Assembly (NCBI GenBank): GCA_949524905.1
Contig: CATINC010000007.1
Span: 310,001 to 374,000, forward strand
Length of the DNA stretch: 64,000 nucleotides
Origin: Opitutia bacterium UBA7350
GTDB taxonomy: Bacteria > Verrucomicrobiota > Verrucomicrobiia > Opitutales > Coraliomargaritaceae
Direction of reading: 5' to 3'
Part shown: one piece after another, positions 1 to 64,000 of the stretch
Layout of the letters: every line of letters begins with the position of its first letter
Numbering within the stretch: position 1 is the stretch's first letter
Notes under the pieces: generated by a model
What the model was told of the DNA's origin: nothing
The model's input: only the letters and a program-made list of their open reading frames with translations
The model's database searches: none
Translations under genes and position numbers: made by a program

Positions 1-2
1 TG

Positions 3-1052
3 ATGATTTCGGTCTTCATGGGGATGTGTGCCTATGCAGTTTTAGCGGAGCGTAAAATCTGCAGTTATATTCAGGGTCGCGTCGGACCTAATCGTACCCG
101 TTTACCTTTGATTGGAGATGTACCGATATTAGGTGACTTTCTTACTGGATTAGGACTTTTCCAACCAGCCGCTGACGGCCTGAAGTTTCTTTTTAAAGAA
201 GAGATCACACCTGGCCACGTAAAACTAGGTTATTATTACCTTGCCCCTATCATAGCTCTGACACCTGCGCTCACGACGATGGTTGTGCTTCCCTTTGGCC
301 GTTACATCGATGATGCTGGAGTGGTTCACCCATTAGCACTTGCAAACCTAGATGTGGGCTTTCTCTTCATCCTGGCGATTTCCTCCTTGGGTGTTTACGG
401 GATTGTGCTGGCGGGTTGGGCTTCTAATTCTAAGTACCCTTTTTTGGGAGCTATCCGTTCTTCTGCTCAAATGATCTCTTATGAGCTTGCGCTTGGAGTT
501 TCCATTTTACCGGTCTTCATGTGGGCGGCAGCGCCTGGCTCAGATTATGGCATGAGCCTTTTTGGGGTCGTTCAATCTCAGGAGACGCTCTGGCTTATTA
601 TATGGCAACCGCTTTCCGCATTGATTTTTTTGGTGGCTATTTTTGCAGAAACAAATCGCTTGCCGTTTGATATGGCGGAGTCGGAAACGGACCTTGTTGG
701 TGGTTTTCATACCGAATACGGAGCCTTTAAGTTTGGGATCTTTTTTGTAGCAGAGTATGCCCACATCATCATGGGTTCGGCGATCTTTGTACTCCTTTTT
801 GTGGGTGGATGGCATTTCTTGCCAGGATTGCCCGACCCTTGGCCCGCTGGTATTACCGGAGCGATCCTTTCAGCACTCTGGTTTTTAGCCAAAGTAGGCG
901 TGATGGTTTTTTTCTTTATATGGATTCGCTGGACACTTCCGCGTTTTCGCTACGACCAAGTGATGACCCTCGGTTGGAAAATCCTGCTACCACTTGCAGT
1001 GGGCAATCTTGTTTTTAATACGCTATTGATCGCCCTTATTGATGTACTATAA
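3..1052 (+). CDS. nuoH: NADH-quinone oxidoreductase subunit H, 5' end cut by window
   Basis: Membrane-arm subunit of respiratory complex I, next to the peripheral arm; in the family it forms part of the quinone-binding chamber. Multi-spanning protein with the family signatures AERKICSYIQGRVGPNR near its visible start and ETNRLPFDMAESETDLVGG followed by EYAHIIMGS in the second half. NuoH normally carries a whole transmembrane helix before the ERK motif, but only about 15 residues precede it here. The ATG at position 3 is therefore probably internal and the true start lies left of the window. It is the first visible gene of a nuoH-I-J-K-L-M-N run with 12 nt to nuoI. Confidence 0.95.
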   Translation: MISVFMGMCAYAVLAERKICSYIQGRVGPNRTRLPLIGDVPILGDFLTGLGLFQPAADGLKFLFKEEITPGHVKLGYYYLAPIIALTPALTTMVVLPFGRYIDDAGVVHPLALANLDVGFLFILAISSLGVYGIVLAGWASNSKYPFLGAIRSSAQMISYELALGVSILPVFMWAAAPGSDYGMSLFGVVQSQETLWLIIWQPLSALIFLVAIFAETNRLPFDMAESETDLVGGFHTEYGAFKFGIFFVAEYAHIIMGSAIFVLLFVGGWHFLPGLPDPWPAGITGAILSALWFLAKVGVMVFFFIWIRWTLPRFRYDQVMTLGWKILLPLAVGNLVFNTLLIALIDVL

Positions 1053-1064
1053 CTGCTACGAATC

Positions 1065-1616
1065 ATGGCTACTACAAAAGTAATTGAACGCAAACCATTG
1101 ACCTTTGCTGAGAAGACTTTTCTTCCGCAAATCGCGACCGGTCTGAAGACGACTTTTGGCAATATGTTGAAAAAACCGATCACGCTGCAATATCCGGAGG
1201 AGCGACCGGTAATTCCTGAAAATTACCGAGGTGTTCCGACCCTGGTTAAGGATCCCAACGGTCGGGAGAAATGTGTTTCCTGTCAACTTTGTGAATTCGT
1301 ATGCCCACCAAAGGCTATCCGTATTACTCCGGGTGAAATTGACGCGGAGTCGGAACCGGATCGGGCACACGTCGAGAAGGCTCCCCAAGAATTTGAAATC
1401 AATATGCTACGCTGTATCTATTGCGGATTTTGTGAGGAGGTTTGCCCGGAAGAGGCGATTTACTTGCAGGATGTCTTTTCGCTTTCTGGATACAGTCGTG
1501 AAGAGATGATCAATAAAAAGGCTAAGCTTTATGAGTTGGGTGGAACTCTGCCGGATAAACATTACAAGTGGGACAAAAAGAAAGCTGCAGAATTAGGCGG
1601 CAATCCTGAACACTGA
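1065..1616 (+). CDS. nuoI: NADH-quinone oxidoreductase subunit I (2x 4Fe-4S)
   Basis: Peripheral-arm ferredoxin-like subunit that passes electrons through two 4Fe-4S clusters (N6a/N6b) towards the quinone site. The 183-residue protein shows two complete CxxCxxCxxxCP motifs: C70-C73-C76-C80 (CVSCQLCEFVCP) and C117-C120-C123-C127 (CIYCGFCEEVCP). An amphipathic N-terminus precedes them, as usual in NuoI. It starts with ATG 12 nt after nuoH and ends 7 nt before nuoJ, so it is clearly co-transcribed. The C-terminal tail after the second cluster is rich in lysine and looks normal for the family. Confidence 0.97.
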   Translation: MATTKVIERKPLTFAEKTFLPQIATGLKTTFGNMLKKPITLQYPEERPVIPENYRGVPTLVKDPNGREKCVSCQLCEFVCPPKAIRITPGEIDAESEPDRAHVEKAPQEFEINMLRCIYCGFCEEVCPEEAIYLQDVFSLSGYSREEMINKKAKLYELGGTLPDKHYKWDKKKAAELGGNPEH

Positions 1617-1623
1617 GACTAGC

Positions 1624-2193
1624 ATGGCAGATTTACTATTTTATCTCTTTGCAGCCATTACGCTGATCTCAGCTTTGGCAATGGTTCTGCTGCCCAATGC
1701 CGTAAACGGTGCGATGTGTATGATTGTTTCCTTTTTGGGAACGGCCGCTTTGTTTGTACTTTTGGATGCTTATTTTTTGGCGATCCTACAGGTGCTTGTT
1801 TATGCAGGCGCGGTGATGGTGCTCTTTCTTTTTATCATAATGCTTTTAAATGTAGACGAGGAGGCTCCGCGAGCGAAGCCTGCCAAGCTCAGTATTTTTG
1901 CCGCGTTATCGGGTTTTACAATTCTCTCCGTTCTTGTAGTCAGCCTTTTTAATAATCCCTCGGCATTGCCAGAGCCACCAGTGATTGAAGTTGCTGAAAA
2001 CCCACTCGGTCCGAGCGCCGCTAACGGCATTCCTTTTACAACCTCGGCAAAATCTTTTGGCTATAGTTTGTTTACGAAGTATATGCTGCCTTTTCAGGTG
2101 ACTGGCTTCTTGCTACTTGCTGCCATGGTGGGGGTTATTGTTGTCAGCAAGCGCATGACTGAAACAACCGTTAAAACAGAACAGAGCGACTGA
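1624..2193 (+). CDS. nuoJ: NADH-quinone oxidoreductase subunit J
   Basis: Membrane-arm subunit of complex I with no cofactor, packed next to NuoA, NuoK and NuoH. The 189-residue protein has about five hydrophobic segments. The strongest family signal is the stretch [20 protein letters not shown] (residues about 57-76), which contains the conserved glycine region of the pi-bulged third helix. A periplasmic or cytoplasmic loop rich in Pro and Glu lies near residues 115-140, before the last helix. Position between nuoI and nuoK, with 7 and 11 nt spacers, supports the call. Confidence 0.95.
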
Positions 2194-2204
2194 GTACTTT
2201 ATTT

Positions 2205-2510
2205 ATGACAATTGGACTCAATGCCTTTCTAATCGTCGCCGGATTGCTATTTGCGATTGGGATGCTGGGGGTGACTCTACGCCGCAATACTTTAGTTATT
2301 TTTATGTCACTGGAGTTGATGTTAAACGCGGTTAATTTGGCCTTGGTAACTTTCTCGCGTTATAACGGCACGATGGATGGTAATCTTTTTGTATTTTTCA
2401 TTATCACCGTTGCTGCGGCGGAAGTCGCACTTGGTCTTGCTATTATAGTTGCGCTCTTCAAGCGCCGCGAAACTATCATGGTAGAACAACTCAACGCCCT
2501 CAACCGGTAA
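2205..2510 (+). CDS. nuoK: NADH-quinone oxidoreductase subunit K
   Basis: Small antiporter-like (MrpC-type) membrane subunit of complex I. The length of 101 residues is exactly typical. Three transmembrane helices are visible. The second contains the conserved membrane glutamate in [14 protein letters not shown], and the third contains the second conserved glutamate in [16 protein letters not shown]. These buried glutamates are part of the proton-translocation path in the family. It is separated by 11 nt from nuoJ and by only 4 nt from nuoL. Confidence 0.97.
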
Positions 2511-2514
2511 CTGT

Positions 2515-4365
2515 ATGACTCCGGTAACTGCACTTACGCTCACTTTGTTAATCCCGCTGGCATCGGCTGCGGGGATCGCCTTCTTTCTGCGTCGACGAGG
2601 CGGGCTCGCTTCTACGCTCTCGGTAGCGGCGGCGGCGTTACTCTGCATCTGCAGCTTCATTGCGATCAACGCTCGCGGAGATGCTGCCATTGTCGCGTCT
2701 TGGGATTGGTTGAGTTTTGGCGAATTCAAAGTGAGCATGGGCTTTTTATTGGATGATGTCGCCGCAACCATGCTGGCAATGGTCTCATTTGTTGGCTTGC
2801 TGATTCATGTTTTTAGTCTGGGCTATATGAAGTCCGACAAGGCGCAGGCACGTTTCTTCGGTGGTCTTTCGATTTTTATGTTTTCCATGATTGGGATCAT
2901 CCTCGCGGATAACCTTATCATGATTTTCGTTTTTTGGGAGCTGGTGGGATTTAGCTCTTACATGTTGATCGGGCATTATCTTGAAACAGAGGAAGCTAAG
3001 GCGGCTTCAAAAAAAGCCTTTATTGTAAACCGAGTAGGGGATCTAGGTTTTCTCATCGGTATTGTTTTGGCCTATTGGCATTTTGGTACGACTGATCTTA
3101 CCAAGATGGAGCAGCTCACGTTAGGGCATCCTGAGTTGGTAAATGCGGGTATCGCAGCTTTCTTAATCTGTGGTTTTATTGGTAAGTCTGCTCAATTTCC
3201 GCTTCACGTATGGTTGCCCGATGCTATGGCGGGCCCGACGCCTGTATCAGCGCTCATTCACGCGGCCACTATGGTGGCGGCTGGTATTTATTTTTTAATT
3301 CGTATAAGCTTCCTTCTCCCGGTCGAGGTACTTGGCTTCGTTGCTTGGTTGGGAACTGCGGTAGCTGTCTATGCTGGTTTTTGCGCATATGCCCAAAATG
3401 ATATTAAGCGGATCCTTGCTTATTCGACGCTTTCGCAGCTTGGCTATATGGCGGCAGCTTTTGGTTTAGGTTACCCGGGGATAGCATTGTTTCATCTGAT
3501 TACCCACGCCTTTTTCAAGGCGTTGCTTTTTCTGGGGGCAGGTTCGGTGATTCACGGCTGCCACCACGAACAGGATATTTTTAAGATGGGTGGTTTGCTC
3601 AAACGAATGCCGATCACGGCGATAACCTTTGCGATTGGGGTTTTGGCGCTCTGCGGTGTTTACGGCCTTGCAGGCTTTTATTCCAAGGATGCTATTCTGA
3701 TAGCGGGTGGCTTGGAGAAGACGGTGATTTTCATATTGCTAACACTTGGGGCATTTTTGACAGCGGGCTACATGGGGCGTTTGTTCTGGGTAGCCTTTTT
3801 AGGGGCACCTAAGTCGGATGCAGCTTCCCACGCTAAGGAAAGTCCGCTCACGATGGTGATTCCTCTGTTGATTTTAGCAGGCCTTTCAGTTGTGGGTGGC
3901 ATGATTCAGCTTTGGCCTGAAGGCTTGGGTGCTTTGATTCGGTTTGATTTAGAGCGCTTGCACCATGCTGAAGGCTATTCCGCTATGCACCACGATGTCT
4001 TGATATATGGTAGTGCTGCATGGGTGGTTGGTTTGTTGGGGGCATTCTTCTTTTATGGGGTTGGCGCGAAGGACGACCGTCTCGCACGTATAGCGCCCTC
4101 GGTATTTGCTTTTCTCAAAGCACGTCTCTGGTTTGATGAGATTTACGGTTTTTATGTGTCCCAAGTGCAGGATCGTTTCGCTGCTATACTCAGTTTTCTG
4201 GATGTATTTTTGCTCAGGGGTCTCATCATTCGGGGCAGCGCTGGGCTGGTTGGGATTCTCGGCCTTGGGGTACGAACGCTTCATGTAGGCAATCTTCACG
4301 CTTATGTTTACTGGTTTTTAGGTGGGCTTTTGCTCTTCTGGGCTTTTGTTGGGACTGTGCTCTAA
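2515..4365 (+). CDS. nuoL: NADH-quinone oxidoreductase subunit L
   Basis: Largest antiporter-like proton-pumping subunit of complex I, at the far end of the membrane arm, with the long lateral helix. The 616-residue length is typical. Clear signatures are MIFVFWELVGFSSYMLIGHY (helix 5 with the key glutamate), KSAQFPLHVWLPDAMAGPTP, PVSALIHAATMVAAGIYFL, and RILAYSTLSQLGYM. The C-terminal part has the broken hydrophobic pattern expected for the transverse helix and last helix. Start ATG lies 4 nt after the nuoK stop; 18-21 nt separate it from nuoM. Confidence 0.97.
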   Translation: MTPVTALTLTLLIPLASAAGIAFFLRRRGGLASTLSVAAAALLCICSFIAINARGDAAIVASWDWLSFGEFKVSMGFLLDDVAATMLAMVSFVGLLIHVFSLGYMKSDKAQARFFGGLSIFMFSMIGIILADNLIMIFVFWELVGFSSYMLIGHYLETEEAKAASKKAFIVNRVGDLGFLIGIVLAYWHFGTTDLTKMEQLTLGHPELVNAGIAAFLICGFIGKSAQFPLHVWLPDAMAGPTPVSALIHAATMVAAGIYFLIRISFLLPVEVLGFVAWLGTAVAVYAGFCAYAQNDIKRILAYSTLSQLGYMAAAFGLGYPGIALFHLITHAFFKALLFLGAGSVIHGCHHEQDIFKMGGLLKRMPITAITFAIGVLALCGVYGLAGFYSKDAILIAGGLEKTVIFILLTLGAFLTAGYMGRLFWVAFLGAPKSDAASHAKESPLTMVIPLLILAGLSVVGGMIQLWPEGLGALIRFDLERLHHAEGYSAMHHDVLIYGSAAWVVGLLGAFFFYGVGAKDDRLARIAPSVFAFLKARLWFDEIYGFYVSQVQDRFAAILSFLDVFLLRGLIIRGSAGLVGILGLGVRTLHVGNLHAYVYWFLGGLLLFWAFVGTVL

Positions 4366-4386
4366 TGCAGCTTTTTTTAAAATTTG

Positions 4387-5973
4387 ATGACCACTATGTT
4401 TGATCCAAACGCAACTGTTCTTCTCGCCGCAATCCTGGTGCCGTTATTTGCGGGCGTAGTTTTAGCCTTTGGGTCAGGCTATACTGGTGGGATGCGACGC
4501 GGGGTGGCTTTGGGCGGTTTCGGTTATCCTCTCGTAGCCGCTTTCTTTTTAGCTTTTCGTTTTGATCCAGCACAGGTAGGAGCTTACAATTTTGAATCTA
4601 AGCTCGCAACGGGATTGGATTCGTTTGGCATCTATCTGCACCTTGGCTTAAATGGGATTTCACTTCCGTTGTTTCTTCTCGCTGGGGTGGTGGGCTTTGC
4701 GGCGGGGCTTTATGCCATGTTTTCAAACGCCGAACGGCCTCATCTTTACCTTGCGCTCATGCTATTTATGCAGAGTGGCTTAATGGGAACTTTTGCATCG
4801 GTTGATATTTTCTTTTTCTATTTCTTTCATGAGTTTGCTCTCATTCCGACCTTCATCATGATTGCGGTTTGGGGTGGCACGGGTCGTCGAACGGCGGCGA
4901 TGGAAATGACGATTTATTTAACCTTGGGCGCAATGCTTTCGCTACTTGGTTTAGTTTCGCTTTATGTGACCAGTGGAGCGGAGTCCTTCTCCTTGCCGGA
5001 ATTACGTGACTATCTTGCTACGCATCCCCTGTCTGAGACCTTGCAGGCTAATATATTTGGGTTACTTTTGTTTGGTTTCGGTATTTTGGTATCACTTTTC
5101 CCATTTCACAGTTGGGCGCCTAAGGGATATGCGTCAGCTCCTACGGGTACGGCCATGTTGCATGCGGGGGTGCTAAAGAAGTTTGGACTGTACGGTTTAC
5201 TACAAATTGGGGTGCCGCTTCTACCGGTGGGCATGGCGCATTGGTTTCCTTGGCTGGCATGGTTGGCGCTGGGAAATATCATAATTATTGGGCTGGTAAC
5301 AATTGCGCAGCGTGACTTGAAGCTGATGCTGGGGTACAGTTCAGTGATGCATATGGGCTATGCTTTTCTTGGTATCGCAGCTTTTTCAGTGGTTGGAGCT
5401 GGTGGTGCTTTGCTCATGATGGTGGCGCATGGTTTATCGGTGGCTCTTCTGTTTATGCTTTCAACGTGCATCTATCATCGCAGCCTGACCTTTGATCTAG
5501 GAGCAATGGGCGGGTTGGCCGTGAAGGCGCCAGTATTATGCGCTTTTTTTGTAGCTGCTAGTATGGCGAGTATTGGGCTGCCGGGTTTTGGGAATTTCTG
5601 GGGTGAGTTCACTATTTTTATGGCACTTGCAGAGACCGAATTCACTCGTTGGTTGGTTTTGCCGGCAGCTTTAGGTATCATAATCTCAGCCATCTATGGA
5701 TTGCGAGCCGTCGCCAATATTTTCTTTGGTAAGCCGAAGGCTGAATTTGCTGCGCGATGGGATTCAGATGAAGTAAAAGATCTCCAGGGTTTTGAAAAAA
5801 CACCGGCGATGATACTGTTGGCTGCATTGGTAGTAATCGGCATCTTTCCACGCTTGGTCAGTGATCGAGCAGATGCAGAACTCGGGGGGCTTTATCCCAT
5901 AAAGGAATCCCTGCCACAATTTGAAACCACCGCAGGCACACCTGCTGTGAGCGGGAAGGAGCAAACGCACTAA
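4387..5973 (+). CDS. nuoM: NADH-quinone oxidoreductase subunit M
   Basis: Second antiporter-like proton-pumping subunit of complex I. About 14 hydrophobic segments are present with the family signatures FFYFFHEFALIPTFIMIAVW (helix 5 glutamate), FPFHSWAPKGYASAPTGTAM and KLMLGYSSVMHMGYAFLG. The reading frame also offers a TTG at 4384, but the ATG at 4387 is preferred; a further ATG lies at 4396 and no strong Shine-Dalgarno decides between them. The hydrophilic C-terminal tail after residue about 490 is variable in the family. The stop TAA overlaps the nuoN ATG by one base (TAATG), indicating translational coupling. Confidence 0.96.
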   Translation: MTTMFDPNATVLLAAILVPLFAGVVLAFGSGYTGGMRRGVALGGFGYPLVAAFFLAFRFDPAQVGAYNFESKLATGLDSFGIYLHLGLNGISLPLFLLAGVVGFAAGLYAMFSNAERPHLYLALMLFMQSGLMGTFASVDIFFFYFFHEFALIPTFIMIAVWGGTGRRTAAMEMTIYLTLGAMLSLLGLVSLYVTSGAESFSLPELRDYLATHPLSETLQANIFGLLLFGFGILVSLFPFHSWAPKGYASAPTGTAMLHAGVLKKFGLYGLLQIGVPLLPVGMAHWFPWLAWLALGNIIIIGLVTIAQRDLKLMLGYSSVMHMGYAFLGIAAFSVVGAGGALLMMVAHGLSVALLFMLSTCIYHRSLTFDLGAMGGLAVKAPVLCAFFVAASMASIGLPGFGNFWGEFTIFMALAETEFTRWLVLPAALGIIISAIYGLRAVANIFFGKPKAEFAARWDSDEVKDLQGFEKTPAMILLAALVVIGIFPRLVSDRADAELGGLYPIKESLPQFETTAGTPAVSGKEQTH

Positions 5974-7478
5974 TGAACGAAGGCTTAGCAGATTTTTTAC
6001 GCGGTATCGCAGCAACAAATGAATGGTGGTATATTATGCCGGAAATTTTGCTGGCGGTCCTCGCACTAGGTTTACTGGTGCTGGAATTGCTCTCGCCTGC
6101 TATTCGCAAGCATGTTCCCAGGGTAGCAATGGGAGGACTTGGTTTGATTTTGGCTTTACTATTGATGGTAGATTGTAGCGATTGCATGGGGGCAAATGGC
6201 CAGTCTGCTTTTGGGGGGCTTTTGCAGTCAAATGAATGGAGTCATTTGATGCGGGTCTTTTTTGTGTTCAGTGCTCTGATGGTGAGTTATCTCGGTGGGA
6301 TTTTCTTGGCGGGTCGTAATTTAGCGCAGTCGGAGTTTTATCATTTAGTTATTTTGGTAGCGGCTGCGATGATGCTTCTGGTGCAAAGCAACCATTTCGT
6401 GATGCTCTTTGTGGCCTTGGAAATGGCGACAGTGGCTTTCTATGTTCTGGTGGCGTATCGCCGCACAAGTTCGCTTTCATTAGAGGCTGGAATAAAATAT
6501 CTAATTTTGGGAGCCTTGAGCTCTTCCATTTTGCTCTTTGGGATTGTATTGCTTTATGGGGCAGGGGGGAATCCTGCTTTGCCTGGTGCAAGTGGCGACT
6601 CACTCAATTTTGATGCATTGGAAAGTTTTATAGCTTTAAATCCGGATAATCCCGTGGTTTTGACAGGTGCGATGTTAGTCCTAGCAGGAATTTGCTTTAA
6701 GATCGGTGCGGTGCCATTTCAGATTTGGGTGCCGGATGTTTACCAAGGTGCGCCTAATCCGGTGACGGCTTACCTAGCGATTGCGTCAAAGGCGGCCGGT
6801 TTTATGGTACTCTTGAGCTTATTGCATGGCCCCTTTCTTGCATTGCAGGATTTCCTATTACCTGTGCTGGTGTTCATTGCGGCAGCCTCTATTTTATTTG
6901 GCAATATTGCTGCGGTCATGCAGAGAAACTTGAAGCGTTTACTGGGTCTTTCGGGAATTGCGCATGCTGGCTACCTTTTAATCGGTGTTGCTGCTTCCTT
7001 TACGATTGAATGGGTCGACAACGCGGTGGTCTTTTATTTGATCACTTATCTGCTCGCATCGTTTGTGGTATTTTTAGTTCTCTCTTTGAGCGGCGAAGGC
7101 GATGACGCGGACTTAAACATAGAAAGATATGCTAACTTTTCGCGCGAACAACCATTCTTGAGTGGTGCTTTGACATGTGGTTTGGGTTCGCTCGCAGGCA
7201 TTCCACCGATGGGTGGATTTGTGGCGAAATTACTTTTGTTTGTAGCGGCTTTCCAGGCGGGGCTCTACGGTTTACTGGGGGTGGCGGTACTAGGGGTCGT
7301 TATCTCTGTTTACTACTATTTCGGCTGGATTCGCGCGCTGTATTTTAATGGCAGCAGTGTTACTGCTTTGGGTGAGGCTTCAAACGCGCCCACTTTGCAG
7401 AATCGTTTTGTATTGTGCGCCTTGGTGGTCGCTATCGTGGTATTGGGAATTTTTCCAGCCGTCGTGAGTTTGGTTTAA
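5973..7478 (+). CDS. nuoN: NADH-quinone oxidoreductase subunit N
   Basis: Third antiporter-like proton-pumping subunit, last gene of the classical nuo order. The 501-residue protein has about 14 transmembrane segments. Signatures include FVALEMATVAFYVLVAY (glutamate of helix 5), KIGAVPFQIWVPDVYQGAPN, VTAYLAIASKAAGF, and NLKRLLGLSGIAHAGYLLIG. It starts with an ATG overlapping the nuoM stop by one base. The gene ends only 8 nt before the stop of a leftward gene, and no hairpin with a T-run is visible at the end of the nuo operon. Confidence 0.97.
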   Translation: MNEGLADFLRGIAATNEWWYIMPEILLAVLALGLLVLELLSPAIRKHVPRVAMGGLGLILALLLMVDCSDCMGANGQSAFGGLLQSNEWSHLMRVFFVFSALMVSYLGGIFLAGRNLAQSEFYHLVILVAAAMMLLVQSNHFVMLFVALEMATVAFYVLVAYRRTSSLSLEAGIKYLILGALSSSILLFGIVLLYGAGGNPALPGASGDSLNFDALESFIALNPDNPVVLTGAMLVLAGICFKIGAVPFQIWVPDVYQGAPNPVTAYLAIASKAAGFMVLLSLLHGPFLALQDFLLPVLVFIAAASILFGNIAAVMQRNLKRLLGLSGIAHAGYLLIGVAASFTIEWVDNAVVFYLITYLLASFVVFLVLSLSGEGDDADLNIERYANFSREQPFLSGALTCGLGSLAGIPPMGGFVAKLLLFVAAFQAGLYGLLGVAVLGVVISVYYYFGWIRALYFNGSSVTALGEASNAPTLQNRFVLCALVVAIVVLGIFPAVVSLV

Positions 7479-7486
7479 TCGAAAGC

Positions 7487-9049
7487 CTATTCGACCGCTT
7501 CAGTTTTTAGGTCTAGGTACGGTTTTCTTTGCCGTATTTTATTGGCTTCAAATTTTAGGTTACAGCTTTCAAGAAAATTAGCGGCTTCCTCCAGAAAGAG
7601 ACGGTCATTCGTTTCTTCCCGCAGGATATAGCGGAATTCTCGAAGTGCGTTGTTGCGTTGGTTGGCATCCCGCATGGTACGGGCTAACATTTTGCGAATT
7701 TCGATGCGTTCAGGTTCTTCCTCGAGAATGGACTGCATCATTAAGATAAGAGTATCTTTGTTCGTATCTTCGTGTTGATAGCGAAGTATGCTCTTCAGGT
7801 ATGCAATTTTTGCTTCGGTAGAATTGGGCCATTGTTTTGAAATGGAGTGCCATAGATCGGTTGGGGTCTTTACCTCTAAAGCATGGGAGAAACTTAAGAT
7901 GAAAAGAATCCCCACTATGACATAAAGTACAAGGTTACGCATCATTTCCGCCAAAATACCTAACTTTGTGCTCAGTTTTACAACAATTAACACCGAGGAA
8001 GCACACAGGGCTGCGAGGGCAGGATAATAATTAAATAATTCATATGCAGGCATTCCATTGATGAAATTTGCACGTATAAAAATGACGGGAATGATCAGTA
8101 AAGTATAGCTGATAACACCTAGAAGGAGATTCCGTGCCCAATGATGTCCACGGTTTAAAATACCCAGCAGAAGGAAGGGTACAGAAAGAAGAAAAGGTGC
8201 TAGGTTAATACCTGAATTAAGAGCATATCCCGAGTTATTGGGAAGGGCTTTAAAAAAATCCAAATCAGTTGGCAGAAAGCTCTTTTTGAGCAAGTACTGC
8301 ATATTGTGCCCTCCGGCGTAGCTCCATTCGCTCAAAACAAAAACGCTAGATCCAGAATTATTCTGACCTAAAAGCCAAACGCCTAAGAAAAGGTTGATGC
8401 AAAGTATGGGAAGGATCCAGTTATACTGACTTAATTGTGGGGGATGTTCTTTACAGTAGGTTAGCAGTGCAAAAATAGCAGGGAGGAAGATCAGGTTTAT
8501 GTGAATGAAAAGTCCTATGGTCGAGAGCGCAAGTAGGGCAAGATAACGCCATGGGTTTAAGGAGCCGGCTGCCAAATTGAGTGCGCCTAGCATAATAATG
8601 AAGCCGAGTATTACATGCCGGAAGCCGGGCCAAAAAAGAACGGGAATGACGGATGGGTGTAGTGCGAAGATCAATACCGCAAGCCAGGTGTGGCGCAGGC
8701 GTATTTTTCGTAAAAAATACCAAAAGAGCCATACCGCAATACAGTGAAGGCTTATGTTGATGACGCGGTGGACAATCGCTGGATTCTGGGCAAGGGCTTC
8801 CAAATGATAGGAGCTCAAGCTAATGGGATCGTGTTTACGGATCTTTTGAACGGTCCATGCATCCGACCACTTGGCGGTTTCATGAAAGCCGCTTTGTGTT
8901 GCAGGATCATACTCACTCCACAATTCGCTAGTGAGAAGCAAAGGGCTGAAGCATAGGAGAATCAGCCCAAAGAGGATGGCACATTGCCAGAAGCTTGCCG
9001 CTTCTCTTTTGCGTCGCAGATGACGCAATGGTAAGTTGGATTCTGTCAT
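7487..9049 (-). CDS. GT-C/TMTC-like multi-spanning membrane protein with C-terminal helical repeats, function unknown
   Basis: Not recognised as a named gene. The first about 390 residues hold roughly ten hydrophobic helices. Two early parts, VHRVINISLHCIAVWLFWYF and FALHPSVIPVLFWPGFRHVI, resemble the corresponding loops of TMTC/DUF1736-type membrane proteins that carry TPR tails; this is my reading, not a search result. The C-terminal about 110 residues (from LILMMQSILEEEPERIEIR) look like TPR-type helical pairs. No catalytic residue can be assigned. A TTG at 9070 would extend the N-terminus by seven residues and overlap the upstream gene by 4 nt; the ATG at 9049 is preferred. Probably co-transcribed with the DUF192 lipoprotein upstream. 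Confidence 0.7.
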   Translation of the reverse strand: MTESNLPLRHLRRKREAASFWQCAILFGLILLCFSPLLLTSELWSEYDPATQSGFHETAKWSDAWTVQKIRKHDPISLSSYHLEALAQNPAIVHRVINISLHCIAVWLFWYFLRKIRLRHTWLAVLIFALHPSVIPVLFWPGFRHVILGFIIMLGALNLAAGSLNPWRYLALLALSTIGLFIHINLIFLPAIFALLTYCKEHPPQLSQYNWILPILCINLFLGVWLLGQNNSGSSVFVLSEWSYAGGHNMQYLLKKSFLPTDLDFFKALPNNSGYALNSGINLAPFLLSVPFLLLGILNRGHHWARNLLLGVISYTLLIIPVIFIRANFINGMPAYELFNYYPALAALCASSVLIVVKLSTKLGILAEMMRNLVLYVIVGILFILSFSHALEVKTPTDLWHSISKQWPNSTEAKIAYLKSILRYQHEDTNKDTLILMMQSILEEEPERIEIRKMLARTMRDANQRNNALREFRYILREETNDRLFLEEAANFLESCNLKFEANKIRQRKPYLDLKTEAVE

Positions 9050-9066
9050 AACTTCAGATATGGAAT

Positions 9067-9585
9067 TCAATGCAGTAGGCGTTTATTGGGATCCAATCCT
9101 CGGGCAGCGAGTGCACGTGCAAGCGCCTTAAGGTCAAGGCGGTCACCTTCCTGGATGCCTAGGAAATTTATTTGCCCTTGTTGGAGCTCGAGGGCGAATT
9201 TAATATTATGACTACGAGATAAAACAGGTATTTCGTCATACGGATACAAGCGGTGGAATTCAACCACTGCTCCCTTCGTATTAATATAAGCGAGGTCTAG
9301 GGGAAGGGGGGTGTTGCGCATCCAGAAAGAGCGTTGTTGCGCTGTCTCAAAAATAAAAAGCATTCCGTGTCGCGGAGCGAGTTGTTCTCGGTACATTAAT
9401 CCACGTGCTTGCTCAATGGGATTGACCGCTACTTGTAGTTGTAGCTCAGTCGTTCCTATTGCGATCGGAAAGTAGCTTTCAAAGCCAACTTCGGGGGTGG
9501 TTTCAGGTGTTGGCGAACAGCCCAGTAAGCAGATAAAATAAATCCCTGCTAGGAAGTGGATGAGCGATAAAAACTTGCAGGCCAT
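9067..9585 (-). CDS. DUF192 family lipoprotein
   Basis: Predicted exported lipoprotein of 172 residues. The N-terminus has a hydrophobic signal ending in CLLGC with C23 as the lipidated residue. Residues about 45-165 match the DUF192 fold pattern: QARGLMYREQLAPRHGMLFI, FWMRNTPLPLDLAYI, and a C-terminal LELQQGQINFLGIQEGDRL. The family is widespread and its biochemical role is not established. The gene precedes the membrane/TPR gene on the same strand and is divergent from the M24 peptidase, with 70 nt between the starts. Confidence 0.88.
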   Translation of the reverse strand: MACKFLSLIHFLAGIYFICLLGCSPTPETTPEVGFESYFPIAIGTTELQLQVAVNPIEQARGLMYREQLAPRHGMLFIFETAQQRSFWMRNTPLPLDLAYINTKGAVVEFHRLYPYDEIPVLSRSHNIKFALELQQGQINFLGIQEGDRLDLKALARALAARGLDPNKRLLH

Positions 9586-9655
9586 GGCTTAAATTAAGGT
9601 AATCTATATAAACCCGTAAAAACTATTAGATCCTTTTGTACAGGAATCAAATCTT

Positions 9656-10801
9656 ATGAGCCCAGAACGGTCCAAGGCACGCTTTCTTTTCAGCAATACT
9701 TCCCGGTGTGCGGATATGTTCTATTTGTGTGGTCTTCAAGTGCCGGATGCTTTTCTGGCTGGAGTTATCCGTGGAAAATCATTCGCTATAGTTAATCGTT
9801 TGGAGTACGGCCGAGTGGTCTCCGGCGGCACCTTGGATGAAGTTTTATTACTTGAGTCAGAGCAAGACAAGGTAAGTCAAGCGCTTGATATCAAAGCCTC
9901 AGAGGTGGGTCCTGCAGAGTTAATCATATTTTATTTGCGTCGCGCACGTCTGCGTACGGTTGAAGTACCATCTGATTTCCCTGCGGTACTATACGCACGA
10001 CTGGTGGCAGGCGGGATACGTGTGCTTTTTGGGGTGAAACCATTTTTTGAATCACGTCAATACAAGACCCAGCAAGAGGCAAAAGCAATTCAGCAGGGGA
10101 ATGCCGCAAGTGCGGCGGGTCTACGAGCGGCGGAGCAAGTCTTGCGGCAGTCGGTTATCGAAGGCAATCGCCTGAAATACAAAGACCGAACGCTTACCTC
10201 AGAACGCCTACGAAAAATCATTGATCAAGCTTGTTTAGAACGTGGAGCCCTCGCGCAAAATACGATTGTTGCAGGGGGTGATCAAGCCTGCGACCCACAC
10301 GAAAGCGGACACGGACCCTTGCGCCCAAATCAATTATTGATTGTGGATTGTTTTCCTCAAGTGCAGGCGACGGGCTACTATGGCGACATGACCCGAACCT
10401 TTTTGAAGGGTCGGGCCAGTTTAGAGCAGCGAGCTTTGGTGCATGCAGTACAAGCAGCACGGTTGGCGGCACTATCAAAATTGAAGCACGGGGTGAGTGG
10501 GGCAAAGGTACATGCTACCGTAGAAAACGTCTTCCGAGAGCGTGGCTATCTCACTCAACGTGTGAAGGATCGCTTTACGGGCTTTATACATTCTACGGGC
10601 CACGGCTTGGGCTTGGAGGTGCATGAGCAACCGCCTGTTTCTAGAGCCGCGCCAACGCTCAAAAAGGGACAGGTCATTACGGTTGAGCCGGGGCTTTATT
10701 ATCCCGGACTGGGTGCATGTCGTATTGAGGATGTGGTTCAGATAAGCTCGAAGGGTTATGAACAGCTCTCTTCGATGCACTACCGCTGGGAAATCCGTTA
10801 G
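9656..10801 (+). CDS. M24 family metallopeptidase (Xaa-Pro aminopeptidase-like)
   Basis: Predicted cytoplasmic dinuclear-metal peptidase of the pita-bread fold that removes residues from proline-containing peptides. The 381-residue protein has the N-terminal creatinase-like domain and the C-terminal M24 domain. The five metal ligands are visible: Asp in LLIVDCFPQ, Asp in YYGDMTRTF, His in HSTGHGLGLEVHE, Glu in ITVEPGLYYPG and Glu in CRIEDVVQIS. No signal peptide is present. The TAG stop overlaps the dapL stop on the other strand by 4 nt (TTAG). Substrate specificity cannot be told from sequence. Confidence 0.87.
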   Translation: MSPERSKARFLFSNTSRCADMFYLCGLQVPDAFLAGVIRGKSFAIVNRLEYGRVVSGGTLDEVLLLESEQDKVSQALDIKASEVGPAELIIFYLRRARLRTVEVPSDFPAVLYARLVAGGIRVLFGVKPFFESRQYKTQQEAKAIQQGNAASAAGLRAAEQVLRQSVIEGNRLKYKDRTLTSERLRKIIDQACLERGALAQNTIVAGGDQACDPHESGHGPLRPNQLLIVDCFPQVQATGYYGDMTRTFLKGRASLEQRALVHAVQAARLAALSKLKHGVSGAKVHATVENVFRERGYLTQRVKDRFTGFIHSTGHGLGLEVHEQPPVSRAAPTLKKGQVITVEPGLYYPGLGACRIEDVVQISSKGYEQLSSMHYRWEIR

Positions 10802-12042
10802 AATTTAAAGTGGTACTTGGCGAGGCGTTTGCCGATTTCTTCAAGGATGGTTTGTTCGCCTGCCTGACCTTCGGCGGCAAAAGTTACGGAAAATCGCACG
10901 AAATGCCCACAGTCATCCCACGGCACGGTGCTGATTAATTCCTGTGTGATAAGCCATTGGCTAAAAGCTTCCCCGTTTTCAAAAGTCTTGGTCTCGCCCT
11001 CAACACTTGCAGATTTTGGCGCTGCGACATAAAGAAAGAAACTGCCTTGTGGTTTGCTAGCGTTAAAGCCATTCGCCCTCAAGATTTCAACTAGTTGATC
11101 CATACGACGTGAGTATTTCACGGCAATGGCTTTGGTAATTTCTGGGTGTTCCAATGCGGCTGCCCCTGCTTTCTGAATAGCTAGGAATTGACCGGAATCA
11201 GAATTGTCCTTCATGTCACCATAGGCTTTTACGATCAAGGGATTGCCGACAACAAAACCAATACGCCAACCTGTCATGTTATAGCTCTTAGAGAGAGAGT
11301 GTAGTTCTACGGCAACATCCTTGGCGCCTGCTACCTGAAGGATGGATTGAGGGGCGCCGTCAAAAATCAGAGAAGCGTAGGCAGCATCCTGTACTATGAT
11401 GAGGTCATGGGCTTTTGCAAAATCAATGGCCTTACGGTAAAACTCAGGGGTAGCAGAAGCTCCCGTGGGATTATTGGGGTAATTTAAGACCATCATTTTT
11501 GCTTTTGCGCAGACCTCTGCAGGAATTGCATCGAGATCTGGCAGGAAGTCATTGGCAGCCTCAAGGGGCATATTGTATACCTCGCCTCCATAAAATTTCG
11601 CATGGCTTCCAAGGACGGGGTAACCAGGTACGGTCATGAGAACTAGGTCGCCGGGATTGATAAAACATGCAGGCAGCATCGTGAGGGCAGTTTTTGAGCC
11701 AATGGAGTGGATCACTTCAGTTTCGGCATCAATGCCCTTCACCCCAAAGACTTTATCCATGTAGTCTGCAGCAGCGTGTTTAAAGAAGTCGCCACCATTG
11801 TCAGCGTAGCCACGATTTCCAGGCTTTGCGGCTTCTGCCTGAAGGGCTTCTACTACAACCGGGAAGGCCATTTCGTCCGGCTCACCTACGCCCATGTCAA
11901 TAAGTGACAGCTCGGGTTTAGCCACCATGGCTGCTTTTTTGGCACGTTTGATTTTTTCAAATTTATAGATTGCGGTGGATTTGCCGTATTGGTTGCCGCC
12001 AATGCGCTCGGCAAAGAGTTCCTGAATATATGGGTCGCTCAT
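10798..12042 (-). CDS. dapL: LL-diaminopimelate aminotransferase
   Basis: PLP-dependent class I/II aminotransferase that converts tetrahydrodipicolinate directly to LL-diaminopimelate for lysine and peptidoglycan, bypassing the succinylase/acetylase steps. The N-terminus (IGGNQYGKSTAIYKFEKIKR, then SLIDMGVGEPDE) and length of 414 residues fit DapL. The PLP lysine lies in SLSKSYNMTGWRIGF and substrate-binding patterns NYPNNPTGA and QDAAYA are clear. DapL is known from plants, Chlamydiae and Verrucomicrobia, which fits the proposed host. It is divergent from panC (82 nt) and tail-to-tail with the M24 gene. Confidence 0.93.
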   Translation of the reverse strand: MSDPYIQELFAERIGGNQYGKSTAIYKFEKIKRAKKAAMVAKPELSLIDMGVGEPDEMAFPVVVEALQAEAAKPGNRGYADNGGDFFKHAAADYMDKVFGVKGIDAETEVIHSIGSKTALTMLPACFINPGDLVLMTVPGYPVLGSHAKFYGGEVYNMPLEAANDFLPDLDAIPAEVCAKAKMMVLNYPNNPTGASATPEFYRKAIDFAKAHDLIIVQDAAYASLIFDGAPQSILQVAGAKDVAVELHSLSKSYNMTGWRIGFVVGNPLIVKAYGDMKDNSDSGQFLAIQKAGAAALEHPEITKAIAVKYSRRMDQLVEILRANGFNASKPQGSFFLYVAAPKSASVEGETKTFENGEAFSQWLITQELISTVPWDDCGHFVRFSVTFAAEGQAGEQTILEEIGKRLAKYHFKF

Positions 12043-12123
12043 AGCTTTTGTTGTTATTGCGGTTGGGATGATTTGAGTTGAGATGTTATTATTGAATGCT
12101 AACTTTTCTAAGTTTTAAGAATC

Positions 12124-12966
12124 ATGCAAACCATAGGATCAATTCACGAGATGCAATCTTCTGCAATTGCCATGCGTTCAAGCGGGCATTTGATAGCGCT
12201 CGTTCCAACGATGGGCTGCTTGCATGAAGGACATGGTAAGTTGATTGATATTGCCCGCGAGAAAGCTGACAAGGTCATAGTCTCAATATTTGTTAATCCA
12301 GCCCAGTTTGGCCCCAACGAAGACTTTGAAAAATATCCCCGAGTTCTCAGTGATGATTTGGAATTTTGCCGAGAGCGTGGAGTTGATTTTGTTTTTAACC
12401 CTAAGGTAGAGGCGCTTTATCCCGAGGATTTCTCCACTTTTGTAGAGGAGGAAAAACTCAGTGCAGGACTTTGTGGTATTTCTCGCCCCAATTATTTTCG
12501 GGGAGTGGCCACAATTTGCCTGAAACTTTTTAATATTACCCGACCCGATATTGGCATATTTGGACAAAAAGACGCCCAACAACTTGCGCTTATTCGCAAG
12601 ATGGTGAACGATCTTAACCTGCCACTTGAAATTATCGCAGGGCCTACCCATCGTGATTCTGACGGCTTGGCCACGAGTTCGCGCAACCACTACTTAAGTG
12701 ATAGCCAGCGTGAGGACGCCCTTCGGATTTCCCGTGCGCTCGAGACTGCTCGAGAACTTGTGACCGCTGGGGTTCGGCAAGTTGATCGCGTTATCGCCGA
12801 AGTGACCCACGAACTCAGCCAGTCGCGTCGGGTGCGCGTCATCTATGTGCAAGTAGTCGATCGAGACAGCATGGAATCCCCTCGCGAGATTATTCCGGGT
12901 CGTCATCTCCTCACGGTGGCAGTCTGGGTCGAGGATACTCGTTTGATTGATAATATTGAGCTCTAA
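12124..12966 (+). CDS. panC: Pantothenate synthetase
   Basis: Condenses pantoate and beta-alanine with ATP to pantothenate in coenzyme A synthesis; cytoplasmic. The 280-residue protein has the nucleotidyl-transferase signature PTMGCLHEGH (P28-H37, HxGH motif at H34-H37), FVNPAQFGPNEDFEKYPR, FGQKDAQQLALIRKMV, and DGLATSSRNHYLS. The Cys at position 32 stands where most family members have Ala. It is followed after 6 nt by nadB, so both cofactor pathways are probably co-transcribed. Start ATG is well placed after an AT-rich divergent spacer. Confidence 0.96.
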   Translation: MQTIGSIHEMQSSAIAMRSSGHLIALVPTMGCLHEGHGKLIDIAREKADKVIVSIFVNPAQFGPNEDFEKYPRVLSDDLEFCRERGVDFVFNPKVEALYPEDFSTFVEEEKLSAGLCGISRPNYFRGVATICLKLFNITRPDIGIFGQKDAQQLALIRKMVNDLNLPLEIIAGPTHRDSDGLATSSRNHYLSDSQREDALRISRALETARELVTAGVRQVDRVIAEVTHELSQSRRVRVIYVQVVDRDSMESPREIIPGRHLLTVAVWVEDTRLIDNIEL

Positions 12967-12972
12967 GAAAGC

Positions 12973-14559
12973 ATGTCGCATCAATTTGACGTTGTGGTGG
13001 TGGGCAGTGGGATTGCCGGCCTGAGTTTTGCCCTTAAAGTAGCGGAGGCGGGTAAGACGGTTGCGATCATTACAAAGAAGAATTCTGCTGAATCGAACAC
13101 GAATTATGCACAGGGTGGGATTGCGGCAGTCACTTCTTGTACGGATGATATCGAAACCCATGTTGCTGATACCTTAAACGCCGGAGATGGTCTTTGTGAT
13201 GTTGCGGCGGTACGCGAGATCTTAAAAGACGGGCCTGCCTGCATTGATGAATTGGTCAGGTATGGCGTAGCTTTCAGTCAACTGGAAGACGGGCGGGTAT
13301 CGCTGGGAAAAGAAGGCGGACATAGTAAACGTCGTATATTGCACGTTAAAGACGTAACCGGAAAAGCAATCGAGCAAGCCCTTTTGCAGGCGGTCTCCGA
13401 AAGCCCTATGATTAACACCCTTGAGCATCATTTTGCCATTGAGTTAATCACAGCGGCCAAATTGCACCGATCAGGTCCAGATCAAGTACTGGGTCTCTAC
13501 GCGCTCGATACCCAAACTGAAAAAGTTGAAACCTTTCATACGAGTGCGGTCTTGCTCGCAACTGGAGGGATTGGTCAGGTTTATTCTTACACCACCAATC
13601 CCGCTATTGCGACCGGCGATGGCATCGCCATAGCAGCCCGCGCGGGGGTTAAAATCCAAAATATGGAATTTATCCAATTTCATCCCACTGCTTTTTATTC
13701 ACCAGATGGCAGTCGTTTTCTTGTTAGTGAGGCGGTTCGCGGCGAAGGCGGTATTCTTCGTAATCTTAAGGGGGAGGCCTTTATGCCGCTTTACGATAGC
13801 AGAGGGGATCTGGCCCCCCGTGATATCGTGGCGCGCGCTATTGATACTGAGATGAAGGAATCCGGATCTCGGCATGTTTGGCTGGATGTGCGGCACTTTT
13901 CTAAAGCAGTTCTTCGAGCGCGCTTTCCAAATATATATGATTATTGTGCCGAGCAGGGGATTCGCATTGAAGAAGAAATGATCCCAGTGGTGCCAGCGGC
14001 ACATTATCTTTGCGGAGGGGTTGCGACCTCCCTAGATGGCGGCACCAGCCTTCCAGGTTTATATGCCTGCGGTGAGGTTGCCTGTACAGGTTTACACGGC
14101 GCTAATCGTCTTGCCAGTAACTCCCTATTGGAAGCATGTGTCATGGCCCGACGCGGTTCTCAAGCAGTGGGCAAGTACCTAGACCAAGCTAATTTTGATG
14201 CTGTCACACTACCTGATTGGGCCGATGGAGATCTTCGTGATTCAGACGAGCGCGTGGTGCTTACCCACAATCGTGAAGAGTTAAGGCGTACTCTTTGGGA
14301 CTATGTCAGTATTGTGCGTACAGATAAACGTCTTGAGCGTGCTCGTACACGTATTCGGGTCTTGGAAAATGAAATTAATGACTACTACTGGAATTTCAAA
14401 GTGGATGTTCCGCTTCTTGAGTTGCGCAATCTTATCCTAGTTGCCTCTCTGATAATTAACTGTGCTCTTCAGCGTCGCGAAAGCCGGGGCTTACATTTTA
14501 CGGCTGACCACCCTCATAAAATTCAGGAGGGCAAAGATAGCAGCCAGCAATTAACTTGA
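12973..14559 (+). CDS. nadB: L-aspartate oxidase
   Basis: FAD enzyme that oxidises L-aspartate to iminoaspartate, the first step of de novo NAD synthesis; the product is used by NadA, whose gene lies nearby on the other strand. The 528-residue protein has the FAD Rossmann motif GSGIAG (residues 11-16), NYAQGGIAAV, HSKRRILH, the substrate region QFHPTAFY, and FAD-binding ATGGIGQVYS and CTGLHGANRLASNSLLEA. It starts 6 nt after panC and ends 13 nt before nth. The succinate dehydrogenase family is related, but the gene context and motifs favour NadB. Confidence 0.95.
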   Translation: MSHQFDVVVVGSGIAGLSFALKVAEAGKTVAIITKKNSAESNTNYAQGGIAAVTSCTDDIETHVADTLNAGDGLCDVAAVREILKDGPACIDELVRYGVAFSQLEDGRVSLGKEGGHSKRRILHVKDVTGKAIEQALLQAVSESPMINTLEHHFAIELITAAKLHRSGPDQVLGLYALDTQTEKVETFHTSAVLLATGGIGQVYSYTTNPAIATGDGIAIAARAGVKIQNMEFIQFHPTAFYSPDGSRFLVSEAVRGEGGILRNLKGEAFMPLYDSRGDLAPRDIVARAIDTEMKESGSRHVWLDVRHFSKAVLRARFPNIYDYCAEQGIRIEEEMIPVVPAAHYLCGGVATSLDGGTSLPGLYACGEVACTGLHGANRLASNSLLEACVMARRGSQAVGKYLDQANFDAVTLPDWADGDLRDSDERVVLTHNREELRRTLWDYVSIVRTDKRLERARTRIRVLENEINDYYWNFKVDVPLLELRNLILVASLIINCALQRRESRGLHFTADHPHKIQEGKDSSQQLT

Positions 14560-14572
14560 AACCGATGCCGAC

Positions 14573-15223
14573 ATGCTAAAAGCCGAACGGGTCTCTCATA
14601 TTCAGGAAACGCTTGAGCGCCTGTACCCTGAAACTCCCGTGCCGCTCGAGCATCGCGACCCCTATACTTTGCTTATAGCGGTGCTCCTCTCGGCTCAGTG
14701 CGCAGACGCTCGCGTTAATCAAATAACCCCCTTGCTGTTTGCAAAAGCGGATAACCCGCACGCAATGGTTAAGCTCCCGCTAGAGTCAATACACGCCATT
14801 ATTCGACCCTGCGGGCTTGCGCCTATGAAATCAAAAGGGATCGCGGGACTATCTCGTATTCTGGTGGATAAATATGATGGAAAAGTGCCCGCTGATATGG
14901 GTGCTCTTGAGGCCCTTCCGGCGGTTGGCCATAAGACTGCATCCGTTGTCATGAGTCAGGCCTTTGGTGTTCCGGCCTTTCCTGTAGATACTCATATTCA
15001 CCGCTTAGCTCAACGCTGGGGCCTCACTTCTGGCAAGAACGTCGTTCAAACTGAAAGAGATCTTAAGCGACTTTTTCCTCGTGAGAAGTGGAACGCCTTG
15101 CACTTACAGATTATTTTCTATGGCCGTGAATATTGCACTGCTCGGGGTTGTGATGGGTCGATCTGCCCCCTATGCAGTGAGCTTTACCCTAATCGTAAGA
15201 AACCCGTGGTGACTCGTAAATAA
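14573..15223 (+). CDS. nth: Endonuclease III (DNA N-glycosylase/AP lyase)
   Basis: Base-excision repair enzyme for oxidised pyrimidines. The helix-hairpin-helix/GPD core is intact: LEALPAVGHKTA with catalytic Lys121 and PVDTHIHRLAQRWGL with catalytic Asp139. The C-terminal cysteines C188, C193, C198 and C201 are spaced C-x4-C-x4-C-x2-C rather than the classical C-x6-C-x2-C-x5-C of the 4Fe-4S loop, so the cluster may be altered or absent. Length of 216 residues is normal. It follows nadB by 13 nt and ends 6 nt from the stop of nadA on the other strand. Confidence 0.93.
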   Translation: MLKAERVSHIQETLERLYPETPVPLEHRDPYTLLIAVLLSAQCADARVNQITPLLFAKADNPHAMVKLPLESIHAIIRPCGLAPMKSKGIAGLSRILVDKYDGKVPADMGALEALPAVGHKTASVVMSQAFGVPAFPVDTHIHRLAQRWGLTSGKNVVQTERDLKRLFPREKWNALHLQIIFYGREYCTARGCDGSICPLCSELYPNRKKPVVTRK

Positions 15224-15229
15224 ATAGTC

Positions 15230-16216
15230 CTACTTGCTCCATTCAAGCATACGCTTGATGGGATGGTAGGCTTTTTTGCGAATGTCTTCCGGCATTTCAA
15301 TAGCGGGGCTTCGGTCTCGAAGGCAGTCGCGCAATTTCTCGATGGTATTCATCTTCATATAACGGCATTCGTTGCAGGCGCAGGTATCAGTTGGCCCTGC
15401 TATAAAAGTCTTATGAGGGATTTCGCTTTGCAGACGGTGAATCATGCCGGTCTCAGTGATCACGATGAATTGGTCTGCATTGTCATCGCGGCAATAGTGC
15501 ACCATTTTCTCTGTGCTGCAGACAATATCGGCATTATCGCGGACAGTTTCTACGCACTCGGGGTGGGCGACAACTTTGGCTTTGGAAAATTGAAGCTTTA
15601 GACGTTCAATCACTTGCTGGGTGAAGAGCACGTGGGCGTAACAGGAACCAGGCCACAGTTGCATCGCGCGGCCAGTTTGTTTGCTGACCCATTGACCCAG
15701 GTTTTGATCTGGAACAAAGAGGATTTCGCGGTCTTCAGGAATTTGCTCAACAATTTTTGTAGCGTTGCCGCTGGTACAAATGACATCGCTGAGCGCTTTA
15801 ACTGCGGCGGAGCAATTGATGTAGGCAATGATGAAAGTTTTAGGGTGGGCTTCCTTATATGCGGCGAGTTTTTCGGCAGGGCAAGAATCCGAGAGGGAAC
15901 AACCTGCAGCAAGGTCGGGCAAGTAGACCGGTGTCTGAGGGTTTATAATTTTAGCGGTCTCTGCCATAAAGTGAACGCCGCAAAAAATAATGGCATCACA
16001 GGCAGCTTCCTCGGCGCGATAAGCAAGGCCTAGAGAATCACCCACGTAATCGGCGACGCGTTGAATTGCTTCGATTTGGTAATTGTGCGCTAAGATGACG
16101 GCGTGGCGTTCCTTTTTTAGCGCGAGAATTTCCTCTTGTATAGCGGAGAGCGGTAGGGCTTCACCCATGCGGGGGGCGAAGACCATTGGTTCATAGTTGA
16201 GCGGAGCAATAGCCAT
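15230..16216 (-). CDS. nadA: Quinolinate synthase
   Basis: 4Fe-4S enzyme that condenses iminoaspartate with dihydroxyacetone phosphate to quinolinate, the step after NadB. Family signatures are VILAHNYQIEAIQRVADYVG, CGVHFMAETAKI (first cluster Cys), AGCSLSDSCPAEKLAAYK, AHPECVETVRDNADIVCST (second Cys) and ETGMIHRL with the C-terminal TCACNECRYMKMNT (third Cys). ATG at 16216 gives about 328 residues, the usual size; an in-frame TTG at 16273 would add 19 residues. It lies downstream of tkt on the same strand and is convergent with nth. Confidence 0.94.
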   Translation of the reverse strand: MAIAPLNYEPMVFAPRMGEALPLSAIQEEILALKKERHAVILAHNYQIEAIQRVADYVGDSLGLAYRAEEAACDAIIFCGVHFMAETAKIINPQTPVYLPDLAAGCSLSDSCPAEKLAAYKEAHPKTFIIAYINCSAAVKALSDVICTSGNATKIVEQIPEDREILFVPDQNLGQWVSKQTGRAMQLWPGSCYAHVLFTQQVIERLKLQFSKAKVVAHPECVETVRDNADIVCSTEKMVHYCRDDNADQFIVITETGMIHRLQSEIPHKTFIAGPTDTCACNECRYMKMNTIEKLRDCLRDRSPAIEMPEDIRKKAYHPIKRMLEWSK

Positions 16217-16296
16217 AGCGGTATAGTTGTAATGGACGGCGCAAACGTTCAGCTCGTCTGCCGTGAATGTCAAGCGAGGGCTAAAGAATGGGTCGT

Positions 16297-18300
16297 TTAG
16301 CCTTGGGCGGCTTCAACTACTTTCTCGACTGTAAGACCTAAGGTTTCCATGACCTTAGCGCCGGGTGCCGAAAGCCCAAAGCGGTCGATACAGACCGCCT
16401 TGCCGTGGAGTCCGAGGTAATTGCCCCAAGTTAGGGAGACACCCGCTTCGACGGCGACGCGTCGTGTGCAGGATGCTGGCAGGATAGATTCGCGATAATC
16501 CCCAGATTGGCGATCAAAGCGTTCAAAGCAAGGTATGGAGACAACTCGGACACCCGCACCAATTTGTTCGGCGGCTTGCAGGGCAAGGGCGAGTTCTGAA
16601 CCCGAGGCCATAAGGATGCATTCAAGGGAGCCGCATTCTGCACGAGCGATGTAGCCGCCCTTAAAAGTGCCTTCTCGGCGTTTCTTGGCGCTGAGGGCAT
16701 CATTAGCCACAACTCCCTGTCGGGTGAGGATGAGTGCGGTAGGGCCATCCTGGCGTTGCATGGCGGCAATAAAAGCACCTGCGACTTCTTCGGCATCGGC
16801 TGGGCGAATAACATCTAGATTTGGGATTACGCGTAGCCCACTGACTGTTTCAACGGGTTGGTGCGTGGGGCCATCTTCGCCAACACCAACGGAATCGTGT
16901 GTGAAGATGTAGCTCACGGGAAGTTTTGCAAGTGCAGCTAAGCGGATAGAGGGGCGTAAGTAATCTGCAAAGACAAGGAAGGTAGCGCCGCTGGCACGGA
17001 AGATGCCGTCGTAGGCGATGCCGTTGCAGATAGCGCCCATGGCGTGTTCTCGAATACCGAACCAGATATTGCGACCGGCAAAATTTTCGGGTCCAAAATC
17101 ACCGCCGTCTTTGATGTAATTTTTAGTAGAACCATAAAGGTCTGCAGATCCGGTGATGAGTTGCGGGATTGCTCCGGCAATAGTGTTGATGACAGTACCA
17201 CCAGAGGCTCGGGTTGCGGCTTTGTTCCCGGCATCAAATTCAGGAATGTGATTGGTGAGGTCTGTGGGGATAGCACCACTGGCTCCGCCTTCTAGTTCGG
17301 CGGCCAGTTCAGGATGGGTGGATTTCCAGGCAGCATAGGTGGCATCCCATTCTGCGCGTATGGTTTGAGCATTTTGGGCGATTTCAGCGAAGTAGTCACG
17401 TACCTCTTTTGAAACAAAGAAAGTTTCGGCAGGCAGACCTAAGCCTGCGCGGGCAGATTCCGCATAATTTGCACCGCCTTCGCCGTGTCCTCCGGCGGTG
17501 CCCTCAACTTCCGGAATTCCTTTGGCGATGGTGGTTTTAGCAATCAAAACGGTGGGTTTGCCACTTTTATTATTTTTTGCAGTGGTAAGCGCTTCGGTTA
17601 CTACATTCAGATCGTGCCCATCTAAAGTATGGGCATTCCAGCCTTGTGATTTGAAATATGCTGCTGGATCTTCGCTTTGTGTCTGCTCAGCCAAGGCGTC
17701 AAGCGTGACCTCGTTGGCATCATAAATGAGGATGAGATTATCGAGTTGGTTATGCCCGGCGAATGCAATTGCTTCTTTGGCAACGCCCTCCTGCAAGCAA
17801 CCGTCACCGTGCAGGGCGATGACGTGGTGATCAAAAAGAGTGTGTTCAGCGGTGTTGAATTTTGCAGCGGCACGTTTGCCGGAAAGGGCAAATCCAACGG
17901 CATTGGCAATTCCTTGCCCAAGAGGACCGGTTGTCGCTTCAACACCTACGGTGTCACCAAATTCTGGGTGTCCAGGGGTTTCAGATCCAAGCACACGGAA
18001 ATTTTTGAGTTCCTCCAGCGAGAGGGCGTAACCAGAGAGGTGCAACCAAGTATAGAGAAACATGGAGCCGTGCCCTCCCGATAAAACAAAGCGGTCGCGA
18101 TTGAGCCAACGCGGAGAGGAGGGGTCGTGACGGAGCCCGCCGTTTCCGTAGAGGGCGGCTCCAATTTCTGCGCACCCTAGAGGAAGACCTAAGTGACCAG
18201 AACTGCAGGCATGTACTGCGTCAATGGCGAGACCGCGTGCTTGTGTGGCGGCATCTTGAAGAATTGAAAGTTGAGTGGAGTTTTGGCCGGACATATTCAA
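16297..18300 (-). CDS. tkt: Transketolase
   Basis: Thiamine diphosphate enzyme of the pentose phosphate pathway that moves two-carbon units between sugar phosphates. Signatures: [20 protein letters not shown] near the N-terminus, the TPP-binding region [33 protein letters not shown] (pyrimidine domain with catalytic Glu) and [20 protein letters not shown]. The 667-residue length is standard. A second ATG two codons downstream (MSGQ) is an alternative start. A promoter-like pair TTGACC-17-TGTAGA precedes it on the minus strand. It is followed by nadA on the same strand. Confidence 0.96.
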
Positions 18301-18342
18301 TGGGTTGTCTTTATGTGTATTATTGCTTTCGAATTACAAGTT

Positions 18343-18371
18343 TCTACATAAACAAGCCGTTTTTTGGTCAA
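18343..18371 (-). promoter_or_regulatory. Candidate sigma70-type promoter for tkt
   Basis: Read on the minus strand there is TTGACC (18371-18366), a 17-nt spacer and TGTAGA (18348-18343), about 43 nt before the tkt start. The -35 box matches five of six consensus bases but the -10 box matches only three. The call is made from spacing and position alone. Confidence 0.3.
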
Positions 18372-18465
18372 GGTGAAAAGGAAAAAGGGGGATTTGCGAA
18401 CGAATTTCTAAAATTGTAATAATCCAGACTCGACCTTAGGCGTGCTTGGAGAGTAAGAAATTGGA

Positions 18466-18891
18466 ATGTCAAACGAGGAAATTGAAGAGGGCAAGCAGTT
18501 GAAAATGGACTTCACTAAGTTGCGGTCGGTCGCAAGTTGCGGTACCGATGTGGTACCTGCAATTGCTCAAGACGTTACTACAGGTGAGGTGCTCATTGTA
18601 GGTTATGCAAATCAGATAGCCCTGAATACTGCTTTGGAATGCGGGATGGCTACCTTTTGGAGTACGAGCCGAAATGAACTTTGGATTAAGGGTAAAACCA
18701 GTGGCGACTTTCTTAAGCTCCTTGAGGTACGGGTTAATTGTGAGCAAAATTCTTTGCTCTATCGAGTGGAGCCTGCGGGACAGGGCGCTTGTCACACGAA
18801 GGATGCCGATGGTACTACGCGAAGTGGATGTTACTATCGCCGCTTGAATTCAGACGGTAGCCTCGAGTTCATTGACGGCTCTCAGGGATAA
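18466..18891 (+). CDS. hisI: Phosphoribosyl-AMP cyclohydrolase
   Basis: Metal-dependent enzyme of histidine synthesis that opens the ring of phosphoribosyl-AMP. Family pattern is clear: TGEVLIVGYANQIALNTALE, FWSTSRNELWIKGKTSGD and GACHTKDADG. The usual acidic DCDxD metal motif is NCEQN here (N91-C92-E93-Q94-N95), and the two C-terminal cysteines (C109, C122) are 13 residues apart instead of the usual 7, with an inserted loop. The start at 18466 gives an extra N-terminal stretch; Met14 (18505) is an alternative. It stands alone without HisE fusion or other his genes. Confidence 0.9.
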   Translation: MSNEEIEEGKQLKMDFTKLRSVASCGTDVVPAIAQDVTTGEVLIVGYANQIALNTALECGMATFWSTSRNELWIKGKTSGDFLKLLEVRVNCEQNSLLYRVEPAGQGACHTKDADGTTRSGCYYRRLNSDGSLEFIDGSQG

Positions 18892-18897
18892 CGGACC

Positions 18898-19434
18898 TTA
18901 CCAAATCTCAAGGACGGCACTCGCGATTTCGTCGGCTAGATCCTCAGTGATGCGGGTCATGGCCTGATATTCGGCTCGGTGGAAGGTATCTTCGTTAGAA
19001 GAGGGGTCGCTGCCAAAGGTGTTGGTAGTCGTGCGGTGTTTACGACCTTTAAAAAGATATTCATTGGAGCTTTGGTTAAAGAGCGCGATTTCAGCTTCAA
19101 GGGTAAGATCAAAGCCTAGGGCAACCTCGCTGTCTTTGCTGCTGCGAACGGCGCTTTCACGTTCATAATCGATCAGATTGATTTGAAGAATAGCCCCTGC
19201 CTTGGCAGGGTTATTTACGAGTTTTAGTCGTCCATCTCGAATGAGGGCTTGCCGGATTTGAGTGCTCAACCCTGCCTGTGCTTGGGGCACAAAAGCAGAA
19301 TTTGTTACCGGTTGAACGTAGATTGTTTTGAAGGGCAAGGCTGGGCGACTCCATTCATACTGGGTACATCCGCTTTGAAAAAAGAGGGCTAGTGTAACAA
19401 GCGATAGCAGGCAGCTTATCCGTGATGTGTGCAT
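18898..19434 (-). CDS. LptE-like outer-membrane lipoprotein (LPS assembly)
   Basis: Predicted lipoprotein with signal ending at FQSGC (C23). The mature part follows the LptE/LPS-assembly pattern: TIYVQPVTNSAFVPQAQAGL, STQIRQALIRDGRLKLV, then beta-rich segments with LDLTLEAEI-like alternation and a C-terminal helix ITEDLADEIASAVLEIW. LptE plugs the LptD barrel that inserts LPS. Sequence conservation in the family is low, so the call relies on size, lipobox and pattern. Last gene of the leftward rpmF-plsX-fabH-BamD-like operon; its stop is 6 nt from the hisI stop. Confidence 0.75.
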   Translation of the reverse strand: MHTSRISCLLSLVTLALFFQSGCTQYEWSRPALPFKTIYVQPVTNSAFVPQAQAGLSTQIRQALIRDGRLKLVNNPAKAGAILQINLIDYERESAVRSSKDSEVALGFDLTLEAEIALFNQSSNEYLFKGRKHRTTTNTFGSDPSSNEDTFHRAEYQAMTRITEDLADEIASAVLEIW

Positions 19435-19452
19435 ATCAATATTGAAATTTTG

Positions 19453-20484
19453 TTAATTAGAGCGGAGGACTTTGCCGAGCAATTTAGAGCCGGTAACGGG
19501 ACGGACGCCGGCTTCAATGTCCTTTATGCGTTGCCGGGCTTCTTCAGCGGTTTCGGATTCAACAGCAATGGTGATGGCCTCATTATAGAAGGTAAGGGCA
19601 GCGGTGTTGTTGTTTCGGTATAGGTAAAAGAAATCACCCAGTTCCTTTCGACTGCTAGCGAGGATATTCTGCATTTGGGCGAGATTAGACTCTACTTCAC
19701 CGACGTTGGGGTCATCAGGAAAGAGCGCGAGGAAGTCTTCGTAGTAGCTGATTGCTTGACGCGTGGAGCCTTGGTCGTACTCGGGGCTTTTGACGAGGTT
19801 GGCATACGTATTAGCTAGATGGTAATAGGCATCGGAAGCTAAAATACTTTGGGGGTAATAGTTAATCAGACGATCAAGAGCATCGATAGCGATTTCGGCT
19901 TCATTTTGATCTTCAGCGATGAGTGCAATATTCATCAATGCGATGGGGGCGTAGTCGCCATACGGTGCATTGGCGACGATGAATTCAAATTGCCGCATGG
20001 CTTCACTGTATTGCTTGAATCCAGGAAAGATAAAAAGAATCTTAGAGCGCGCGCCCTCCATTAAGGCGGTGGCGCATAGAAATTGATTTGAGATGACGGC
20101 CTCAAATTTCGGGAAGTCAGGGTTTTGGAAAACTATTTCCTGAAGAAGCGCATGGGCGCGGTTAAATTGCCCTCGTTGCATCCGGATTTGGGCGTGCAGG
20201 AAACGAGCTTCACCCGCTGCTTCAGTTAAAGGGTATTTTTTGCCGATTTTTTTAAAAATTTTTTGGGCACTCTGATGCCGCCCCGCTTCATATTTTTGCC
20301 GCCCTTTTTCTAATTGGGTCACTGCTTTTTGTTCGGTTTCGTTTTTAATCCGTGTTGGATCGATGCTTGCTTCGTCAGTTGCAGAGAACCAACTGAGGGG
20401 ATTTAGGGATAGACCAGCTTCCAGAGAACTTACTGTGAGGAAGACGGTGGTCAGGACGACGAGAACGGCGCGAGTTTTCATCAT
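19453..20484 (-). CDS. BamD-like outer-membrane assembly TPR protein
   Basis: Exported TPR protein of about 343 residues with the BamD (YfiO) layout: signal peptide, then tandem TPRs such as LEKGRQKYEAGRHQSAQKIF, YPLTEAAGEARFLHAQIRMQ, and AISYYEDFLALFPDDPNV. BamD is the lipoprotein partner of BamA in beta-barrel insertion. Unlike most BamD proteins no lipobox cysteine follows the signal; the likely cleavage is near SSLEAG. Three close ATGs exist (20490, 20484, 20481); ATG 20484 overlaps the fabH stop by one base. Its place between fabH and an LptE-like gene supports an envelope role. A general TPR protein remains possible. Confidence 0.72.
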   Translation of the reverse strand: MMKTRAVLVVLTTVFLTVSSLEAGLSLNPLSWFSATDEASIDPTRIKNETEQKAVTQLEKGRQKYEAGRHQSAQKIFKKIGKKYPLTEAAGEARFLHAQIRMQRGQFNRAHALLQEIVFQNPDFPKFEAVISNQFLCATALMEGARSKILFIFPGFKQYSEAMRQFEFIVANAPYGDYAPIALMNIALIAEDQNEAEIAIDALDRLINYYPQSILASDAYYHLANTYANLVKSPEYDQGSTRQAISYYEDFLALFPDDPNVGEVESNLAQMQNILASSRKELGDFFYLYRNNNTAALTFYNEAITIAVESETAEEARQRIKDIEAGVRPVTGSKLLGKVLRSN

Positions 20485-21479
20485 TACCATTTGACCATAG
20501 TTGCTCCCCAGGTCAAGCCTGCCCCAAATGCAACCAGCAATGTTAGGTCACCTGTTTTGATGCGTCCGCTGTGACGTGCCTCATCGAGGGCGATGCCAAC
20601 AGAAGCTGCGGAGGTGTTGCCGTAGTCCTGTAAATTAATGAAGACGTTATCTACAGGGATTCCAAGTCGTTTGGTAAGACTATCAATAATACGAAGATTT
20701 GCCTGATGGGGAATTATGAGGGCGAGATCATCTGCATCTACAGCCGTCTTCTCCAGTAGGTCTGTACTTGCCTGACCCATTACGCGGACTGCTTGCTTAA
20801 AGATTTCTTTGCCGTTCATTTTGAGGAAATGTTGGCGAGCGGCAAGGGAGTCTGTGCCAGGAGGGATAGCAGAACCGCCAGCAGGTTGACACAGGATTTC
20901 AGGATTTGAGCCATCGGCACCGCCAATGCCACCGATCATGCCAACTCCAGAGACATCGCTACATCCAAGGACAGCGGCACCCGCACCGTCACCGAATAAA
21001 ACACAGGTGCTGCGGTCTTCAAAATCGAGGATCCCGCTCAATTTTTCGGCGCCAACCACAAGTGCTTTATTATAGTTACCCGATTGAAGCATACTGGTGG
21101 CTATATTAAGACCGTAGACATATCCAGTACATGCGGCTTGGATGTCAAATGCGGTACATTGAGGTAAGCCGAGTTGACTTTGCACAAGGCATGCGGTGGA
21201 GGGAAAAGGCATATCTGGGGTCATGGTGGCCACTAGAATCAGGTCAATTTCTGTGGGATCAATACCGGCATCTTCAATGGCACGGCGAGCGGCGGCACTT
21301 GCCATGTGGCTGGTATTTTCGCCTTCAGCAGCAAAACGGCGTTGGCGGATGCCGGTACGGGCTTGAATCCACTCGTCGGAGGTCTCAACTATTTGAGCCA
21401 TGTCGTCATTGGTAACAATTCGCTCTGGAAGATAGGAACCGGTTCCAAGGATGACGATGGAGGATAAAGGCGAGTTCAT
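20484..21479 (-). CDS. fabH: 3-oxoacyl-ACP synthase III
   Basis: Starts fatty-acid synthesis by condensing acyl-CoA with malonyl-ACP; cytoplasmic thiolase-fold enzyme. Catalytic triad is visible: Cys in [11 protein letters not shown], His in [13 protein letters not shown] and Asn in [16 protein letters not shown]. The N-terminus [20 protein letters not shown] and [15 protein letters not shown] are typical. Length 331 residues. It follows plsX by 26 nt in the classical rpmF-plsX-fabH order, and its stop codon overlaps the start of the BamD-like gene. Confidence 0.97.
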
Positions 21480-21505
21480 GGGCGTTCTTTCGGAAACCTA
21501 AATAC

Positions 21506-22576
21506 TTATTCAGCAGGAGTGGATTCAGATAGCTCAAGCAAGAGGGAATTTGCTTTTAAGATATCTGACTGAATCGTATCCAGTAAATCGTGGCGAACAA
21601 TTTCCGAAGCGATGCGAATAGCATTCGCGATAGCAACGTAGTTCGATGAACCATGGGATTTTAGGAGATTTCCTTTAAGTCCCAATAGAGGTGCACCGGC
21701 ATGATGATCTGGGCTGAGTCGGTTCCGCATATCACTGAACGCGGATTTAGCGAGGGCGGCACCCAGCATTCGTTTGGCATTGCGACGCAGTTCATCTTTG
21801 ATGGTGTTGCCGACAAAAGAGAAAAGGGCTTCGCTGGATTTAAGCAGGATATTGCCAATAAATCCGTCACAAACAATGACATCTACCTCGCCTTCAAAGA
21901 TCTGGAAACCTTCGATCAAGCCTTGATAGTTGATAATGCCATCAATTGCCTTCAAATTTTCATGCGTTTCGTTGATAAGGCTAGTTCCTTTGCCGTCTTC
22001 GGTCCCGATGGTTAGGAGAGCGACACGAGGTTTCTCAAGGTCAAGTGCAGACCGGGCATAGTTAGCGCCAAGGATAGCGTTGTGAAGGAGGTTTTGGGGA
22101 CTGCATTCTGGGTTGGCACCCACGTCAATGAGGACGCAGGCATTTTGCTTGGTTGGAATGATGGTAGCGAGAGCAGGTCGGTCGATACCTTCGAGAGGAC
22201 GCAGGCGAATCGTACCGGCAGCCATGAGAGCACCGGTGTTACCGCAACTGACAACTGCATCCACTTCGCCTTCCTTTGCCAAATGAATCGCTTGAAACAT
22301 GGAGGCGTCCTTTTTTTTGCGCATTGCCTGAACGGGTTTGTCGTGCATATCAACCACTTCACTGGCATGGTGAATGCGCACGTTACCGAGTTCATTTATG
22401 GCATGCTTCACCTTTAGAAAACGCTTAATCAGTGGTTCTTTGCCAACGAGAACAATATTAGAGTCGAGCTTGAGCTCCTTACGTGCATACAAAAGCCCAC
22501 GGATAAATTCCGATGGGCCGAGATCGCTTCCCATGACATCGACCGCGATGGTGCAGGGTGCTGCGCTACCGGTCAT
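21506..22576 (-). CDS. plsX: Phosphate acyltransferase PlsX
   Basis: Converts acyl-ACP to acyl-phosphate, the acyl donor for membrane glycerolipid synthesis; peripheral membrane enzyme. Signatures: IAVDVMGSDLGPSEFIRG at the N-terminus, AIHLAKEGEVDAVVSCGNTG, GIDRPALATIIPT, LIDVGANPECSPQNL, and GFIGNILLKSSEAL. The 356-residue length is normal. It sits 35 nt downstream of rpmF and upstream of fabH, the standard arrangement, which strengthens both calls. Confidence 0.96.
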   Translation of the reverse strand: MTGSAAPCTIAVDVMGSDLGPSEFIRGLLYARKELKLDSNIVLVGKEPLIKRFLKVKHAINELGNVRIHHASEVVDMHDKPVQAMRKKKDASMFQAIHLAKEGEVDAVVSCGNTGALMAAGTIRLRPLEGIDRPALATIIPTKQNACVLIDVGANPECSPQNLLHNAILGANYARSALDLEKPRVALLTIGTEDGKGTSLINETHENLKAIDGIINYQGLIEGFQIFEGEVDVIVCDGFIGNILLKSSEALFSFVGNTIKDELRRNAKRMLGAALAKSAFSDMRNRLSPDHHAGAPLLGLKGNLLKSHGSSNYVAIANAIRIASEIVRHDLLDTIQSDILKANSLLLELSESTPAE

Positions 22577-22611
22577 GGATTGGCTTCGGGTTCAACTGGG
22601 CAGCACGCGTT

Positions 22612-22791
22612 TTAAATTTCGACGTCCATTACTTGACGCCCGCGATACATGCCGTTGGCGGGGTTAACACGGTGCGGTCGAAAACGGGTACCGTCTTGCG
22701 GATCTTTGGCCAGTTGGGGCAGTTCGAAACGGACGGCGCCACGGCGTTTACGGCTGCGCTGCTTAGATTGTTTGCGTTTTGGCTGTGCCAT
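22612..22791 (-). CDS. rpmF: 50S ribosomal protein L32
   Basis: Short gene of 59 residues. Translation begins MAQPKRKQSKQRSRKRRGA and ends NPANGMYRGRQVMDVEI, which is the L32p pattern: basic N-terminus with KRKQSK and a C-terminal YRGRQV. No zinc-binding cysteines are present, so it is the Cys-free form. It heads the rpmF-plsX-fabH operon, a very conserved bacterial arrangement. The start ATG at 22791 has no upstream competitor. Confidence 0.95.
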   Translation of the reverse strand: MAQPKRKQSKQRSRKRRGAVRFELPQLAKDPQDGTRFRPHRVNPANGMYRGRQVMDVEI

Positions 22792-22849
22792 TACAATAGA
22801 GTGCTAAAGTGAGTGTGTTGCTGCGGGTGCGATACCCAAGTAAAGGACG

Positions 22850-22878
22850 GATACAAACAAATATAGTAAATGCGTCAA
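22850..22878 (-). promoter_or_regulatory. Candidate promoter of the rpmF-plsX-fabH operon
   Basis: On the minus strand TTGACG (22878-22873) and TGTATC (22855-22850) are 17 nt apart, with rpmF beginning about 60 nt downstream. The -35 box is good and the -10 box is weak. The site lies just past the stop of elbB, consistent with a separate transcription unit. Confidence 0.3.
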
Positions 22879-22884
22879 GTTTTC

Positions 22885-23544
22885 TTACAAGCAGAGTTTT
22901 TGCAGCGATTCTACCATTTTATTAATACCCGCTTCTGCTTCTAGTAAGTTTTTTGCTTCCATATACGCGGGAGTGGTAACGATTTTATTTTTTTGGTCAA
23001 CCACCACAGATCTAGCGTTACAGGTTTGATGTCGGGCGCCCTGAGCTTCGATTTTTTCGGCCGTTTCGCGATCGTTGCCAATGGTAAGGGTGATCTTTTT
23101 TGTACTTAAAGCGGCGGCAGCGAGAATAGGGGCGATGCACATGAAACCCATGGGCTTGCCTGCACAGTAGGCATCTGCGATGAGGCTACGTATCATTGGA
23201 TCAACGTCGTATGCGGCACCATCCGAGGCAAAACTAGAGAGATTTTTTGCAACCCCAAATCCGCCCACAAATATAAGGGCATCAAGATTTAAGACATCAA
23301 GTCTGTTGATGGGGTGGATTTCACCGCGTGCGATACGGGCAGATTCTTCTAGGACATTTCGGTACTCATCGTCTTGAATATTTCCGTTGTTGTGGTTGAC
23401 GACCTCTCGTTGTTCAATGTTGGGAGCGGCACATATTGCTTTTGCTCCGATTCGCTCAAGTGCTAAAAGGGTGAGAACCGCTTCATGGATTTCGGAGCCG
23501 TCGTGAACACCACAACCCGATAGGATGACTGCCGCTTTTTTCAT
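22885..23544 (-). CDS. elbB: ElbB-type DJ-1/PfpI family protein (glyoxalase III-like)
   Basis: Cytoplasmic class I glutamine-amidotransferase-like protein of the ElbB (isoprenoid biosynthesis glyoxalase) type. The N-terminus VILSGCGVHDGSEIHEAV and the following APNIEQREVVNHNNG are characteristic. The nucleophile region GKPMGFMCIAPILAAAAL holds the elbow cysteine, and GARHQTCNARSVVVDQKNKI is typical of the C-terminal part. Length 219 residues. The physiological substrate is uncertain in the family. It lies between uppP and rpmF, all leftward. Confidence 0.9.
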   Translation of the reverse strand: MKKAAVILSGCGVHDGSEIHEAVLTLLALERIGAKAICAAPNIEQREVVNHNNGNIQDDEYRNVLEESARIARGEIHPINRLDVLNLDALIFVGGFGVAKNLSSFASDGAAYDVDPMIRSLIADAYCAGKPMGFMCIAPILAAAALSTKKITLTIGNDRETAEKIEAQGARHQTCNARSVVVDQKNKIVTTPAYMEAKNLLEAEAGINKMVESLQKLCL

Positions 23545-23581
23545 ACTATTCTTCTAAGTTAAGTTTTTTTTGCGGCGTTCG

Positions 23582-24619
23582 CTAGTTTAAAGTAATGAGC
23601 ACGATTGCCGCGAGACCAAGGCGATACCAGGCAAAAAGACCTAGACCGTGGTGAGTTAGGAAGTGGACCAGCCATTTGACCGCAAGAGCAGCAAAGACCG
23701 CTGCTACTAAAATACCTAACAAAAGAGGTCCAATGGGAACGGTTTGAATAATATAAGGACCCACGCTGAGAGTTTTGTAGGCTGAGGCTGCCGATAGGGT
23801 GATGAGACCTAGTAGAAAACTAAATTCTGCAGCACGTGCTGGACGGAGGCCAACAAGGTAGCCGCCAACAATCGTCATCATTGAACGACTGGTCCCTGGC
23901 CACATTGCGATACATTGGAGCAAACCAATGCCGAGGCATTGAGGGAGCGTGAGCTCGTGCAAGTCAGGACCACTTTCGGCGCAACTGGATTTTTTCTTAC
24001 GATGCCAATGCTCTACCGCTAGCATTAGAAAAGCGCCCGTGATCAGGGCGATAACTACTGGGTAAATGCCAAAGAGGGCAGACTCGATGAGTTCGTCCAG
24101 CAAGAGACCGAGGATTACGGCGGGCAGAAAAGCCACCATTAGATTTAGTAGGATACGAAGCCCGTTGGGGTCTTTTCCGAGTACGCCCATTAATATCGAG
24201 AGCAGACGCCTTCGGTAAAGAACAACAACTGCTAAGATAGCTCCAAACTGAATGATGATGACATAAGCATCGGCGGCATTCTCCAGCGTAAAGGGACGTT
24301 GCCCGTTTTCTTGAGCCGAGTCTTTAATCCAAAGGATATTACCATCGCTATCGGGCAGTGGAGCGCTGGAGTCTAAACCCAGTACCGCATTCGTTATGAT
24401 GAGGTGACCGGTTGAGGAAACCGGTAGGTATTCAGTGATGCCTTCGACGATACCAAGAATAGCTGCATCAAGATAAGTGAATTGCGGTTTCGGGTCCTCG
24501 TCGGATGTTTCTGCAGATACGAGACTTGGAGCGCTCAGTGCAAGTATCGCAAGGAGGACGTTAATCGGTTGGCGGTAGCTCGAGTAGTTCACGCTTATAA
24601 GGCTGAAGCTTGGGGACAC
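23582..24619 (-). CDS. uppP: Undecaprenyl-diphosphatase (UppP/BacA)
   Basis: Integral membrane phosphatase that recycles the undecaprenyl carrier for peptidoglycan and LPS O-antigen. Catalytic regions are present: EGITEYLPVSSTGHLI with both glutamates, and WPGTSRSMMTIVGGYLVGLR with the Arg. The protein is longer than usual (345 versus about 270 residues). It has an extra N-terminal hydrophobic stretch ending PSLVSAETSDEDPKP that looks like a signal peptide, and a hydrophilic insertion of about 40 residues between helices 1 and 2. The start is a GTG at 24619; a GTG at 24592 is an alternative. Confidence 0.93.
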   Translation of the reverse strand: MSPSFSLISVNYSSYRQPINVLLAILALSAPSLVSAETSDEDPKPQFTYLDAAILGIVEGITEYLPVSSTGHLIITNAVLGLDSSAPLPDSDGNILWIKDSAQENGQRPFTLENAADAYVIIIQFGAILAVVVLYRRRLLSILMGVLGKDPNGLRILLNLMVAFLPAVILGLLLDELIESALFGIYPVVIALITGAFLMLAVEHWHRKKKSSCAESGPDLHELTLPQCLGIGLLQCIAMWPGTSRSMMTIVGGYLVGLRPARAAEFSFLLGLITLSAASAYKTLSVGPYIIQTVPIGPLLLGILVAAVFAALAVKWLVHFLTHHGLGLFAWYRLGLAAIVLITLN

Positions 24620-24708
24620 TAAAGGGAAGTCGGAATTTTCTAGACTTTAGCTTTGGTGATTAGGCTTGAGCTTGGATGGGGATACGTTTCTTTGTTTATT
24701 CACTAGGC

Positions 24709-25770
24709 ATGGCTACAATCGAAGACCTTAGGCAATTGATTTCAGGCGGTGAAGACCTTAACTGGGAGGCTGCTACGCGGGCTGCCATAGCACTTGCGGA
24801 TGAAGATCTTGCCAATGCTGAAAAGGCAGCATTCTTAATCGCGCTAGCGAAAAAAGGTGAGACCGCTACCGAAGTGGCAGCCTTTGCTTCAGCATTTCGT
24901 AAATTAGCTGTGGATCCCGAAGTTGGCGAGTGGGCTTCAAATGCGATGGATGTGTGTGGCACGGGCGGGGATGGATCTGGTACCTTTAATATTTCTACAA
25001 CAGTTTCATTTATCGTAGCAGCATCTGGAGTGCCTGTATTTAAGCATGGTAATCGTTCGATCACTTCAAAATGCGGAAGCGCGGATCTATTGGAAGTGCT
25101 CGGTTTTAAACTAGATGCGCCCTTACCTGTATTACGTGAGTCCTTGCGTGAGCTGAATTTTTGCTTCTTTTTTGCGCCGGCCTTTCATCCAGCCTTTAAA
25201 TCTATCATGCCAGTGCGCAAAGAATTAGCGGGACAGGGGGTGCGCACTATTTTCAATCTACTGGGTCCCTTAATCAATCCCGGGCAACCGGCGCACCAAT
25301 TAATGGGAGTCTTTTCAGGCCAATGGGTTGTCCCGCTTTCTGAGGCTTTAGCTGCCTTAGGATTACAATCAGGCTTGGTTGTCAATGGAACACCAGAAGT
25401 AGGTCGTGCTCTAGACGAATTGAGTTGTGCCGGTAGTAACGCTGTTGCTGGGCTAGGTCGATTGAGCACCGTGCGTGGCGCATTAAATGCTTGTGATGGG
25501 GGACTCATGAATTGTGAGTTTGCAGATTTGCAGGGTGGAGATGTTGCCGATAATTTGAGACTTTTAGAAGGCTTACTAGGACTCGCTAATGCGGCCATGG
25601 TGCCAGATGGTTTACGGGATACAGTGCTATTAAATGCGGGTGCAGCGCTTTGGGTTGCAGGGCGAGCGCATGATTTGAAGGAAGGGGTGGTGCAAGCAAA
25701 GAACATTATTGAAAGCGGAGCTGTCGGTGAGTGGTTAGAACGTGCTCGCAACTTTTATGCCGCAGATTGA
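24709..25770 (+). CDS. trpD: Anthranilate phosphoribosyltransferase
   Basis: Second step of tryptophan synthesis: transfers phosphoribose from PRPP to anthranilate. Glycine-rich PRPP site CGTGGDGSGTFNIST, KHGNRSITSKCGSADLLEVL, and ELAGQGVRTIFNLLGPLINP are all intact. The reading frame extends upstream to 24676, but the MATIEDLRQL start at 24709 fits the family and avoids an unlikely N-terminal leader. It is followed after 23 nt by glmM. TrpC is encoded about 36 kb further right, so the trp genes are scattered. Confidence 0.95.
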   Translation: MATIEDLRQLISGGEDLNWEAATRAAIALADEDLANAEKAAFLIALAKKGETATEVAAFASAFRKLAVDPEVGEWASNAMDVCGTGGDGSGTFNISTTVSFIVAASGVPVFKHGNRSITSKCGSADLLEVLGFKLDAPLPVLRESLRELNFCFFFAPAFHPAFKSIMPVRKELAGQGVRTIFNLLGPLINPGQPAHQLMGVFSGQWVVPLSEALAALGLQSGLVVNGTPEVGRALDELSCAGSNAVAGLGRLSTVRGALNACDGGLMNCEFADLQGGDVADNLRLLEGLLGLANAAMVPDGLRDTVLLNAGAALWVAGRAHDLKEGVVQAKNIIESGAVGEWLERARNFYAAD

Positions 25771-25793
25771 TGCCCGGATGAGGTAATATTGAA

Positions 25794-27134
25794 ATGGGAA
25801 CATATTTTGGAACGGACGGGATACGAGGAACTTACGGGGATGCTTGTATCAATGCCGAATTTGCTTTTCGGATGGGTGCAGCATTGGGCGAGATACTTCC
25901 GCCAAGTGCGCAGCTTGTCTTAGGTCGTGACACCCGAGGGAGTGGTCCAGAACTTTGCCAAGCATTAGCGGCTGGTTTAGAGATAAAAGGGGCAAAGTTG
26001 CTAGATTATGGTATCGTGCCCACTCCCGCAGTTGCTCGAGCAGTATGTGCCCACAATGCAGATATGGGTATTGCGGTCACGGCATCGCACAATCCTGCCA
26101 GTGATAATGGGATTAAATTATTTGATAAAAATGGGTGCAAGTTATCCTCAGAAGTAGAACTAGAAATTGAGGGGGCCATTGATGCGCAGGCCTCGCCTTT
26201 AGCCTCAGAATTGGCCGCGCCAACGGAGATGAGTCCCGTGGAGGGTGCAAGTTGCTACCTCGAGGCAATACTTGATTCATTTGAGTCGAATTTATTAGAG
26301 GGATTAAAAATCGTGCTGGATACTGCCAATGGAGCGACCTGTAAGACCAGCCCGGTTGTCCTTGAAGCACTGGGGGCAGAGCTTTTTTTGATCGGTGCAA
26401 AACCGGATGGTTTAAATATTAATCTAGGAGTTGGCAGTGAACACGGCGATTCATTGGCGGCAGCTGTGCTAAAACAGCAGGCAGATTATGGGATCGCACA
26501 CGATGGTGACGGCGATCGTTTAGTCATCTGCGATGGCACAGGCGTTATCTTAGATGGAGATGTGCTCCTTGGTATTTTAGGCTTATATGCCTTGGAGACT
26601 GACCGACTAGGGGCGCAAACTTTAGTTGCAACTGTTCAAAGTAACCTTGGGCTCGACTTTACAATTAAAAATGCTGGTGGAGAGATTGTGCGTACAGATG
26701 TAGGCGATCGCAATGTTGCAAGCAAAATGCGGGAACTGGGTGCTACTGTTGGCGGAGAGAATTCTGGTCATATAATTTTAAGGGACTATGCCAGCACCGG
26801 AGATGGTCTACTGGCTGCCTTGGAATTTTTGCGAGTCCTGCGCGAGAGCGGTAAGTCATTGGAAGACTGGCGCACTCGGGTGACGCTTTTTCCCCAAGCG
26901 ACTCGAAATTTACAATTGGTCAAAAAATTACCTCTAGGGGAATTGTCCTCTATGCAAGCGACGCGCGTTAAAGTGGAAGATGATTTTGGCGAGGCTGGTC
27001 GGGTCTTGATTCGTTACTCAGGTACAGAACCGAAGTTGCGACTCTTAGTTGAAGGTCGTGATGCCATCGCAGTCGAGACGGCTATGGCTGCGCTAGAACG
27101 CGCAGCGCGAGAAGACCTTGAAGTGCTTAATTAG
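25794..27134 (+). CDS. glmM: Phosphoglucosamine mutase
   Basis: Interconverts glucosamine-6-phosphate and glucosamine-1-phosphate for UDP-GlcNAc, needed for peptidoglycan and LPS. N-terminus MGTYFGTDGIRGTYGD is diagnostic; active-site serine loop is TASHNPASDNGIK, the metal-binding loop is AHDGDGDRLVICD, and the sugar loop is GGENSGHIIL. The phosphate-binding C-terminal RYSGTEPKLRLLVEG is intact. 446 residues is normal. Co-directional with trpD upstream. Confidence 0.96.
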   Translation: MGTYFGTDGIRGTYGDACINAEFAFRMGAALGEILPPSAQLVLGRDTRGSGPELCQALAAGLEIKGAKLLDYGIVPTPAVARAVCAHNADMGIAVTASHNPASDNGIKLFDKNGCKLSSEVELEIEGAIDAQASPLASELAAPTEMSPVEGASCYLEAILDSFESNLLEGLKIVLDTANGATCKTSPVVLEALGAELFLIGAKPDGLNINLGVGSEHGDSLAAAVLKQQADYGIAHDGDGDRLVICDGTGVILDGDVLLGILGLYALETDRLGAQTLVATVQSNLGLDFTIKNAGGEIVRTDVGDRNVASKMRELGATVGGENSGHIILRDYASTGDGLLAALEFLRVLRESGKSLEDWRTRVTLFPQATRNLQLVKKLPLGELSSMQATRVKVEDDFGEAGRVLIRYSGTEPKLRLLVEGRDAIAVETAMAALERAAREDLEVLN

Positions 27135-27204
27135 CGCTTTACCCGTTAAGACTTTGTTTGTCATTATGTACGTCCTCAATTTACTTCACCTTTAGATTTT
27201 TCAT

Positions 27205-28608
27205 ATGAAAGAAGTTGCCCTAGAAAGTCTCGACCCTCGATTGCAAAAGCAGGTGCAGAATGCCAGCAAGGCCATCAGCAAAAACCCTGTCTATGCCGTT
27301 GATATTTTATCCAATATTATTCAACGCCATCCTGGTTGCCTAGAAGTACGCCGCGACCTTCGCAAGGCGCAACAGCGCGCTACTCAAAATAAATCGGGTG
27401 GCTTGTCGGGCCTGATGTCAAAAGTCAGTGGCTTTGGTAGGAGCTTTCGAGCACCAAAAGTTGAAAAGGATCCCCAAAAAGCACTAGAGGCTGCCGAAGA
27501 AATGCTGTGTTCCAACCCTGGAAATATTGCCGCTCATGAATTACTAGGTGAGGCCGCTCAGGCACTCGAACTCAACGAAACCGCCGCTTTTGCCTATGAG
27601 GAAATTTATCGAATCGAGCCCGCAAATACCGAGAACGTCAAAGCGCTTATGGAAGCCTACATCTTAATCGGTAAAAACGAAGAGGCCATTCGCATCGGTG
27701 AGGCTGCCTATCGCGCTAATCCAAATGATGACGGCATTCAGATGCTCGTTAAAAAAGCATCCGTTGAACAGACTGTTGATAAGGGCCGTTGGAATGAAGA
27801 CGAGAGTTTCCGCGACAAGTTAAAGGACGAAGACGAAGCTCAAAAGCTTGAGCAGGCTAGCCGAGCAAAGACCGGCGATGCAGGCTTGCGTTCGCTCATT
27901 AAGGATGCCCTCGAAGCAGTGGAGGCCGAATCCGAAAATATTAATTTGTATCGCGACATTGCTTCCAATTATCGTAAGTTGGGTGAGTTCGACAACGCCT
28001 TGGAATGGATCAACAAAGCCCGCCAGTTAGATGGCGGTAAAGCGGACGTCAATCTTGAGCGCACCGCTTCTGCACTACAGCGCGAAAAGATGCAGGCTGC
28101 AATACAGGCACAAGAGGCCATCCTTGAAAAGGATCCTGAAAATTTAGATGCAAAGGCTGCTCTGGAGTCTATTCGAGGGGAGGCGCACGCTATGCAGCGC
28201 GAGCAATCCGAGCACCTTGTCCAGCGCTATCCTAATGAATTCAGCTATCGTTATGAGTTGGGTGAAATTTACCTTAAGGACAATGAAATTGATGCTGCCA
28301 TCAAGGAACTACAATTGGCTCAGCGCAGCCCCAAGGTGCGTGTTCAGGCGCTTATCTTACTCGGTAAAGCCTACAAGCAAAAAGGCTTCTTTGATCTTGC
28401 GATTGAACAATTTGGTAGTGCTAAGAGAGAAATTTCTGGAGTAACGGATGCCAAGAAGGACGTCCTCTACGAACTTGGTAAATGTTATGAATTGCAGGGT
28501 AATATGGACAAGGCCATCGCAGAGTATAAAATCCTTTATGCTGCTGACATTGCTTTTCGCGATGTCGCTCAAAAGATCGACGACTTTTACTCCAAGAAAA
28601 ATGGGTAA
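27205..28608 (+). CDS. TPR-repeat protein, function unknown
   Basis: Soluble protein of 467 residues without a signal peptide. It is made of TPR units from about residue 85 to the end, for example ALEAAEEMLCSNPGNIAAHE, YRKLGEFDNALEWINKARQL, and KGFFDLAIEQFGSAKREISG. A Gly/Ser-rich linker (about residues 60-80, GGLSGLMSKVSGFGRSF) separates an N-terminal helical pair from the repeats. No enzymatic domain is seen; a scaffold role is a guess. Synonymous codon choice (frequent CGC, GAC) looks similar to highly expressed neighbours. It precedes an AI-2E family permease by 59 nt. Confidence 0.8.
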   Translation: MKEVALESLDPRLQKQVQNASKAISKNPVYAVDILSNIIQRHPGCLEVRRDLRKAQQRATQNKSGGLSGLMSKVSGFGRSFRAPKVEKDPQKALEAAEEMLCSNPGNIAAHELLGEAAQALELNETAAFAYEEIYRIEPANTENVKALMEAYILIGKNEEAIRIGEAAYRANPNDDGIQMLVKKASVEQTVDKGRWNEDESFRDKLKDEDEAQKLEQASRAKTGDAGLRSLIKDALEAVEAESENINLYRDIASNYRKLGEFDNALEWINKARQLDGGKADVNLERTASALQREKMQAAIQAQEAILEKDPENLDAKAALESIRGEAHAMQREQSEHLVQRYPNEFSYRYELGEIYLKDNEIDAAIKELQLAQRSPKVRVQALILLGKAYKQKGFFDLAIEQFGSAKREISGVTDAKKDVLYELGKCYELQGNMDKAIAEYKILYAADIAFRDVAQKIDDFYSKKNG

Positions 28609-28667
28609 GCTTGGTGCTGCCACAACCAATGCTCGACAGGCGAAGTCGAACTAGCAGTTAAAGTATT

Positions 28668-29729
28668 ATGCAGATAAAACAAGTAGCCTTGATCATGTTT
28701 GTGGTCTTCTTGTCGTTCTACTTATTGAACCTCGGGCAATCAATTTTGCTTCCTCTCGTGATTGCGGGCGCAATTGCATTTTTGATCAGTGCGCTCGTGT
28801 ATGCTATAGGTTTGATTCAAATAGGAGGTATTCGCTTGCCCAAATTCCTTACCTTTGTGTTAGCGGTCATCCTTATTATCGCGTCTTTCACTTGGGTTAT
28901 CCAAATGATCACGGACAACGTTGCTCATGTTATTAAACAAGCTCCGATTTACCAAGACAACCTTGAGAGTCGTATCAATACCATTTACGCAATACTTGGC
29001 TTAGAGCAATCACCCAGCGTTACTGAAATTTTGAAAAAGATAAGCTTGAGCGGTTTTTTGCAGAATCTTGCTAAAACATTAAGTGGTCTCGCAGGTAGTG
29101 CGGGCATCATCTTTGTTTATCTCATTTTTATTATCCTGGAGCAACGCACTTTTGGATCGAAGATTCGGGCTCTCTTTCCGCAGCCTGAACAACAGGCAGC
29201 CGTGTTTAATCTGATGCAACGTATCAACCAAGACATCCGCACCTACGTCGGCATTAAAGTCCTCACGAGCACAGTTACAGGGGTGCTGAGTTATTGCGTT
29301 CTTGAATGGGTCGGGGTTGATTCTGCCAGTTTCTGGGCAGTCCTTATTTTTCTTCTAAATTTTATCCCTACAATTGGATCGATTATTGCGACCGCCTTTC
29401 CGGCTCTCTTAACTTTAGTACAATTTGAGACGTGGGCTCCATTCTTCATTGTGGCGATTGGGATAACTGCAATTCAGTTTTGCATGGGAAGCATCCTAGA
29501 GCCCCGTCTGATGGGCAGTAAATTAAATGTAAGCCCCCTGGTGCTGCTGCTCTCCCTTGCCTTATGGGGTTCAGTTTGGGGCATACCGGGAATGTTTCTC
29601 TGCGTGCCCATCACCGTAATGATTGTCATCGTTTGTTCTTATTTTCCGCAAACTCGCGCTTTAGCAGTCATCCTCTCTGGTGATGGCACCCTATCGGCAG
29701 GTTCCCATGCGGAGACTTCAGATGATTGA
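28668..29729 (+). CDS. AI-2E family transporter (PerM/TqsA type)
   Basis: Inner-membrane protein of 353 residues with about seven transmembrane helices and the family layout: two N-terminal helix pairs, a soluble segment (residues about 85-140), then GIKVLTSTVTGVLSYCVLEW, FWAVLIFLLNFIPTIGSIIA and GSILEPRLMGSKLNVSPLVL. The NFIPTIGS and EPRLMG motifs are diagnostic. Members export varied small molecules or ions; the substrate here is unknown. Its stop overlaps the start of the SBF-like gene by 8 nt (ATGATTGA). Confidence 0.9.
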   Translation: MQIKQVALIMFVVFLSFYLLNLGQSILLPLVIAGAIAFLISALVYAIGLIQIGGIRLPKFLTFVLAVILIIASFTWVIQMITDNVAHVIKQAPIYQDNLESRINTIYAILGLEQSPSVTEILKKISLSGFLQNLAKTLSGLAGSAGIIFVYLIFIILEQRTFGSKIRALFPQPEQQAAVFNLMQRINQDIRTYVGIKVLTSTVTGVLSYCVLEWVGVDSASFWAVLIFLLNFIPTIGSIIATAFPALLTLVQFETWAPFFIVAIGITAIQFCMGSILEPRLMGSKLNVSPLVLLLSLALWGSVWGIPGMFLCVPITVMIVIVCSYFPQTRALAVILSGDGTLSAGSHAETSDD

Positions 29730-30681
29730 TCGGCTACGACAGCACTGGTTTACTTTAGGTCTCTTTGGAGTCGTCATTGTTTCGCTTTCAGGTTTCGGCC
29801 TTCCTTTAGGCACCGTGATTATTCCAATCGGGGTATGGATTATTTTCCTGGCGCAAGGAGTGATCTTAGGCGAAGGCTCCCCCCATTCGGAACAAAATTG
29901 GTGTGGGACTCTTACGTTTGTTCTCTGTTGGAACTTTTTATTGTTTCCTCTTGTGACGGTTGGGTTGCTTTGGGTGACCGGTCTTTGGGAGCAAAGTGAT
30001 TTTGCTTTTGGTTACTGGCTGCTGGCTTTTCTTCCAACTACGATTGCCTCCGCGGTTGCCATGACTTCAGGGGCTGGGGGACGAGTAGAGCATGCCTTGC
30101 TCGCCACGGTGAGTTCTAATCTCTTTGCTGTATGGCTGGTGCCGATGATCGCAGTCTTTTATCTGGCGATTGAAGCTGAAATTGAAATTGCCCTTTGGCC
30201 CCTGGTCCTTCGTCTCTTAATTCTTATCGTACTTCCGCTTCTTATTGGCTACGGCCTTCGGCGATTCCAATTTCCTGGAACCGCTAAACTGGCAGGTGTT
30301 GCTCGCCCATTAACACAGGGCATTTTATTGTTGATTCTGTTGGTGGCCTTCTCGCGCAGCTTTACTTCGGGGGAGTTAACGGGGCTAAATTTTGGCGCAT
30401 TGCGTGAATTGTTACTTGTATGCGGCGCCCTTGTACTGCTTGTCAGTGCGCTTGTTTGGTTCAGTGCTGGTAGATTTCATTTCAGTTACCACGAGCGCAT
30501 AAGTGTATTTTATTGCGCAAGCCAGAAATCTCTTGCTACGGGAGTGCCCATGATTGGTTCGGTACTGCTTGCTGTTGGTCCAGAAAATGCCAGTGCGATT
30601 AATTTACTTCCCATTCTTTGCTACTCGCCAATGCAGTTGCTTCTCGGGGGGTACCTTGTTCCATATTTTTCGAGGCAGTAA
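29722..30681 (+). CDS. Bile acid:sodium symporter-like (SBF-like) transporter
   Basis: Membrane protein of about 319 residues with nine to ten hydrophobic helices. The signature FLPTTIASAVAMTSGAGGRV followed by SSNLFAVWLVPMI matches the SBF-like branch (YfeH type) of the BASS superfamily, and CASQKSLATGVPMIGSVLL is the second inverted-repeat crossover. The frame is open from 29680, but ATG 29722, overlapping the end of the previous gene, gives the natural N-terminus MIDRLRQHW. Substrate unknown. It ends 3 nt before the rsmB stop on the other strand. Confidence 0.88.
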   Translation: MIDRLRQHWFTLGLFGVVIVSLSGFGLPLGTVIIPIGVWIIFLAQGVILGEGSPHSEQNWCGTLTFVLCWNFLLFPLVTVGLLWVTGLWEQSDFAFGYWLLAFLPTTIASAVAMTSGAGGRVEHALLATVSSNLFAVWLVPMIAVFYLAIEAEIEIALWPLVLRLLILIVLPLLIGYGLRRFQFPGTAKLAGVARPLTQGILLLILLVAFSRSFTSGELTGLNFGALRELLLVCGALVLLVSALVWFSAGRFHFSYHERISVFYCASQKSLATGVPMIGSVLLAVGPENASAINLLPILCYSPMQLLLGGYLVPYFSRQ

Positions 30682-30684
30682 TTG

Positions 30685-31974
30685 CTAGTTTTCGGCCTGC
30701 AGTAAAAATGCACCAGCGCCATCATGACCTGTCTCCCAAGGAAAGCTAAGGGATTGATCTTTCAGTTTAAAATTTGCTCCAGCGGGGCTTTTAAGGAAGG
30801 CTTTGACGATCTCAATATTTTCGGAGGCCTCAATACTGCAGGTGCTGTAAACGAGACGTCCACCGGGCTTAACAAATTGACCAGCAGCAACCAAAAGTTC
30901 GCTTTGAATTTTCGCGCAGGCTTTCAAATCTTTGGCTTGAAGTCGCCACTTAACATCCGTGCGGCGTTGGATTACGCCCGTGTTACTACAGGGGGCGTCT
31001 AGAAGGACTGCATCAAATGCAGAAGGGTAGTTATTTTTGCTTAGGTCAGTCGGTTGCAAGGTAAGAAGGTCGTGCGCCAAACTCTTACAAACGAGAGCTT
31101 CGTTTTCCATCCGAGCAAGGTTTTGATTCAGGCGTTCCATTCGTTCGCCGGGAAGATCGAGCGCTAGGAGTAAACCTTTTCCATTAAGACCACGCGTGAT
31201 TTCAAAAGCTTTACCACCCGGGGCAGCGCAAAGATCAAGAACGGTTTCACCGGGTTGAGTATTCAGTAGGGCAGGGGCAAGGCGAGTCGAGGGGTCTTTG
31301 ACGTAGGCACGTCCAGACTCAAGGAAGGGGCGTATGCGTTCCAACCAGGGTTCATGGGTGGGTGCGCAATAAAAACCGGGCCATTGAGTCGCTTCAAAAG
31401 GAGCGGGGAGGGCTTCCTCGCTGCGAATATAGGTGGTTGGAATTTTCTGGTTCCACTGAAGGAGCGCTTCGCAATCCGAGGCCTTAAATGCATGAGCCCA
31501 ATGCTCTACCAGCCAACTCGGATGGCTAAATCTATGGGCTGGAGCTAAGTGATTCTCTTTAATTTCGACAAAAACAGGTGGGAGTTTTCGAAGAACAGCA
31601 TTGATGAGAGCACTCTCAGGCTTACTGACCCGAAGTTTACTGCCCTGTACTGCGTGGTGTATTATTTTAGGTATTTTTTCTTCGGGAGCTTCGTATAATT
31701 CATAAGCAGCTACCAAAAAAATAGCCTCAACCGAGGTTCGAGGGGTTTTGCGTAGGAATGGGTTTAGGGCGGCGCGGGTACGGTGTCCGTGGCGCAAAGC
31801 ACCTAAAAAGAGTGACTGGCAGGTCTTGCGGCGACCTCCGTGAAACTCACTCGGTAACTGTTCTAGAAGTTGATCTGCCTTCCATCCGCCAGCTAGATAA
31901 GCATCGGTTAATAAAACAGCAGCCTGCCACGCGGTTGCGCTTGTTTTGGATAAGTCAAACTTAAGGCTTCTCAT
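30685..31974 (-). CDS. 16S rRNA (cytosine-C5) methyltransferase, RsmB-like
   Basis: SAM-dependent RNA m5C methyltransferase with an N-terminal NusB-like RNA-binding domain (residues about 1-140) and a C-terminal Rossmann methyltransferase. Motifs: DLCAAPGGKAFEITRGL (SAM motif I), LLDAPCSNTGVIQRRTDVKW with the PC cysteine, and YSTCSIEASENIEIVKAFL with the catalytic TC cysteine. The frame is open upstream to 32031, but ATG 31974 (MRSLKFDLSKTSATAW) matches the family start. It is divergent from the giant greA-like gene with 59 nt between starts. Confidence 0.9.
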   Translation of the reverse strand: MRSLKFDLSKTSATAWQAAVLLTDAYLAGGWKADQLLEQLPSEFHGGRRKTCQSLFLGALRHGHRTRAALNPFLRKTPRTSVEAIFLVAAYELYEAPEEKIPKIIHHAVQGSKLRVSKPESALINAVLRKLPPVFVEIKENHLAPAHRFSHPSWLVEHWAHAFKASDCEALLQWNQKIPTTYIRSEEALPAPFEATQWPGFYCAPTHEPWLERIRPFLESGRAYVKDPSTRLAPALLNTQPGETVLDLCAAPGGKAFEITRGLNGKGLLLALDLPGERMERLNQNLARMENEALVCKSLAHDLLTLQPTDLSKNNYPSAFDAVLLDAPCSNTGVIQRRTDVKWRLQAKDLKACAKIQSELLVAAGQFVKPGGRLVYSTCSIEASENIEIVKAFLKSPAGANFKLKDQSLSFPWETGHDGAGAFLLQAEN

Positions 31975-32033
31975 AGAGGTAAAAATACTGCAATGTATAA
32001 CGTTAACTACCTGACTAGCATTCGCAAACAATT

Positions 32034-33896
32034 ATGAACGAAGCGGCCATAGACGCACTAATAGAAAATAACCCCAAGTTAGCGCCCTCACGCGCTAAGC
32101 TGGAAAGCATGGCGCCGGGCAATTACTGCCTGCACCGTAGCTGGGGTTTTGGTAAAATTGTAGATTTTGATGAGGCGCAAGCCAAGATCGTGATTGATTT
32201 TGAGGAAGGAGAGAAGACCGGACATGCAATGGGGATCGCGTTCTGTGTTGATAAATTGGAAATCCTCAAGCCCAATGATATTTTGGTGCGCTCACGAACC
32301 GAAGTAGATGCTATTGAAGAAATGATCAAGAAGGCCCCTGCAGACCTTATCTGCGAAATTCTCTCTGGGAACGAAGATAAAGCAATGATGGCATCCGAAA
32401 TAGAACGCTCTCTGGCTCGCGTCATCGGGCCGCTAAAATATAAGAAATGGTGGACTGCCACCAAGAAGGTCTTGGAAAAAGATCCGCGCGTGGGTGTACC
32501 CAACAAAAAGACCGAACCTTTTATATTTCGCGATGAACCCGTAAAGCCAGAGGAGGAAATTCTTGAGCAATTTCACGGAACGCGCAACTCCAAGGAGAAA
32601 ATCCTCCTGGGGGAAAAGCTATTTGCACTTTCAGAAAACATTTCCGTCATTCGTGAGGAATTGCCTGAGATTCTCGCGGAATTGACGGATGCAATTCAAA
32701 ATACCAAATCACTCAGTCAAGCAGACCGTCTACACGGAGTTTGGGTTCGAAATGACCTCGCTCGTGATTTGCATGAGGATGTGGAATTACTTGAACCGTC
32801 TTCTGCTTCGATTCTGGACTCTACAAATGATTATTCAGAATTAGCCTCAGAGTTACCTGCTAATTTCTTTAAGCGTTATTTGGATCTGATTCGCCGTACC
32901 TATGAAGACAAATGGCAACCCATGCTTGAAGACCTCCTCCGCAACTCTAGCGGTAAGTTTACCAGTGAATGTATTAACTTCATGATGGAACATGGTATGG
33001 ATGCGCGCATTGCGCACTGCCTAAGCCGTTGGCTTAATGACCAAACAATTAAGGGGCCCTTACTTCTGTGGGTGGTTAAAAACCGTAATTCTAAAAAGTA
33101 TTCAGCGATTATTGCGCCTTTGGTCTCTCCACGCTTACTCTCTGCAATGTTCTATGCCATTGACTATGAAGCCCTGCAAAATGCCAGCGCACGTCGCATC
33201 CCTCTCGCTGATCTCTTGAGTGAGGATGGTGAGTTGATTCCGGATTTGTTAGCAGATTCCAACGTAGAAACCGCACAAGACCTTGCCCAAACGCTCTTAC
33301 TTAACCAAGGCTTTGAAGATTTGACAAAAAAATCACTGGTTGCTCGCTTTATTAAGAAATTCCCCACGGTTCAGACTTTGATCGCCGGTGAAGGCTCGAG
33401 CACTTCTGAGGAGGATGGACTCATTGTTTCACAAGCTAGTTTTGATGCTGCTAAAGCAGAATATGAAGGTCTTATTATGGTCAAGATTCCCGAAAATAAA
33501 GAAGCGATTGCTACGGCACGTGAACATGGTGACCTCAAGGAAAATTCCGAATATAAGATGGCACGTCAGGATCAAGACATTCTGCTTTCTCGCAAAAACG
33601 AGCTTGAAGTCGATCTTTCCCGTGCTCGCGTAACTGATTTTAATGAAGTTACCAACGACAACATCGGCATCGGTAGTATGGTTGAATTAAAGGAAGGCTC
33701 GAGTGGTCAGACCCAACGCTACGCAATCCTAGGTGCATGGGATTCCGATCCTGAAAATAACATCCTTTCCTATAAGACCCCTTTAGCTCAGCAATTATTG
33801 GGTAAAAAGAGTTCAGACACTGTAACCATTGAGGTGGGTGGAAATACTCAAGACTGGACAGTCTTGAAGATTGAACGCTGGGTGGACCAAAAGTAG
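32034..33896 (+). CDS. greA: Giant GreA/GreB-type transcript cleavage factor with about 460-residue N-terminal extension
   Basis: The last about 160 of 620 residues form a complete GreA: coiled-coil hairpin with TAREHGDLKENSEYKMARQD and the acidic tip D500/E503, then the C-terminal FKBP-like domain ending TVLKIERWVDQK. Gre factors enter the RNA polymerase secondary channel and stimulate cleavage of backtracked RNA. The remaining N-terminal part has a small beta-rich module around residues 27-75 (LHRSWGFGKIVDFDEAQAKI) and a long helical region. Ordinary GreA has about 158 residues; Chlamydia is known to have a similarly enlarged GreA. No standalone greA is seen here. Function of the extension is unknown. 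Confidence 0.9.
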   Translation: MNEAAIDALIENNPKLAPSRAKLESMAPGNYCLHRSWGFGKIVDFDEAQAKIVIDFEEGEKTGHAMGIAFCVDKLEILKPNDILVRSRTEVDAIEEMIKKAPADLICEILSGNEDKAMMASEIERSLARVIGPLKYKKWWTATKKVLEKDPRVGVPNKKTEPFIFRDEPVKPEEEILEQFHGTRNSKEKILLGEKLFALSENISVIREELPEILAELTDAIQNTKSLSQADRLHGVWVRNDLARDLHEDVELLEPSSASILDSTNDYSELASELPANFFKRYLDLIRRTYEDKWQPMLEDLLRNSSGKFTSECINFMMEHGMDARIAHCLSRWLNDQTIKGPLLLWVVKNRNSKKYSAIIAPLVSPRLLSAMFYAIDYEALQNASARRIPLADLLSEDGELIPDLLADSNVETAQDLAQTLLLNQGFEDLTKKSLVARFIKKFPTVQTLIAGEGSSTSEEDGLIVSQASFDAAKAEYEGLIMVKIPENKEAIATAREHGDLKENSEYKMARQDQDILLSRKNELEVDLSRARVTDFNEVTNDNIGIGSMVELKEGSSGQTQRYAILGAWDSDPENNILSYKTPLAQQLLGKKSSDTVTIEVGGNTQDWTVLKIERWVDQK

Positions 33897-33910
33897 GACG
33901 CTGGGCTTGG

Positions 33911-33932
33911 GCTTGACCTATAGCGGTCAAGC
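33911..33932. repeat. Perfect 8-bp inverted repeat between greA-like gene and doxX
   Basis: GCTTGACC (33911-33918) and GGTCAAGC (33925-33932) are exact inverse complements around a 6-nt loop TATAGC, 15 nt after the greA-like stop and 15 nt before the DoxX start. No T-run follows on either strand, so it is not a standard terminator. It may be an operator or an RNA hairpin. Confidence 0.6.
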
Positions 33933-33947
33933 AACAAAATATCGCTC

Positions 33948-34370
33948 ATGAAAATACCTGTATTTTTGACGAATACGAGCTCCACCTTTGCACTCCTGCC
34001 CCTGCGACTGGGTTTAGGGATCAGCATGATCTACCACGGTTCAAAAAAATTATTTGGCTGGTTTGGTGGTAATGGGCTTGAGGCAAGCACCGCATTTTTT
34101 GCTAAGCAAGGTCTCGAGCCGGCCTTGCAGTTGGTTTTGTTAGCAGGTGGCGCACAGGTTGTTGGAGGGATTGCTTTTATTTTAGGTTTTGCCACTCGTT
34201 TTTGGGGGGCGGTCATCGCGTTTACCATGGGTGTGGCAGTGTATACGGTTCACGATTGGCAATCTTGGGGCGACAGTGAGAAACCCATGTTAATTTTGCT
34301 GGGAAGCCTAACCCTGATGCTTGCGGGTGCAGGTAGATTGTCGGTCGATTATAATTCTCAAAAAGTTTAA
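33948..34370 (+). CDS. DoxX family membrane protein
   Basis: Small inner-membrane protein of 140 residues with four hydrophobic helices. The DoxX pattern is visible: [20 protein letters not shown], a short amphipathic stretch [17 protein letters not shown], then [20 protein letters not shown] and [20 protein letters not shown]. The family is linked to redox or thiol stress in some bacteria, but the biochemical role is unsettled. Its TAA overlaps the tsaE stop on the other strand by 4 nt (TTAA). A perfect hairpin lies just upstream. Confidence 0.88.
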
Positions 34371-34807
34371 GGCATTCTCAAGCGGAGGGTGTGTTGTCCT
34401 TCACGAGAACTTGCAAGGTCAAGATGCCAGGCTTCTGGGGGGATACTTTCAGGGATCCGCTCAGGCCATTCCACCGCGAGGCACCAGGGGGATTCTAGAA
34501 ATTCCTCCAACATGAGCGCATCCAGATCGGCACCGGATTGCAGTCGATAGGCATCTAGATGCATCAATTTTCGTTCACCTTCATAGAGGGTGTAGAGGTT
34601 GAAGGTAGGGCTCGTTACAGGTTCTTTAATGCCCCATGCGCGGGCAAGGCCACGTACAAGGGTGGTTTTACCCGCACCGAGTTCGCCATGCAGTGCCAAC
34701 ACGTGATCCTGAGGCAGGCAGTCTGCGAGGGCGGCACCAATCGACTCAGTTTCCTCAACGCTCTGGCTGGTAATGCCCGTACTTAACTGTTTTAGAATTT
34801 CAGACAT
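34367..34807 (-). CDS. tsaE: tRNA threonylcarbamoyladenosine biosynthesis ATPase TsaE
   Basis: ATPase subunit of the TsaBDE complex that makes t6A at position 37 of ANN-decoding tRNAs. P-loop [40 protein letters not shown] and the C-terminal [15 protein letters not shown] are typical. The frame continues upstream to 34981, but the ATG at 34807 ([11 protein letters not shown]) gives 146 residues, the family length, and overlaps the thiL stop by 8 nt. Last gene of the leftward mnmA-xth-thiL-tsaE operon. Confidence 0.94.
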
Positions 34808-35792
34808 CACGTTTCCAATGTTCGTAGCCGTAGGTCCAGGGAATGGATGCACCGCTTTCCTTTTCGATGAAAACTCCGGCAGGATGTTTAGATATGATTT
34901 GCCCGATTCGGGAAAGCCTGAGATTAGGAAATTCAGCCTGCCAGCAAGTTTCAAATCGTCCACAATCTGCATCTGCTGCAACTGCTAACAGAAGTTCGTA
35001 ATCTTCGCCGTCGCAAAAGGCGTGTTGCAGGGCAGGCTTTCCGGTCTGAAGGCCGAATGCTTGAGCAGCCTCATCAATGGGAATAGAGTTTAGGTCTATT
35101 GCTGCACTACTATCGTTCGGCAGAAGAACTTGTAGGTCCTTGCCGAGTCCGTCGGTTAAATCCATCATAGCGCGGCAAGCGTCTTGGGCGGCAAACCATT
35201 GACCTTCCGCCAGCCTGGGATCAAAGCGAAAGTGCTTACCAAGGATGCTGCCTCCCAAGGTTCCGGTAGTATAGAGCCAATCGCCAATGGACGCATTCTG
35301 CCTTAAGAGAGGGCGTTTGCAGCTGCCTAAAAGTGTGAGGCTAGCGGAAAATTGCCCGGCTGGAAGGGTACTTAAATCACCACCAACAATTTTGAGCGTA
35401 TGTGCTACGCAGGCAGAACGAACGCCTTTAAAGAAAGCTTTAAGCCATGCTAGGGCGAGGTCGGGACCGCTGAGTAAGGTAAGGACGGCACTCTGAGGCT
35501 GAGCTCCCATGGCGGCAAGGTCGCTGAGGTTTCGGTGGATTAGTTTTACTCCGGCTTCAAAGGGTGTCACGGTAGCGTCAAAGTGTTGCCCGTACGATAT
35601 CGCATCGGTCGTGATGCAAGTTTTTTGGGTGGCGTCTAATTCCATCACAGCGCAATCATCTCCTATGCCGGCGGGTGCAATGGGAGTCGTGTCGCCTAAC
35701 CAATTGCAGATATGCTCAAGGAGGATGCATTCACCAAGGCCGCTTATTTGCTGAGCCGGATCATGAGTAAAAGGATATGTTTTTGAATCCAT
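34800..35792 (-). CDS. thiL: Thiamine-monophosphate kinase
   Basis: Phosphorylates thiamine monophosphate to the active cofactor thiamine diphosphate. Signatures: [20 protein letters not shown] (GDD metal/ATP site), [47 protein letters not shown], and [15 protein letters not shown] with [12 protein letters not shown] near the end. The ATG at 35792 (MDSKTYPF) overlaps the xth stop by one base (TAATG), which favours it over the upstream in-frame start at 35822. Downstream tsaE overlaps its 3' end. Confidence 0.94.
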
Positions 35793-36580
35793 TAGAGGGT
35801 TAGGTGCAAGCTGACGGGGCAATGGTCAGAACCTTCTACCTGATCTAGGATATCGGCAGTTTTGAGATTTGGAAGTAGTTTTGGGGAGGCGCAGAAATAA
35901 TCAATACGCCAGCCAATGTTGCGCTTACGAGCTCCTGCACGATAGGACCACCAGCTATAGCGTTCAGCGGTATCAGGATAAAAATAGCGAAAGGTATCTG
36001 TAAATCCTTCTTGGAGGATTGCATCGAAGCCTGCGCGCTCCTCGTCTGTAAAACCTGCGTTACGGCGGTTCGTTTTAGGGTTGGCGAGGTCGATTTCTTT
36101 ATGGGCGACATTGAGGTCGCCACAGAAAATGACCGGTTTTCCCTCTTCCAGTTTTTTGCAATAGTTAAGGAAGTCTACATCCCATTCAAGGGTGCGGTAA
36201 TCGAGTCTTCGAGGCCGTTTATTTTCGTCATGGTTCTGGGAATTGGGCGTATAGACTGTTACGAGAAAATAGTCAGAAAATTCCGCGGTCAGAACCCGAC
36301 CTTCGGTATCGTGTTTTTGAATGCCGATGCCTTTTTTAACTGAAAGAGGCGCATCACGACAAAGGAGAGCCGTGCCGGAGTACCCTTTTTTTTCGGCGCA
36401 ATTCCAGTAAAGGTGTGGGTAGCCTTCAAAGGCAAAATTTGCGACTAAATCGTCGGATATTTTGGTTTCCTGAAGGCAAAGTACATCCGGTTGCTCAGCG
36501 GCAAGGAATCCTTCAAAGCCTTTTTTGATAACAGCGCGGAGACCATTAACGTTCCATGAGATCAGTTTAATTTCTGGCAT
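35792..36580 (-). CDS. xth: Exodeoxyribonuclease III
   Basis: AP endonuclease and 3' repair exonuclease of the ExoIII/APE1 family. Catalytic motifs are complete: [26 protein letters not shown] (metal Glu), [26 protein letters not shown] (Asp/Asn pair), and [11 protein letters not shown] with the terminal catalytic His. Length 262 residues is standard. It is 8 nt downstream of mnmA and coupled to thiL by a one-base overlap. Confidence 0.95.
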
Positions 36581-36588
36581 GAGAGAAT

Positions 36589-37659
36589 TTATTTGTAGAA
36601 ACCGCCACCAAGAAGCGTGTCTTCACGATAGAGGGCAAGAATTTGTCCAGAAGCAAGTGCGCGTTGGGGTTCGTCAAAAACAACGTGTGCGGTGTCATTA
36701 CCGGTAGGGGTATAGGTAATTTTTTGAGCTGGGTCTCGATAGCGAGGTTTTGCAAGGAGTTGGCAGGATTCTGTGAGGGCTTCATTGATAAAGCTTAATT
36801 TGGAAACTTCTACTTCATCGGTGAAGAGGCCGGGAGCATCTGGTTTATCAAAAGCGACGACCAGTTCATTGCGCTCAAGGTTGAAACCCACGACCACGAA
36901 AAATTGATGGTCGGTATTTGATGGAACTCCAATGCCGCGGCGTTGACCGACAGTGTATCGATGTAAGCCGCGATGCTCCCCAAGAACTTTTCCCTCTGGG
37001 TCAACAATTTTTCCGGGTTGATCTTCAATATAATATTCAAGGAAGCGATTAATATTCATATCGCCCAGGAAGCAAATCCCCTGACTGTCTTTTTTGGTAG
37101 CGTTGGGTAATTTGAATTTTTCGGCTAGTTTGCGTACATGGGGTTTTTGAAGTTCGCCAATGGGAAAAATTGCGGGAGCAAGTTGTTCCTGGCGCAGGAG
37201 GGCCAGGAAGTAGCTTTGATCCTTATTGGGATCAAGTCCTTCGCAAAGATCAAAGTTGCCGTTAGCTTGTTTTACCTTGCGAACGTAATGGCCAGTGGCG
37301 ATGGCATCAAAGCCCTGCTCGCGGGCGTAACTTTCAAAAATCCCAAATTTCATTTCGCGATTACACATAATGTCGGGGTTGGGCGTGATGCCCTGACGGT
37401 AACCTTCAACTAAGTATTGTACGACATGTTCGCGGTACTCATTAACGAAATTAACGATTTCATAATCGATACCCAAGTGCTTTGCAAGCGCACGAGAATC
37501 TTCGATGTCTTGTTGTGCAGGACAGTCGGCCAGGGGCATTTCTTCATTCATCCAAGTGCGGATGTAGGCACCTGCGACTTGATGACCTTGCTCCTTGAGC
37601 AAGGTAGCCGCCACGGCAGAATCAACGCCGCCGGATAGTGCTACTAGAATTTTTTGCAT
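36589..37659 (-). CDS. mnmA: tRNA-specific 2-thiouridylase MnmA
   Basis: Puts sulfur on U34 of tRNA for Lys, Glu and Gln. The PP-loop [20 protein letters not shown] is at the N-terminus. The catalytic cysteine pair is present in [13 protein letters not shown] and [29 protein letters not shown] and the C-terminal beta-barrel complete the pattern. Length 356 residues is normal. It heads the leftward operon mnmA-xth-thiL-tsaE and is divergent from the pullulanase gene with 133 nt between. Confidence 0.95.
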
Positions 37660-37791
37660 AACTTTAGGAAAACAGGCGAGGGGAGACAGTCAACAAGCGT
37701 TGGCGCTACGGAGTTTTTTGAAGGAAAAATCTACCCTTTCCTGCGAATGAGGATTGCAGGTAGTGCTGCGAAGTGGCGATAATAGAAAAGT

Positions 37792-40224
37792 ATGTCGAAG
37801 GATACGAAACAGTTAGAGGCAGCCTTTTGGGAAGACGAAAGGTATGCGCTCGTTTTTTTGGGAGCGGATTTGGATCCTTTGGCAGAAAATCCACCTCTCA
37901 GCCTGGGGCCAGGCGGGACTCCCTTTGCTTCTATAGAGTTGTTAGCTCCGGTAAAAGCAGCACGTTATACCCGATATTACCGGGATGGGGATAATTGGGT
38001 TTTTCGTTTACAGGCGGAACGTTATCCCCAGTTGCAGGACTCCACCCTAAAGATCTACCTCGGAGCAGATTTTAATGGATGGGATGCGGCAATTGGTTTG
38101 AAGCAATGGCAACTAAATCCGTACCAGATTGAGGATACCTTAATTTACGAGTTAAAAGTCGATGCAGAGGCGATACCGAAGAATAGTCCTTCAGCCTTTA
38201 AATTTGCTACGGAATCCGGAGAATGGCTGGACGTGCCAGAAGGGGCACCTAATCTTACTTTAACAAAAGGCGGAATCCCAAATTTTAAATTGAGCCCATC
38301 ACAAAGTGGAGCACACGTTTGTCGTTGCCAGTTGCCGAAGTCGTATCAGCCCATGGGTGCTGAATCGATAATGTGGCAAGATGCTACAAGTTATACCTCC
38401 ATAGAATTGCCACATACACAGCACCTCACGGAAGCATTCACGAATTTGGAGTTGGGCGCTCAGATTCTCGATGGAGTAACGCGTTTTCGTTTATTCGCGC
38501 CGCGAGCGCAAGCAGTCCATGTTGTATTTGGGCAGAAAGAAGATAGCTCGGATGCCCATGCGGTCGAACTGAAGCGAGTGGATGCCTCGACTTGGGAGGC
38601 CGTCGTTGAAGGTGAATTAGAGGGTTGGTTTTATAGTTATCGTGTTGCCGGTGGCAATGATGATGGGACGACACATTTTGACGCGCATTTTTCAATTTTA
38701 GATCCATATGCAAGGGCCTGTTTAGGGGCGCGCGGACCTGGTATTGTACTTGCAGATGCTCGTACGGAGTCGGTAAAGCGGCCATATGAGCCGCCACATT
38801 GGCATGACCTCGTTATTCTTGAGGGTCACGTGCGTGACCTCACGGTAAATGCGCCTATAGGTTTAAGTCCTCAAGAGCGCACTGGATACGCAGGTTTACG
38901 TAAATGGTTGTGCGCAAAGGGATCTTATCTGCGGGATTTGGGAGTCAATGCATTGGAGCTACAACCGATTCAGGAATTTGATAACGAGTTGCCATTGGAT
39001 TATCACTGGGGCTACATGACCGTAAATTATTTTTCACCAGAAAGTAGTTATGCCATCACTCCGCTCAAAGCCTCACAAGTGGAAGAATTTCGAGGATTGG
39101 TGAATGATTGTCACGAGGCTGGTATGGCGGTGATTCTTGACGTGGTTTATAATCATGTGGGAGAACCTAACCACTTACTCTTCCTCGATAAGTATTACTA
39201 TTTCCATTTAGACCAGGCGAATGAGTTGGTAAACTGGAGTGGCTGTGGCAACGACTTGCGCTGCGATACCCCCATGGGTCGCCGACTGATTCTCGATAGC
39301 CTTAAACATTTGGTGCGTACCTACGATGTGGATGGTTTTCGTTTTGATCTTGCGGAATTGATCGGCATGGAAGTGTTACGTGAAATTGAAGACGAATTGA
39401 AGTCGATCAAGCCAGGTATCATTCTCATTGCAGAACCTTGGAGTTTTCGTGGGCACATTCAGGATGAGTTAAAGGATTCCGGTTTTGCTTCTTGGAATGA
39501 CGGCTTCCGAGAGGGAATTGCGGACTATGTCCGCGGACAAGGTCAACAGGAATCAATTCGTTATTTTCTTTCGGGCTCACCAGAAACAAGTCGCTTTGCG
39601 GCTCAAAGTATAAATTACACGGAATCGCACGATGATCATTGCTGGCTGGATCGCATCACTGAACGACCTGGGCAGGATGGATCAGATCCCACGGTCCTAG
39701 ACCGGCGTCGTACGCATTTGATGGCCGCAATATTGTTTGGCTCGCTAGGCGTCCCGATGTTGGCGGCTGGGCAGGATTTTTTGCGTTCAAAATGTGGGGT
39801 AGCAAATACCTATCAGCGCGGCGATCTCAATGCGCTCGATTACAATAAACGTTATGTGTATTCTGGAACGCATCAGTATTTCCGAGATTGGATTCATTTT
39901 CGCCGTTCAGATGAGGGTAAAGCATTGCGTGTTGATGGTGTGCTTTCTGAGGGCTACATGCAGTTTTTCTTTTGTGAGGGTTCCAGTGCAGTGCTTGCGC
40001 TCTTTAATGCCGATGGTTCTCGGGACATTAAGCGGGTAGTTTTAGGCATCAACCCACACCTTGAATTTGCAAACATTGTGGTGCCAGAAGGTTTGATGGG
40101 GGGTCTGCGGCAAGTGGCTGATGCGGAACGTTTTGATGACCGCGGACTTGGGCTAGCAGATATCCCGCAATCAGGGACACTCGTTAGTTTGCCGCCCATA
40201 AGTTGTGGGCTTTGGGTGGGTTAG
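37792..40224 (+). CDS. Cytoplasmic pullulanase/glycogen-debranching GH13 enzyme with extended N-terminus
   Basis: Hydrolyses alpha-1,6 branches in glycogen-type glucans. The GH13 barrel motifs are clear: [14 protein letters not shown] (about residue 450), [16 protein letters not shown] with the nucleophile Asp (about 515), [12 protein letters not shown] with the acid Glu (about 547) and [15 protein letters not shown] (about 610). Upstream are a CBM48-like module around residues 220-300 ([20 protein letters not shown]) and another beta-rich starch-binding-like segment near residues 85-115 ([16 protein letters not shown]). There is no signal peptide, so it is probably cytoplasmic. The stop overlaps the PEP-CTERM gene stop by 4 nt. 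Confidence 0.9.
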
Positions 40225-41024
40225 GCCTTACGGCAGTGTTTCTTGTGCAACTTAAAGCTAAGTCCTAAAACACCCAGACCTAGTAAAACGGAATAGGTCG
40301 CTGGTTCAGGAATTGTGATTGCATCATTATTGCTCCCGAGTTGAGGTGAATTTTCAGCAACCGCCCAGCTGTTTTCATCATTTATGACCAGATCGATTCT
40401 ATAGAAGCCGTTCAAATCCGTGTGACCCGGGTCGTCGTTTTGAAAAATTATTGAAGCGGTGCCGGAAATATTGGTGAGAGAAAAGAATTCCTGGTCGGCT
40501 GAAATCGTGCCAGTGAAATCAAAATCAAAGGTATAGTCGATCCAATCGCCCGCGTCGCCCTGGTTGGAACCTGGGCTGTTATCCGTCCCGACGCCCGCCC
40601 GACAATATTCGTAATTAGCAATGTTAGTGCCATTAGCATCAAATTCAGCCCCCTTGGCATCTTTACCTTCTATGGTAAGATTCAGGGTTTCATCATTGGC
40701 ACCACTATACTGGTAATCCACCTTAGTTATGGTCTCACCGGGTTCATCGTCGTAAATTTGCATAAAGCCTTCACGTACATTGTAGGGCGTGCGTGTACCA
40801 CTTAAATCTCTGGCATCCCAAAAAGTGCCGAAGAGGAGACTGTTGGTTAAGGAATTATAGTGAAATCGGACATCTCTTAGAGGAACGGTTCCTGAGCTGG
40901 TGGCGTTGGCATTGTTTTGGGCATCAGCAAGACTGCCATGCTCGGTCCAAGTGCCGGAATAGGTAATATGATTTATGTCGACAACAATCAGGGCATGGAG
41001 TCCTGAGCCTATAAAAAATAAAAA
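40221..41024 (-). pseudogene. PEP-CTERM sorted exoprotein gene without a visible start codon
   Basis: The C-terminus is a PEP-CTERM sorting tail: PEPATYSVLLGLGVLGLSF followed by a basic end. The frame stays open leftward-read from 41024, although the first ATG is only at 40763. Translating upstream of that ATG gives FLFFIGSGLHALIVVDINHI, the hydrophobic end of a signal peptide with an LHA cleavage site, then a Ser/Asn/Thr-rich mature region. A TGA stands at 41027-41025 and no ATG or GTG is in frame before it. The start is thus lost by mutation, frameshifted in the T-rich stretch, or non-canonical. The 180-residue form from 40763 would lack any signal peptide and is unlikely to be the real product. 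Confidence 0.6.
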
Positions 41025-41139
41025 TCAATAGGTTATTTTTTGTATATGTAAATATTTGTATTCAATACTTTTCTTATTGCCATAACTGAAAGAAATTCAG
41101 GCATGGACATGCCTGCTCACTGGTTTGGGAAGCTTCCGT

Positions 41140-42249
41140 CTAGTGGGCGTGGGCTAAATCGTACCGTTGAGCAGCGGCAGTGGTGAGCTCAATCCATTCG
41201 CTCCAGCTCTGTTTGAGACTTTTCTGAAGTTCTTTAATTTCTGCCTTAAGATGAGCACGTTGTGCTTGGCCGACTTCTTTCAACTCACGCAGCTTATTCA
41301 TAAGCTCTTGAGTTTTAGTATCAAAATGGGTGGAGAGAACATCAATTTTAATTCGCAGTTCCTTAGCGGCTTCATCGACTTCATCTGTGAGATGAGAGAG
41401 GATAAGTTTGCGATCTTTTTGAATTAAGGATTTGCGCAAGGTCAGGATGTTGAGCGAGCGGAGATTTTTTACGAGCCCGACTTTAGAGGCTAGCCAAATC
41501 GTCCACTTCGTGGGGTCAAAGTGATACCAGCGGATGCCGTTACGGTAATCGCCGGCAAAAGCGTGATGGTAATTGTGATATCCCTCGCCAAAGGTGAGGA
41601 CCGCCATAACGGCATTGTCGACTGCGCTGAGTTCACGGGCATAAGTTTTGGCGCCGACCGTGTGGCAAAGGGAATTAATAAACCAAGTACAGTGATGAAT
41701 AAAGGCTAGGCGAAGCAAGAAACCCATATAAAAGGAAGCGATAGCACTACCTGTGATCCACCAACCCAGTAAAAATACTGCGAGATTCACTCCAAGGAGG
41801 AAAAGACCATAGTGCTTATGTTGCAGCATGACACGAGGGTTTTTCTCTAAATCCGCTACCAATGAGGCATCGTATTTGCGTTCAAAATCAAAGAGCCAGA
41901 GGATGTGGGCATACCAAAATCCCTTCTTGATGGAGTAGGGGTCTTTTTCGGTATCACAGTGGTTGTGGTGCAAGCGGTGATCATGTGACCATTGGAGTGC
42001 CGACATTTCAAAGGAGAGCGCGGAACTGAAAAGCACAATCCATTCAAATAAAGGATTAGCGCTGTAGGAGCGGTGCGCATACAGGCGGTGATATCCCACA
42101 GTTATGGACATTCCTCCCATAATGTAAGTAATGAGGAAAAGCCAGAAGGCTGCCCATGAGAAATTAGCGATACAAGCCGGTAGAAGGGCTAACAATAAAG
42201 CGTGATAGCCCAGCACAAAAGCGAACATGTCCCAGTGTTTAATTCTCAT
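41140..42249 (-). CDS. Membrane acyl-CoA/acyl-lipid desaturase (delta-9 type) with C-terminal coiled coil
   Basis: Di-iron integral-membrane desaturase that makes monounsaturated fatty acids. The three histidine boxes are present: HRLYAHRS, HDHRLHHNHCD (HxxHH type) and EGYHNYHHAF, with about four hydrophobic helices between them. The last about 90 residues (from SLIQKDRKLILSHLTDEVDE) form a strongly charged heptad-like coiled coil that ordinary bacterial desaturases lack. A TTG at 42282 would add 11 residues; ATG 42249 is preferred. It lies alone between the PEP-CTERM gene and the glycolytic cluster. Confidence 0.92.
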   Translation of the reverse strand: MRIKHWDMFAFVLGYHALLLALLPACIANFSWAAFWLFLITYIMGGMSITVGYHRLYAHRSYSANPLFEWIVLFSSALSFEMSALQWSHDHRLHHNHCDTEKDPYSIKKGFWYAHILWLFDFERKYDASLVADLEKNPRVMLQHKHYGLFLLGVNLAVFLLGWWITGSAIASFYMGFLLRLAFIHHCTWFINSLCHTVGAKTYARELSAVDNAVMAVLTFGEGYHNYHHAFAGDYRNGIRWYHFDPTKWTIWLASKVGLVKNLRSLNILTLRKSLIQKDRKLILSHLTDEVDEAAKELRIKIDVLSTHFDTKTQELMNKLRELKEVGQAQRAHLKAEIKELQKSLKQSWSEWIELTTAAAQRYDLAHAH

Positions 42250-42365
42250 GATATCGGGTTTGTTAATGACACCAACGCCCAATTTAAGTATTTTTTGTGA
42301 ATGATAAATACAGGGTTAGGTACATTTTTTATAAAAACTTCACAAATCGGTAGAAGTCAAGATGA

Positions 42366-42385
42366 TTGGCGATTTCTCTCGCCAA
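42366..42385. repeat. Perfect 7-bp inverted repeat in the spacer before gap
   Basis: TTGGCGA (42366-42372) and TCGCCAA (42379-42385) pair perfectly around a 6-nt loop. The spacer between the desaturase and gap is about 300 nt and AT-rich; apart from this hairpin and a weak promoter candidate nothing gene-like is seen in it. No T-run follows on either strand. It could be a regulator site for either divergent gene. Confidence 0.5.
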
Positions 42386-42439
42386 GAAAATTGCTTGAAA
42401 CCTACTATTTAAGCGGATGCAGTCCTATTTTTTCTTTTA

Positions 42440-42468
42440 TTGTAATGTCTGGTCTAGTAGGATTTATA
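42440..42468 (+). promoter_or_regulatory. Candidate promoter of gap-pgk-tpiA
   Basis: TTGTAA (42440-42445), a 17-nt spacer and TTTATA (42463-42468) stand about 85 nt before the gap start; an overlapping TATAAA at 42467-42472 is a closer -10 match but at a spacing of 21. Position fits, sequence match is only moderate. Confidence 0.25.
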
Positions 42469-42539
42469 TAAATTCTTGCTTTGCGTCGCTAAATCGCTTC
42501 AAGTGCGCGCTCTTGAACTAATTTCAACTCAAAAACTAA

Positions 42540-43577
<1,038 letters not shown>

Positions 43578-43610
43578 TCTAAATACATTTTTTCGTATCG
43601 GATTTTAGCC

Positions 43611-43658
43611 GCCGTCGTGGCGGGGTTTTCATAAGCTCCTCGCTGCGACGGCTTTTTT
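43611..43658 (+). terminator. Intrinsic terminator after gap
   Basis: A GC-rich stem starts with GCCGTCG (43611-43617) and closes with CGACGGC (43646-43652), extendable inward to about 15 pairs with a few G-U wobbles, followed directly by TTTTTT. It lies 34 nt after the gap stop and about 50 nt before pgk, so gap can be transcribed separately with partial read-through into pgk. Confidence 0.85.
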
Positions 43659-43705
43659 GTCTGGCTCAACACAGGCCTTTCTTTTAGTTATTACAACAAT
43701 TCATC

Positions 43706-44902
43706 ATGGTCACTAAATCCATCAAAGACGTCAATCTCTCCGGTCAAAGCGTTCTCGTGCGCTGCGATTTTAATGTTCCACTTAAAGACGGAGCTGTCTC
43801 CGACGATTCCCGTATCGTCGCAGCCTTGCCTACCATCAAGCATTTAGTTGCACAGGGCGCGAAAGTTATCCTGTGCAGTCATCTGGGACGACCCAAGGGT
43901 CAGAAAAATGCTGAATTCAGCCTGTCGCCAGTGGCCGAAGACCTTGCTGCCAAATTGGGGCAAGCCGTCACCTTTATTGAAGACTGCGTGGGTGCGGAGG
44001 TTGAGGCCGAAATTGCCCAGCTTGGTGAGGGGGAAATTGCCTTGCTTGAGAATGTTCGTTTCTACGAAGGTGAAGAAAAGAACGACCCAGAATTTGCGGC
44101 ATCCCTTGCCAAGCTCGCCGACGCCTTTGTGAACGATGCCTTTGGCACTGCGCACCGCGCCCATGCTTCAACGGCTGGCGTAGCGGACTATCTCTCGCCT
44201 TGCGTTTGTGGTTTTCTAATTGAAAAGGAACTCGCCTACTTAGGAGAAAAGACCGCGAACCCAGAGCGTCCATTTACGGTAATTTTAGGCGGCGCCAAAG
44301 TTTCGGACAAAATCAAAGTAATCGATGCCCTTTTAGAAAAGGCAGATACGATTATAATCGGCGGTGCGATGGCATACACCTTTGCACTCGCAGAAGGACG
44401 TGCTGTCGGGGAATCCCTAAATGAACCCGATCATATCAGCACTGCTCAGGCAGCACTTGAAAAGGCTCAGGCTAAGGGCGTGAAATTTCTACTGCCGGTA
44501 GATAATCTAGCCGTCAAGGATCTCGACTTCGGAGCCGGCACAGTTGGCGATTCTCAATATTTTGAAGGTAACATTGAAGACGGCTGGGAGGGTGTCGACA
44601 TCGGCCCTAAGAGCATCGAGCTTTTTAAAGCCGAAGTTGCCGCAGCCAAAACCGTTCTTTGGAATGGCCCTATGGGGATCTTTGAGATCGACGCATGTAA
44701 CAAAGGTACCTTTGCAATTGCAGAAACCATTGCTGCTTCTGAAGGAATTTCTATCATTGGAGGGGGTGATTCTGTGAAAGCCATCAAGATGTCGGGCCAC
44801 AGTGACAAAGTCACCTTTATGAGCACCGGTGGCGGTGCTTCTTTGGAATTCCTTGAAGGCAAGGAACTCTCCGGTGTTTCTGCGCTCGACTCAAATCAGT
44901 AA
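43706..44902 (+). CDS. pgk: Phosphoglycerate kinase
   Basis: Transfers phosphate from 1,3-bisphosphoglycerate to ADP. The N-terminal substrate motif VLVRCDFNVPLKDG and LCSHLGRPKGQKN are clear, as are LLENVRFYEGEEKNDPEF, FVNDAFGTAHRAHAST and the C-terminal nucleotide loops WNGPMGIFEIDACNKGT and IGGGDSVKAI with MSTGGGASLEFLEGKELSGV. Length 398 residues is standard. It starts about 50 nt after the terminator behind gap and is followed by tpiA after 31 nt. Confidence 0.98.
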   Translation: MVTKSIKDVNLSGQSVLVRCDFNVPLKDGAVSDDSRIVAALPTIKHLVAQGAKVILCSHLGRPKGQKNAEFSLSPVAEDLAAKLGQAVTFIEDCVGAEVEAEIAQLGEGEIALLENVRFYEGEEKNDPEFAASLAKLADAFVNDAFGTAHRAHASTAGVADYLSPCVCGFLIEKELAYLGEKTANPERPFTVILGGAKVSDKIKVIDALLEKADTIIIGGAMAYTFALAEGRAVGESLNEPDHISTAQAALEKAQAKGVKFLLPVDNLAVKDLDFGAGTVGDSQYFEGNIEDGWEGVDIGPKSIELFKAEVAAAKTVLWNGPMGIFEIDACNKGTFAIAETIAASEGISIIGGGDSVKAIKMSGHSDKVTFMSTGGGASLEFLEGKELSGVSALDSNQ

Positions 44903-44933
44903 CTCCATAGATTAATCACCTACAAAATACATT

Positions 44934-45710
44934 ATGAGCCACGCACGTAAATATCTCATCGCAGGCAACTGGAAGATGAATCTCAATTCCGCCGAAGGCG
45001 CAGAATTAGCACAAGATGTCGCAAGTCTAGTGGGACAACAAACCGAAGTTTCGGTTTGCCTTAGCCCGACTTATACTGCGCTTGAATCCGTCTCTAAAGT
45101 AGTCAACAAATCCAACTTATTGCTCGGCGCACAAAATATGCATCAGGAAGCTGCCGGCGCCTACACTGGAGAGATCTCAGCAGAGATGCTGCGCCATCTC
45201 TTCGCGAGTTTTGTTATCTTAGGTCATTCTGAGCGCCGGGAATACTGTGGCGAAACCGATACCATCGTTAATGAAAAGACCCTCGCCGCACTGGCCGCTA
45301 ACCTTAAGCCTATCGTCTGTGTAGGTGAAACCTTAGAAGAACGTGAAGCGGGAAGGATCTCTGAAGTGATTAAGACTCAGGTACAAGGTGCGCTGGTAGG
45401 TGTAACGACTGCGCAGGCCGAAAACCTTGTCATTGCCTATGAACCCGTTTGGGCGATTGGCACGGGCAAGACGGCTACTCCCGAAATGGCAGAAGCGGTT
45501 CATGCTGAGATTCGCAGTCTCCTTTCGGGGTTATTTGGAGCGGAGGCTGCTGACAAAATTCGAATACTTTATGGAGGTTCTATGAAACCTGAAAATGCTG
45601 ATGATTTACTCGCACAACCGAACATTGATGGTGGGCTTATTGGCGGTGCAGCTCTCAAAGCCAACGCTTTCGCCGGAATCGTCGAGAGTGCTTTAAAGCT
45701 TTCGAAGTAA
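44934..45710 (+). CDS. tpiA: Triosephosphate isomerase
   Basis: Interconverts dihydroxyacetone phosphate and glyceraldehyde-3-phosphate. The catalytic residues are visible: Asn/Lys in IAGNWKMNLN, His in VILGHSERREYCGE and Glu in VIAYEPVWAIGTGKTATPE; the C-terminal phosphate loop ILYGGSMKPENADDL and GGLIGGAALKANAF are intact. 258 residues. It closes the gap-pgk-tpiA cluster and is followed by a strong intrinsic terminator. Confidence 0.98.
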   Translation: MSHARKYLIAGNWKMNLNSAEGAELAQDVASLVGQQTEVSVCLSPTYTALESVSKVVNKSNLLLGAQNMHQEAAGAYTGEISAEMLRHLFASFVILGHSERREYCGETDTIVNEKTLAALAANLKPIVCVGETLEEREAGRISEVIKTQVQGALVGVTTAQAENLVIAYEPVWAIGTGKTATPEMAEAVHAEIRSLLSGLFGAEAADKIRILYGGSMKPENADDLLAQPNIDGGLIGGAALKANAFAGIVESALKLSK

Positions 45711-45736
45711 TTCACTTTTGCGAAATTTATCTTAAC

Positions 45737-45767
45737 AAGCCGGTTGGAAAATTCCGCCGGCTTTTTT
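45737..45767 (+). terminator. Intrinsic terminator after tpiA
   Basis: AAGCCGG (45737-45743) pairs with CCGGCTT (45757-45763), and the inner GGAA/TTCC continues the stem; a run of T follows immediately. It lies 27 nt after the tpiA stop. The remaining about 155 nt to trmL contain no convincing gene. Confidence 0.88.
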
Positions 45768-45925
45768 GCGACTCGATTTTCGGCACCCCATGCCTCAAGT
45801 TCGATAATTTATGGAATATCAAAGCAATTCTAGCGAAGGCAAACAATGCCGTATTGTTGCTATCCTTAATATCATGGTCTTAAGCACCCATTTAAACCAC
45901 CGTCTTTAGTCAATACCTTGCACCC

Positions 45926-46378
45926 ATGCTCCATCTCGTCCTTTACAATCCCGAGATCCCTCAAAATACCGGTAACATTGGTCGCCTTTGTGCCATCACG
46001 CAAAGTCGTCTTCATCTCATTCATCCCCTCGGTTTCAAAATAACGGATAAGCAAATTCGACGGAGCGGAATGGATTATTGGCACAAGCTCGACCTGCATC
46101 ACCATGACGACTGGGAAGCTTTTCGCGCCAGTCCACATGCCCCGAAGCGTCTCTGGCTCTTCACTACAAAGTCTGAGAAAGCCTACTGGAATGTTGCATA
46201 TAATCAGGATGATGGACTCTTGTTTGGAAACGAAGGTCATGGTGCTCCAGATTGGTTGCATCATGAGTTGGAAGCTAGCCGCATTACTATCCCGCAAGCT
46301 AATCCAGAGATGCGTTCCCTTAACCTTTCCACTGCCGCAGGAATCGCGACTTACGAGGCTTTGCGGCAACTGCGTTAA
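45926..46378 (+). CDS. trmL: tRNA (cytidine/uridine-34 2'-O)-methyltransferase TrmL
   Basis: SPOUT-class methyltransferase that methylates the ribose of wobble position 34 in certain leucine tRNAs. The 150-residue protein has MLHLVLYNPEIPQNTGNIGR at the N-terminus, GLLFGNEGHGAPDW in the middle and the trefoil-knot end MRSLNLSTAAGIATYEALRQ. These match TrmL rather than larger SpoU enzymes. Its TAA overlaps the waaA stop on the opposite strand by 4 nt (TTAA). Confidence 0.93.
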   Translation: MLHLVLYNPEIPQNTGNIGRLCAITQSRLHLIHPLGFKITDKQIRRSGMDYWHKLDLHHHDDWEAFRASPHAPKRLWLFTTKSEKAYWNVAYNQDDGLLFGNEGHGAPDWLHHELEASRITIPQANPEMRSLNLSTAAGIATYEALRQLR

Positions 46379-47670
46379 TCAGAGCCCAAATCAACACGAA
46401 TTCCCTCTGCAATACGCTCGCTACTACCGCCATTCTGTTGGTGCCAACTACGACCTGCCGTACCCATTGCTACTCGCGCAGACGGATCATTTGCCAATTC
46501 AAGGATGGCATCTTTTAGGTCAATAGCGTCATTGATCACACGTGCGGCGCCTTGTTCATTGAGTGCTCGTGCAACATCTTTGAAATTACTCATTTGAGGA
46601 CCAAAGAGCATCGGAAGTCCAAGAGCGGCAGCCTCAATCGGATTCTGCCCGCCCTCATTGGGTTTCAAACTTTTCCCGATAAAAACCAGATCTGCCACTT
46701 GCGATAAGCACGATAACTCACCCGTGGTATCGGCTAGGTAAATTAAAGTCCCTTCCGCAGCCGCTACTTTTTCTGAACGTTGATGCCAGCTAAAGTTTTG
46801 TGCGTTTAATTCCTTGGCAACGCTCCGGCCCCGCTCGGCATGACGCGGAATCAAGAGGAGACGACAGTCCACTCCAGTAGCACGCAAGGCTGCCTGTGCT
46901 TCTAACAAAGCGGTTTCTTCCCCAGGCCAGGTGGAGGAACCGAGCAAAATAAAGGCCTCCTTGTTTTCAAAACCCAACTCTGCCCGTAAGTCTGCCTCTG
47001 CTGCGGTGGATAATATTTCCGGGCGGGCGGCATCAAATTTTAAATTGCCTGCACAGGTCACTTTTAGGGCATCGCCCCCAAGTTCGAGAATGCGTTGCTG
47101 ATCGCGATCACTGGAAGTATAAATGTGATCCAGTTGGGCAAAGAGCCGTGCCGCCAAAGTCTTGACTCGCATATACCGACGAAAGCTTCGATCCGATATG
47201 CGAGCATTGATCAAAACTGCCGACACTTCCCGCTTATGCGCTTGATGCAAATGCTCAGGCCACAACTCGCTTTCCATTAAAATGACAGCATCCGGGCGAA
47301 TCCGTCGCCAGGCCAGCGAAGAGCAAAGCCAAAAATCAAAGGGAAAGATTCCGACCTGAGTCACTTTCTTGGCATACCGTGCCCGCGCTTCTGCGTAGCC
47401 CGTACTGGTGGTCGTTGTCAAAACCACTTCAACCTGACCGTTCTTTTGCAAGGACTCAATCAAGGGACCCACCGCCAGCACTTCCCCCACGCTTACCGCT
47501 TGCAACCACACTCGTTTCCGTTCTGAGCTGCAGGGATCCATGTGAGGAAAAAATCCTAAACGATGTTTGAAATCCTTAGCATAGCCTCCGCGCCGCCACA
47601 TCCGCAAACCATAGTAGGGAGCGGCAAGCAGCAAAAGAGGAATAAAAAAGAAGCGGTAAAGCAGAATCAT
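46375..47670 (-). CDS. waaA: 3-deoxy-D-manno-octulosonic acid transferase (Kdo transferase)
   Basis: Membrane-anchored GT-B enzyme that adds Kdo to lipid A precursor. One N-terminal helix (MILLYRFFFIPLLLLAAPYY) is followed by WLQAVSVGEVLAVGPLI, VILMESELWPEHL, VLINARISDRSFRRY and the C-terminal GGQNPIEAAALGLPMLFGP. The usual ERxG acidic residue before the first loop is His here (H36 in HRLGFF). ATG 47670 gives 431 residues, the family size; the in-frame ATG at 47733 would add a basic 21-residue leader. It confirms a Kdo-containing LPS in this organism. Convergent with trmL. Confidence 0.92.
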   Translation of the reverse strand: MILLYRFFFIPLLLLAAPYYGLRMWRRGGYAKDFKHRLGFFPHMDPCSSERKRVWLQAVSVGEVLAVGPLIESLQKNGQVEVVLTTTTSTGYAEARARYAKKVTQVGIFPFDFWLCSSLAWRRIRPDAVILMESELWPEHLHQAHKREVSAVLINARISDRSFRRYMRVKTLAARLFAQLDHIYTSSDRDQQRILELGGDALKVTCAGNLKFDAARPEILSTAAEADLRAELGFENKEAFILLGSSTWPGEETALLEAQAALRATGVDCRLLLIPRHAERGRSVAKELNAQNFSWHQRSEKVAAAEGTLIYLADTTGELSCLSQVADLVFIGKSLKPNEGGQNPIEAAALGLPMLFGPQMSNFKDVARALNEQGAARVINDAIDLKDAILELANDPSARVAMGTAGRSWHQQNGGSSERIAEGIRVDLGSD

Positions 47671-47772
47671 GAACCTCAACAGATATGAGCCAGCATAGGC
47701 GGTTTTCCAAGGCTTCTTTTTCAGGCCGTGCATCTCTGTCTCAAAATTGCAAAATGACTTAAGCTCAACTAA

Positions 47773-48525
47773 ATGATTGCCGTTATTAGCCCTTTAGGAT
47801 GCCTTACAGAGGCTATGCTCACTTCATTCTATACCAAAAAAAACAAAGCATTCGTAAATTTCAATGACACCCGTCAAAAATCTCTTGGCTTCACCCTGAT
47901 TGAACTCCTCGTCGTTATATCCGTCGTTGGCATTCTGGTGAGTATTACCTTTGGAGTTTCACGAGGCGTCAAAAGTGCTCAATCGCGAGCTCTCGCCAAG
48001 GCAGAACTTTCAGTGCTCGCTCAGGCACTCGAACAATACAAATCGCGTTACGGCGATTATCCTTGGCATGATTTCGATGACGGCGATTATCCTACGCCGG
48101 AAGGCGGTGAGACGACCAATGCCATGCTTCTCTATGCCTTAACCGGGCGCATGGATATGAAACGCGTTCCCAGTGCCAACGGTGGCACGGAGATCCGCGT
48201 CTCTAAGGTGAGCGACCAACTGGATAATGCGCAGGTCATCGCTAATCCTCAGTTCATTGAGACCAGCAAATTTTCTGTTAGCGGAGATGTCAATGAACCC
48301 AACCAACTGCTCGACCCTTGGGGCAATCCTTACATCTACAATTATAAATTAGAAGAAAAGCCAAACGACTGGGAAGTCTTTGGGTACCATCTTTACTCCA
48401 CCGGACCGGATAGTTCGATCGCTAATGACACCATCAAAGAAAAAATAGAAGAAAGTACTGGAGTTCTAGATCGTGATTTTAGGGAAACCGCTAATGCTGC
48501 AGGCATTATTTTTGCTGGAGAATAA
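47773..48525 (+). CDS. Type II secretion/type IV pilin-like pseudopilin (GspG-like)
   Basis: Secreted pilin-like protein with a type III prepilin signal: the cleavage and N-methylation site is in LGFTLIELLVVISVVGILVS. The leader is long (about 38 residues from 47773, or 24 from ATG 47815). The mature part holds a long N-terminal helix, ALAQALEQYKSRYGDYP, and the GspG-like DPWGNPYIYNYKLE. GspG is the major pseudopilin of type II secretion, but no other secretion genes are visible here, so it may be one of the many stand-alone verrucomicrobial pseudopilins. Divergent from waaA. Confidence 0.85.
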   Translation: MIAVISPLGCLTEAMLTSFYTKKNKAFVNFNDTRQKSLGFTLIELLVVISVVGILVSITFGVSRGVKSAQSRALAKAELSVLAQALEQYKSRYGDYPWHDFDDGDYPTPEGGETTNAMLLYALTGRMDMKRVPSANGGTEIRVSKVSDQLDNAQVIANPQFIETSKFSVSGDVNEPNQLLDPWGNPYIYNYKLEEKPNDWEVFGYHLYSTGPDSSIANDTIKEKIEESTGVLDRDFRETANAAGIIFAGE

Positions 48526-48605
48526 GCACATATTTGAGACAAAGCCCCGAGCCCGGTGAAAGCATTACGACCGATTTGCGCAAGACCATTTGCCTCCCTT
48601 TTCTA

Positions 48606-48632
48606 TTGACCCAAGGAGGGGTGAAGTATGTT
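48606..48632 (+). promoter_or_regulatory. Candidate promoter of tRNA-Ser
   Basis: TTGACC (48606-48611) and TATGTT (48627-48632) lie 15 nt apart, placing a start about 10 nt before the tRNA. Spacing is short, so support is weak. Confidence 0.28.
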
Positions 48633-48647
48633 TCTAAACTCTCGGCA

Positions 48648-48741
<94 letters not shown>

Positions 48742-48829
48742 TCAAGACGAAGTTGCCAAAGGGCGGCAAGAAGGAGCCGATGCGAACCCGAGCTAAGGGC
48801 GTTCGAAGCATTGCTAATTGAACCGTTAA

Positions 48830-48859
48830 AGCTAGACCACAAGGGAATGGTGTCTAGCT
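48830..48859. repeat. Stem-loop downstream of tRNA-Ser
   Basis: AGCTAGACCAC (48830-48840) pairs with GTGTCTAGCT (48850-48859) with one bulged C and a 9-nt loop. No T-run follows, so it is not a clear terminator. The 275 nt from the tRNA to the next gene otherwise hold no convincing coding region. Confidence 0.45.
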
Positions 48860-48996
48860 CAACCAATTCTGCCTGCTTTGCTATAATGTAAGGCGCTTGC
48901 ATTTCTGCAATTGGGGCTTCGTTTCTTTACGAATTATAAAGGGTTTTTTGCTGCGGCAAAGCAGGGAATTATTTGCGGTTGCACCTACATGTATTG

Positions 48997-49010
48997 TTAT
49001 TAATTAATAA
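48997..49010. repeat. AT-only 14-bp palindrome just before an orphan gene
   Basis: TTATTAATTAATAA is a perfect palindrome ending 4 nt before the ATG at 49015. It occupies the place of a ribosome-binding site. It could be an operator or simply chance AT-rich sequence. Confidence 0.4.
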
Positions 49011-49014
49011 TATT

Positions 49015-49371
49015 ATGAATGCTATCCCGGTTGAAATTATTGTTAGCGTTGTCGCTATTAGCACGGTCCTTTATATCGTAGGTGTTTGGATTGCGAAGGG
49101 GACTTTATCGAGACTACCTTATTTTGGTATAGTGGGCGGGGGTGGAATCCTATCAAGTCTGATCGGTTCCAGCAGTGTTATGCTGAGCCTGATCGTATAT
49201 ATCGCAGTTACGTTTGCCCATGGATGGGCGGTCGGCTCAAGGTGCAATGATGCCGCTATCAGTAAATTTAATGCCACATGGGCGTGGATACCACTTGTTT
49301 GGTTGGGTCTCTTGATACCTGCAAGTAAAGTGTCAGCAACGGAATCGATGCCGTCTCCGGAGGCGCCATAG
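49015..49371 (+). CDS. Small membrane protein, function unknown
   Basis: Not recognised. From the ATG at 49015 it encodes 118 residues with three hydrophobic segments (residues about 7-28, 32-66 and 90-105), a Gly-rich part GIVGGGGILSSLIGSSSV and a hydrophilic C-terminal tail rich in Ser, Glu and Pro. The frame also reaches upstream to an ATG at 48973, which would add 14 residues. It lies between tRNA-Ser and a glycine-zipper lipoprotein with unusually long spacers on both sides (about 275 and 150 nt). It may be a recent arrival, but no mobile-element gene is present. Confidence 0.55.
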   Translation: MNAIPVEIIVSVVAISTVLYIVGVWIAKGTLSRLPYFGIVGGGGILSSLIGSSSVMLSLIVYIAVTFAHGWAVGSRCNDAAISKFNATWAWIPLVWLGLLIPASKVSATESMPSPEAP

Positions 49372-49521
49372 TCGTCCATGGCAACAAAAATAGCAAGTTG
49401 GGGAAATGAGTCCGCTAAAACGGAGACTGATTTTTAGGAGTCGTTTGTGGGCTGGAACTTTTTGTTGGGATTTTTGACTTATTATCGGTAACCTTTTTAA
49501 AATTTTAACGATTCATTCAGC

Positions 49522-50043
49522 ATGAAAAAATTATCTACTTTGGGAGCACTTCTAGTTTCGCTACTTTTTGTTTTTGGTCTGGCGGGATGCCAGAGTACGG
49601 GTCCGAACGCCGGAGAGAAGGCGGGTGCAGGTGCTGTGCTGGGAGGTATTGCGGGCGCAGTCATTGGGCATCAGTCGGGTGAAGCGGGCGAGGGTGCTGC
49701 CGTGGGTGCTGCTACAGGCGCAATTCTGGGGGGGATGATTGGAAATTCGCAGGATAAACGAGAGGCAATCTACCGCGAGGAGCAGGCGCGTATCAGAGCG
49801 GAGCGTCGGGCTCAGGAAGAGGCTATCCGCCAAGCTGAGGCAGAACGCGATATTGCACGGGGCTTTAATGTGACGGATCAGGAAGTTTTAGAGGCAGAGC
49901 AGCGCGCCATGGCGGCGGAAAATGAATTGCGTCGTAAGCAAAAGGAACGGGCGGAGGCGATTGAGCGTCAACGTCGAATCGAGGAGGCCGAGTCTCGGGC
50001 GGCTAATGCGCAGGCTGAGGCGGATGGCTTGAGAACGTATTAG
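49522..50043 (+). CDS. Glycine-zipper lipoprotein with charged coiled-coil tail
   Basis: Predicted outer-membrane lipoprotein of 173 residues: signal ending FGLAGC (C23), then a glycine-zipper membrane segment (residues about 33-73, with GAVLGGIAGAVIGHQSG and GAATGAILGGMIGN), as in SlyB/YMGG-type proteins. Residues about 80-170 form a long, highly charged Arg/Glu/Ala helix. The family is linked to envelope integrity, but the exact role is unknown. The gene stands alone with spacers of 150 and 117 nt. Confidence 0.82.
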   Translation: MKKLSTLGALLVSLLFVFGLAGCQSTGPNAGEKAGAGAVLGGIAGAVIGHQSGEAGEGAAVGAATGAILGGMIGNSQDKREAIYREEQARIRAERRAQEEAIRQAEAERDIARGFNVTDQEVLEAEQRAMAAENELRRKQKERAEAIERQRRIEEAESRAANAQAEADGLRTY

Positions 50044-50160
50044 ACCAGGTTTGCTTGCGTTTTGGTTGTGCTGTCCCGTGGCAATGGGCAGTGTGCGCTG
50101 CTTTTGTCTTGTGTTTACGAGGAGCTGTGACAGTTTTCGCGGTCGAGTTTTTAAACATTT

Positions 50161-50565
50161 ATGGAGGAAACACTAATTATTCTGAAACCGGACTGCATGG
50201 AAAAGCGGTTAGCAGGTGAAGTGATCAGTCGCTTTGAAAAGGCGGGCTTTGAAATCGTTGCTTCAAAGGTGATGCTTCTGGATGGGCCTACTCTAAGGGA
50301 ACATTATGCGCATGTGGCGGATTTGCCGTTTTTCCCCGATATTGAAGCCTTTATGAGTAGCCGTTCAGTGATGCCGATGATTTTACGCGGGGAAAATGTA
50401 ATCGCAACAGTGCGAGAATTATTGGGTCCCACAAATTCAAAAGAGGCTCCGGTTGGTACCATTCGCGGTGATTTAGGGACTGATATGATGCGAAATGTTG
50501 TCCACGCTTCTGATAGCCCAGAGACGGCTGTACTTGAAAAAAATCGTTTTTTCCCCGAATTCTAG
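50161..50565 (+). CDS. ndk: Nucleoside diphosphate kinase
   Basis: Balances nucleoside triphosphate pools by phosphate transfer through a phospho-histidine. The N-terminus ETLIILKPDCMEKRLAGEVI, EHYAHVADLPFFPDIEAFM, GPTNSKEAPVGTIRGDLG and the catalytic His in RNVVHASDSPETA are visible. Family members usually have KPDG and NVVHGSDS, so this is a slightly divergent copy; 134 residues is slightly short but within range. ispF starts 3 nt after its stop, so the two are coupled. Confidence 0.93.
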   Translation: MEETLIILKPDCMEKRLAGEVISRFEKAGFEIVASKVMLLDGPTLREHYAHVADLPFFPDIEAFMSSRSVMPMILRGENVIATVRELLGPTNSKEAPVGTIRGDLGTDMMRNVVHASDSPETAVLEKNRFFPEF

Positions 50566-50568
50566 AAC

Positions 50569-51048
50569 GTGAAGGTAAAAACTGGACTTGGAAAGGACAG
50601 CCATCGATTCGTTGAGGGCGAAACGAATCGGGTTTTGATGCTGGGTGGTTTGGTCTTTGATGATGCCCCTGCTTTGGCGGGTAACAGTGATGCGGATGTT
50701 GTTTTGCACGCGCTAACGGATGCGGTCAGTGGGGTGACGGGTGTCACCATTATTGGTCCTGTAGCAGATGAGCTATGCAAGCGAGGCATCACTGATAGCG
50801 CAGAGTATTTGAAATTGTCGCTGGAGCGTTTGGACAAGTGGCGTTTAACACATGTTTCTATTGCGCTGGAATGTTTGCGGCCAAAAATAGAACCTAAGGT
50901 AGAGGCCTTGCGTGCTAACATCTCGTATTTGCTGAGCCTTCCGGTAGAGGATATCTGCATCACTTCAACTACGGGCGAAGGTCTAACCGGGATGGGCCGC
51001 GGGGAGGGTATTCATGCGACGGTTGTGGTCACGGCGGTCGCGGAATGA
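50569..51048 (+). CDS. ispF: 2-C-methyl-D-erythritol 2,4-cyclodiphosphate synthase (divergent)
   Basis: MEP-pathway enzyme that forms the cyclic diphosphate precursor of isoprenoids; trimeric zinc enzyme. Metal ligands are kept: D10 and H12 in GLGKDSHRF and H47 in DADVVLHALTDA. The C-terminal GLTGMGRGEGIHATVVV also fits. Two usually conserved points differ: the GHSD motif is GNSD (N39), and GDIG aligns with TIIG (residues 60-63). Start is the GTG at 50569, 3 nt after ndk. The divergence may define a lineage-specific subfamily; the overall call is still strong. Confidence 0.88.
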   Translation: MKVKTGLGKDSHRFVEGETNRVLMLGGLVFDDAPALAGNSDADVVLHALTDAVSGVTGVTIIGPVADELCKRGITDSAEYLKLSLERLDKWRLTHVSIALECLRPKIEPKVEALRANISYLLSLPVEDICITSTTGEGLTGMGRGEGIHATVVVTAVAE

Positions 51049-51080
51049 ATCAAAAAATGCCGCGTTAAGGTATAGGGTTT

Positions 51081-52169
51081 TTAAAGGATAAGCATGGCGT
51101 CGCCGTAGCTGTAGAAGCGGTAGTTTTCTGAGATGGCAGTTTGATAGAGTTGGTGTAACCAATCGATCCCATCGCTCGAGCCGGGGGTAAGGAAGGCGGA
51201 GACAAGGCAAAGGAGGGTCGATTTTGGAAGATGGAAATTAGTGATGAGGTGATCAACGCCTCGAAAGGTAGCGGGTGGGTATATGAAAATATCGGCTTCT
51301 GCTTGAAAGGATCCGTCGGGAAGGGTGTTTGTGTTGGGAGCATGGTGGAGGCGTTGGAGGGCATCTTCGATAGAGCGGACGCTGGTGGTGCCAATGGCGA
51401 CGCGTGGGCCATCGGCAGGGTTTTTTAGAGCCTCGAGGCTCTTAGTAGAGATGGTATACCACTCGTGGTGAATGGGGTGTTCACGGATATCTTCGACTTG
51501 AATGGGATGAAAGGTACCAATGCCGACCTGCAGGGTGAGGTCGTGGAAAGTAGTGCCGCTTTGTTCGAGTTGCTGAATGAGTTGCGGGGTAAAGTGGAGT
51601 CCAGCGGTGGGGGCGGCAACGGCTTGCTGTTTGGAGTAGTCTGCGTAAACGGTTTGGTATCGTTCATTATCGTTGGCACGGCGGGGATCGTTGGGAGTCC
51701 GTTCGATATAGGGCGGAAGGGGCATCGTACCGATGCGTTCGGCGAGTGCGGTGACGGATATTTCTTGGGCCGTTTCAAAACGGACTCGATAGTTGCCGTT
51801 TTTGCCGGCTTCTAAGACTTCTGCCGTAAATTCGCCTTCCATAGTAAAGCGACCAGCAGTGTGGGTTTTTTTGCCTGGTTTTAGAAGGCACCACCAAGTT
51901 TGGGGGTCTTCGGCTGGATGCAGGAGGAGGCATTCAACTTTTCCGCCGGTGGGGCGTTGTCCGTAAAGGCGGGCTTTTAGGACGGCAGCGTTATTGCGGA
52001 AACAGCGTGCCGACTGAGTTAGATGATCCCCGATGTGGTCGAAGGTGGTATGCGTCACTCGTCGGGAGCTTCGATCAATCACCATGAGCCGAGCGGCATC
52101 ACGTATAGGAGCCGGTTCTTGGGCGATGTGTTCGGGTGGGAGGTGGTAGTCAAATCGGGAGGCGTCCAT
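51081..52169 (-). CDS. queA: S-adenosylmethionine:tRNA ribosyltransferase-isomerase
   Basis: Adds and rearranges the ribosyl group of SAM onto preQ1 in tRNA to form epoxyqueuosine. Signatures: FDYHLPPEHIAQEPAPIRDA at the N-terminus, DHLTQSARCFRNNAAVLKAR, YQTVYADYSKQQAVAAPTAG, LHFTPQLIQQLEQSGT, and HLPKSTLLCLVSAFL near the end. 362 residues. It is leftward, divergent from tilS (70 nt), and together with queF about 4 kb away shows queuosine synthesis. Confidence 0.95.
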   Translation of the reverse strand: MDASRFDYHLPPEHIAQEPAPIRDAARLMVIDRSSRRVTHTTFDHIGDHLTQSARCFRNNAAVLKARLYGQRPTGGKVECLLLHPAEDPQTWWCLLKPGKKTHTAGRFTMEGEFTAEVLEAGKNGNYRVRFETAQEISVTALAERIGTMPLPPYIERTPNDPRRANDNERYQTVYADYSKQQAVAAPTAGLHFTPQLIQQLEQSGTTFHDLTLQVGIGTFHPIQVEDIREHPIHHEWYTISTKSLEALKNPADGPRVAIGTTSVRSIEDALQRLHHAPNTNTLPDGSFQAEADIFIYPPATFRGVDHLITNFHLPKSTLLCLVSAFLTPGSSDGIDWLHQLYQTAISENYRFYSYGDAMLIL

Positions 52170-52238
52170 TGTTTAAAATAAACTGGTTCTCTGAGGGCGG
52201 GTTGTCATGTTAAAAGACGTTCAATATGAAAAGAGGAG

Positions 52239-53699
52239 ATGTCGATTCTGGAAAAAGAGCTTGATTGGAAAAACTTGTCGCAGGCGTTGGCTGCGGGAGC
52301 AGGTCTGGAGCAATGGTGCCCGGAAGTGCGTTCATGGTTGGCGGGCAAGTCAGTGGATCGGGTTTTGGTAGCCTGTTCCGGTGGGGCGGATTCGGTTTTT
52401 TTGTTGTGTCAATTATGGGCTTTCCGCTTGGAATTAGATTTTGAGTTAGTGGTTGGTCATTATAATCACGGCTGGCGAGGGGAAGCTTCAAAGGCGGATG
52501 CCGCCTTTGTGAAGGCATTGGCGCAAGGTCTGGAATTAGCGTTTCTCACGGAAACCCGGCCGGCCGAAATCAAAGGCGCAACTGAGACTCAAGCACGTGC
52601 CCTACGTTTAAAATTTTTGCGCACGGCTGCGGAGGACAGTGGGTGTAAGGCGATTTGCTTTGGGCACCAACAGAATGACATTTTAGAGACGCAGTTGCAG
52701 CGATTAGCGCGAGGGGCAGGGGTGGAGGGCTTGGCGGCACCGCGACCGGTGCATATTTTTGTGGGAGATGTCCCTGTGCATCTACGGCCTTTATTGGGAT
52801 TGAGGGCGGGATCGTTGCGCCAGCAATTAAAACGGGTAGGGATTCCCTGGTGCGAGGACGCCACAAATGCCGATACTAAAATTGCACGCAATTCCCTGCG
52901 AAATAAAATTATTCCAGAACTAGAAGCGATTTTGGGGCGCGATGTCTCGGGCGGGGCAGCCCGGGCACGACGTTTACTGGAAGCAGATGCACTTGCTTTG
53001 GCAAAGTTAGCGCGGGAGGCTTTGCCCGAGGCGTATCAGGGTAAGGCATCTTTGAATCGGGACTCCTTGCGTGATTTGCCAGAAGCCCTTAGTCGCCGCG
53101 CTTTAACGGCATGGTTGGAGGGTTGTGGTCTTTTGGGTTCCTTGAGTGCAACGGGTTTGGATGGATTGCTGGCGGCATTACGAGGGGAATCAGTGACAGG
53201 GCGGCAAAGTGCCGGAGCTTCATTTGTCGTTTTTGATCGTGAGCAAATTTGGCACGAAGCGGAAAGTAAGCCAGCAGCGAGTTTACAAGCGGGTAAACTA
53301 GTTGCGGGAAACGCATTATCATTGAGCACAGGTGCGGTTTTGGAAAGCGAATGGGTCCCGGTGGATGAGAAACTTTTGGCACGACTTGAGCAGGGTAAGG
53401 TGAATCCCACTGCGGCATGTTTTGCAGTTTTACCTCCAGAGACAAAATTTATAGAGGTGCGAGAGCTGAAATCGGGTGACCGTTATCAAGCCTTAGGGGC
53501 ACCTGGAAGCCGAAAATTAAAGGATTGTTTAATGGACCGAGGGTTGTGTGAAAAGGAACGAAAGCTACTCCCGGTGGTCTCTCTACCCGAGGGTTCGATT
53601 ATCTGGGTTCCAGGCTTGCCCGTTTCCGATAGTTGTCGTGTGGGATCTAATGCGAAAAAAGCTCTTAGGTTGACTTACCGAACAGGTGAAGCACTTTAG
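52239..53699 (+). CDS. tilS: tRNA(Ile)-lysidine synthase
   Basis: Modifies C34 of the CAU-anticodon isoleucine tRNA to lysidine. The PP-loop VLVACSGGADSVFLL and the VVGHYNHGWRGEASKADAAF and CFGHQQNDILETQLQRLARG motifs are typical. C-terminal TilS domain follows (GSRKLKDCLMDRGLCEKER). Length of 486 residues is usual. An AGAGGAG-type Shine-Dalgarno (52232-52238 region) sits just before the ATG, stronger than at most genes here. Followed after 12 nt by ftsH, the classical tilS-ftsH order. Confidence 0.94.
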   Translation: MSILEKELDWKNLSQALAAGAGLEQWCPEVRSWLAGKSVDRVLVACSGGADSVFLLCQLWAFRLELDFELVVGHYNHGWRGEASKADAAFVKALAQGLELAFLTETRPAEIKGATETQARALRLKFLRTAAEDSGCKAICFGHQQNDILETQLQRLARGAGVEGLAAPRPVHIFVGDVPVHLRPLLGLRAGSLRQQLKRVGIPWCEDATNADTKIARNSLRNKIIPELEAILGRDVSGGAARARRLLEADALALAKLAREALPEAYQGKASLNRDSLRDLPEALSRRALTAWLEGCGLLGSLSATGLDGLLAALRGESVTGRQSAGASFVVFDREQIWHEAESKPAASLQAGKLVAGNALSLSTGAVLESEWVPVDEKLLARLEQGKVNPTAACFAVLPPETKFIEVRELKSGDRYQALGAPGSRKLKDCLMDRGLCEKERKLLPVVSLPEGSIIWVPGLPVSDSCRVGSNAKKALRLTYRTGEAL

Positions 53700-53711
53700 T
53701 GGTTTTTAATA

Positions 53712-55730
53712 ATGTCTGATAAAACACCAAAACAGCAGAAAAATACGCCTCCAGAGCGTTTTCAACCGAAGGTTTTACTACTTTGGGTGATCATTATTAC
53801 GGCCGTGGTGGCGCTGTGGTATTCGACTCCCGGAATAGATAAGAATCATCAGGTCATGGGCGTGAGTGAATTGATGGAGGCGGTCGAGGCGGGTCGCATC
53901 GAGAAAGATTCAGGCGTGATGAAGCCAGATGTTTCTTTGGGCTTAGACGGTTACATTATCACCGGTGAAATGAACGGATTGGTGGATACTGGAGAAGACG
54001 CTTCCAAAATTTCCTATCGCGTAGAAGGTCGCTTGACGGAAGCAGACTTTTTACAGTTACGCGTTTTTTTGAAAGAGGAACGCAGCAGTACCGCGATGCA
54101 GGATTTGCTTTTTAGTTTTCTTCCGTTTCTCCTAATCATCGGACTTTTGTATTTTCTTTTTGTGCGTCAGTTGCGCAACGCCGGTCGAGGAGCGATGAGC
54201 TTTGGTAAGAGCAAAGCAAAGATGCTCACACGCGACAAGGATGCTGTGACGTTCAAAAACGTGGCAGGATGTGATGAAGCAAAGGAAGAAGTTGCCGAAG
54301 TGGTTGATTTCCTCAAAGACCCGAAAAAGTTTCAAAGCATTGGGGGTCAAATTCCCAAGGGTGTGCTCATGGTCGGCTCTCCCGGAACAGGTAAGACCTT
54401 GCTTGCAAAAGCGGTTGCGGGGGAAGCAGACGTCCCTTTCTTCTCCATCAGCGGTTCAGATTTTGTAGAAATGTTTGTCGGGGTTGGCGCCGCCCGTGTG
54501 CGGGATATGTTTGAACAGGGCCGCAAGAACGCACCTTGCATCGTTTTTATTGATGAGATTGACGCCGTGGGTCGCCAACGAGGTGCAGGTCTTGGAGGTG
54601 GAAACGATGAGCGCGAGCAGACTTTGAATTCTCTCTTGGTAGAAATGGACGGTTTTGACGGTCATGAAGGTGTGATCATTATAGCAGCTACTAATCGTCC
54701 TGATGTTTTAGACAACGCTCTCTTGCGTCCCGGGCGTTTTGATCGCCAAGTGACCATTGATTTGCCGGACTTAATCGGACGCCATGAGATTTTACAGGTA
54801 CATGCCAAAAAGATTGCATTGTCCGAGGAAGTGAATCTCGAATATGTGGCGCGTAACACACCGGGTTTTTCGGGTGCAGATTTAGCTAACCTTTTGAATG
54901 AGGGGGCCTTGATAGCTGCGCGTTATAATAAGAAGGTCGTTGAAATGCAGGATCTAGATGAAGCCCGCGATAAAATTTCCTTTGGTCGTGAACGTCGTAA
55001 GTTAATGGATGAGGAAGATCGCAGGATTACGGCTTATCACGAAGCGGGACACGCTTTGGTTCAAGCAATTGTGGATGACGGGCAAATGCCGGTGCACAAG
55101 GTGACCATCATACCGCGTGGGCAAAGCCTCGGTTCGACTATGTTTATGCCGAAGAAAGACATTTTGAATCATTCTAAGCGTCGCTTATTGAATCAGATTT
55201 GTTGTGCGATGGGCGGACGTTGCGCTGAAGAGATTGTCATGGGTGACATCACTTCTGGAGCTTCGGGCGACATAAAAATGGCGACTAAAACAGCTCGTCA
55301 TATGGTTTGCGATTGGGGCATGACGGACTTGGGTCCGGTGGCCTATGGCGAAAATAAGGATCATATTTTTCTTGGGCAGGAAATTGAGCGATCACAAAAT
55401 TACAGCGAGTCAACCGCTCAGCGAATTGATCAAAAGATACATGAAATCGTCGAGGAACAATACCAACGTTCGCTCGAGATTTTGAACCAAAACCGCACCG
55501 CTTTAGACCTGTGTGCCGAAGCCCTTCTGGAGCATGAAACCATCGACGGAAAACACGTGCAGGAAATTCTTGAGCACGGGGAAATGCGTTCACCGATTGT
55601 TAAACGCGAGATTAAGGTGGCAAAATCAGAGACGGAAGCTGAAGAGGATGCAGCACAAAAACCAGAAAAGGATACAGCGAATGATGGCGATCTTGCGGGC
55701 GATAGTGCTCCCGCAGGTGCTCCCGCTTAG
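53712..55730 (+). CDS. ftsH: ATP-dependent zinc metalloprotease FtsH
   Basis: Membrane AAA+ protease for quality control and regulated proteolysis. Two transmembrane helices flank a periplasmic domain (residues about 20-40 and 135-155). The AAA module has Walker [19 protein letters not shown], Walker [18 protein letters not shown], and the SRH region [19 protein letters not shown]. The zinc site is HEAGH (about residue 443) with a distant Asp in [12 protein letters not shown]. The C-terminus has a charged, Ala/Glu/Asp-rich tail of about 45 residues. 672 residues. Directly after tilS. Confidence 0.97.
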
Positions 55731-55765
55731 AGCGGCGAGGCCATAACTTTACAGAAGATACAGCC

Positions 55766-56140
55766 ATGGAGATTGAAACTTTTCCAAATCCCAGTCCGGA
55801 ACGCGATTATACGATTCAGCACATACAAGAAGAGTTTACTTCGACTTGCCCGATGACGGGTCATCCCGATTACGCTACGGTCGTGTTCAGTTATGCTCCT
55901 GGAGAAATTTGCCTCGAGTTAAAATCAATGAAGCTCTATCTGCATAGCTTCCGCAACAAGGGAATTTTTTTTGAGGCGGCTACCAATAAGATTTTTGATG
56001 ATTTGTACAAAGCATCCAAGCCGAGGTGGGCACGACTGGAAACTATTTGGCGCGGACGAGGTGGGATTCGCTCAAACGTAGTTGTGGAATCACAGGCGGA
56101 GGATTACCCAGGACCTAAGACTGAACCCTTCAAGGCTTGA
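55766..56140 (+). CDS. queF: NADPH-dependent preQ0 reductase (7-cyano-7-deazaguanine reductase)
   Basis: Reduces the nitrile of preQ0 to preQ1 in queuosine synthesis. The short, unimodular type I form (124 residues) has the catalytic Cys and Asp in FTSTCPMTGHPDYATVVFSY, then ICLELKSMKLYLHSFRNKGI with the QueF motif and the Glu/His substrate residues in FFEAATNKIFDDL. It is 35 nt after ftsH, possibly co-transcribed; queA lies just left of tilS. Its 3' end overlaps the Deg-like gene on the other strand by 11 nt. Confidence 0.95.
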   Translation: MEIETFPNPSPERDYTIQHIQEEFTSTCPMTGHPDYATVVFSYAPGEICLELKSMKLYLHSFRNKGIFFEAATNKIFDDLYKASKPRWARLETIWRGRGGIRSNVVVESQAEDYPGPKTEPFKA

Positions 56141-57608
56141 GTGGATCAACCCCCCTAGAGGCACTGCGTATTCGGTAGTGTTGGAGGACTCTTTCGGTGG
56201 CATCTTGCAGGGTCTTAGCTTTCAATACGAGATGCTTCAAATTGAAATCATCCATGAATTTGAGGTGGTGAAATCCGTTGAGTGGGTTTGCAAATGCGTG
56301 CGCTACGTCTTCGAGTGTATGGATCGGAAGACCGTTGATGCAATCAAGCATGAGGGGGCCGATATTTTCGTAGTCGAGGTTGTAATCGTCGGGTAAAACA
56401 CTCGTTAAAACAACCAGCGAGGGTCGTCCAATTTCAGGCTGCATTTCTTGAAAATAATCCATGGCGCCCGAGCTCGTTTTGCTGAGGGCCTGCATCAGCG
56501 GATCATCCATAGGTTGAAAAATAAGACCGCCAGCGATAAGGTATCGCGGTTCAGCATCTTGCTGACGGCTAGGAACAAGCCCTTGGTTGTAATCGACTCG
56601 AGGTAGGAGATAGTTAATGGTCTGCATCTGTCGGTCACGCCAGATTTCCATGGGGATGGTTTCGCCGGTGGCATGGCTTCGGGAAGACAGCCCTTTAAAG
56701 GAAAGCCGTCCGTATTTTGGGTCGATATATTTGCCTTCCTTGTCGATGGTAAAGCCATCGATCTTGAGAATGACATCACCCTCACGAAGGGAGGTAGCTT
56801 CCTTTTTAAGAATTCCAGTACGGGTAACAATAATTCCTCCGCTAGATTTTGGATCAAGGCCTTTGGATTTAAGCAAGGCTGGGTTGTTGCTCGGCATCCA
56901 ATAAAAATCAAAGAAGCCGTGTCCCATCCCTTCGCCACAGGGTCCACGTTCAAGAGCGGCCGCAATAAAAGTAGCCGGTAAAATCATGATTTGTTTATTT
57001 TTAGAACCAGAGGTTGTGAGTCCAACTAGGCGGTTGCCATCCATTACGATCTCGGACCAACCAGCGGCATTCATTTCACTGGAGGCAAGTAAAACGAGAT
57101 GGGCGAGCTTACTCAGTTTGGCAGAACCTACATAGAGACGAACAATTTCGGCAGTGCGTTCCTCGATACGCCCAGAGCGCCAACGATAAACTTGTAGGTT
57201 TCCGTTTTGCGGTATGTCTGGGGCAAATATGACAGGTTCGACTTCGAGCCAAAATTCGGGATCTGCGACTCTGAGAATAGCGATATTAGCCTGAAAATCA
57301 ATCGAGCTAAGGGTGGCCTCATAGCGTTTACTTTCACCGCCTTTGCGAATGCGGTAGCTTGCGTCAAAACGCAGTCCATCTGCAGTGGTAAGAATTTGAT
57401 GATGATCAATAATGAGACCGTTTTTATTTCCGGTTTGATTATTGGTAAGCCAGGGTTGTTTATAGCTGTAGGATTTTTTGGTGACCTCGATTTCGACAAG
57501 CGACTCTTCTGCCTGAAAGGATGCATCATTCTTCCATGGAAGCGCGGCGAGTGGTAACCCGAACCAGGTTATGATGAGCCAGATGCTAATAGTTTTATTC
57601 ATGATCAT
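56130..57608 (-). CDS. Deg/HtrA-like pseudoprotease with PDZ domain (triad replaced)
   Basis: Exported protein of 492 residues (signal MIMNKTISIWLIITWFGLPL) with the same layout as the upstream Deg-like protease: trypsin-like domain, PDZ domain (about residues 240-340) and a related C-terminal domain. Aligned by eye to that paralogue, the catalytic His is Asp77 (TTADG), the Asp is Asn108, and GNSGG is AGWSE with Trp174 at the Ser position. Proteolysis is therefore unlikely. It may be a regulatory or chaperone partner of the active copy. The ATG overlaps the upstream gene stop by 14 nt (ATG 57602 is an alternative). Confidence 0.8.
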   Translation of the reverse strand: MIMNKTISIWLIITWFGLPLAALPWKNDASFQAEESLVEIEVTKKSYSYKQPWLTNNQTGNKNGLIIDHHQILTTADGLRFDASYRIRKGGESKRYEATLSSIDFQANIAILRVADPEFWLEVEPVIFAPDIPQNGNLQVYRWRSGRIEERTAEIVRLYVGSAKLSKLAHLVLLASSEMNAAGWSEIVMDGNRLVGLTTSGSKNKQIMILPATFIAAALERGPCGEGMGHGFFDFYWMPSNNPALLKSKGLDPKSSGGIIVTRTGILKKEATSLREGDVILKIDGFTIDKEGKYIDPKYGRLSFKGLSSRSHATGETIPMEIWRDRQMQTINYLLPRVDYNQGLVPSRQQDAEPRYLIAGGLIFQPMDDPLMQALSKTSSGAMDYFQEMQPEIGRPSLVVLTSVLPDDYNLDYENIGPLMLDCINGLPIHTLEDVAHAFANPLNGFHHLKFMDDFNLKHLVLKAKTLQDATERVLQHYRIRSASRGVDPLKP

Positions 57609-59055
57609 GAATCCGACAGGTGGCGGGAATTTGGTATGCTTTTAGGAGGGCTTGATCGATAGCGTCGGCGTTTTCAACCTCGAGTGCTTCCATCATGTGA
57701 TTGGAAAATACAAAAAGATGGAAGCCATCGACCGGGCTTTGGAGTGCGGCTTGAAGGTCTTGCATCGATTGAATCGGCTGGTCGTTTAGATGAGTTAGGA
57801 TCAAGCGCTTCGGAATGCGCAGGTCAATATTACCTGGGTGATTTAGTTTGCTGGAGAGGAGGATGGGTTTTGCGCGAGAAGAATCCTCATCCTGTAGATT
57901 GCGGTAAAAGAGTTGGTAAAGGAGCTCAGCATCATTGCTGCGTTGGTCGCGATCCAGATCGCGAAGGAAGTCTAGGCTGAGTTCGGTAAAGACGAGTCCG
58001 CCAATCATAAGGTAAGGTGGTGGGGTATCATACTGTCGGCCACTGAGACGGTCTTCGGTATTTGCAAAGACGGGCAAATCGATGGATTGCTCGGTACCAT
58101 CGCGCCATATTTTGACCGGTACTTTTTCTTGGTGCTGGGCATTATCAAAGAGAACACTCGCTTGCATACGATTTCCTTTGTAGAGAATCATGCCATCGCT
58201 CCCAACTGAGTAGCCGTCAATTTCAAGGAGGACGTCGTTTTCTTTAATAAGCTGACGCGTTTCTGGGTAGGGCTCCAGAATGTAGTCGATTCGCGCACCC
58301 TCACCATTTGGTAATTGAAGGTATTCACGGAAGGCAGGGTTGTGCAGGGATGCGACATTAAAGCCGGCATCGGGAAAACCATGGTAGTATCCGTCTTCGA
58401 TATCCTTAAGGAAATGATGGATGATTTCGGGTGGAATAATAAAGCCAGCATTTTCCAGCTCAGGGTTGCCTTGAAAAGAGACGCCCACAACGAAACCATC
58501 CTGAATAGCAGGGCCGCCGCTGTTACCTGGATTCAGAGCGGCATCGGTTTGTAAAGTGAGGAAGTGGCGATTAAAGATGTGCGAATAGCGCTGGATTTCA
58601 ATACGCGAGATGACCCCGCTAGTGTAGGAGATTTGCTGACCGCCCGCAGGGTAACCGTAGGTGGTCACAGAGGAGCGGACCGCGGGGAGTTCACCGATCT
58701 CAAGTGGAGTAAGGCCTTCGAAGAAGGCGGGGTCGTCCACTTTAAGGACCGCTAGGTCACAGTCGTGGCCAATGAATTCGATGCTGGCTCGGTAGGGTTG
58801 AGGGTCTTGATAACGAAAAACTAATAGTTGGCGCGACCAACTGACCACATGGGCATTGGTCATGATGCGGTTGCCTTTGATGACAAACCCGCTACCAGCA
58901 CCCGGGGTTACCTGCGAGAATTTCCAAGGTTCCTGCCAGTCGGGCAATTGGCTGAAATTGATGATCTTAACAACAGCGCGTTCAGCTTCGTTTGCCTGAA
59001 GAAAGCTACTAATGAGGACGCAAAGGAGGAAAATTTTATTTCTGAAACGTAGCAT
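57595..59055 (-). CDS. Deg/HtrA-like serine protease with PDZ domains
   Basis: Exported trypsin-like protease of about 486 residues. Signal peptide (FLLCVLISSFLQANEAE); catalytic triad H69 in NRIMTNAHVV, D100 in GHDCDLAVLKV and S179 in AALNPGNSGGPA. A PDZ domain follows (about residues 225-320, VLLEIDGYSVGSDGMILYKG) and a second PDZ-like domain at the end (LILTHLNDQPIQSMQDL). The overall pattern resembles Deg proteases of the plant Deg2/Deg9 type more than E. coli DegP. Preferred start is ATG 59055; a TTG at 59067 is also in frame. It is coupled to the pseudoprotease gene downstream. Confidence 0.88.
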   Translation of the reverse strand: MLRFRNKIFLLCVLISSFLQANEAERAVVKIINFSQLPDWQEPWKFSQVTPGAGSGFVIKGNRIMTNAHVVSWSRQLLVFRYQDPQPYRASIEFIGHDCDLAVLKVDDPAFFEGLTPLEIGELPAVRSSVTTYGYPAGGQQISYTSGVISRIEIQRYSHIFNRHFLTLQTDAALNPGNSGGPAIQDGFVVGVSFQGNPELENAGFIIPPEIIHHFLKDIEDGYYHGFPDAGFNVASLHNPAFREYLQLPNGEGARIDYILEPYPETRQLIKENDVLLEIDGYSVGSDGMILYKGNRMQASVLFDNAQHQEKVPVKIWRDGTEQSIDLPVFANTEDRLSGRQYDTPPPYLMIGGLVFTELSLDFLRDLDRDQRSNDAELLYQLFYRNLQDEDSSRAKPILLSSKLNHPGNIDLRIPKRLILTHLNDQPIQSMQDLQAALQSPVDGFHLFVFSNHMMEALEVENADAIDQALLKAYQIPATCRIHDHE

Positions 59056-59086
59056 GATTTTATGCAAAAGGTTTTAGAAAAAGCAA

Positions 59087-59548
59087 TCAAGTCCGGACCT
59101 GTAAAACCGCTTGCAATTCAACCGTAGAGTTTAGAGGGAGTCCCGTGACTGCAAGAGCGGCACGGGTATGGCATCCAGCATCTCCAAGGATTTCGACGAG
59201 GGCATCTGAAGCCCCGTTGATCACCGCAGGGCTATCTGGAAAACTAGGCACTGCGTTGACAAATCCATTGAGTTGAAGGACTGCTTCGACGGAGTCGAGA
59301 GAACCTAGATGCGTGCGAGCAACCGCAAGGAGATTAAGGGCGCAAATGCGGGCAGCGGCTTGACCGTAGGCAATGTCTCGATCAATACCTACTTTGCCAG
59401 TATGGGTCATGGCATCATCAACGCGACAGATGGCACCTGAAAGGAACAATAAGTTGCCGTTTTGGCGGGCGGGCAGGTAATTGCCGGCGGGGACAGGTGC
59501 TGTTGGCAGCGAAATTTTAAGTTCAGAAATTCTTTTTTCTATGCTCAT
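59087..59548 (-). CDS. RidA (YjgF/YER057c/UK114) family protein
   Basis: Small cytoplasmic protein of 153 residues of the YjgF_UK114-like type. RidA proteins hydrolyse reactive enamine/imine intermediates of PLP enzymes. The pattern is GNYLPARQNGNLLFLSGAIC, GQAAARICALNLLAVARTHL, FVNAVPSFPDSPAVINGASD and the C-terminal TRAALAVTGLPLNSTVELQA with the conserved Arg. It belongs to the longer RidA-like branch rather than the short archetype. It is 31 nt upstream of the Deg-like protease and just after the symporter gene. Confidence 0.9.
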   Translation of the reverse strand: MSIEKRISELKISLPTAPVPAGNYLPARQNGNLLFLSGAICRVDDAMTHTGKVGIDRDIAYGQAAARICALNLLAVARTHLGSLDSVEAVLQLNGFVNAVPSFPDSPAVINGASDALVEILGDAGCHTRAALAVTGLPLNSTVELQAVLQVRT

Positions 59549-59551
59549 AAT

Positions 59552-60871
59552 TTATGATTTGACTGTGGGAGCGTATGGTTGTTCGCCTTCACTTTTTGCA
59601 ATGACGACTGCCCCAACGGTATCACTGAAAACATTGACTGTGGTGCGACACATATCAAGGAGGCGGTCCGTAATCCAGACTACACCAATCGCTTCGACCG
59701 GAAGCCCAACTGCTGGAAGAATAACTGCGATAGCGACGAGGCTGGCAGCTGGGATACCGGCAACACCGATACTGGTCATTAAGGCCAGGAGAACCACGAG
59801 GAGTTGTTGTCCTAAATCGAGGGCGACTTGTCCAGTAGCGGCATAGAGTTGGGCGATGAAGAGGACGACCACGCACTCATAAAGGGCGGTGCCATCCATA
59901 TTAACAGTCGCCCCAAGCGGCAGCGTGAAAGCACAGGTTTTTTTAGAGACGTTAGCACGTTGCTCAACGGTTTCGATGGTGAGTGGCAGGGTCGCGGAGG
60001 AACTAGCAGTTGAAAATGCTGTCAAGAGAACGGGCGTCATTTGGCGGAAGTGAGTATAGGGGTTGACCTTGCCCAGTAGACGCAGCGCGAGTCCAAGATT
60101 AATAACTATATGAAAAACAAGGGCGAGAAGCACCGTAAGGAAAAATAATGCGATCGCCCCTAAGAGATCTCCAAAAGGTGCATGGTAGAGGACTGGTGTT
60201 ACTAGGCCAATGACGCCAATCGGAACAAAGCGGATAATGAAATTGGTGAGCTTGAGCATAACCACTTGGGTGCTATCCCAGAAATCTGTTTGAGCCTTGC
60301 GTAGATTTGGCGGCAAAACACCGATAAAGGCACCGAATAAAATTGAGAAGGTAATCACGCCGAGGAGCTTGCCGTTATCGGCGGCCGCATCCACGATGTT
60401 GGAAGGGAACATACGCAGAAAGATGTCGAATAAGTCGCTCGAATTACGGCCCTCCACTTTCGAGAGGAGCCCTTCGTTTTCTGCCGTCGTACTGGCTTGG
60501 CCTAAGAGAGCGGTAGCAGTCTCACTGTCTACGCGACCAGGACCGATTACATTGACAAGGATCAGTCCTACTAAAATTGCAGCAGCACCACTGAGGCTGT
60601 AATAAAGAAAGGTTTTGAGACTCATGCGACCGACACCTTTATTGGCGCCTAGGTGCATCACGCCCGAGATGATAGATGCGACAATCAGAGGCACAATCAA
60701 CATCTTGAGTGCATTCATAAAGAGCTGCCCAAGAAAATTACAGATCTGCTCTACTTTAGCTGCAGCAGTGGGCTCTAGGGAGGGTAAGATACTGCAACCC
60801 AGCACCAAGGCGAGGAGAAGGGCGAAGAAAATTTGCCAATGAAGCGCCCAGCGTATGGGGTTGATTTTCAT
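59552..60871 (-). CDS. Dicarboxylate/amino-acid:cation (Na+/H+) symporter, DAACS family
   Basis: Secondary transporter for glutamate, aspartate or C4-dicarboxylates; trimeric inner-membrane protein of 439 residues. Substrate and cation sites are visible: hairpin 1 serines in STASSSATLPLTIETVEQRA, helix 7 in GATVNMDGTALYECV (NMDGT) and hairpin 2/helix 8 in VAGIPAASLVAIAVILPAVG followed by WITDRLLDMCRTTVNVFSD. The Asp/Arg pair in helix 8 is typical of acidic-substrate carriers. It ends 3 nt before the RidA-like gene and begins 22 nt after rsmA. Confidence 0.93.
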   Translation of the reverse strand: MKINPIRWALHWQIFFALLLALVLGCSILPSLEPTAAAKVEQICNFLGQLFMNALKMLIVPLIVASIISGVMHLGANKGVGRMSLKTFLYYSLSGAAAILVGLILVNVIGPGRVDSETATALLGQASTTAENEGLLSKVEGRNSSDLFDIFLRMFPSNIVDAAADNGKLLGVITFSILFGAFIGVLPPNLRKAQTDFWDSTQVVMLKLTNFIIRFVPIGVIGLVTPVLYHAPFGDLLGAIALFFLTVLLALVFHIVINLGLALRLLGKVNPYTHFRQMTPVLLTAFSTASSSATLPLTIETVEQRANVSKKTCAFTLPLGATVNMDGTALYECVVVLFIAQLYAATGQVALDLGQQLLVVLLALMTSIGVAGIPAASLVAIAVILPAVGLPVEAIGVVWITDRLLDMCRTTVNVFSDTVGAVVIAKSEGEQPYAPTVKS

Positions 60872-60893
60872 GAAACAGCGTGGTTTTTAAGTT

Positions 60894-61718
60894 TTATAAT
60901 TTGAGACGGATCCACTCATCACTGGGGATCTCTTCTGGACGAGCGGTGGCGGGATAGCCTTTTTCAATGAGAGATTCAAACCACAGGAGGACGGAGGGCG
61001 AGTCCTCTTTGCGGCAAAGGCTGCCGAGTTGTTTGCGGCGTTGGGTGAAAATACGTCGAATGCATTCGCGGGTAGTCCCATTAAAGCAAACCGCATCAGA
61101 TCTGCGATCGAGGCGCAGGAGCAGGGAATCCACTTTTGGGGCAGGGTGAAAGCAGGTGCTAGAAACATGATGTCGCCCTGTTACGGTGTAAGCTGACTGC
61201 AGGAAAATAGAGATGGCCCCGAAATTTTTGGTGGCGTGGGAAGCGGTATAGCGGTCTCCCGCTTCCTTTTGTAACATGAGCACCATGCGTTCCGGCGGCA
61301 AGCCTGCTAGTAGGCTGTCCATCCACGGGGTGGAGACTGCGTAAGGTAGATTGGCAACTACCTGATACCCTGTTTCAGCAATCGAATCAGGCAGGGCGGC
61401 TCGGGGAAGATCAAGGCAGTCAGCTTCAGTTAGGTGTAGATTTGGTTGTGCAGGAACCAGTTCGCGACGCAAATACGCAGCGAGGGTACGATCCCGTTCA
61501 ACTGCCCAGACGGAGTGGCCTTTCTCGAGCAATGCGCGGGTGAGTGTGCCTAAGCCGGGGCCAATTTCAACCACTGCTTGCTCGGGCTTCAGCTCGGCAA
61601 GTTCGAGGGACTTGCGAACAATGTTGCCATCGACTAAAAAATTTTGTCCCAGTTTTTTATTGGGAAGGTGCGCGAGGTTTTCGAGCAGTTGGCGGGTCTG
61701 GTTTGGATTGAGCGGCAC
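60894..61718 (-). CDS. rsmA: 16S rRNA adenine(1518/1519)-N6 dimethyltransferase
   Basis: Dimethylates the two adjacent adenines near the 3' end of 16S rRNA (KsgA). SAM motif VVEIGPGLGTLTRALLEKGH, N-terminal KKLGQNFLVDGNIVRK, catalytic VVANLPYAVSTPWMD (NLPY) and C-terminal FHPAPKVDSLLLRLDRR are intact. 274 residues; start is GTG at 61718 (MPLNPNQTRQ). It lies 15 nt downstream of trpC and upstream of the symporter gene, all on the minus strand. Confidence 0.95.
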   Translation of the reverse strand: MPLNPNQTRQLLENLAHLPNKKLGQNFLVDGNIVRKSLELAELKPEQAVVEIGPGLGTLTRALLEKGHSVWAVERDRTLAAYLRRELVPAQPNLHLTEADCLDLPRAALPDSIAETGYQVVANLPYAVSTPWMDSLLAGLPPERMVLMLQKEAGDRYTASHATKNFGAISIFLQSAYTVTGRHHVSSTCFHPAPKVDSLLLRLDRRSDAVCFNGTTRECIRRIFTQRRKQLGSLCRKEDSPSVLLWFESLIEKGYPATARPEEIPSDEWIRLKL

Positions 61719-61733
61719 GCGGCAGTCGAAGGG

Positions 61734-62531
61734 TCAGGCTTCGTGAAAGGCTTGCAAGAGAGCGTCGCAGTCATCGGCGTTCATGAGGGCCTCTCCTACA
61801 AGTATGGCATCCGCACCACAATCGCGTGCGCGCTCGGCATCCTCGGGCGTGAAGATCCCGCTTTCACTCACCCGCACAATGCCGTCGGGAATTTGGGGAA
61901 TCAGGGATTCTGAAACCGCAAGGTCGGTTTGGAAGCGTTTGAGGTCACGGTTATTGACCCCTATGATGGAGGGTTCAAAACGAAGGGCGCGCTCAAGTTC
62001 CGCAGCCTCATGGATTTCATATAAGGCATCTAGTCCAGCGAGACGGGCAGCATTATCGAGCGCGCGAATTTCATCATCCTCAAGGGCGCGCACGATGATA
62101 AGAATACAGCGAGCGCCTGCCTCGGCCGCCTCAACCACTTGAACAGGATGTACCATGAAGTCTTTACGCAGACAGGGAATTTTTCGGTTATGAACTTCAA
62201 GGAACTCGATCGTGTCCCAGAGATCCTTCATATTACCTCCAAAGTATTGGTGATCTGTGAGAATGGAAAGGCAGTCTGCTTCAGCGTTAAGGTAGCGGCG
62301 GGCTTGATCTACTGCGTTAAGGGTAGGATTTGCAATTTCACCTGCAGATGGAGACTTACGCTTGATTTCTGCAATAACAGACAATCGGTCATTCCGGGCA
62401 AGGGCATCACGAAAAGAAGTGCCTGCTTGAACGTTGTGAGCCAGTCTTTCCAATTCGGAGTCACGTACTGGCCGCATGGAAGCTTTTAGGGCTTCACGTT
62501 TAGCGGCCATAATCTCGGCGAGTTTATCCAT
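61734..62531 (-). CDS. trpC: Indole-3-glycerol phosphate synthase
   Basis: Closes the pyrrole ring in tryptophan synthesis; TIM-barrel enzyme. Motifs: VIAEIKRKSPSAGEI, LSILTDHQYFGGNMKDL, IPCLRKDFMVHPVQVVEAAE, ALYEIHEAAELERAL, and GVNNRDLKRFQTDLA, VSESGIFTPEDAERA. The frame is open upstream to 62831, but that part overlaps the DUF5069-like gene; the ATG at 62531 (MDKLAEIMAAKREAL) gives the standard 265 residues and lies 4 nt after the previous stop. Confidence 0.96.
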   Translation of the reverse strand: MDKLAEIMAAKREALKASMRPVRDSELERLAHNVQAGTSFRDALARNDRLSVIAEIKRKSPSAGEIANPTLNAVDQARRYLNAEADCLSILTDHQYFGGNMKDLWDTIEFLEVHNRKIPCLRKDFMVHPVQVVEAAEAGARCILIIVRALEDDEIRALDNAARLAGLDALYEIHEAAELERALRFEPSIIGVNNRDLKRFQTDLAVSESLIPQIPDGIVRVSESGIFTPEDAERARDCGADAILVGEALMNADDCDALLQAFHEA

Positions 62532-62535
62532 GAGC

Positions 62536-63057
62536 CTATACTTTTCGGGCTTCGACCCAGTCGATAATTTTATCTGGCTCGTTTTCGTAAGCCCAAGCCA
62601 CGCGAAGGAACTCAGCGGGGTGGATATCATGGGCTTTAAAGAATGCTCGGTCTCCGCCGCAGTTATACATGGTAACTGGAGGTAATTCTCCGCGAATTTT
62701 AGCAATGGCTTTTGGGATAATCCGAGGGAGCCACTCGATACCACGAATAGCATCAGTTTTAGCCGGCAGTTTGTCGGGATCAAGTTCCACTCCAGATGGA
62801 TTTCCTTTTTGGATTGTAAGGAAATAATCACGGCGCGCCTCGGAGATCATCAGAAAAGTCTCAAAGTCAGGCTCGCCATATTTGATCCAATCTTCGGCGG
62901 CATCGTAGAGATCCATGATCTTGAGCCCGAAGGCGGAAAGTGTCGCAAGCCTAGTTGCTTCAAAATAAGTATCCGGTTTACGGTTACCGTCTTCATACTG
63001 GGCGACTGCCTCACTCCAAATACTTTTGAGTTGTTGTTGGTAGTCGTAGTGATGCAT
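62536..63057 (-). CDS. DUF5069-like protein, function unknown
   Basis: Cytoplasmic protein of 173 residues without signal or membrane helix. The C-terminal about 75 residues (GIEWLPRIIPKAIAKIRGEL and YNCGGDRAFFKAHDIHPAEF, ending DKIIDWVEARK) resemble DUF5069 proteins, which have a conserved LPR...K.R.L pattern and a final W. This match is from memory of the family pattern. The role is unknown. It lies between pyrG (6 nt upstream) and trpC (4 nt downstream), so all three are probably one transcript. Confidence 0.65.
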   Translation of the reverse strand: MHHYDYQQQLKSIWSEAVAQYEDGNRKPDTYFEATRLATLSAFGLKIMDLYDAAEDWIKYGEPDFETFLMISEARRDYFLTIQKGNPSGVELDPDKLPAKTDAIRGIEWLPRIIPKAIAKIRGELPPVTMYNCGGDRAFFKAHDIHPAEFLRVAWAYENEPDKIIDWVEARKV

Positions 63058-63063
63058 TTTGGT

Positions 63064-63999
63064 TTAGGTTTTGTATTTTAAGGCTGCTGCGATAAAATTG
63101 GCAAAGAGAGGGTGTGCTGCGTTGGGCTTGGATTTAAATTCTGGATGAAATTGCACGCCAACAAACCAAGGGTGATCAGGAATTTCTACGACTTCAACCA
63201 AGTCGCGCTCTGGGTTAACGCCTGCAATGCGAAGGCCTGCATTTGCGAGCTCTTCGCGGTAGGCATTATTAAATTCGTAACGGTGGCGATGACGCTCCTG
63301 GATTTCGGCTTGCTCGTATGCTTGATGACTGAAGCTGTCTTCCGAGAGTTTACAGGGACAGGCGCCTAGGCGCATATTGTTACCCTTGGTGGTGAGTTCT
63401 TTTTGATCCTCCATGATATCGATCACGGGGTGCGCAGTTTCGGGATCAAATTCGGTGCTGTTTGCATCTTTGAGACCACCGACATGGCGAGCAAAATCAA
63501 TAACCGCAATCTGCATCCCAAGGCATAGTCCGAAGTAGGGAATGTTATTTTCTCGGGCGTATTTTGCAGCGGCTATTTTGCCCTCGGTGCCGCGGTCGCC
63601 AAAACCGCCAGGAATAAGAATGCCATTAAGCCCTTTTAAATGAGCTTCAGGGTCTCCTTCGATTTCTTCAGCATCGAGGCGCACGATGCGCACTTCGGCA
63701 TCGTTAGCGATTCCAGCGTGGATGATGGATTCGTAAACGGATTTATAGGCATCTTGCAGGTCGATGTATTTTCCGACCACCCCGATATTCACTCTGTACT
63801 TTGGTTCTTTGAGGCGACGCACAACATCCTTCCACACCTGCATAGAATTGTCGGGAGCATCTAGCATGAGGTGCTCAATCACAAGGTCGTCCACGTTTTC
63901 GTCTTTAAGCGCTAGTGGTAGTTCATAAATGGAGGTCTCCACGTCTTGCTCTTCGATCACCGCTTTTAGGGGGACGTTACAAAAGAGCGACAGTTTCTC
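63064..63999 (-). CDS. pyrG: CTP synthase, C-terminal part (5' end beyond window)
   Basis: Makes CTP from UTP with glutamine as nitrogen donor. The visible about 312 residues cover the end of the synthase domain (KLSLFCNVPLKAVIEEQDVE, SIYELPL) and the whole class I glutamine amidotransferase domain: GGFGDRGTEGKIAAAKYARE, nucleophile Cys in YFGLCLGMQIAVIDFAR, and His/Glu in VQFHPEFKSKPN. The GTG at 63960 is internal because the frame continues to the window edge with matching sequence. Next gene downstream is the DUF5069-like gene. Confidence 0.96.
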   Translation of the reverse strand, partial: EKLSLFCNVPLKAVIEEQDVETSIYELPLALKDENVDDLVIEHLMLDAPDNSMQVWKDVVRRLKEPKYRVNIGVVGKYIDLQDAYKSVYESIIHAGIANDAEVRIVRLDAEEIEGDPEAHLKGLNGILIPGGFGDRGTEGKIAAAKYARENNIPYFGLCLGMQIAVIDFARHVGGLKDANSTEFDPETAHPVIDIMEDQKELTTKGNNMRLGACPCKLSEDSFSHQAYEQAEIQERHRHRYEFNNAYREELANAGLRIAGVNPERDLVEVVEIPDHPWFVGVQFHPEFKSKPNAAHPLFANFIAAALKYKT

Positions 64000-64000
64000 G

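Follow-up and report, generated by a model that had tools for sequence, protein, structure and literature searches.

The window, a stretch of 64,000 nucleotides from contig CATINC010000007.1 of Opitutia bacterium UBA7350, carries a long greA gene whose 620-aa product consists of a complete GreA at the C-terminus and a long N-terminal extension (Table 1). The GreA part contains the coiled-coil hairpin, matched by Pfam GreA_GreB_N (PF03449; E 4.4e-18, 65.7 bits against a curated cut-off of 24.5), and the FKBP-like domain, matched by GreA_GreB (PF01272; E 3e-20, 72.4 bits against a curated cut-off of 26.9), and reaches 140.6 bits in the NCBIfam greA model TIGR01462, with a cut-off of 139. In the fold comparison, the GreA part aligns with 9a7t (Z 16.5) and with E. 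coli GreA (1grj; Z 16.1, rmsd 2.9 over 150 residues), with which it has in common the hairpin with its D/E tip and the FKBP-like C-terminal domain. D500 and E503 are invariant in an alignment of 24 sequences, and we take their role to be that of D41 and E44 in E. coli GreA. The initial sequence-only reading had placed such a hairpin and an FKBP-like end at the C-terminus of a 620-residue protein, and Pfam and the alignment bear this out. E. coli GreA, in contrast, has 158 aa and no extension (from an excerpt of PMC10995303).

The open reading frame is not the product of a frameshift or of a chance fusion of two genes, as full-length relatives exist at 92 to ~41% identity, with no internal stops. 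In 45 of the 47 relatives, the start methionine is positioned as in the 620-aa protein, an agreement that is biased upward because the starts were picked by their distance to the Tudor motif; the exceptions are L049, whose front end differs, and L048, which was cut back to a Met further downstream. The genome (1.67 Mb, completeness 99.97) was also searched for a second standalone greA, as the sequence-only reading had advised, and no further GreA match was found.

Upstream, rsmB, of a 16S rRNA methyltransferase family, forms a divergent pair with the long greA gene, the two lying two bases apart by their longest frames; the true rsmB start is probably further in. The rsmB gene lies near long greA in 86 of 109 loci. 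Downstream, a DoxX-family membrane protein is encoded at 33948-34370 (+), an arrangement seen in only 4 of the 109 loci. No Rfam match was found within 28000-38000.

Table 1. Positions in the window of the long greA gene, its predicted domains and key residues, and the neighbouring gene.
Feature	Position	Strand	Basis or remark
rsmB (16S rRNA methyltransferase family), divergent neighbour	30685..32031	-	context only, outside the mechanism
long greA gene, 620 aa	32034..33896	+	ATG start; sole GreA of the genome
Tudor-like barrel, residues 25-80 (GNYCLHRSWGFGKIV...)	32106..32273	+	model, Foldseek, VIA-align, hhalign, Pfam
H34..W37, at PcrA H681/W684 positions	32133..32144	+	alignment, conservation
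H64 and M66, at PcrA K712/L714 positions	32223..32231	+	position counted from the Phe preceding the final strand
winged-helix domain, residues 82-168, basic helix YKKWWTATKKVLEKD	32277..32537	+	model, VIA-align, charge
HEAT-like alpha-solenoid, residues 169-453	32538..33392	+	AlphaFold2 model, fold comparison
flexible linker, residues 452-460	33387..33413	+	pLDDT < 50
GreA N-terminal coiled-coil hairpin, residues 464-533	33423..33632	+	Pfam, conservation
acidic tip D500/E503 of the GreA hairpin	33531-33542	+	alignment
GreA C-terminal FKBP-like domain, residues 540-614	33651..33875	+	Pfam, fold

Predicted domains of the N-terminal extension

The AlphaFold2 model of the full protein has a mean pLDDT of 87.5 with a single low-confidence stretch, the linker, and a pTM of 0.58, at which the placement of the domains relative to one another is uncertain. 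Profiles of the whole extension and of residues 1-168 found no relative among PDB sequences. Residues 1-168 were folded alone, because the VIA-align rows for the whole model left them uncovered; this separate model, built with 41 sequences, reaches a mean pLDDT of 95.4 and a pTM of 0.85. It comprises a two-helix lead-in (residues 3-25), a five-stranded barrel with the Tudor fold as judged by Foldseek and VIA-align (strands 31-34, 38-46, 51-56, 64-67 and 75-78), and a winged helix. The β-rich module described by the sequence-only reading is thus real, with five strands in the model, but the first 75 residues assigned to it divide into the lead-in and a barrel at ~25-80. The middle of the protein, likewise, is helical in the model as that reading had it, but a separate winged helix (82-168) had been lumped into it.

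In the predicted model, residues 25-80 look like the RNAP-binding Tudor of UvrD/PcrA and CarD. The top two Foldseek matches are UvrD/PcrA Tudors, 7egt with a TM score (target) of 0.85, rmsd 1.5 and E 0.042, and 5dma with 0.73 and E 0.045; all E-values exceed 0.04 (none is below 0.001), and the domain spans only ~50 residues. At lower ranks follow the Sgf29 and PHF Tudors, which are histone readers, as well as Spt4/5 and CarD. In VIA-align, residues 25-78 match CarD (4kbm) at Z 7.0 (53 aligned, rmsd 1.7) and UvrD/PcrA overall at Z 6.4-6.6. Among the latter is 7egs, in which the UvrD CTD was determined together with the lobe of E. coli RNAP, at Z 6.6 (52 aligned, rmsd 2.0).

Sequence comparison was carried out on a set of 41 sequences, comprising the 620-aa protein, 21 relatives picked from the 47 to cover their range, and those translated loci (19 of 39) that entered by a match to the 1-168 profile (E < 1e-20). 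The 41 Tudor segments align with the PcrA CTD in hhalign at probability 87.6 and E 3.5e-6 (one comparison), and residues 1-168 align with one E. coli UvrD CTD at probability 0.5 and E 0.11, in the right register. In Pfam, the 41 segments give weak matches to DUF3553 (31/41), to PcrA_UvrD_tudor (PF21196; 16/41, best 0.0031) and to CarD_TRCF_RID (4/41, best 2.6e-4), the last equalled by Tudor_KDM3B (4/41), with no other family above 4/41. The Tudor of the 620-aa protein itself scores 15.4 bits against PF21196, under the cut-off of 23.9. Against the PDB, a Tudor-only profile places the UvrD1 and PcrA Tudors at E 0.96 and 1.5, behind the unrelated 7ar9_o at 0.017; with matches this weak, sequence search alone could not prove the UvrD/PcrA link. 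Across the whole genomes of 19 relatives, the GreA Tudor is the best DUF3553 match in three (G040, G041 and G038), always under the family cut-off, and not in the other 16, while the single significant place of the Tudor profile is the long GreA in all 19.

Four residues of PcrA, H681, W684, K712 and L714, were mutated when RNAP binding was tested (excerpt of PMC5397179). The PcrA segment ANHRKWGIGTVV corresponds to CLHRSWGFGKIV here: the His and Trp are retained as H34 and W37, whereas K712 and L714 are changed to H64 and M66. Among the 41 sequences, which were in part selected for their profile match, H34 is conserved in 34, W37 in 41, and H64 and M66 in 39 each. The barrel therefore has in common with the C-terminal Tudor of PcrA/UvrD (5dma, 7egs, 7egt) the fold, the H..WG.G motif and two of the four residues; it differs in the Lys/Leu to His/Met changes and in its position, on the N-terminal side of GreA instead of at the C-terminus of a helicase. 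The RNAP-interaction domain of CarD and Mfd has a similar Tudor-like barrel, yet its sequence match is weak and its protein context different. The suggestion that the β-rich module could contact RNAP is supported by the predicted structure and the key residues, short of proof.

The winged helix (82-168) aligns best with forkhead domains in VIA-align (6xat, Z 9.1). It also aligns with the N-terminal domain of RNAP δ (2krc; Z 7.6, 78 residues aligned, rmsd 2.8), although forkhead domains score higher and HARE-HTH is absent from the Pfam families listed for the 41 members. DUF7599 is matched by 7 of the 41 (Pfam, best 6.8e-4), and the best matches of a winged-helix profile in the PDB are designed repeat proteins. 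Residues 131-165 carry a net charge of +6, compared with -3 in the Tudor segment, and K144, K145 and K149 (24 sequences) as well as K137 (41 sequences) are nearly invariant. The following solenoid (169-453) looks HEAT-like, matching the HEAT domain of eEF3 (2ix8) at Z 9.3 over 83 residues, middling Z values being common among repeats; the longer matches, many of them importin and adaptin, come at high rmsd. Its residues W346, D377, D398, E412, D416, G426, F427, K432 and R438 are invariant in 24 sequences.

Distribution of long GreA and the state of UvrD and RpoB

The named relatives belong to Opitutales/Puniceicoccaceae of the Verrucomicrobiota, the phylum covered by the genome surveys. A whole-protein search finds the protein in 50 of 57 relatives, and an extension-only profile matches 288 of 383 Verrucomicrobiota genomes. 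The GreA hairpin is present in 381 of the 383, with exactly one match in 360, more than one in 21 and none in 2. Among the matches listed, the frames exceed 600 aa except for those of 486 (G132), 512 (G269) and, at a contig edge, 252 aa (G379). A rare, strain-specific fusion is rejected on these counts: far from being rare in the phylum, as the sequence-only reading had allowed, long GreA is the rule among the Verrucomicrobiota genomes surveyed; of the PVC-wide range which that reading proposed, the surveys cover the Verrucomicrobiota.

Two sets of 20 loci were sampled, the first taken mainly from lineages without a match to the extension profile and the second from lineages with one; 39 of the 40 yield a frame in which the GreA tip motif is present. 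Two groups from the first set (10 and 8 sequences) align by hhalign from residues 21 and 7 to near the end with probability 100; since the GreA part dominates these E-values, the front part shows colinearity and not independent proof. In the deep-lineage families f36, f41, f59 and f62, the barrel region aligns and the extension is kept, with the WG.G motif lost; L161, L166, L173 and L176 are deep-lineage long GreAs of this kind, with the extension and without the WG.G motif of the barrel. The 486-aa frame of G132 (L172) combines GreA with a solenoid-like region and lacks the Tudor, which may be a natural loss or an assembly fault. Extra frames of 136-152 aa in three genomes (G003:C66, G004:C98 and G011:C18) match GreA residues 523-615 only and are perhaps Rnk-like secondary-channel proteins. 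A contig of 3,696 bases in a Dehalococcoidia MAG (L117) bears an Opitutales-like long greA extension at 53% identity and is probably misbinned.

The name of one NCBIfam family already describes a fusion of GreA with an unknown domain. The full protein scores 178.3 bits against NF004969/PRK06330, 'transcript cleavage factor/unknown domain fusion protein' (718 positions, equivalog cut-off 697), and 261.6 bits against NF011309/PRK14720 (906 positions, equivalog cut-off 714); scores so far under the cut-offs indicate homology to these families and not membership. We take PRK06330 to be the chlamydial form and PRK14720 to come from other bacteria, such as spirochaetes. Residues 1-168 alone, without GreA, match PRK14720 at E 8.7e-22 and PRK06330 at E 3.6e-16, colinear and below the curated cut-offs, and residues 1-456 match them at E 2.9e-29 and 1.4e-19. 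The relation to the presumed chlamydial type of long GreA, on which the sequence-only reading had made its case depend, thus holds for the N-terminal part. By itself, segment 169-456, the solenoid, has no match among NCBIfam families, and an adenylosuccinate synthase match (E 0.03) was judged to be chance. Both models are colinear with the 620-aa protein over ~580-590 residues, a span that takes in the Tudor and the winged helix; they hold ~110 (PRK06330) and ~280 (PRK14720) additional positions before the Tudor. A 2024 review remarks on the unusual size of the GreA of C. trachomatis (CTL0004), 715 aa, and suggests that this protein may not be comparable to E. coli GreA in function (excerpt of PMC10995303). 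It is large like the long GreA here, and its size agrees with the 718 positions of PRK06330; the likeness is drawn by length and by way of that family, presumably chlamydial.

The helicases of these bacteria and their RpoB differ from those of the PcrA system. The PcrA_UvrD_tudor profile matches none of the 19 relatives and none of 193 Verrucomicrobiota genomes, with 8 of 14 control genomes positive. UvrD_C helicases are present in all 19 relatives, and the 12 UvrD helicases inspected all stop shortly past the helicase core, without a Tudor. The PcrA Tudor binds the TGE hairpin of the RpoB SI1 domain (excerpt of PMC8318588). This hairpin reads IDESTGELI in E. coli and VDADKGVVL in the present genome. 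RpoB loci were taken from 17 distinct genomes (L230-L246), one lacking the search anchor, and 2 of the 19 genomes gave no RpoB match; in all 16 distinct stretches displayed, TGE is replaced by Lys/Arg-Gly-Val/Ile/Ala and the key glutamate is absent. With the triad altered, the GreA Tudor cannot be assumed to bind that site, and with the glutamate absent, the Tudor, if docked, would not sit at the same motif unchanged. The joint loss of the helicase Tudor and of the RpoB docking motif fits a swap of partner. Among open-licence papers, no description was found of a Tudor domain in GreA or of its tie to the UvrD Tudor, and no account that matches the absence of the helicase Tudor and of the RpoB triad with a GreA Tudor.

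A putative docking arm on RNA polymerase

The intact GreA part suggests that long GreA stimulates cleavage on backtracked RNAP. On balance, we lean towards a cleavage factor that is docked on RNAP by its own extension, as the predicted folds and conserved residues suggest. The Tudor-like domain (25-80) would bind the RNAP surface, most likely on the β lobe side used by related Tudors, and the winged helix (82-168) would give a second contact. The solenoid would bridge the distance from the docking site to GreA, and the flexible linker would give the GreA hairpin the freedom to reach into the secondary channel, where it would induce cleavage of the backtracked RNA. Long GreA would in this way remain on or near RNAP rather than reach it by diffusion. 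The Tudors of CarD and Mfd bind the β1 region (excerpt of PMC5397179), and Mfd and UvrD occupy non-overlapping sites (excerpt of PMC7585439). The δ N-terminal domain sits between the β′ shelf and jaw (excerpt of PMC7749165), so that a route starting at the lobe, passing the jaw and ending at the secondary channel is conceivable in geometric terms.

The forkhead likeness of residues 82-168, together with their basic segment and nearly invariant lysines, would also suit an arm that binds nucleic acid, the winged helix and Tudor gripping DNA or RNA near RNAP and steering GreA to templates or damage. This is unlikely, given that the nearest solved relatives of the Tudor bind protein, that the Tudor segment is slightly acidic, and that the excerpts consulted report no DNA binding by the PcrA CTD alone (PMC5397179) and protein binding by the δ winged helix (PMC7749165). 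It is more improbable that the solenoid couples GreA to another machine, such as the ribosome, repair proteins or a chaperone partner, with contact to RNAP left to the GreA part. Solenoids of the HEAT-like kind are general-purpose scaffolds for protein binding, and the invariant solenoid residues exceed the needs of a mere spacer, yet it is the Tudor and winged helix that are recognised in the long-GreA models, and not the solenoid alone.

Very doubtful is an extension without a docking role, in which the N-terminal part holds GreA inactive until a signal arrives. Gfh1, which is controlled by the orientation of its hairpin, offers a loose parallel to such autoinhibition, the flexible linker between the two halves would allow it, and a built-in switch would be useful with one GreA per genome. 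However, the arrangement of extension and GreA has no confident model (pTM 0.58), and no known regulator domain was found in Pfam or NCBIfam.

The DNA-repair helicase UvrD/PcrA pulls RNAP backwards, and GreA rescues backtracked RNAP. If long GreA is docked by its extension, the docking Tudor would be located on GreA in this phylum, instead of on the UvrD/PcrA helicase. As a tentative proposal that may well prove wrong, the docking Tudor that UvrD/PcrA bears in other bacteria could in Verrucomicrobiota belong to GreA, with the helicase lacking it and the RpoB triad changed; the activity against backtracking, and not the one that promotes it, would have become resident and docked. The swap perhaps extends to every relative that has a long GreA, Chlamydiae among them. 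Were the extension a docking arm, the puzzle of the size of chlamydial GreA would become testable. In conclusion, the proposed arrangement, if true, would mean that two factors with opposite effects on backtracked RNAP have swapped a docking module throughout a phylum, and would open a new approach to transcription-repair coupling where UvrD lacks its docking domain.

Follow-up and report, generated by a model that had tools for sequence, protein, structure and literature searches.

Why should a gene for an exported protease be followed, in overlapping frames, by a second gene for a protein of the same architecture whose active site is lost? The question is raised by two genes of Opitutia bacterium UBA7350, found in a 64,000-nucleotide stretch of DNA that was analysed as a whole and is called the window below. 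Gene A (57595-59055, minus strand) encodes a Deg2/Deg9-type serine protease of 486 aa, composed of a trypsin domain, PDZ1 and PDZ_3, with an intact catalytic triad. Gene B (56130-57608, minus strand) encodes a pseudoprotease of 492 aa built in the same way, its triad replaced by D77, N108 and W184. Both proteins are taken as exported: their N-termini are hydrophobic and, by inspection, signal-peptide-like. The common picture of an HtrA protease is that of a homo-oligomer.

The two open reading frames are intact, with A upstream, translated from the ATG at 59055, and B downstream. The end of A and the start of B share 14 nt (57595-57608, minus strand) if B begins at the ATG at 57608; a second in-frame ATG at 57602 reduces the overlap to 8 nt. 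An ATGA-type overlap of exactly 4 nt is found in 56 of 78 homologous loci, and translational coupling of A and B through the stop/start overlap is likely. Aligned with each other from end to end, A and B share about 25% identity. The first-pass annotation of this DNA had proposed just such a tandem of overlapping paralogous genes, a Deg protease followed by a pseudoprotease, and its description holds for both frames.

The catalytic residues of A were located by aligning A with B and by an alignment of 49 homologous pairs: His69 (codon 58849-58851), Asp100 (58756-58758) and Ser179 (58519-58521), the latter within NPGNSGGP. A thus carries the triad of an active HtrA enzyme. In B, the same places are taken by Asp77 (57378-57380), Asn108 (57285-57287) and Trp184 (57057-57059; all six codons on the minus strand), in agreement with the Asp, Asn and Trp read there originally. 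Aligning the orthologues had been suggested as a check on the triad loss; across the 49 pairs it moved no nearby Ser or His into the site of B, and the GNSGGP motif is absent from B.

The same division is found in relatives. In all 49 tandem pairs the upstream member has His, Asp and Ser; the downstream member lacks Ser in all 49 and His in 47. Eighty loci from named genomes, found with A alone, gave a complete triad for A in 78 (it is truncated in the other 2) and for B in none. The residues that took their place in B are often the same: D, Q or E for His in 73 of 78 named loci, N for Asp in 76 of 78, and W for Ser in 56 of the 77 that are readable. In 15 further pairs from one genus, A keeps its triad and B is dead, its Ser often changed to Ala. 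The Ser position of B is aromatic in two of three clades, and to judge from the sequence such a residue would plug the site. In one of the three clades, and also in one genus, the replacement residues vary widely, and none of them taken singly is therefore essential. Within one genus (L210, L216-L222) B evolves very fast and has diverse residues at the former active-site positions, while those of A are fixed.

Outside the active site, B has kept the form of the enzyme. Pfam recognised Trypsin_2 (6e-21) and PDZ_3 (2.9e-18) in A, both over cut-off; in B, PDZ_3 is found over cut-off (2.6e-24) and Trypsin_2 at a sub-threshold 0.18, and the scan of B gave nothing beyond PDZ_3 and weak PDZ/trypsin matches. 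The C-terminal PDZ_3 domain (PF17815) that marks the Deg2/Deg9 type is thus present in both proteins, at 57619-58038 in A and 56160-56576 in B (minus strand). A search of 14 control genomes for this family found none; in the genome under study, another Trypsin_2 protein is encoded on contig C4. The best PDB sequence matches of both proteins are plant Deg2/Deg9 (A to 4fln, 5e-69; B to 5il9, 8e-28). AlphaFold models, built on alignments of the homologous loci gathered for this analysis, were confident (pLDDT 92.7 for A and 90.0 for B) and lie closest to Deg9/Deg2 over their full length, with Z 42.6 over 457 residues for A and Z 36.0 over 449 residues for B. Because the match extends over the full length, B is, as modelled, a complete HtrA subunit whose active site is dead. 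The initial reading that B retains the overall domains and the C-terminal architecture of A is borne out by both the PDZ_3 match and the fold.

The pair is kept together across much of Verrucomicrobiota; neither this spread nor the plant Deg2/Deg9 type of the pair had been recognised in the initial reading. The genomes came from similarity searches or GTDB samples. Many of them are draft assemblies, and some are common to more than one of the locus sets. Of 388 genomes of the phylum searched with B, 151 gave homologues, often as adjacent pairs, and 49 of 61 regions examined contain two adjacent homologues; these are the 49 tandem pairs, which were drawn by similarity. The 80 named-genome loci were drawn using the C-terminal part of A alone: B lies directly downstream in 78, and the remaining two stop at a contig edge. 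With more than 100 other loci repeating it, the arrangement is well beyond chance. In the family of the window, both genes are present in 12 of 44 genomes and neither in 31, the last one having a fragment at a contig end. Two genomes have B unlinked from A, each with an A-like protease elsewhere. Several lineages have an A-like protease without B, so B is not needed everywhere by this type of protease. A degenerate-pattern search based on the phylum-wide alignment of B was dropped, no stretch being conserved enough.

A few loci depart from this arrangement. In two drafts (L128:6876-8272 and L136:6876-8289) B is split in two frames, either because of errors in the assembly or because B has been lost locally. 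L066, from another family of the order, has a divergent single-copy PDZ_3 protease (7193-8857, with AINRGNSGGP) and no B; other genomes of that family also give a single PDZ_3 match, and the protein may be a separate paralogue.

No neighbour beyond the pair is conserved phylum-wide. About 30 bp upstream of A lies a RidA-like gene (59087-59548, minus strand), preceded by a dicarboxylate-symporter-like gene and then KsgA, which are conserved only within the group of the window. On the other side, a plus-strand gene (55766-56140), whose product looks by sequence like a QueF-type enzyme, converges on B and overlaps its end by 11 nt (56130-56140); eight other loci also have a QueF-like gene after B. 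The RidA-like gene upstream and the QueF-like gene downstream are confined to nine loci, all from the group of the window. The other neighbours differ between families while the A/B pair persists.

How B arose was read from a tree rooted on plant Deg2/Deg9, made without the most divergent, long-branch rows and some near-duplicates. B forms one clade (100/100) and A another (97/86), and single-copy A-like proteases of other lineages branch outside both; a first quick tree of all rows, very long branches included, had split B with weak support. The rooted tree shows B as the product of one tandem duplication of A in a verrucomicrobial ancestor, with an early loss of the triad and vertical inheritance together with A under purifying selection. 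This topology fits one duplication that took place in an ancestor of the lineages with the pair and postdates the separation of those with a single copy. Over 38 genomes the distances of A and B correlate with r 0.92, and the two trees have 19 of 35 splits in common, a mirroring to be expected from vertical inheritance alone.

Could B simply be a pseudogene decaying beside A? Its evolutionary rate is about 1.46 times that of A, and its frame is split at two loci, but we regard this reading as refuted, with practically nothing left of its probability. Neither relaxed selection nor generally broken frames were found: B is intact in nearly all loci and in close species pairs its dN/dS of 0.02-0.16, far below 1, stands beside 0.03-0.17 for A (wider pairs were saturated and left out), so that purifying selection acts on B as strongly as on A. 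Its single ancient origin and the conservation of B-specific motifs also stand against decay. The check proposed from the window's sequence, whether the pair and the triad loss are conserved in related genomes, came out positive in the 49 tandem pairs, the 78 A-based loci and the 15 pairs of one genus, and random decay of the orthologues of B was looked for and not found. Of the interpretation offered at that time, the conserved dead partner stands; the roles it had listed for that partner, in a mixed complex, in control of activity or as a chaperone or adaptor, are candidates. B might also have gained a new activity where the triad used to be, exerted through Asn, Trp and the conserved residue that is acidic or an amide. 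This would agree with the marked preference of the 78 named loci for D/Q/E, N and W, but unrelated residues take these places in other clades, so no common chemistry is conserved, and we consider a new activity very improbable.

Mean identity within A is highest in the protease domain (0.55, against 0.38 in PDZ1 and 0.32 in PDZ_3), whereas within B the protease domain is the least conserved (0.29, against 0.34 and 0.33); compared with A, constraint in B has moved away from the protease domain and towards the PDZ domains. PDZ1 of B has a motif of its own, D285, Y290, D292 and G295 in the numbering of A, conserved at 94-96%. Both observations, a constraint on the PDZ domains at least equal to that on the protease fold and a B-specific PDZ1 motif, are in line with B as an independent periplasmic chaperone or adaptor whose PDZ domains hold clients or pass them to A without a stable mixed oligomer, as is the retention of B in the two genomes that carry it apart from A. 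However, the strong stop/start overlap, and the finding that genomes have both genes or neither, speak rather for a partner in fixed stoichiometry, and B has kept the entire protease fold together with P43 and W44, which precede the protease core and are invariant in all A, all B and Deg2/Deg9. We hold an independent chaperone or adaptor to be a real but minority prospect. Alternatively, B could be an inhibitor or decoy that takes subunit positions or substrate and leaves A resting until a signal is sensed. HtrA enzymes can be held in inactive states, and the aromatic residue at the Ser position in two of three clades fits a plugged site. MamO, the nearest studied case, activates instead (PMC4794232), and inhibition seems to us unlikely, more so than the chaperone role.

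As a dead twin kept with A across much of the phylum, B is almost certainly a working partner, and a functional, non-catalytic protein working with A is what we can propose with high confidence. That the two work together is supported indirectly, by their linkage, the ATGA overlap, their joint gain and loss and the mirrored trees. The explanation we prefer, by a modest balance of probability, is a co-translated exported pair in which dead B sits in a mixed HtrA oligomer with A and supplies PDZ and regulatory functions. B would fold as an HtrA subunit and enter one periplasmic oligomer with A; its PDZ domains and plugged site may then regulate A, scaffold it or recruit its substrate, with no cutting by B itself. 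For the narrower proposal that B joins A directly in a mixed oligomer and controls it there, the chances look evenly divided. The boldest form, to which we give slightly less than even credence, is an obligate mixed HtrA machine across much of the phylum, with dead subunits from one ancient duplication as its structural and sensory parts: a two-gene bacterial counterpart of Deg7. If true, this would be a natural and widespread hetero-HtrA system, ancient and vertically inherited, that would allow a direct test of what dead subunits do. In the open-licence literature we found no paper linking pseudoproteases to Verrucomicrobiota HtrA and no description of the pair.

In architecture (trypsin-PDZ-PDZ_3) and fold, A and B resemble plant Deg2/Deg9 (4fln, 5il9), which are, however, single active proteases with no dead twin in one operon. 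Joined active and degenerate halves, as in Deg7, are known from the fungal Nma111p type. Deg7 itself, derived from a whole-gene duplication, joins an active half to a degenerate one, both made up of a protease and two PDZ domains, and it trimerises through the degenerate protease domain (PMC4754418, PMC3473262). The combination of an active with a degenerate HtrA unit is shared with A/B, but Deg7 is one fused eukaryotic polypeptide and A/B are two overlapping bacterial ORFs: the likeness described here is one of architecture. In Arabidopsis, a mixed hexamer has been proposed for the HtrA paralogues Deg5 and Deg8 (PMC4754418); Deg8 keeps His171/Asp214/Ser292 and Deg5 keeps Ser266 (PMC3640471), so that, unlike A and B, they are no dead-twin pair. 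MamE and MamO are, like A and B, an HtrA protease and an HtrA pseudoprotease, and MamO, without an active site of its own, is needed for MamE proteolysis (PMC4794232). MamO differs in having a TauE transporter domain and metal binding, whereas B has PDZ_3 and no TauE domain. With Deg7 and MamO/MamE as its two precedents, a mixed oligomer of A and B is plausible.
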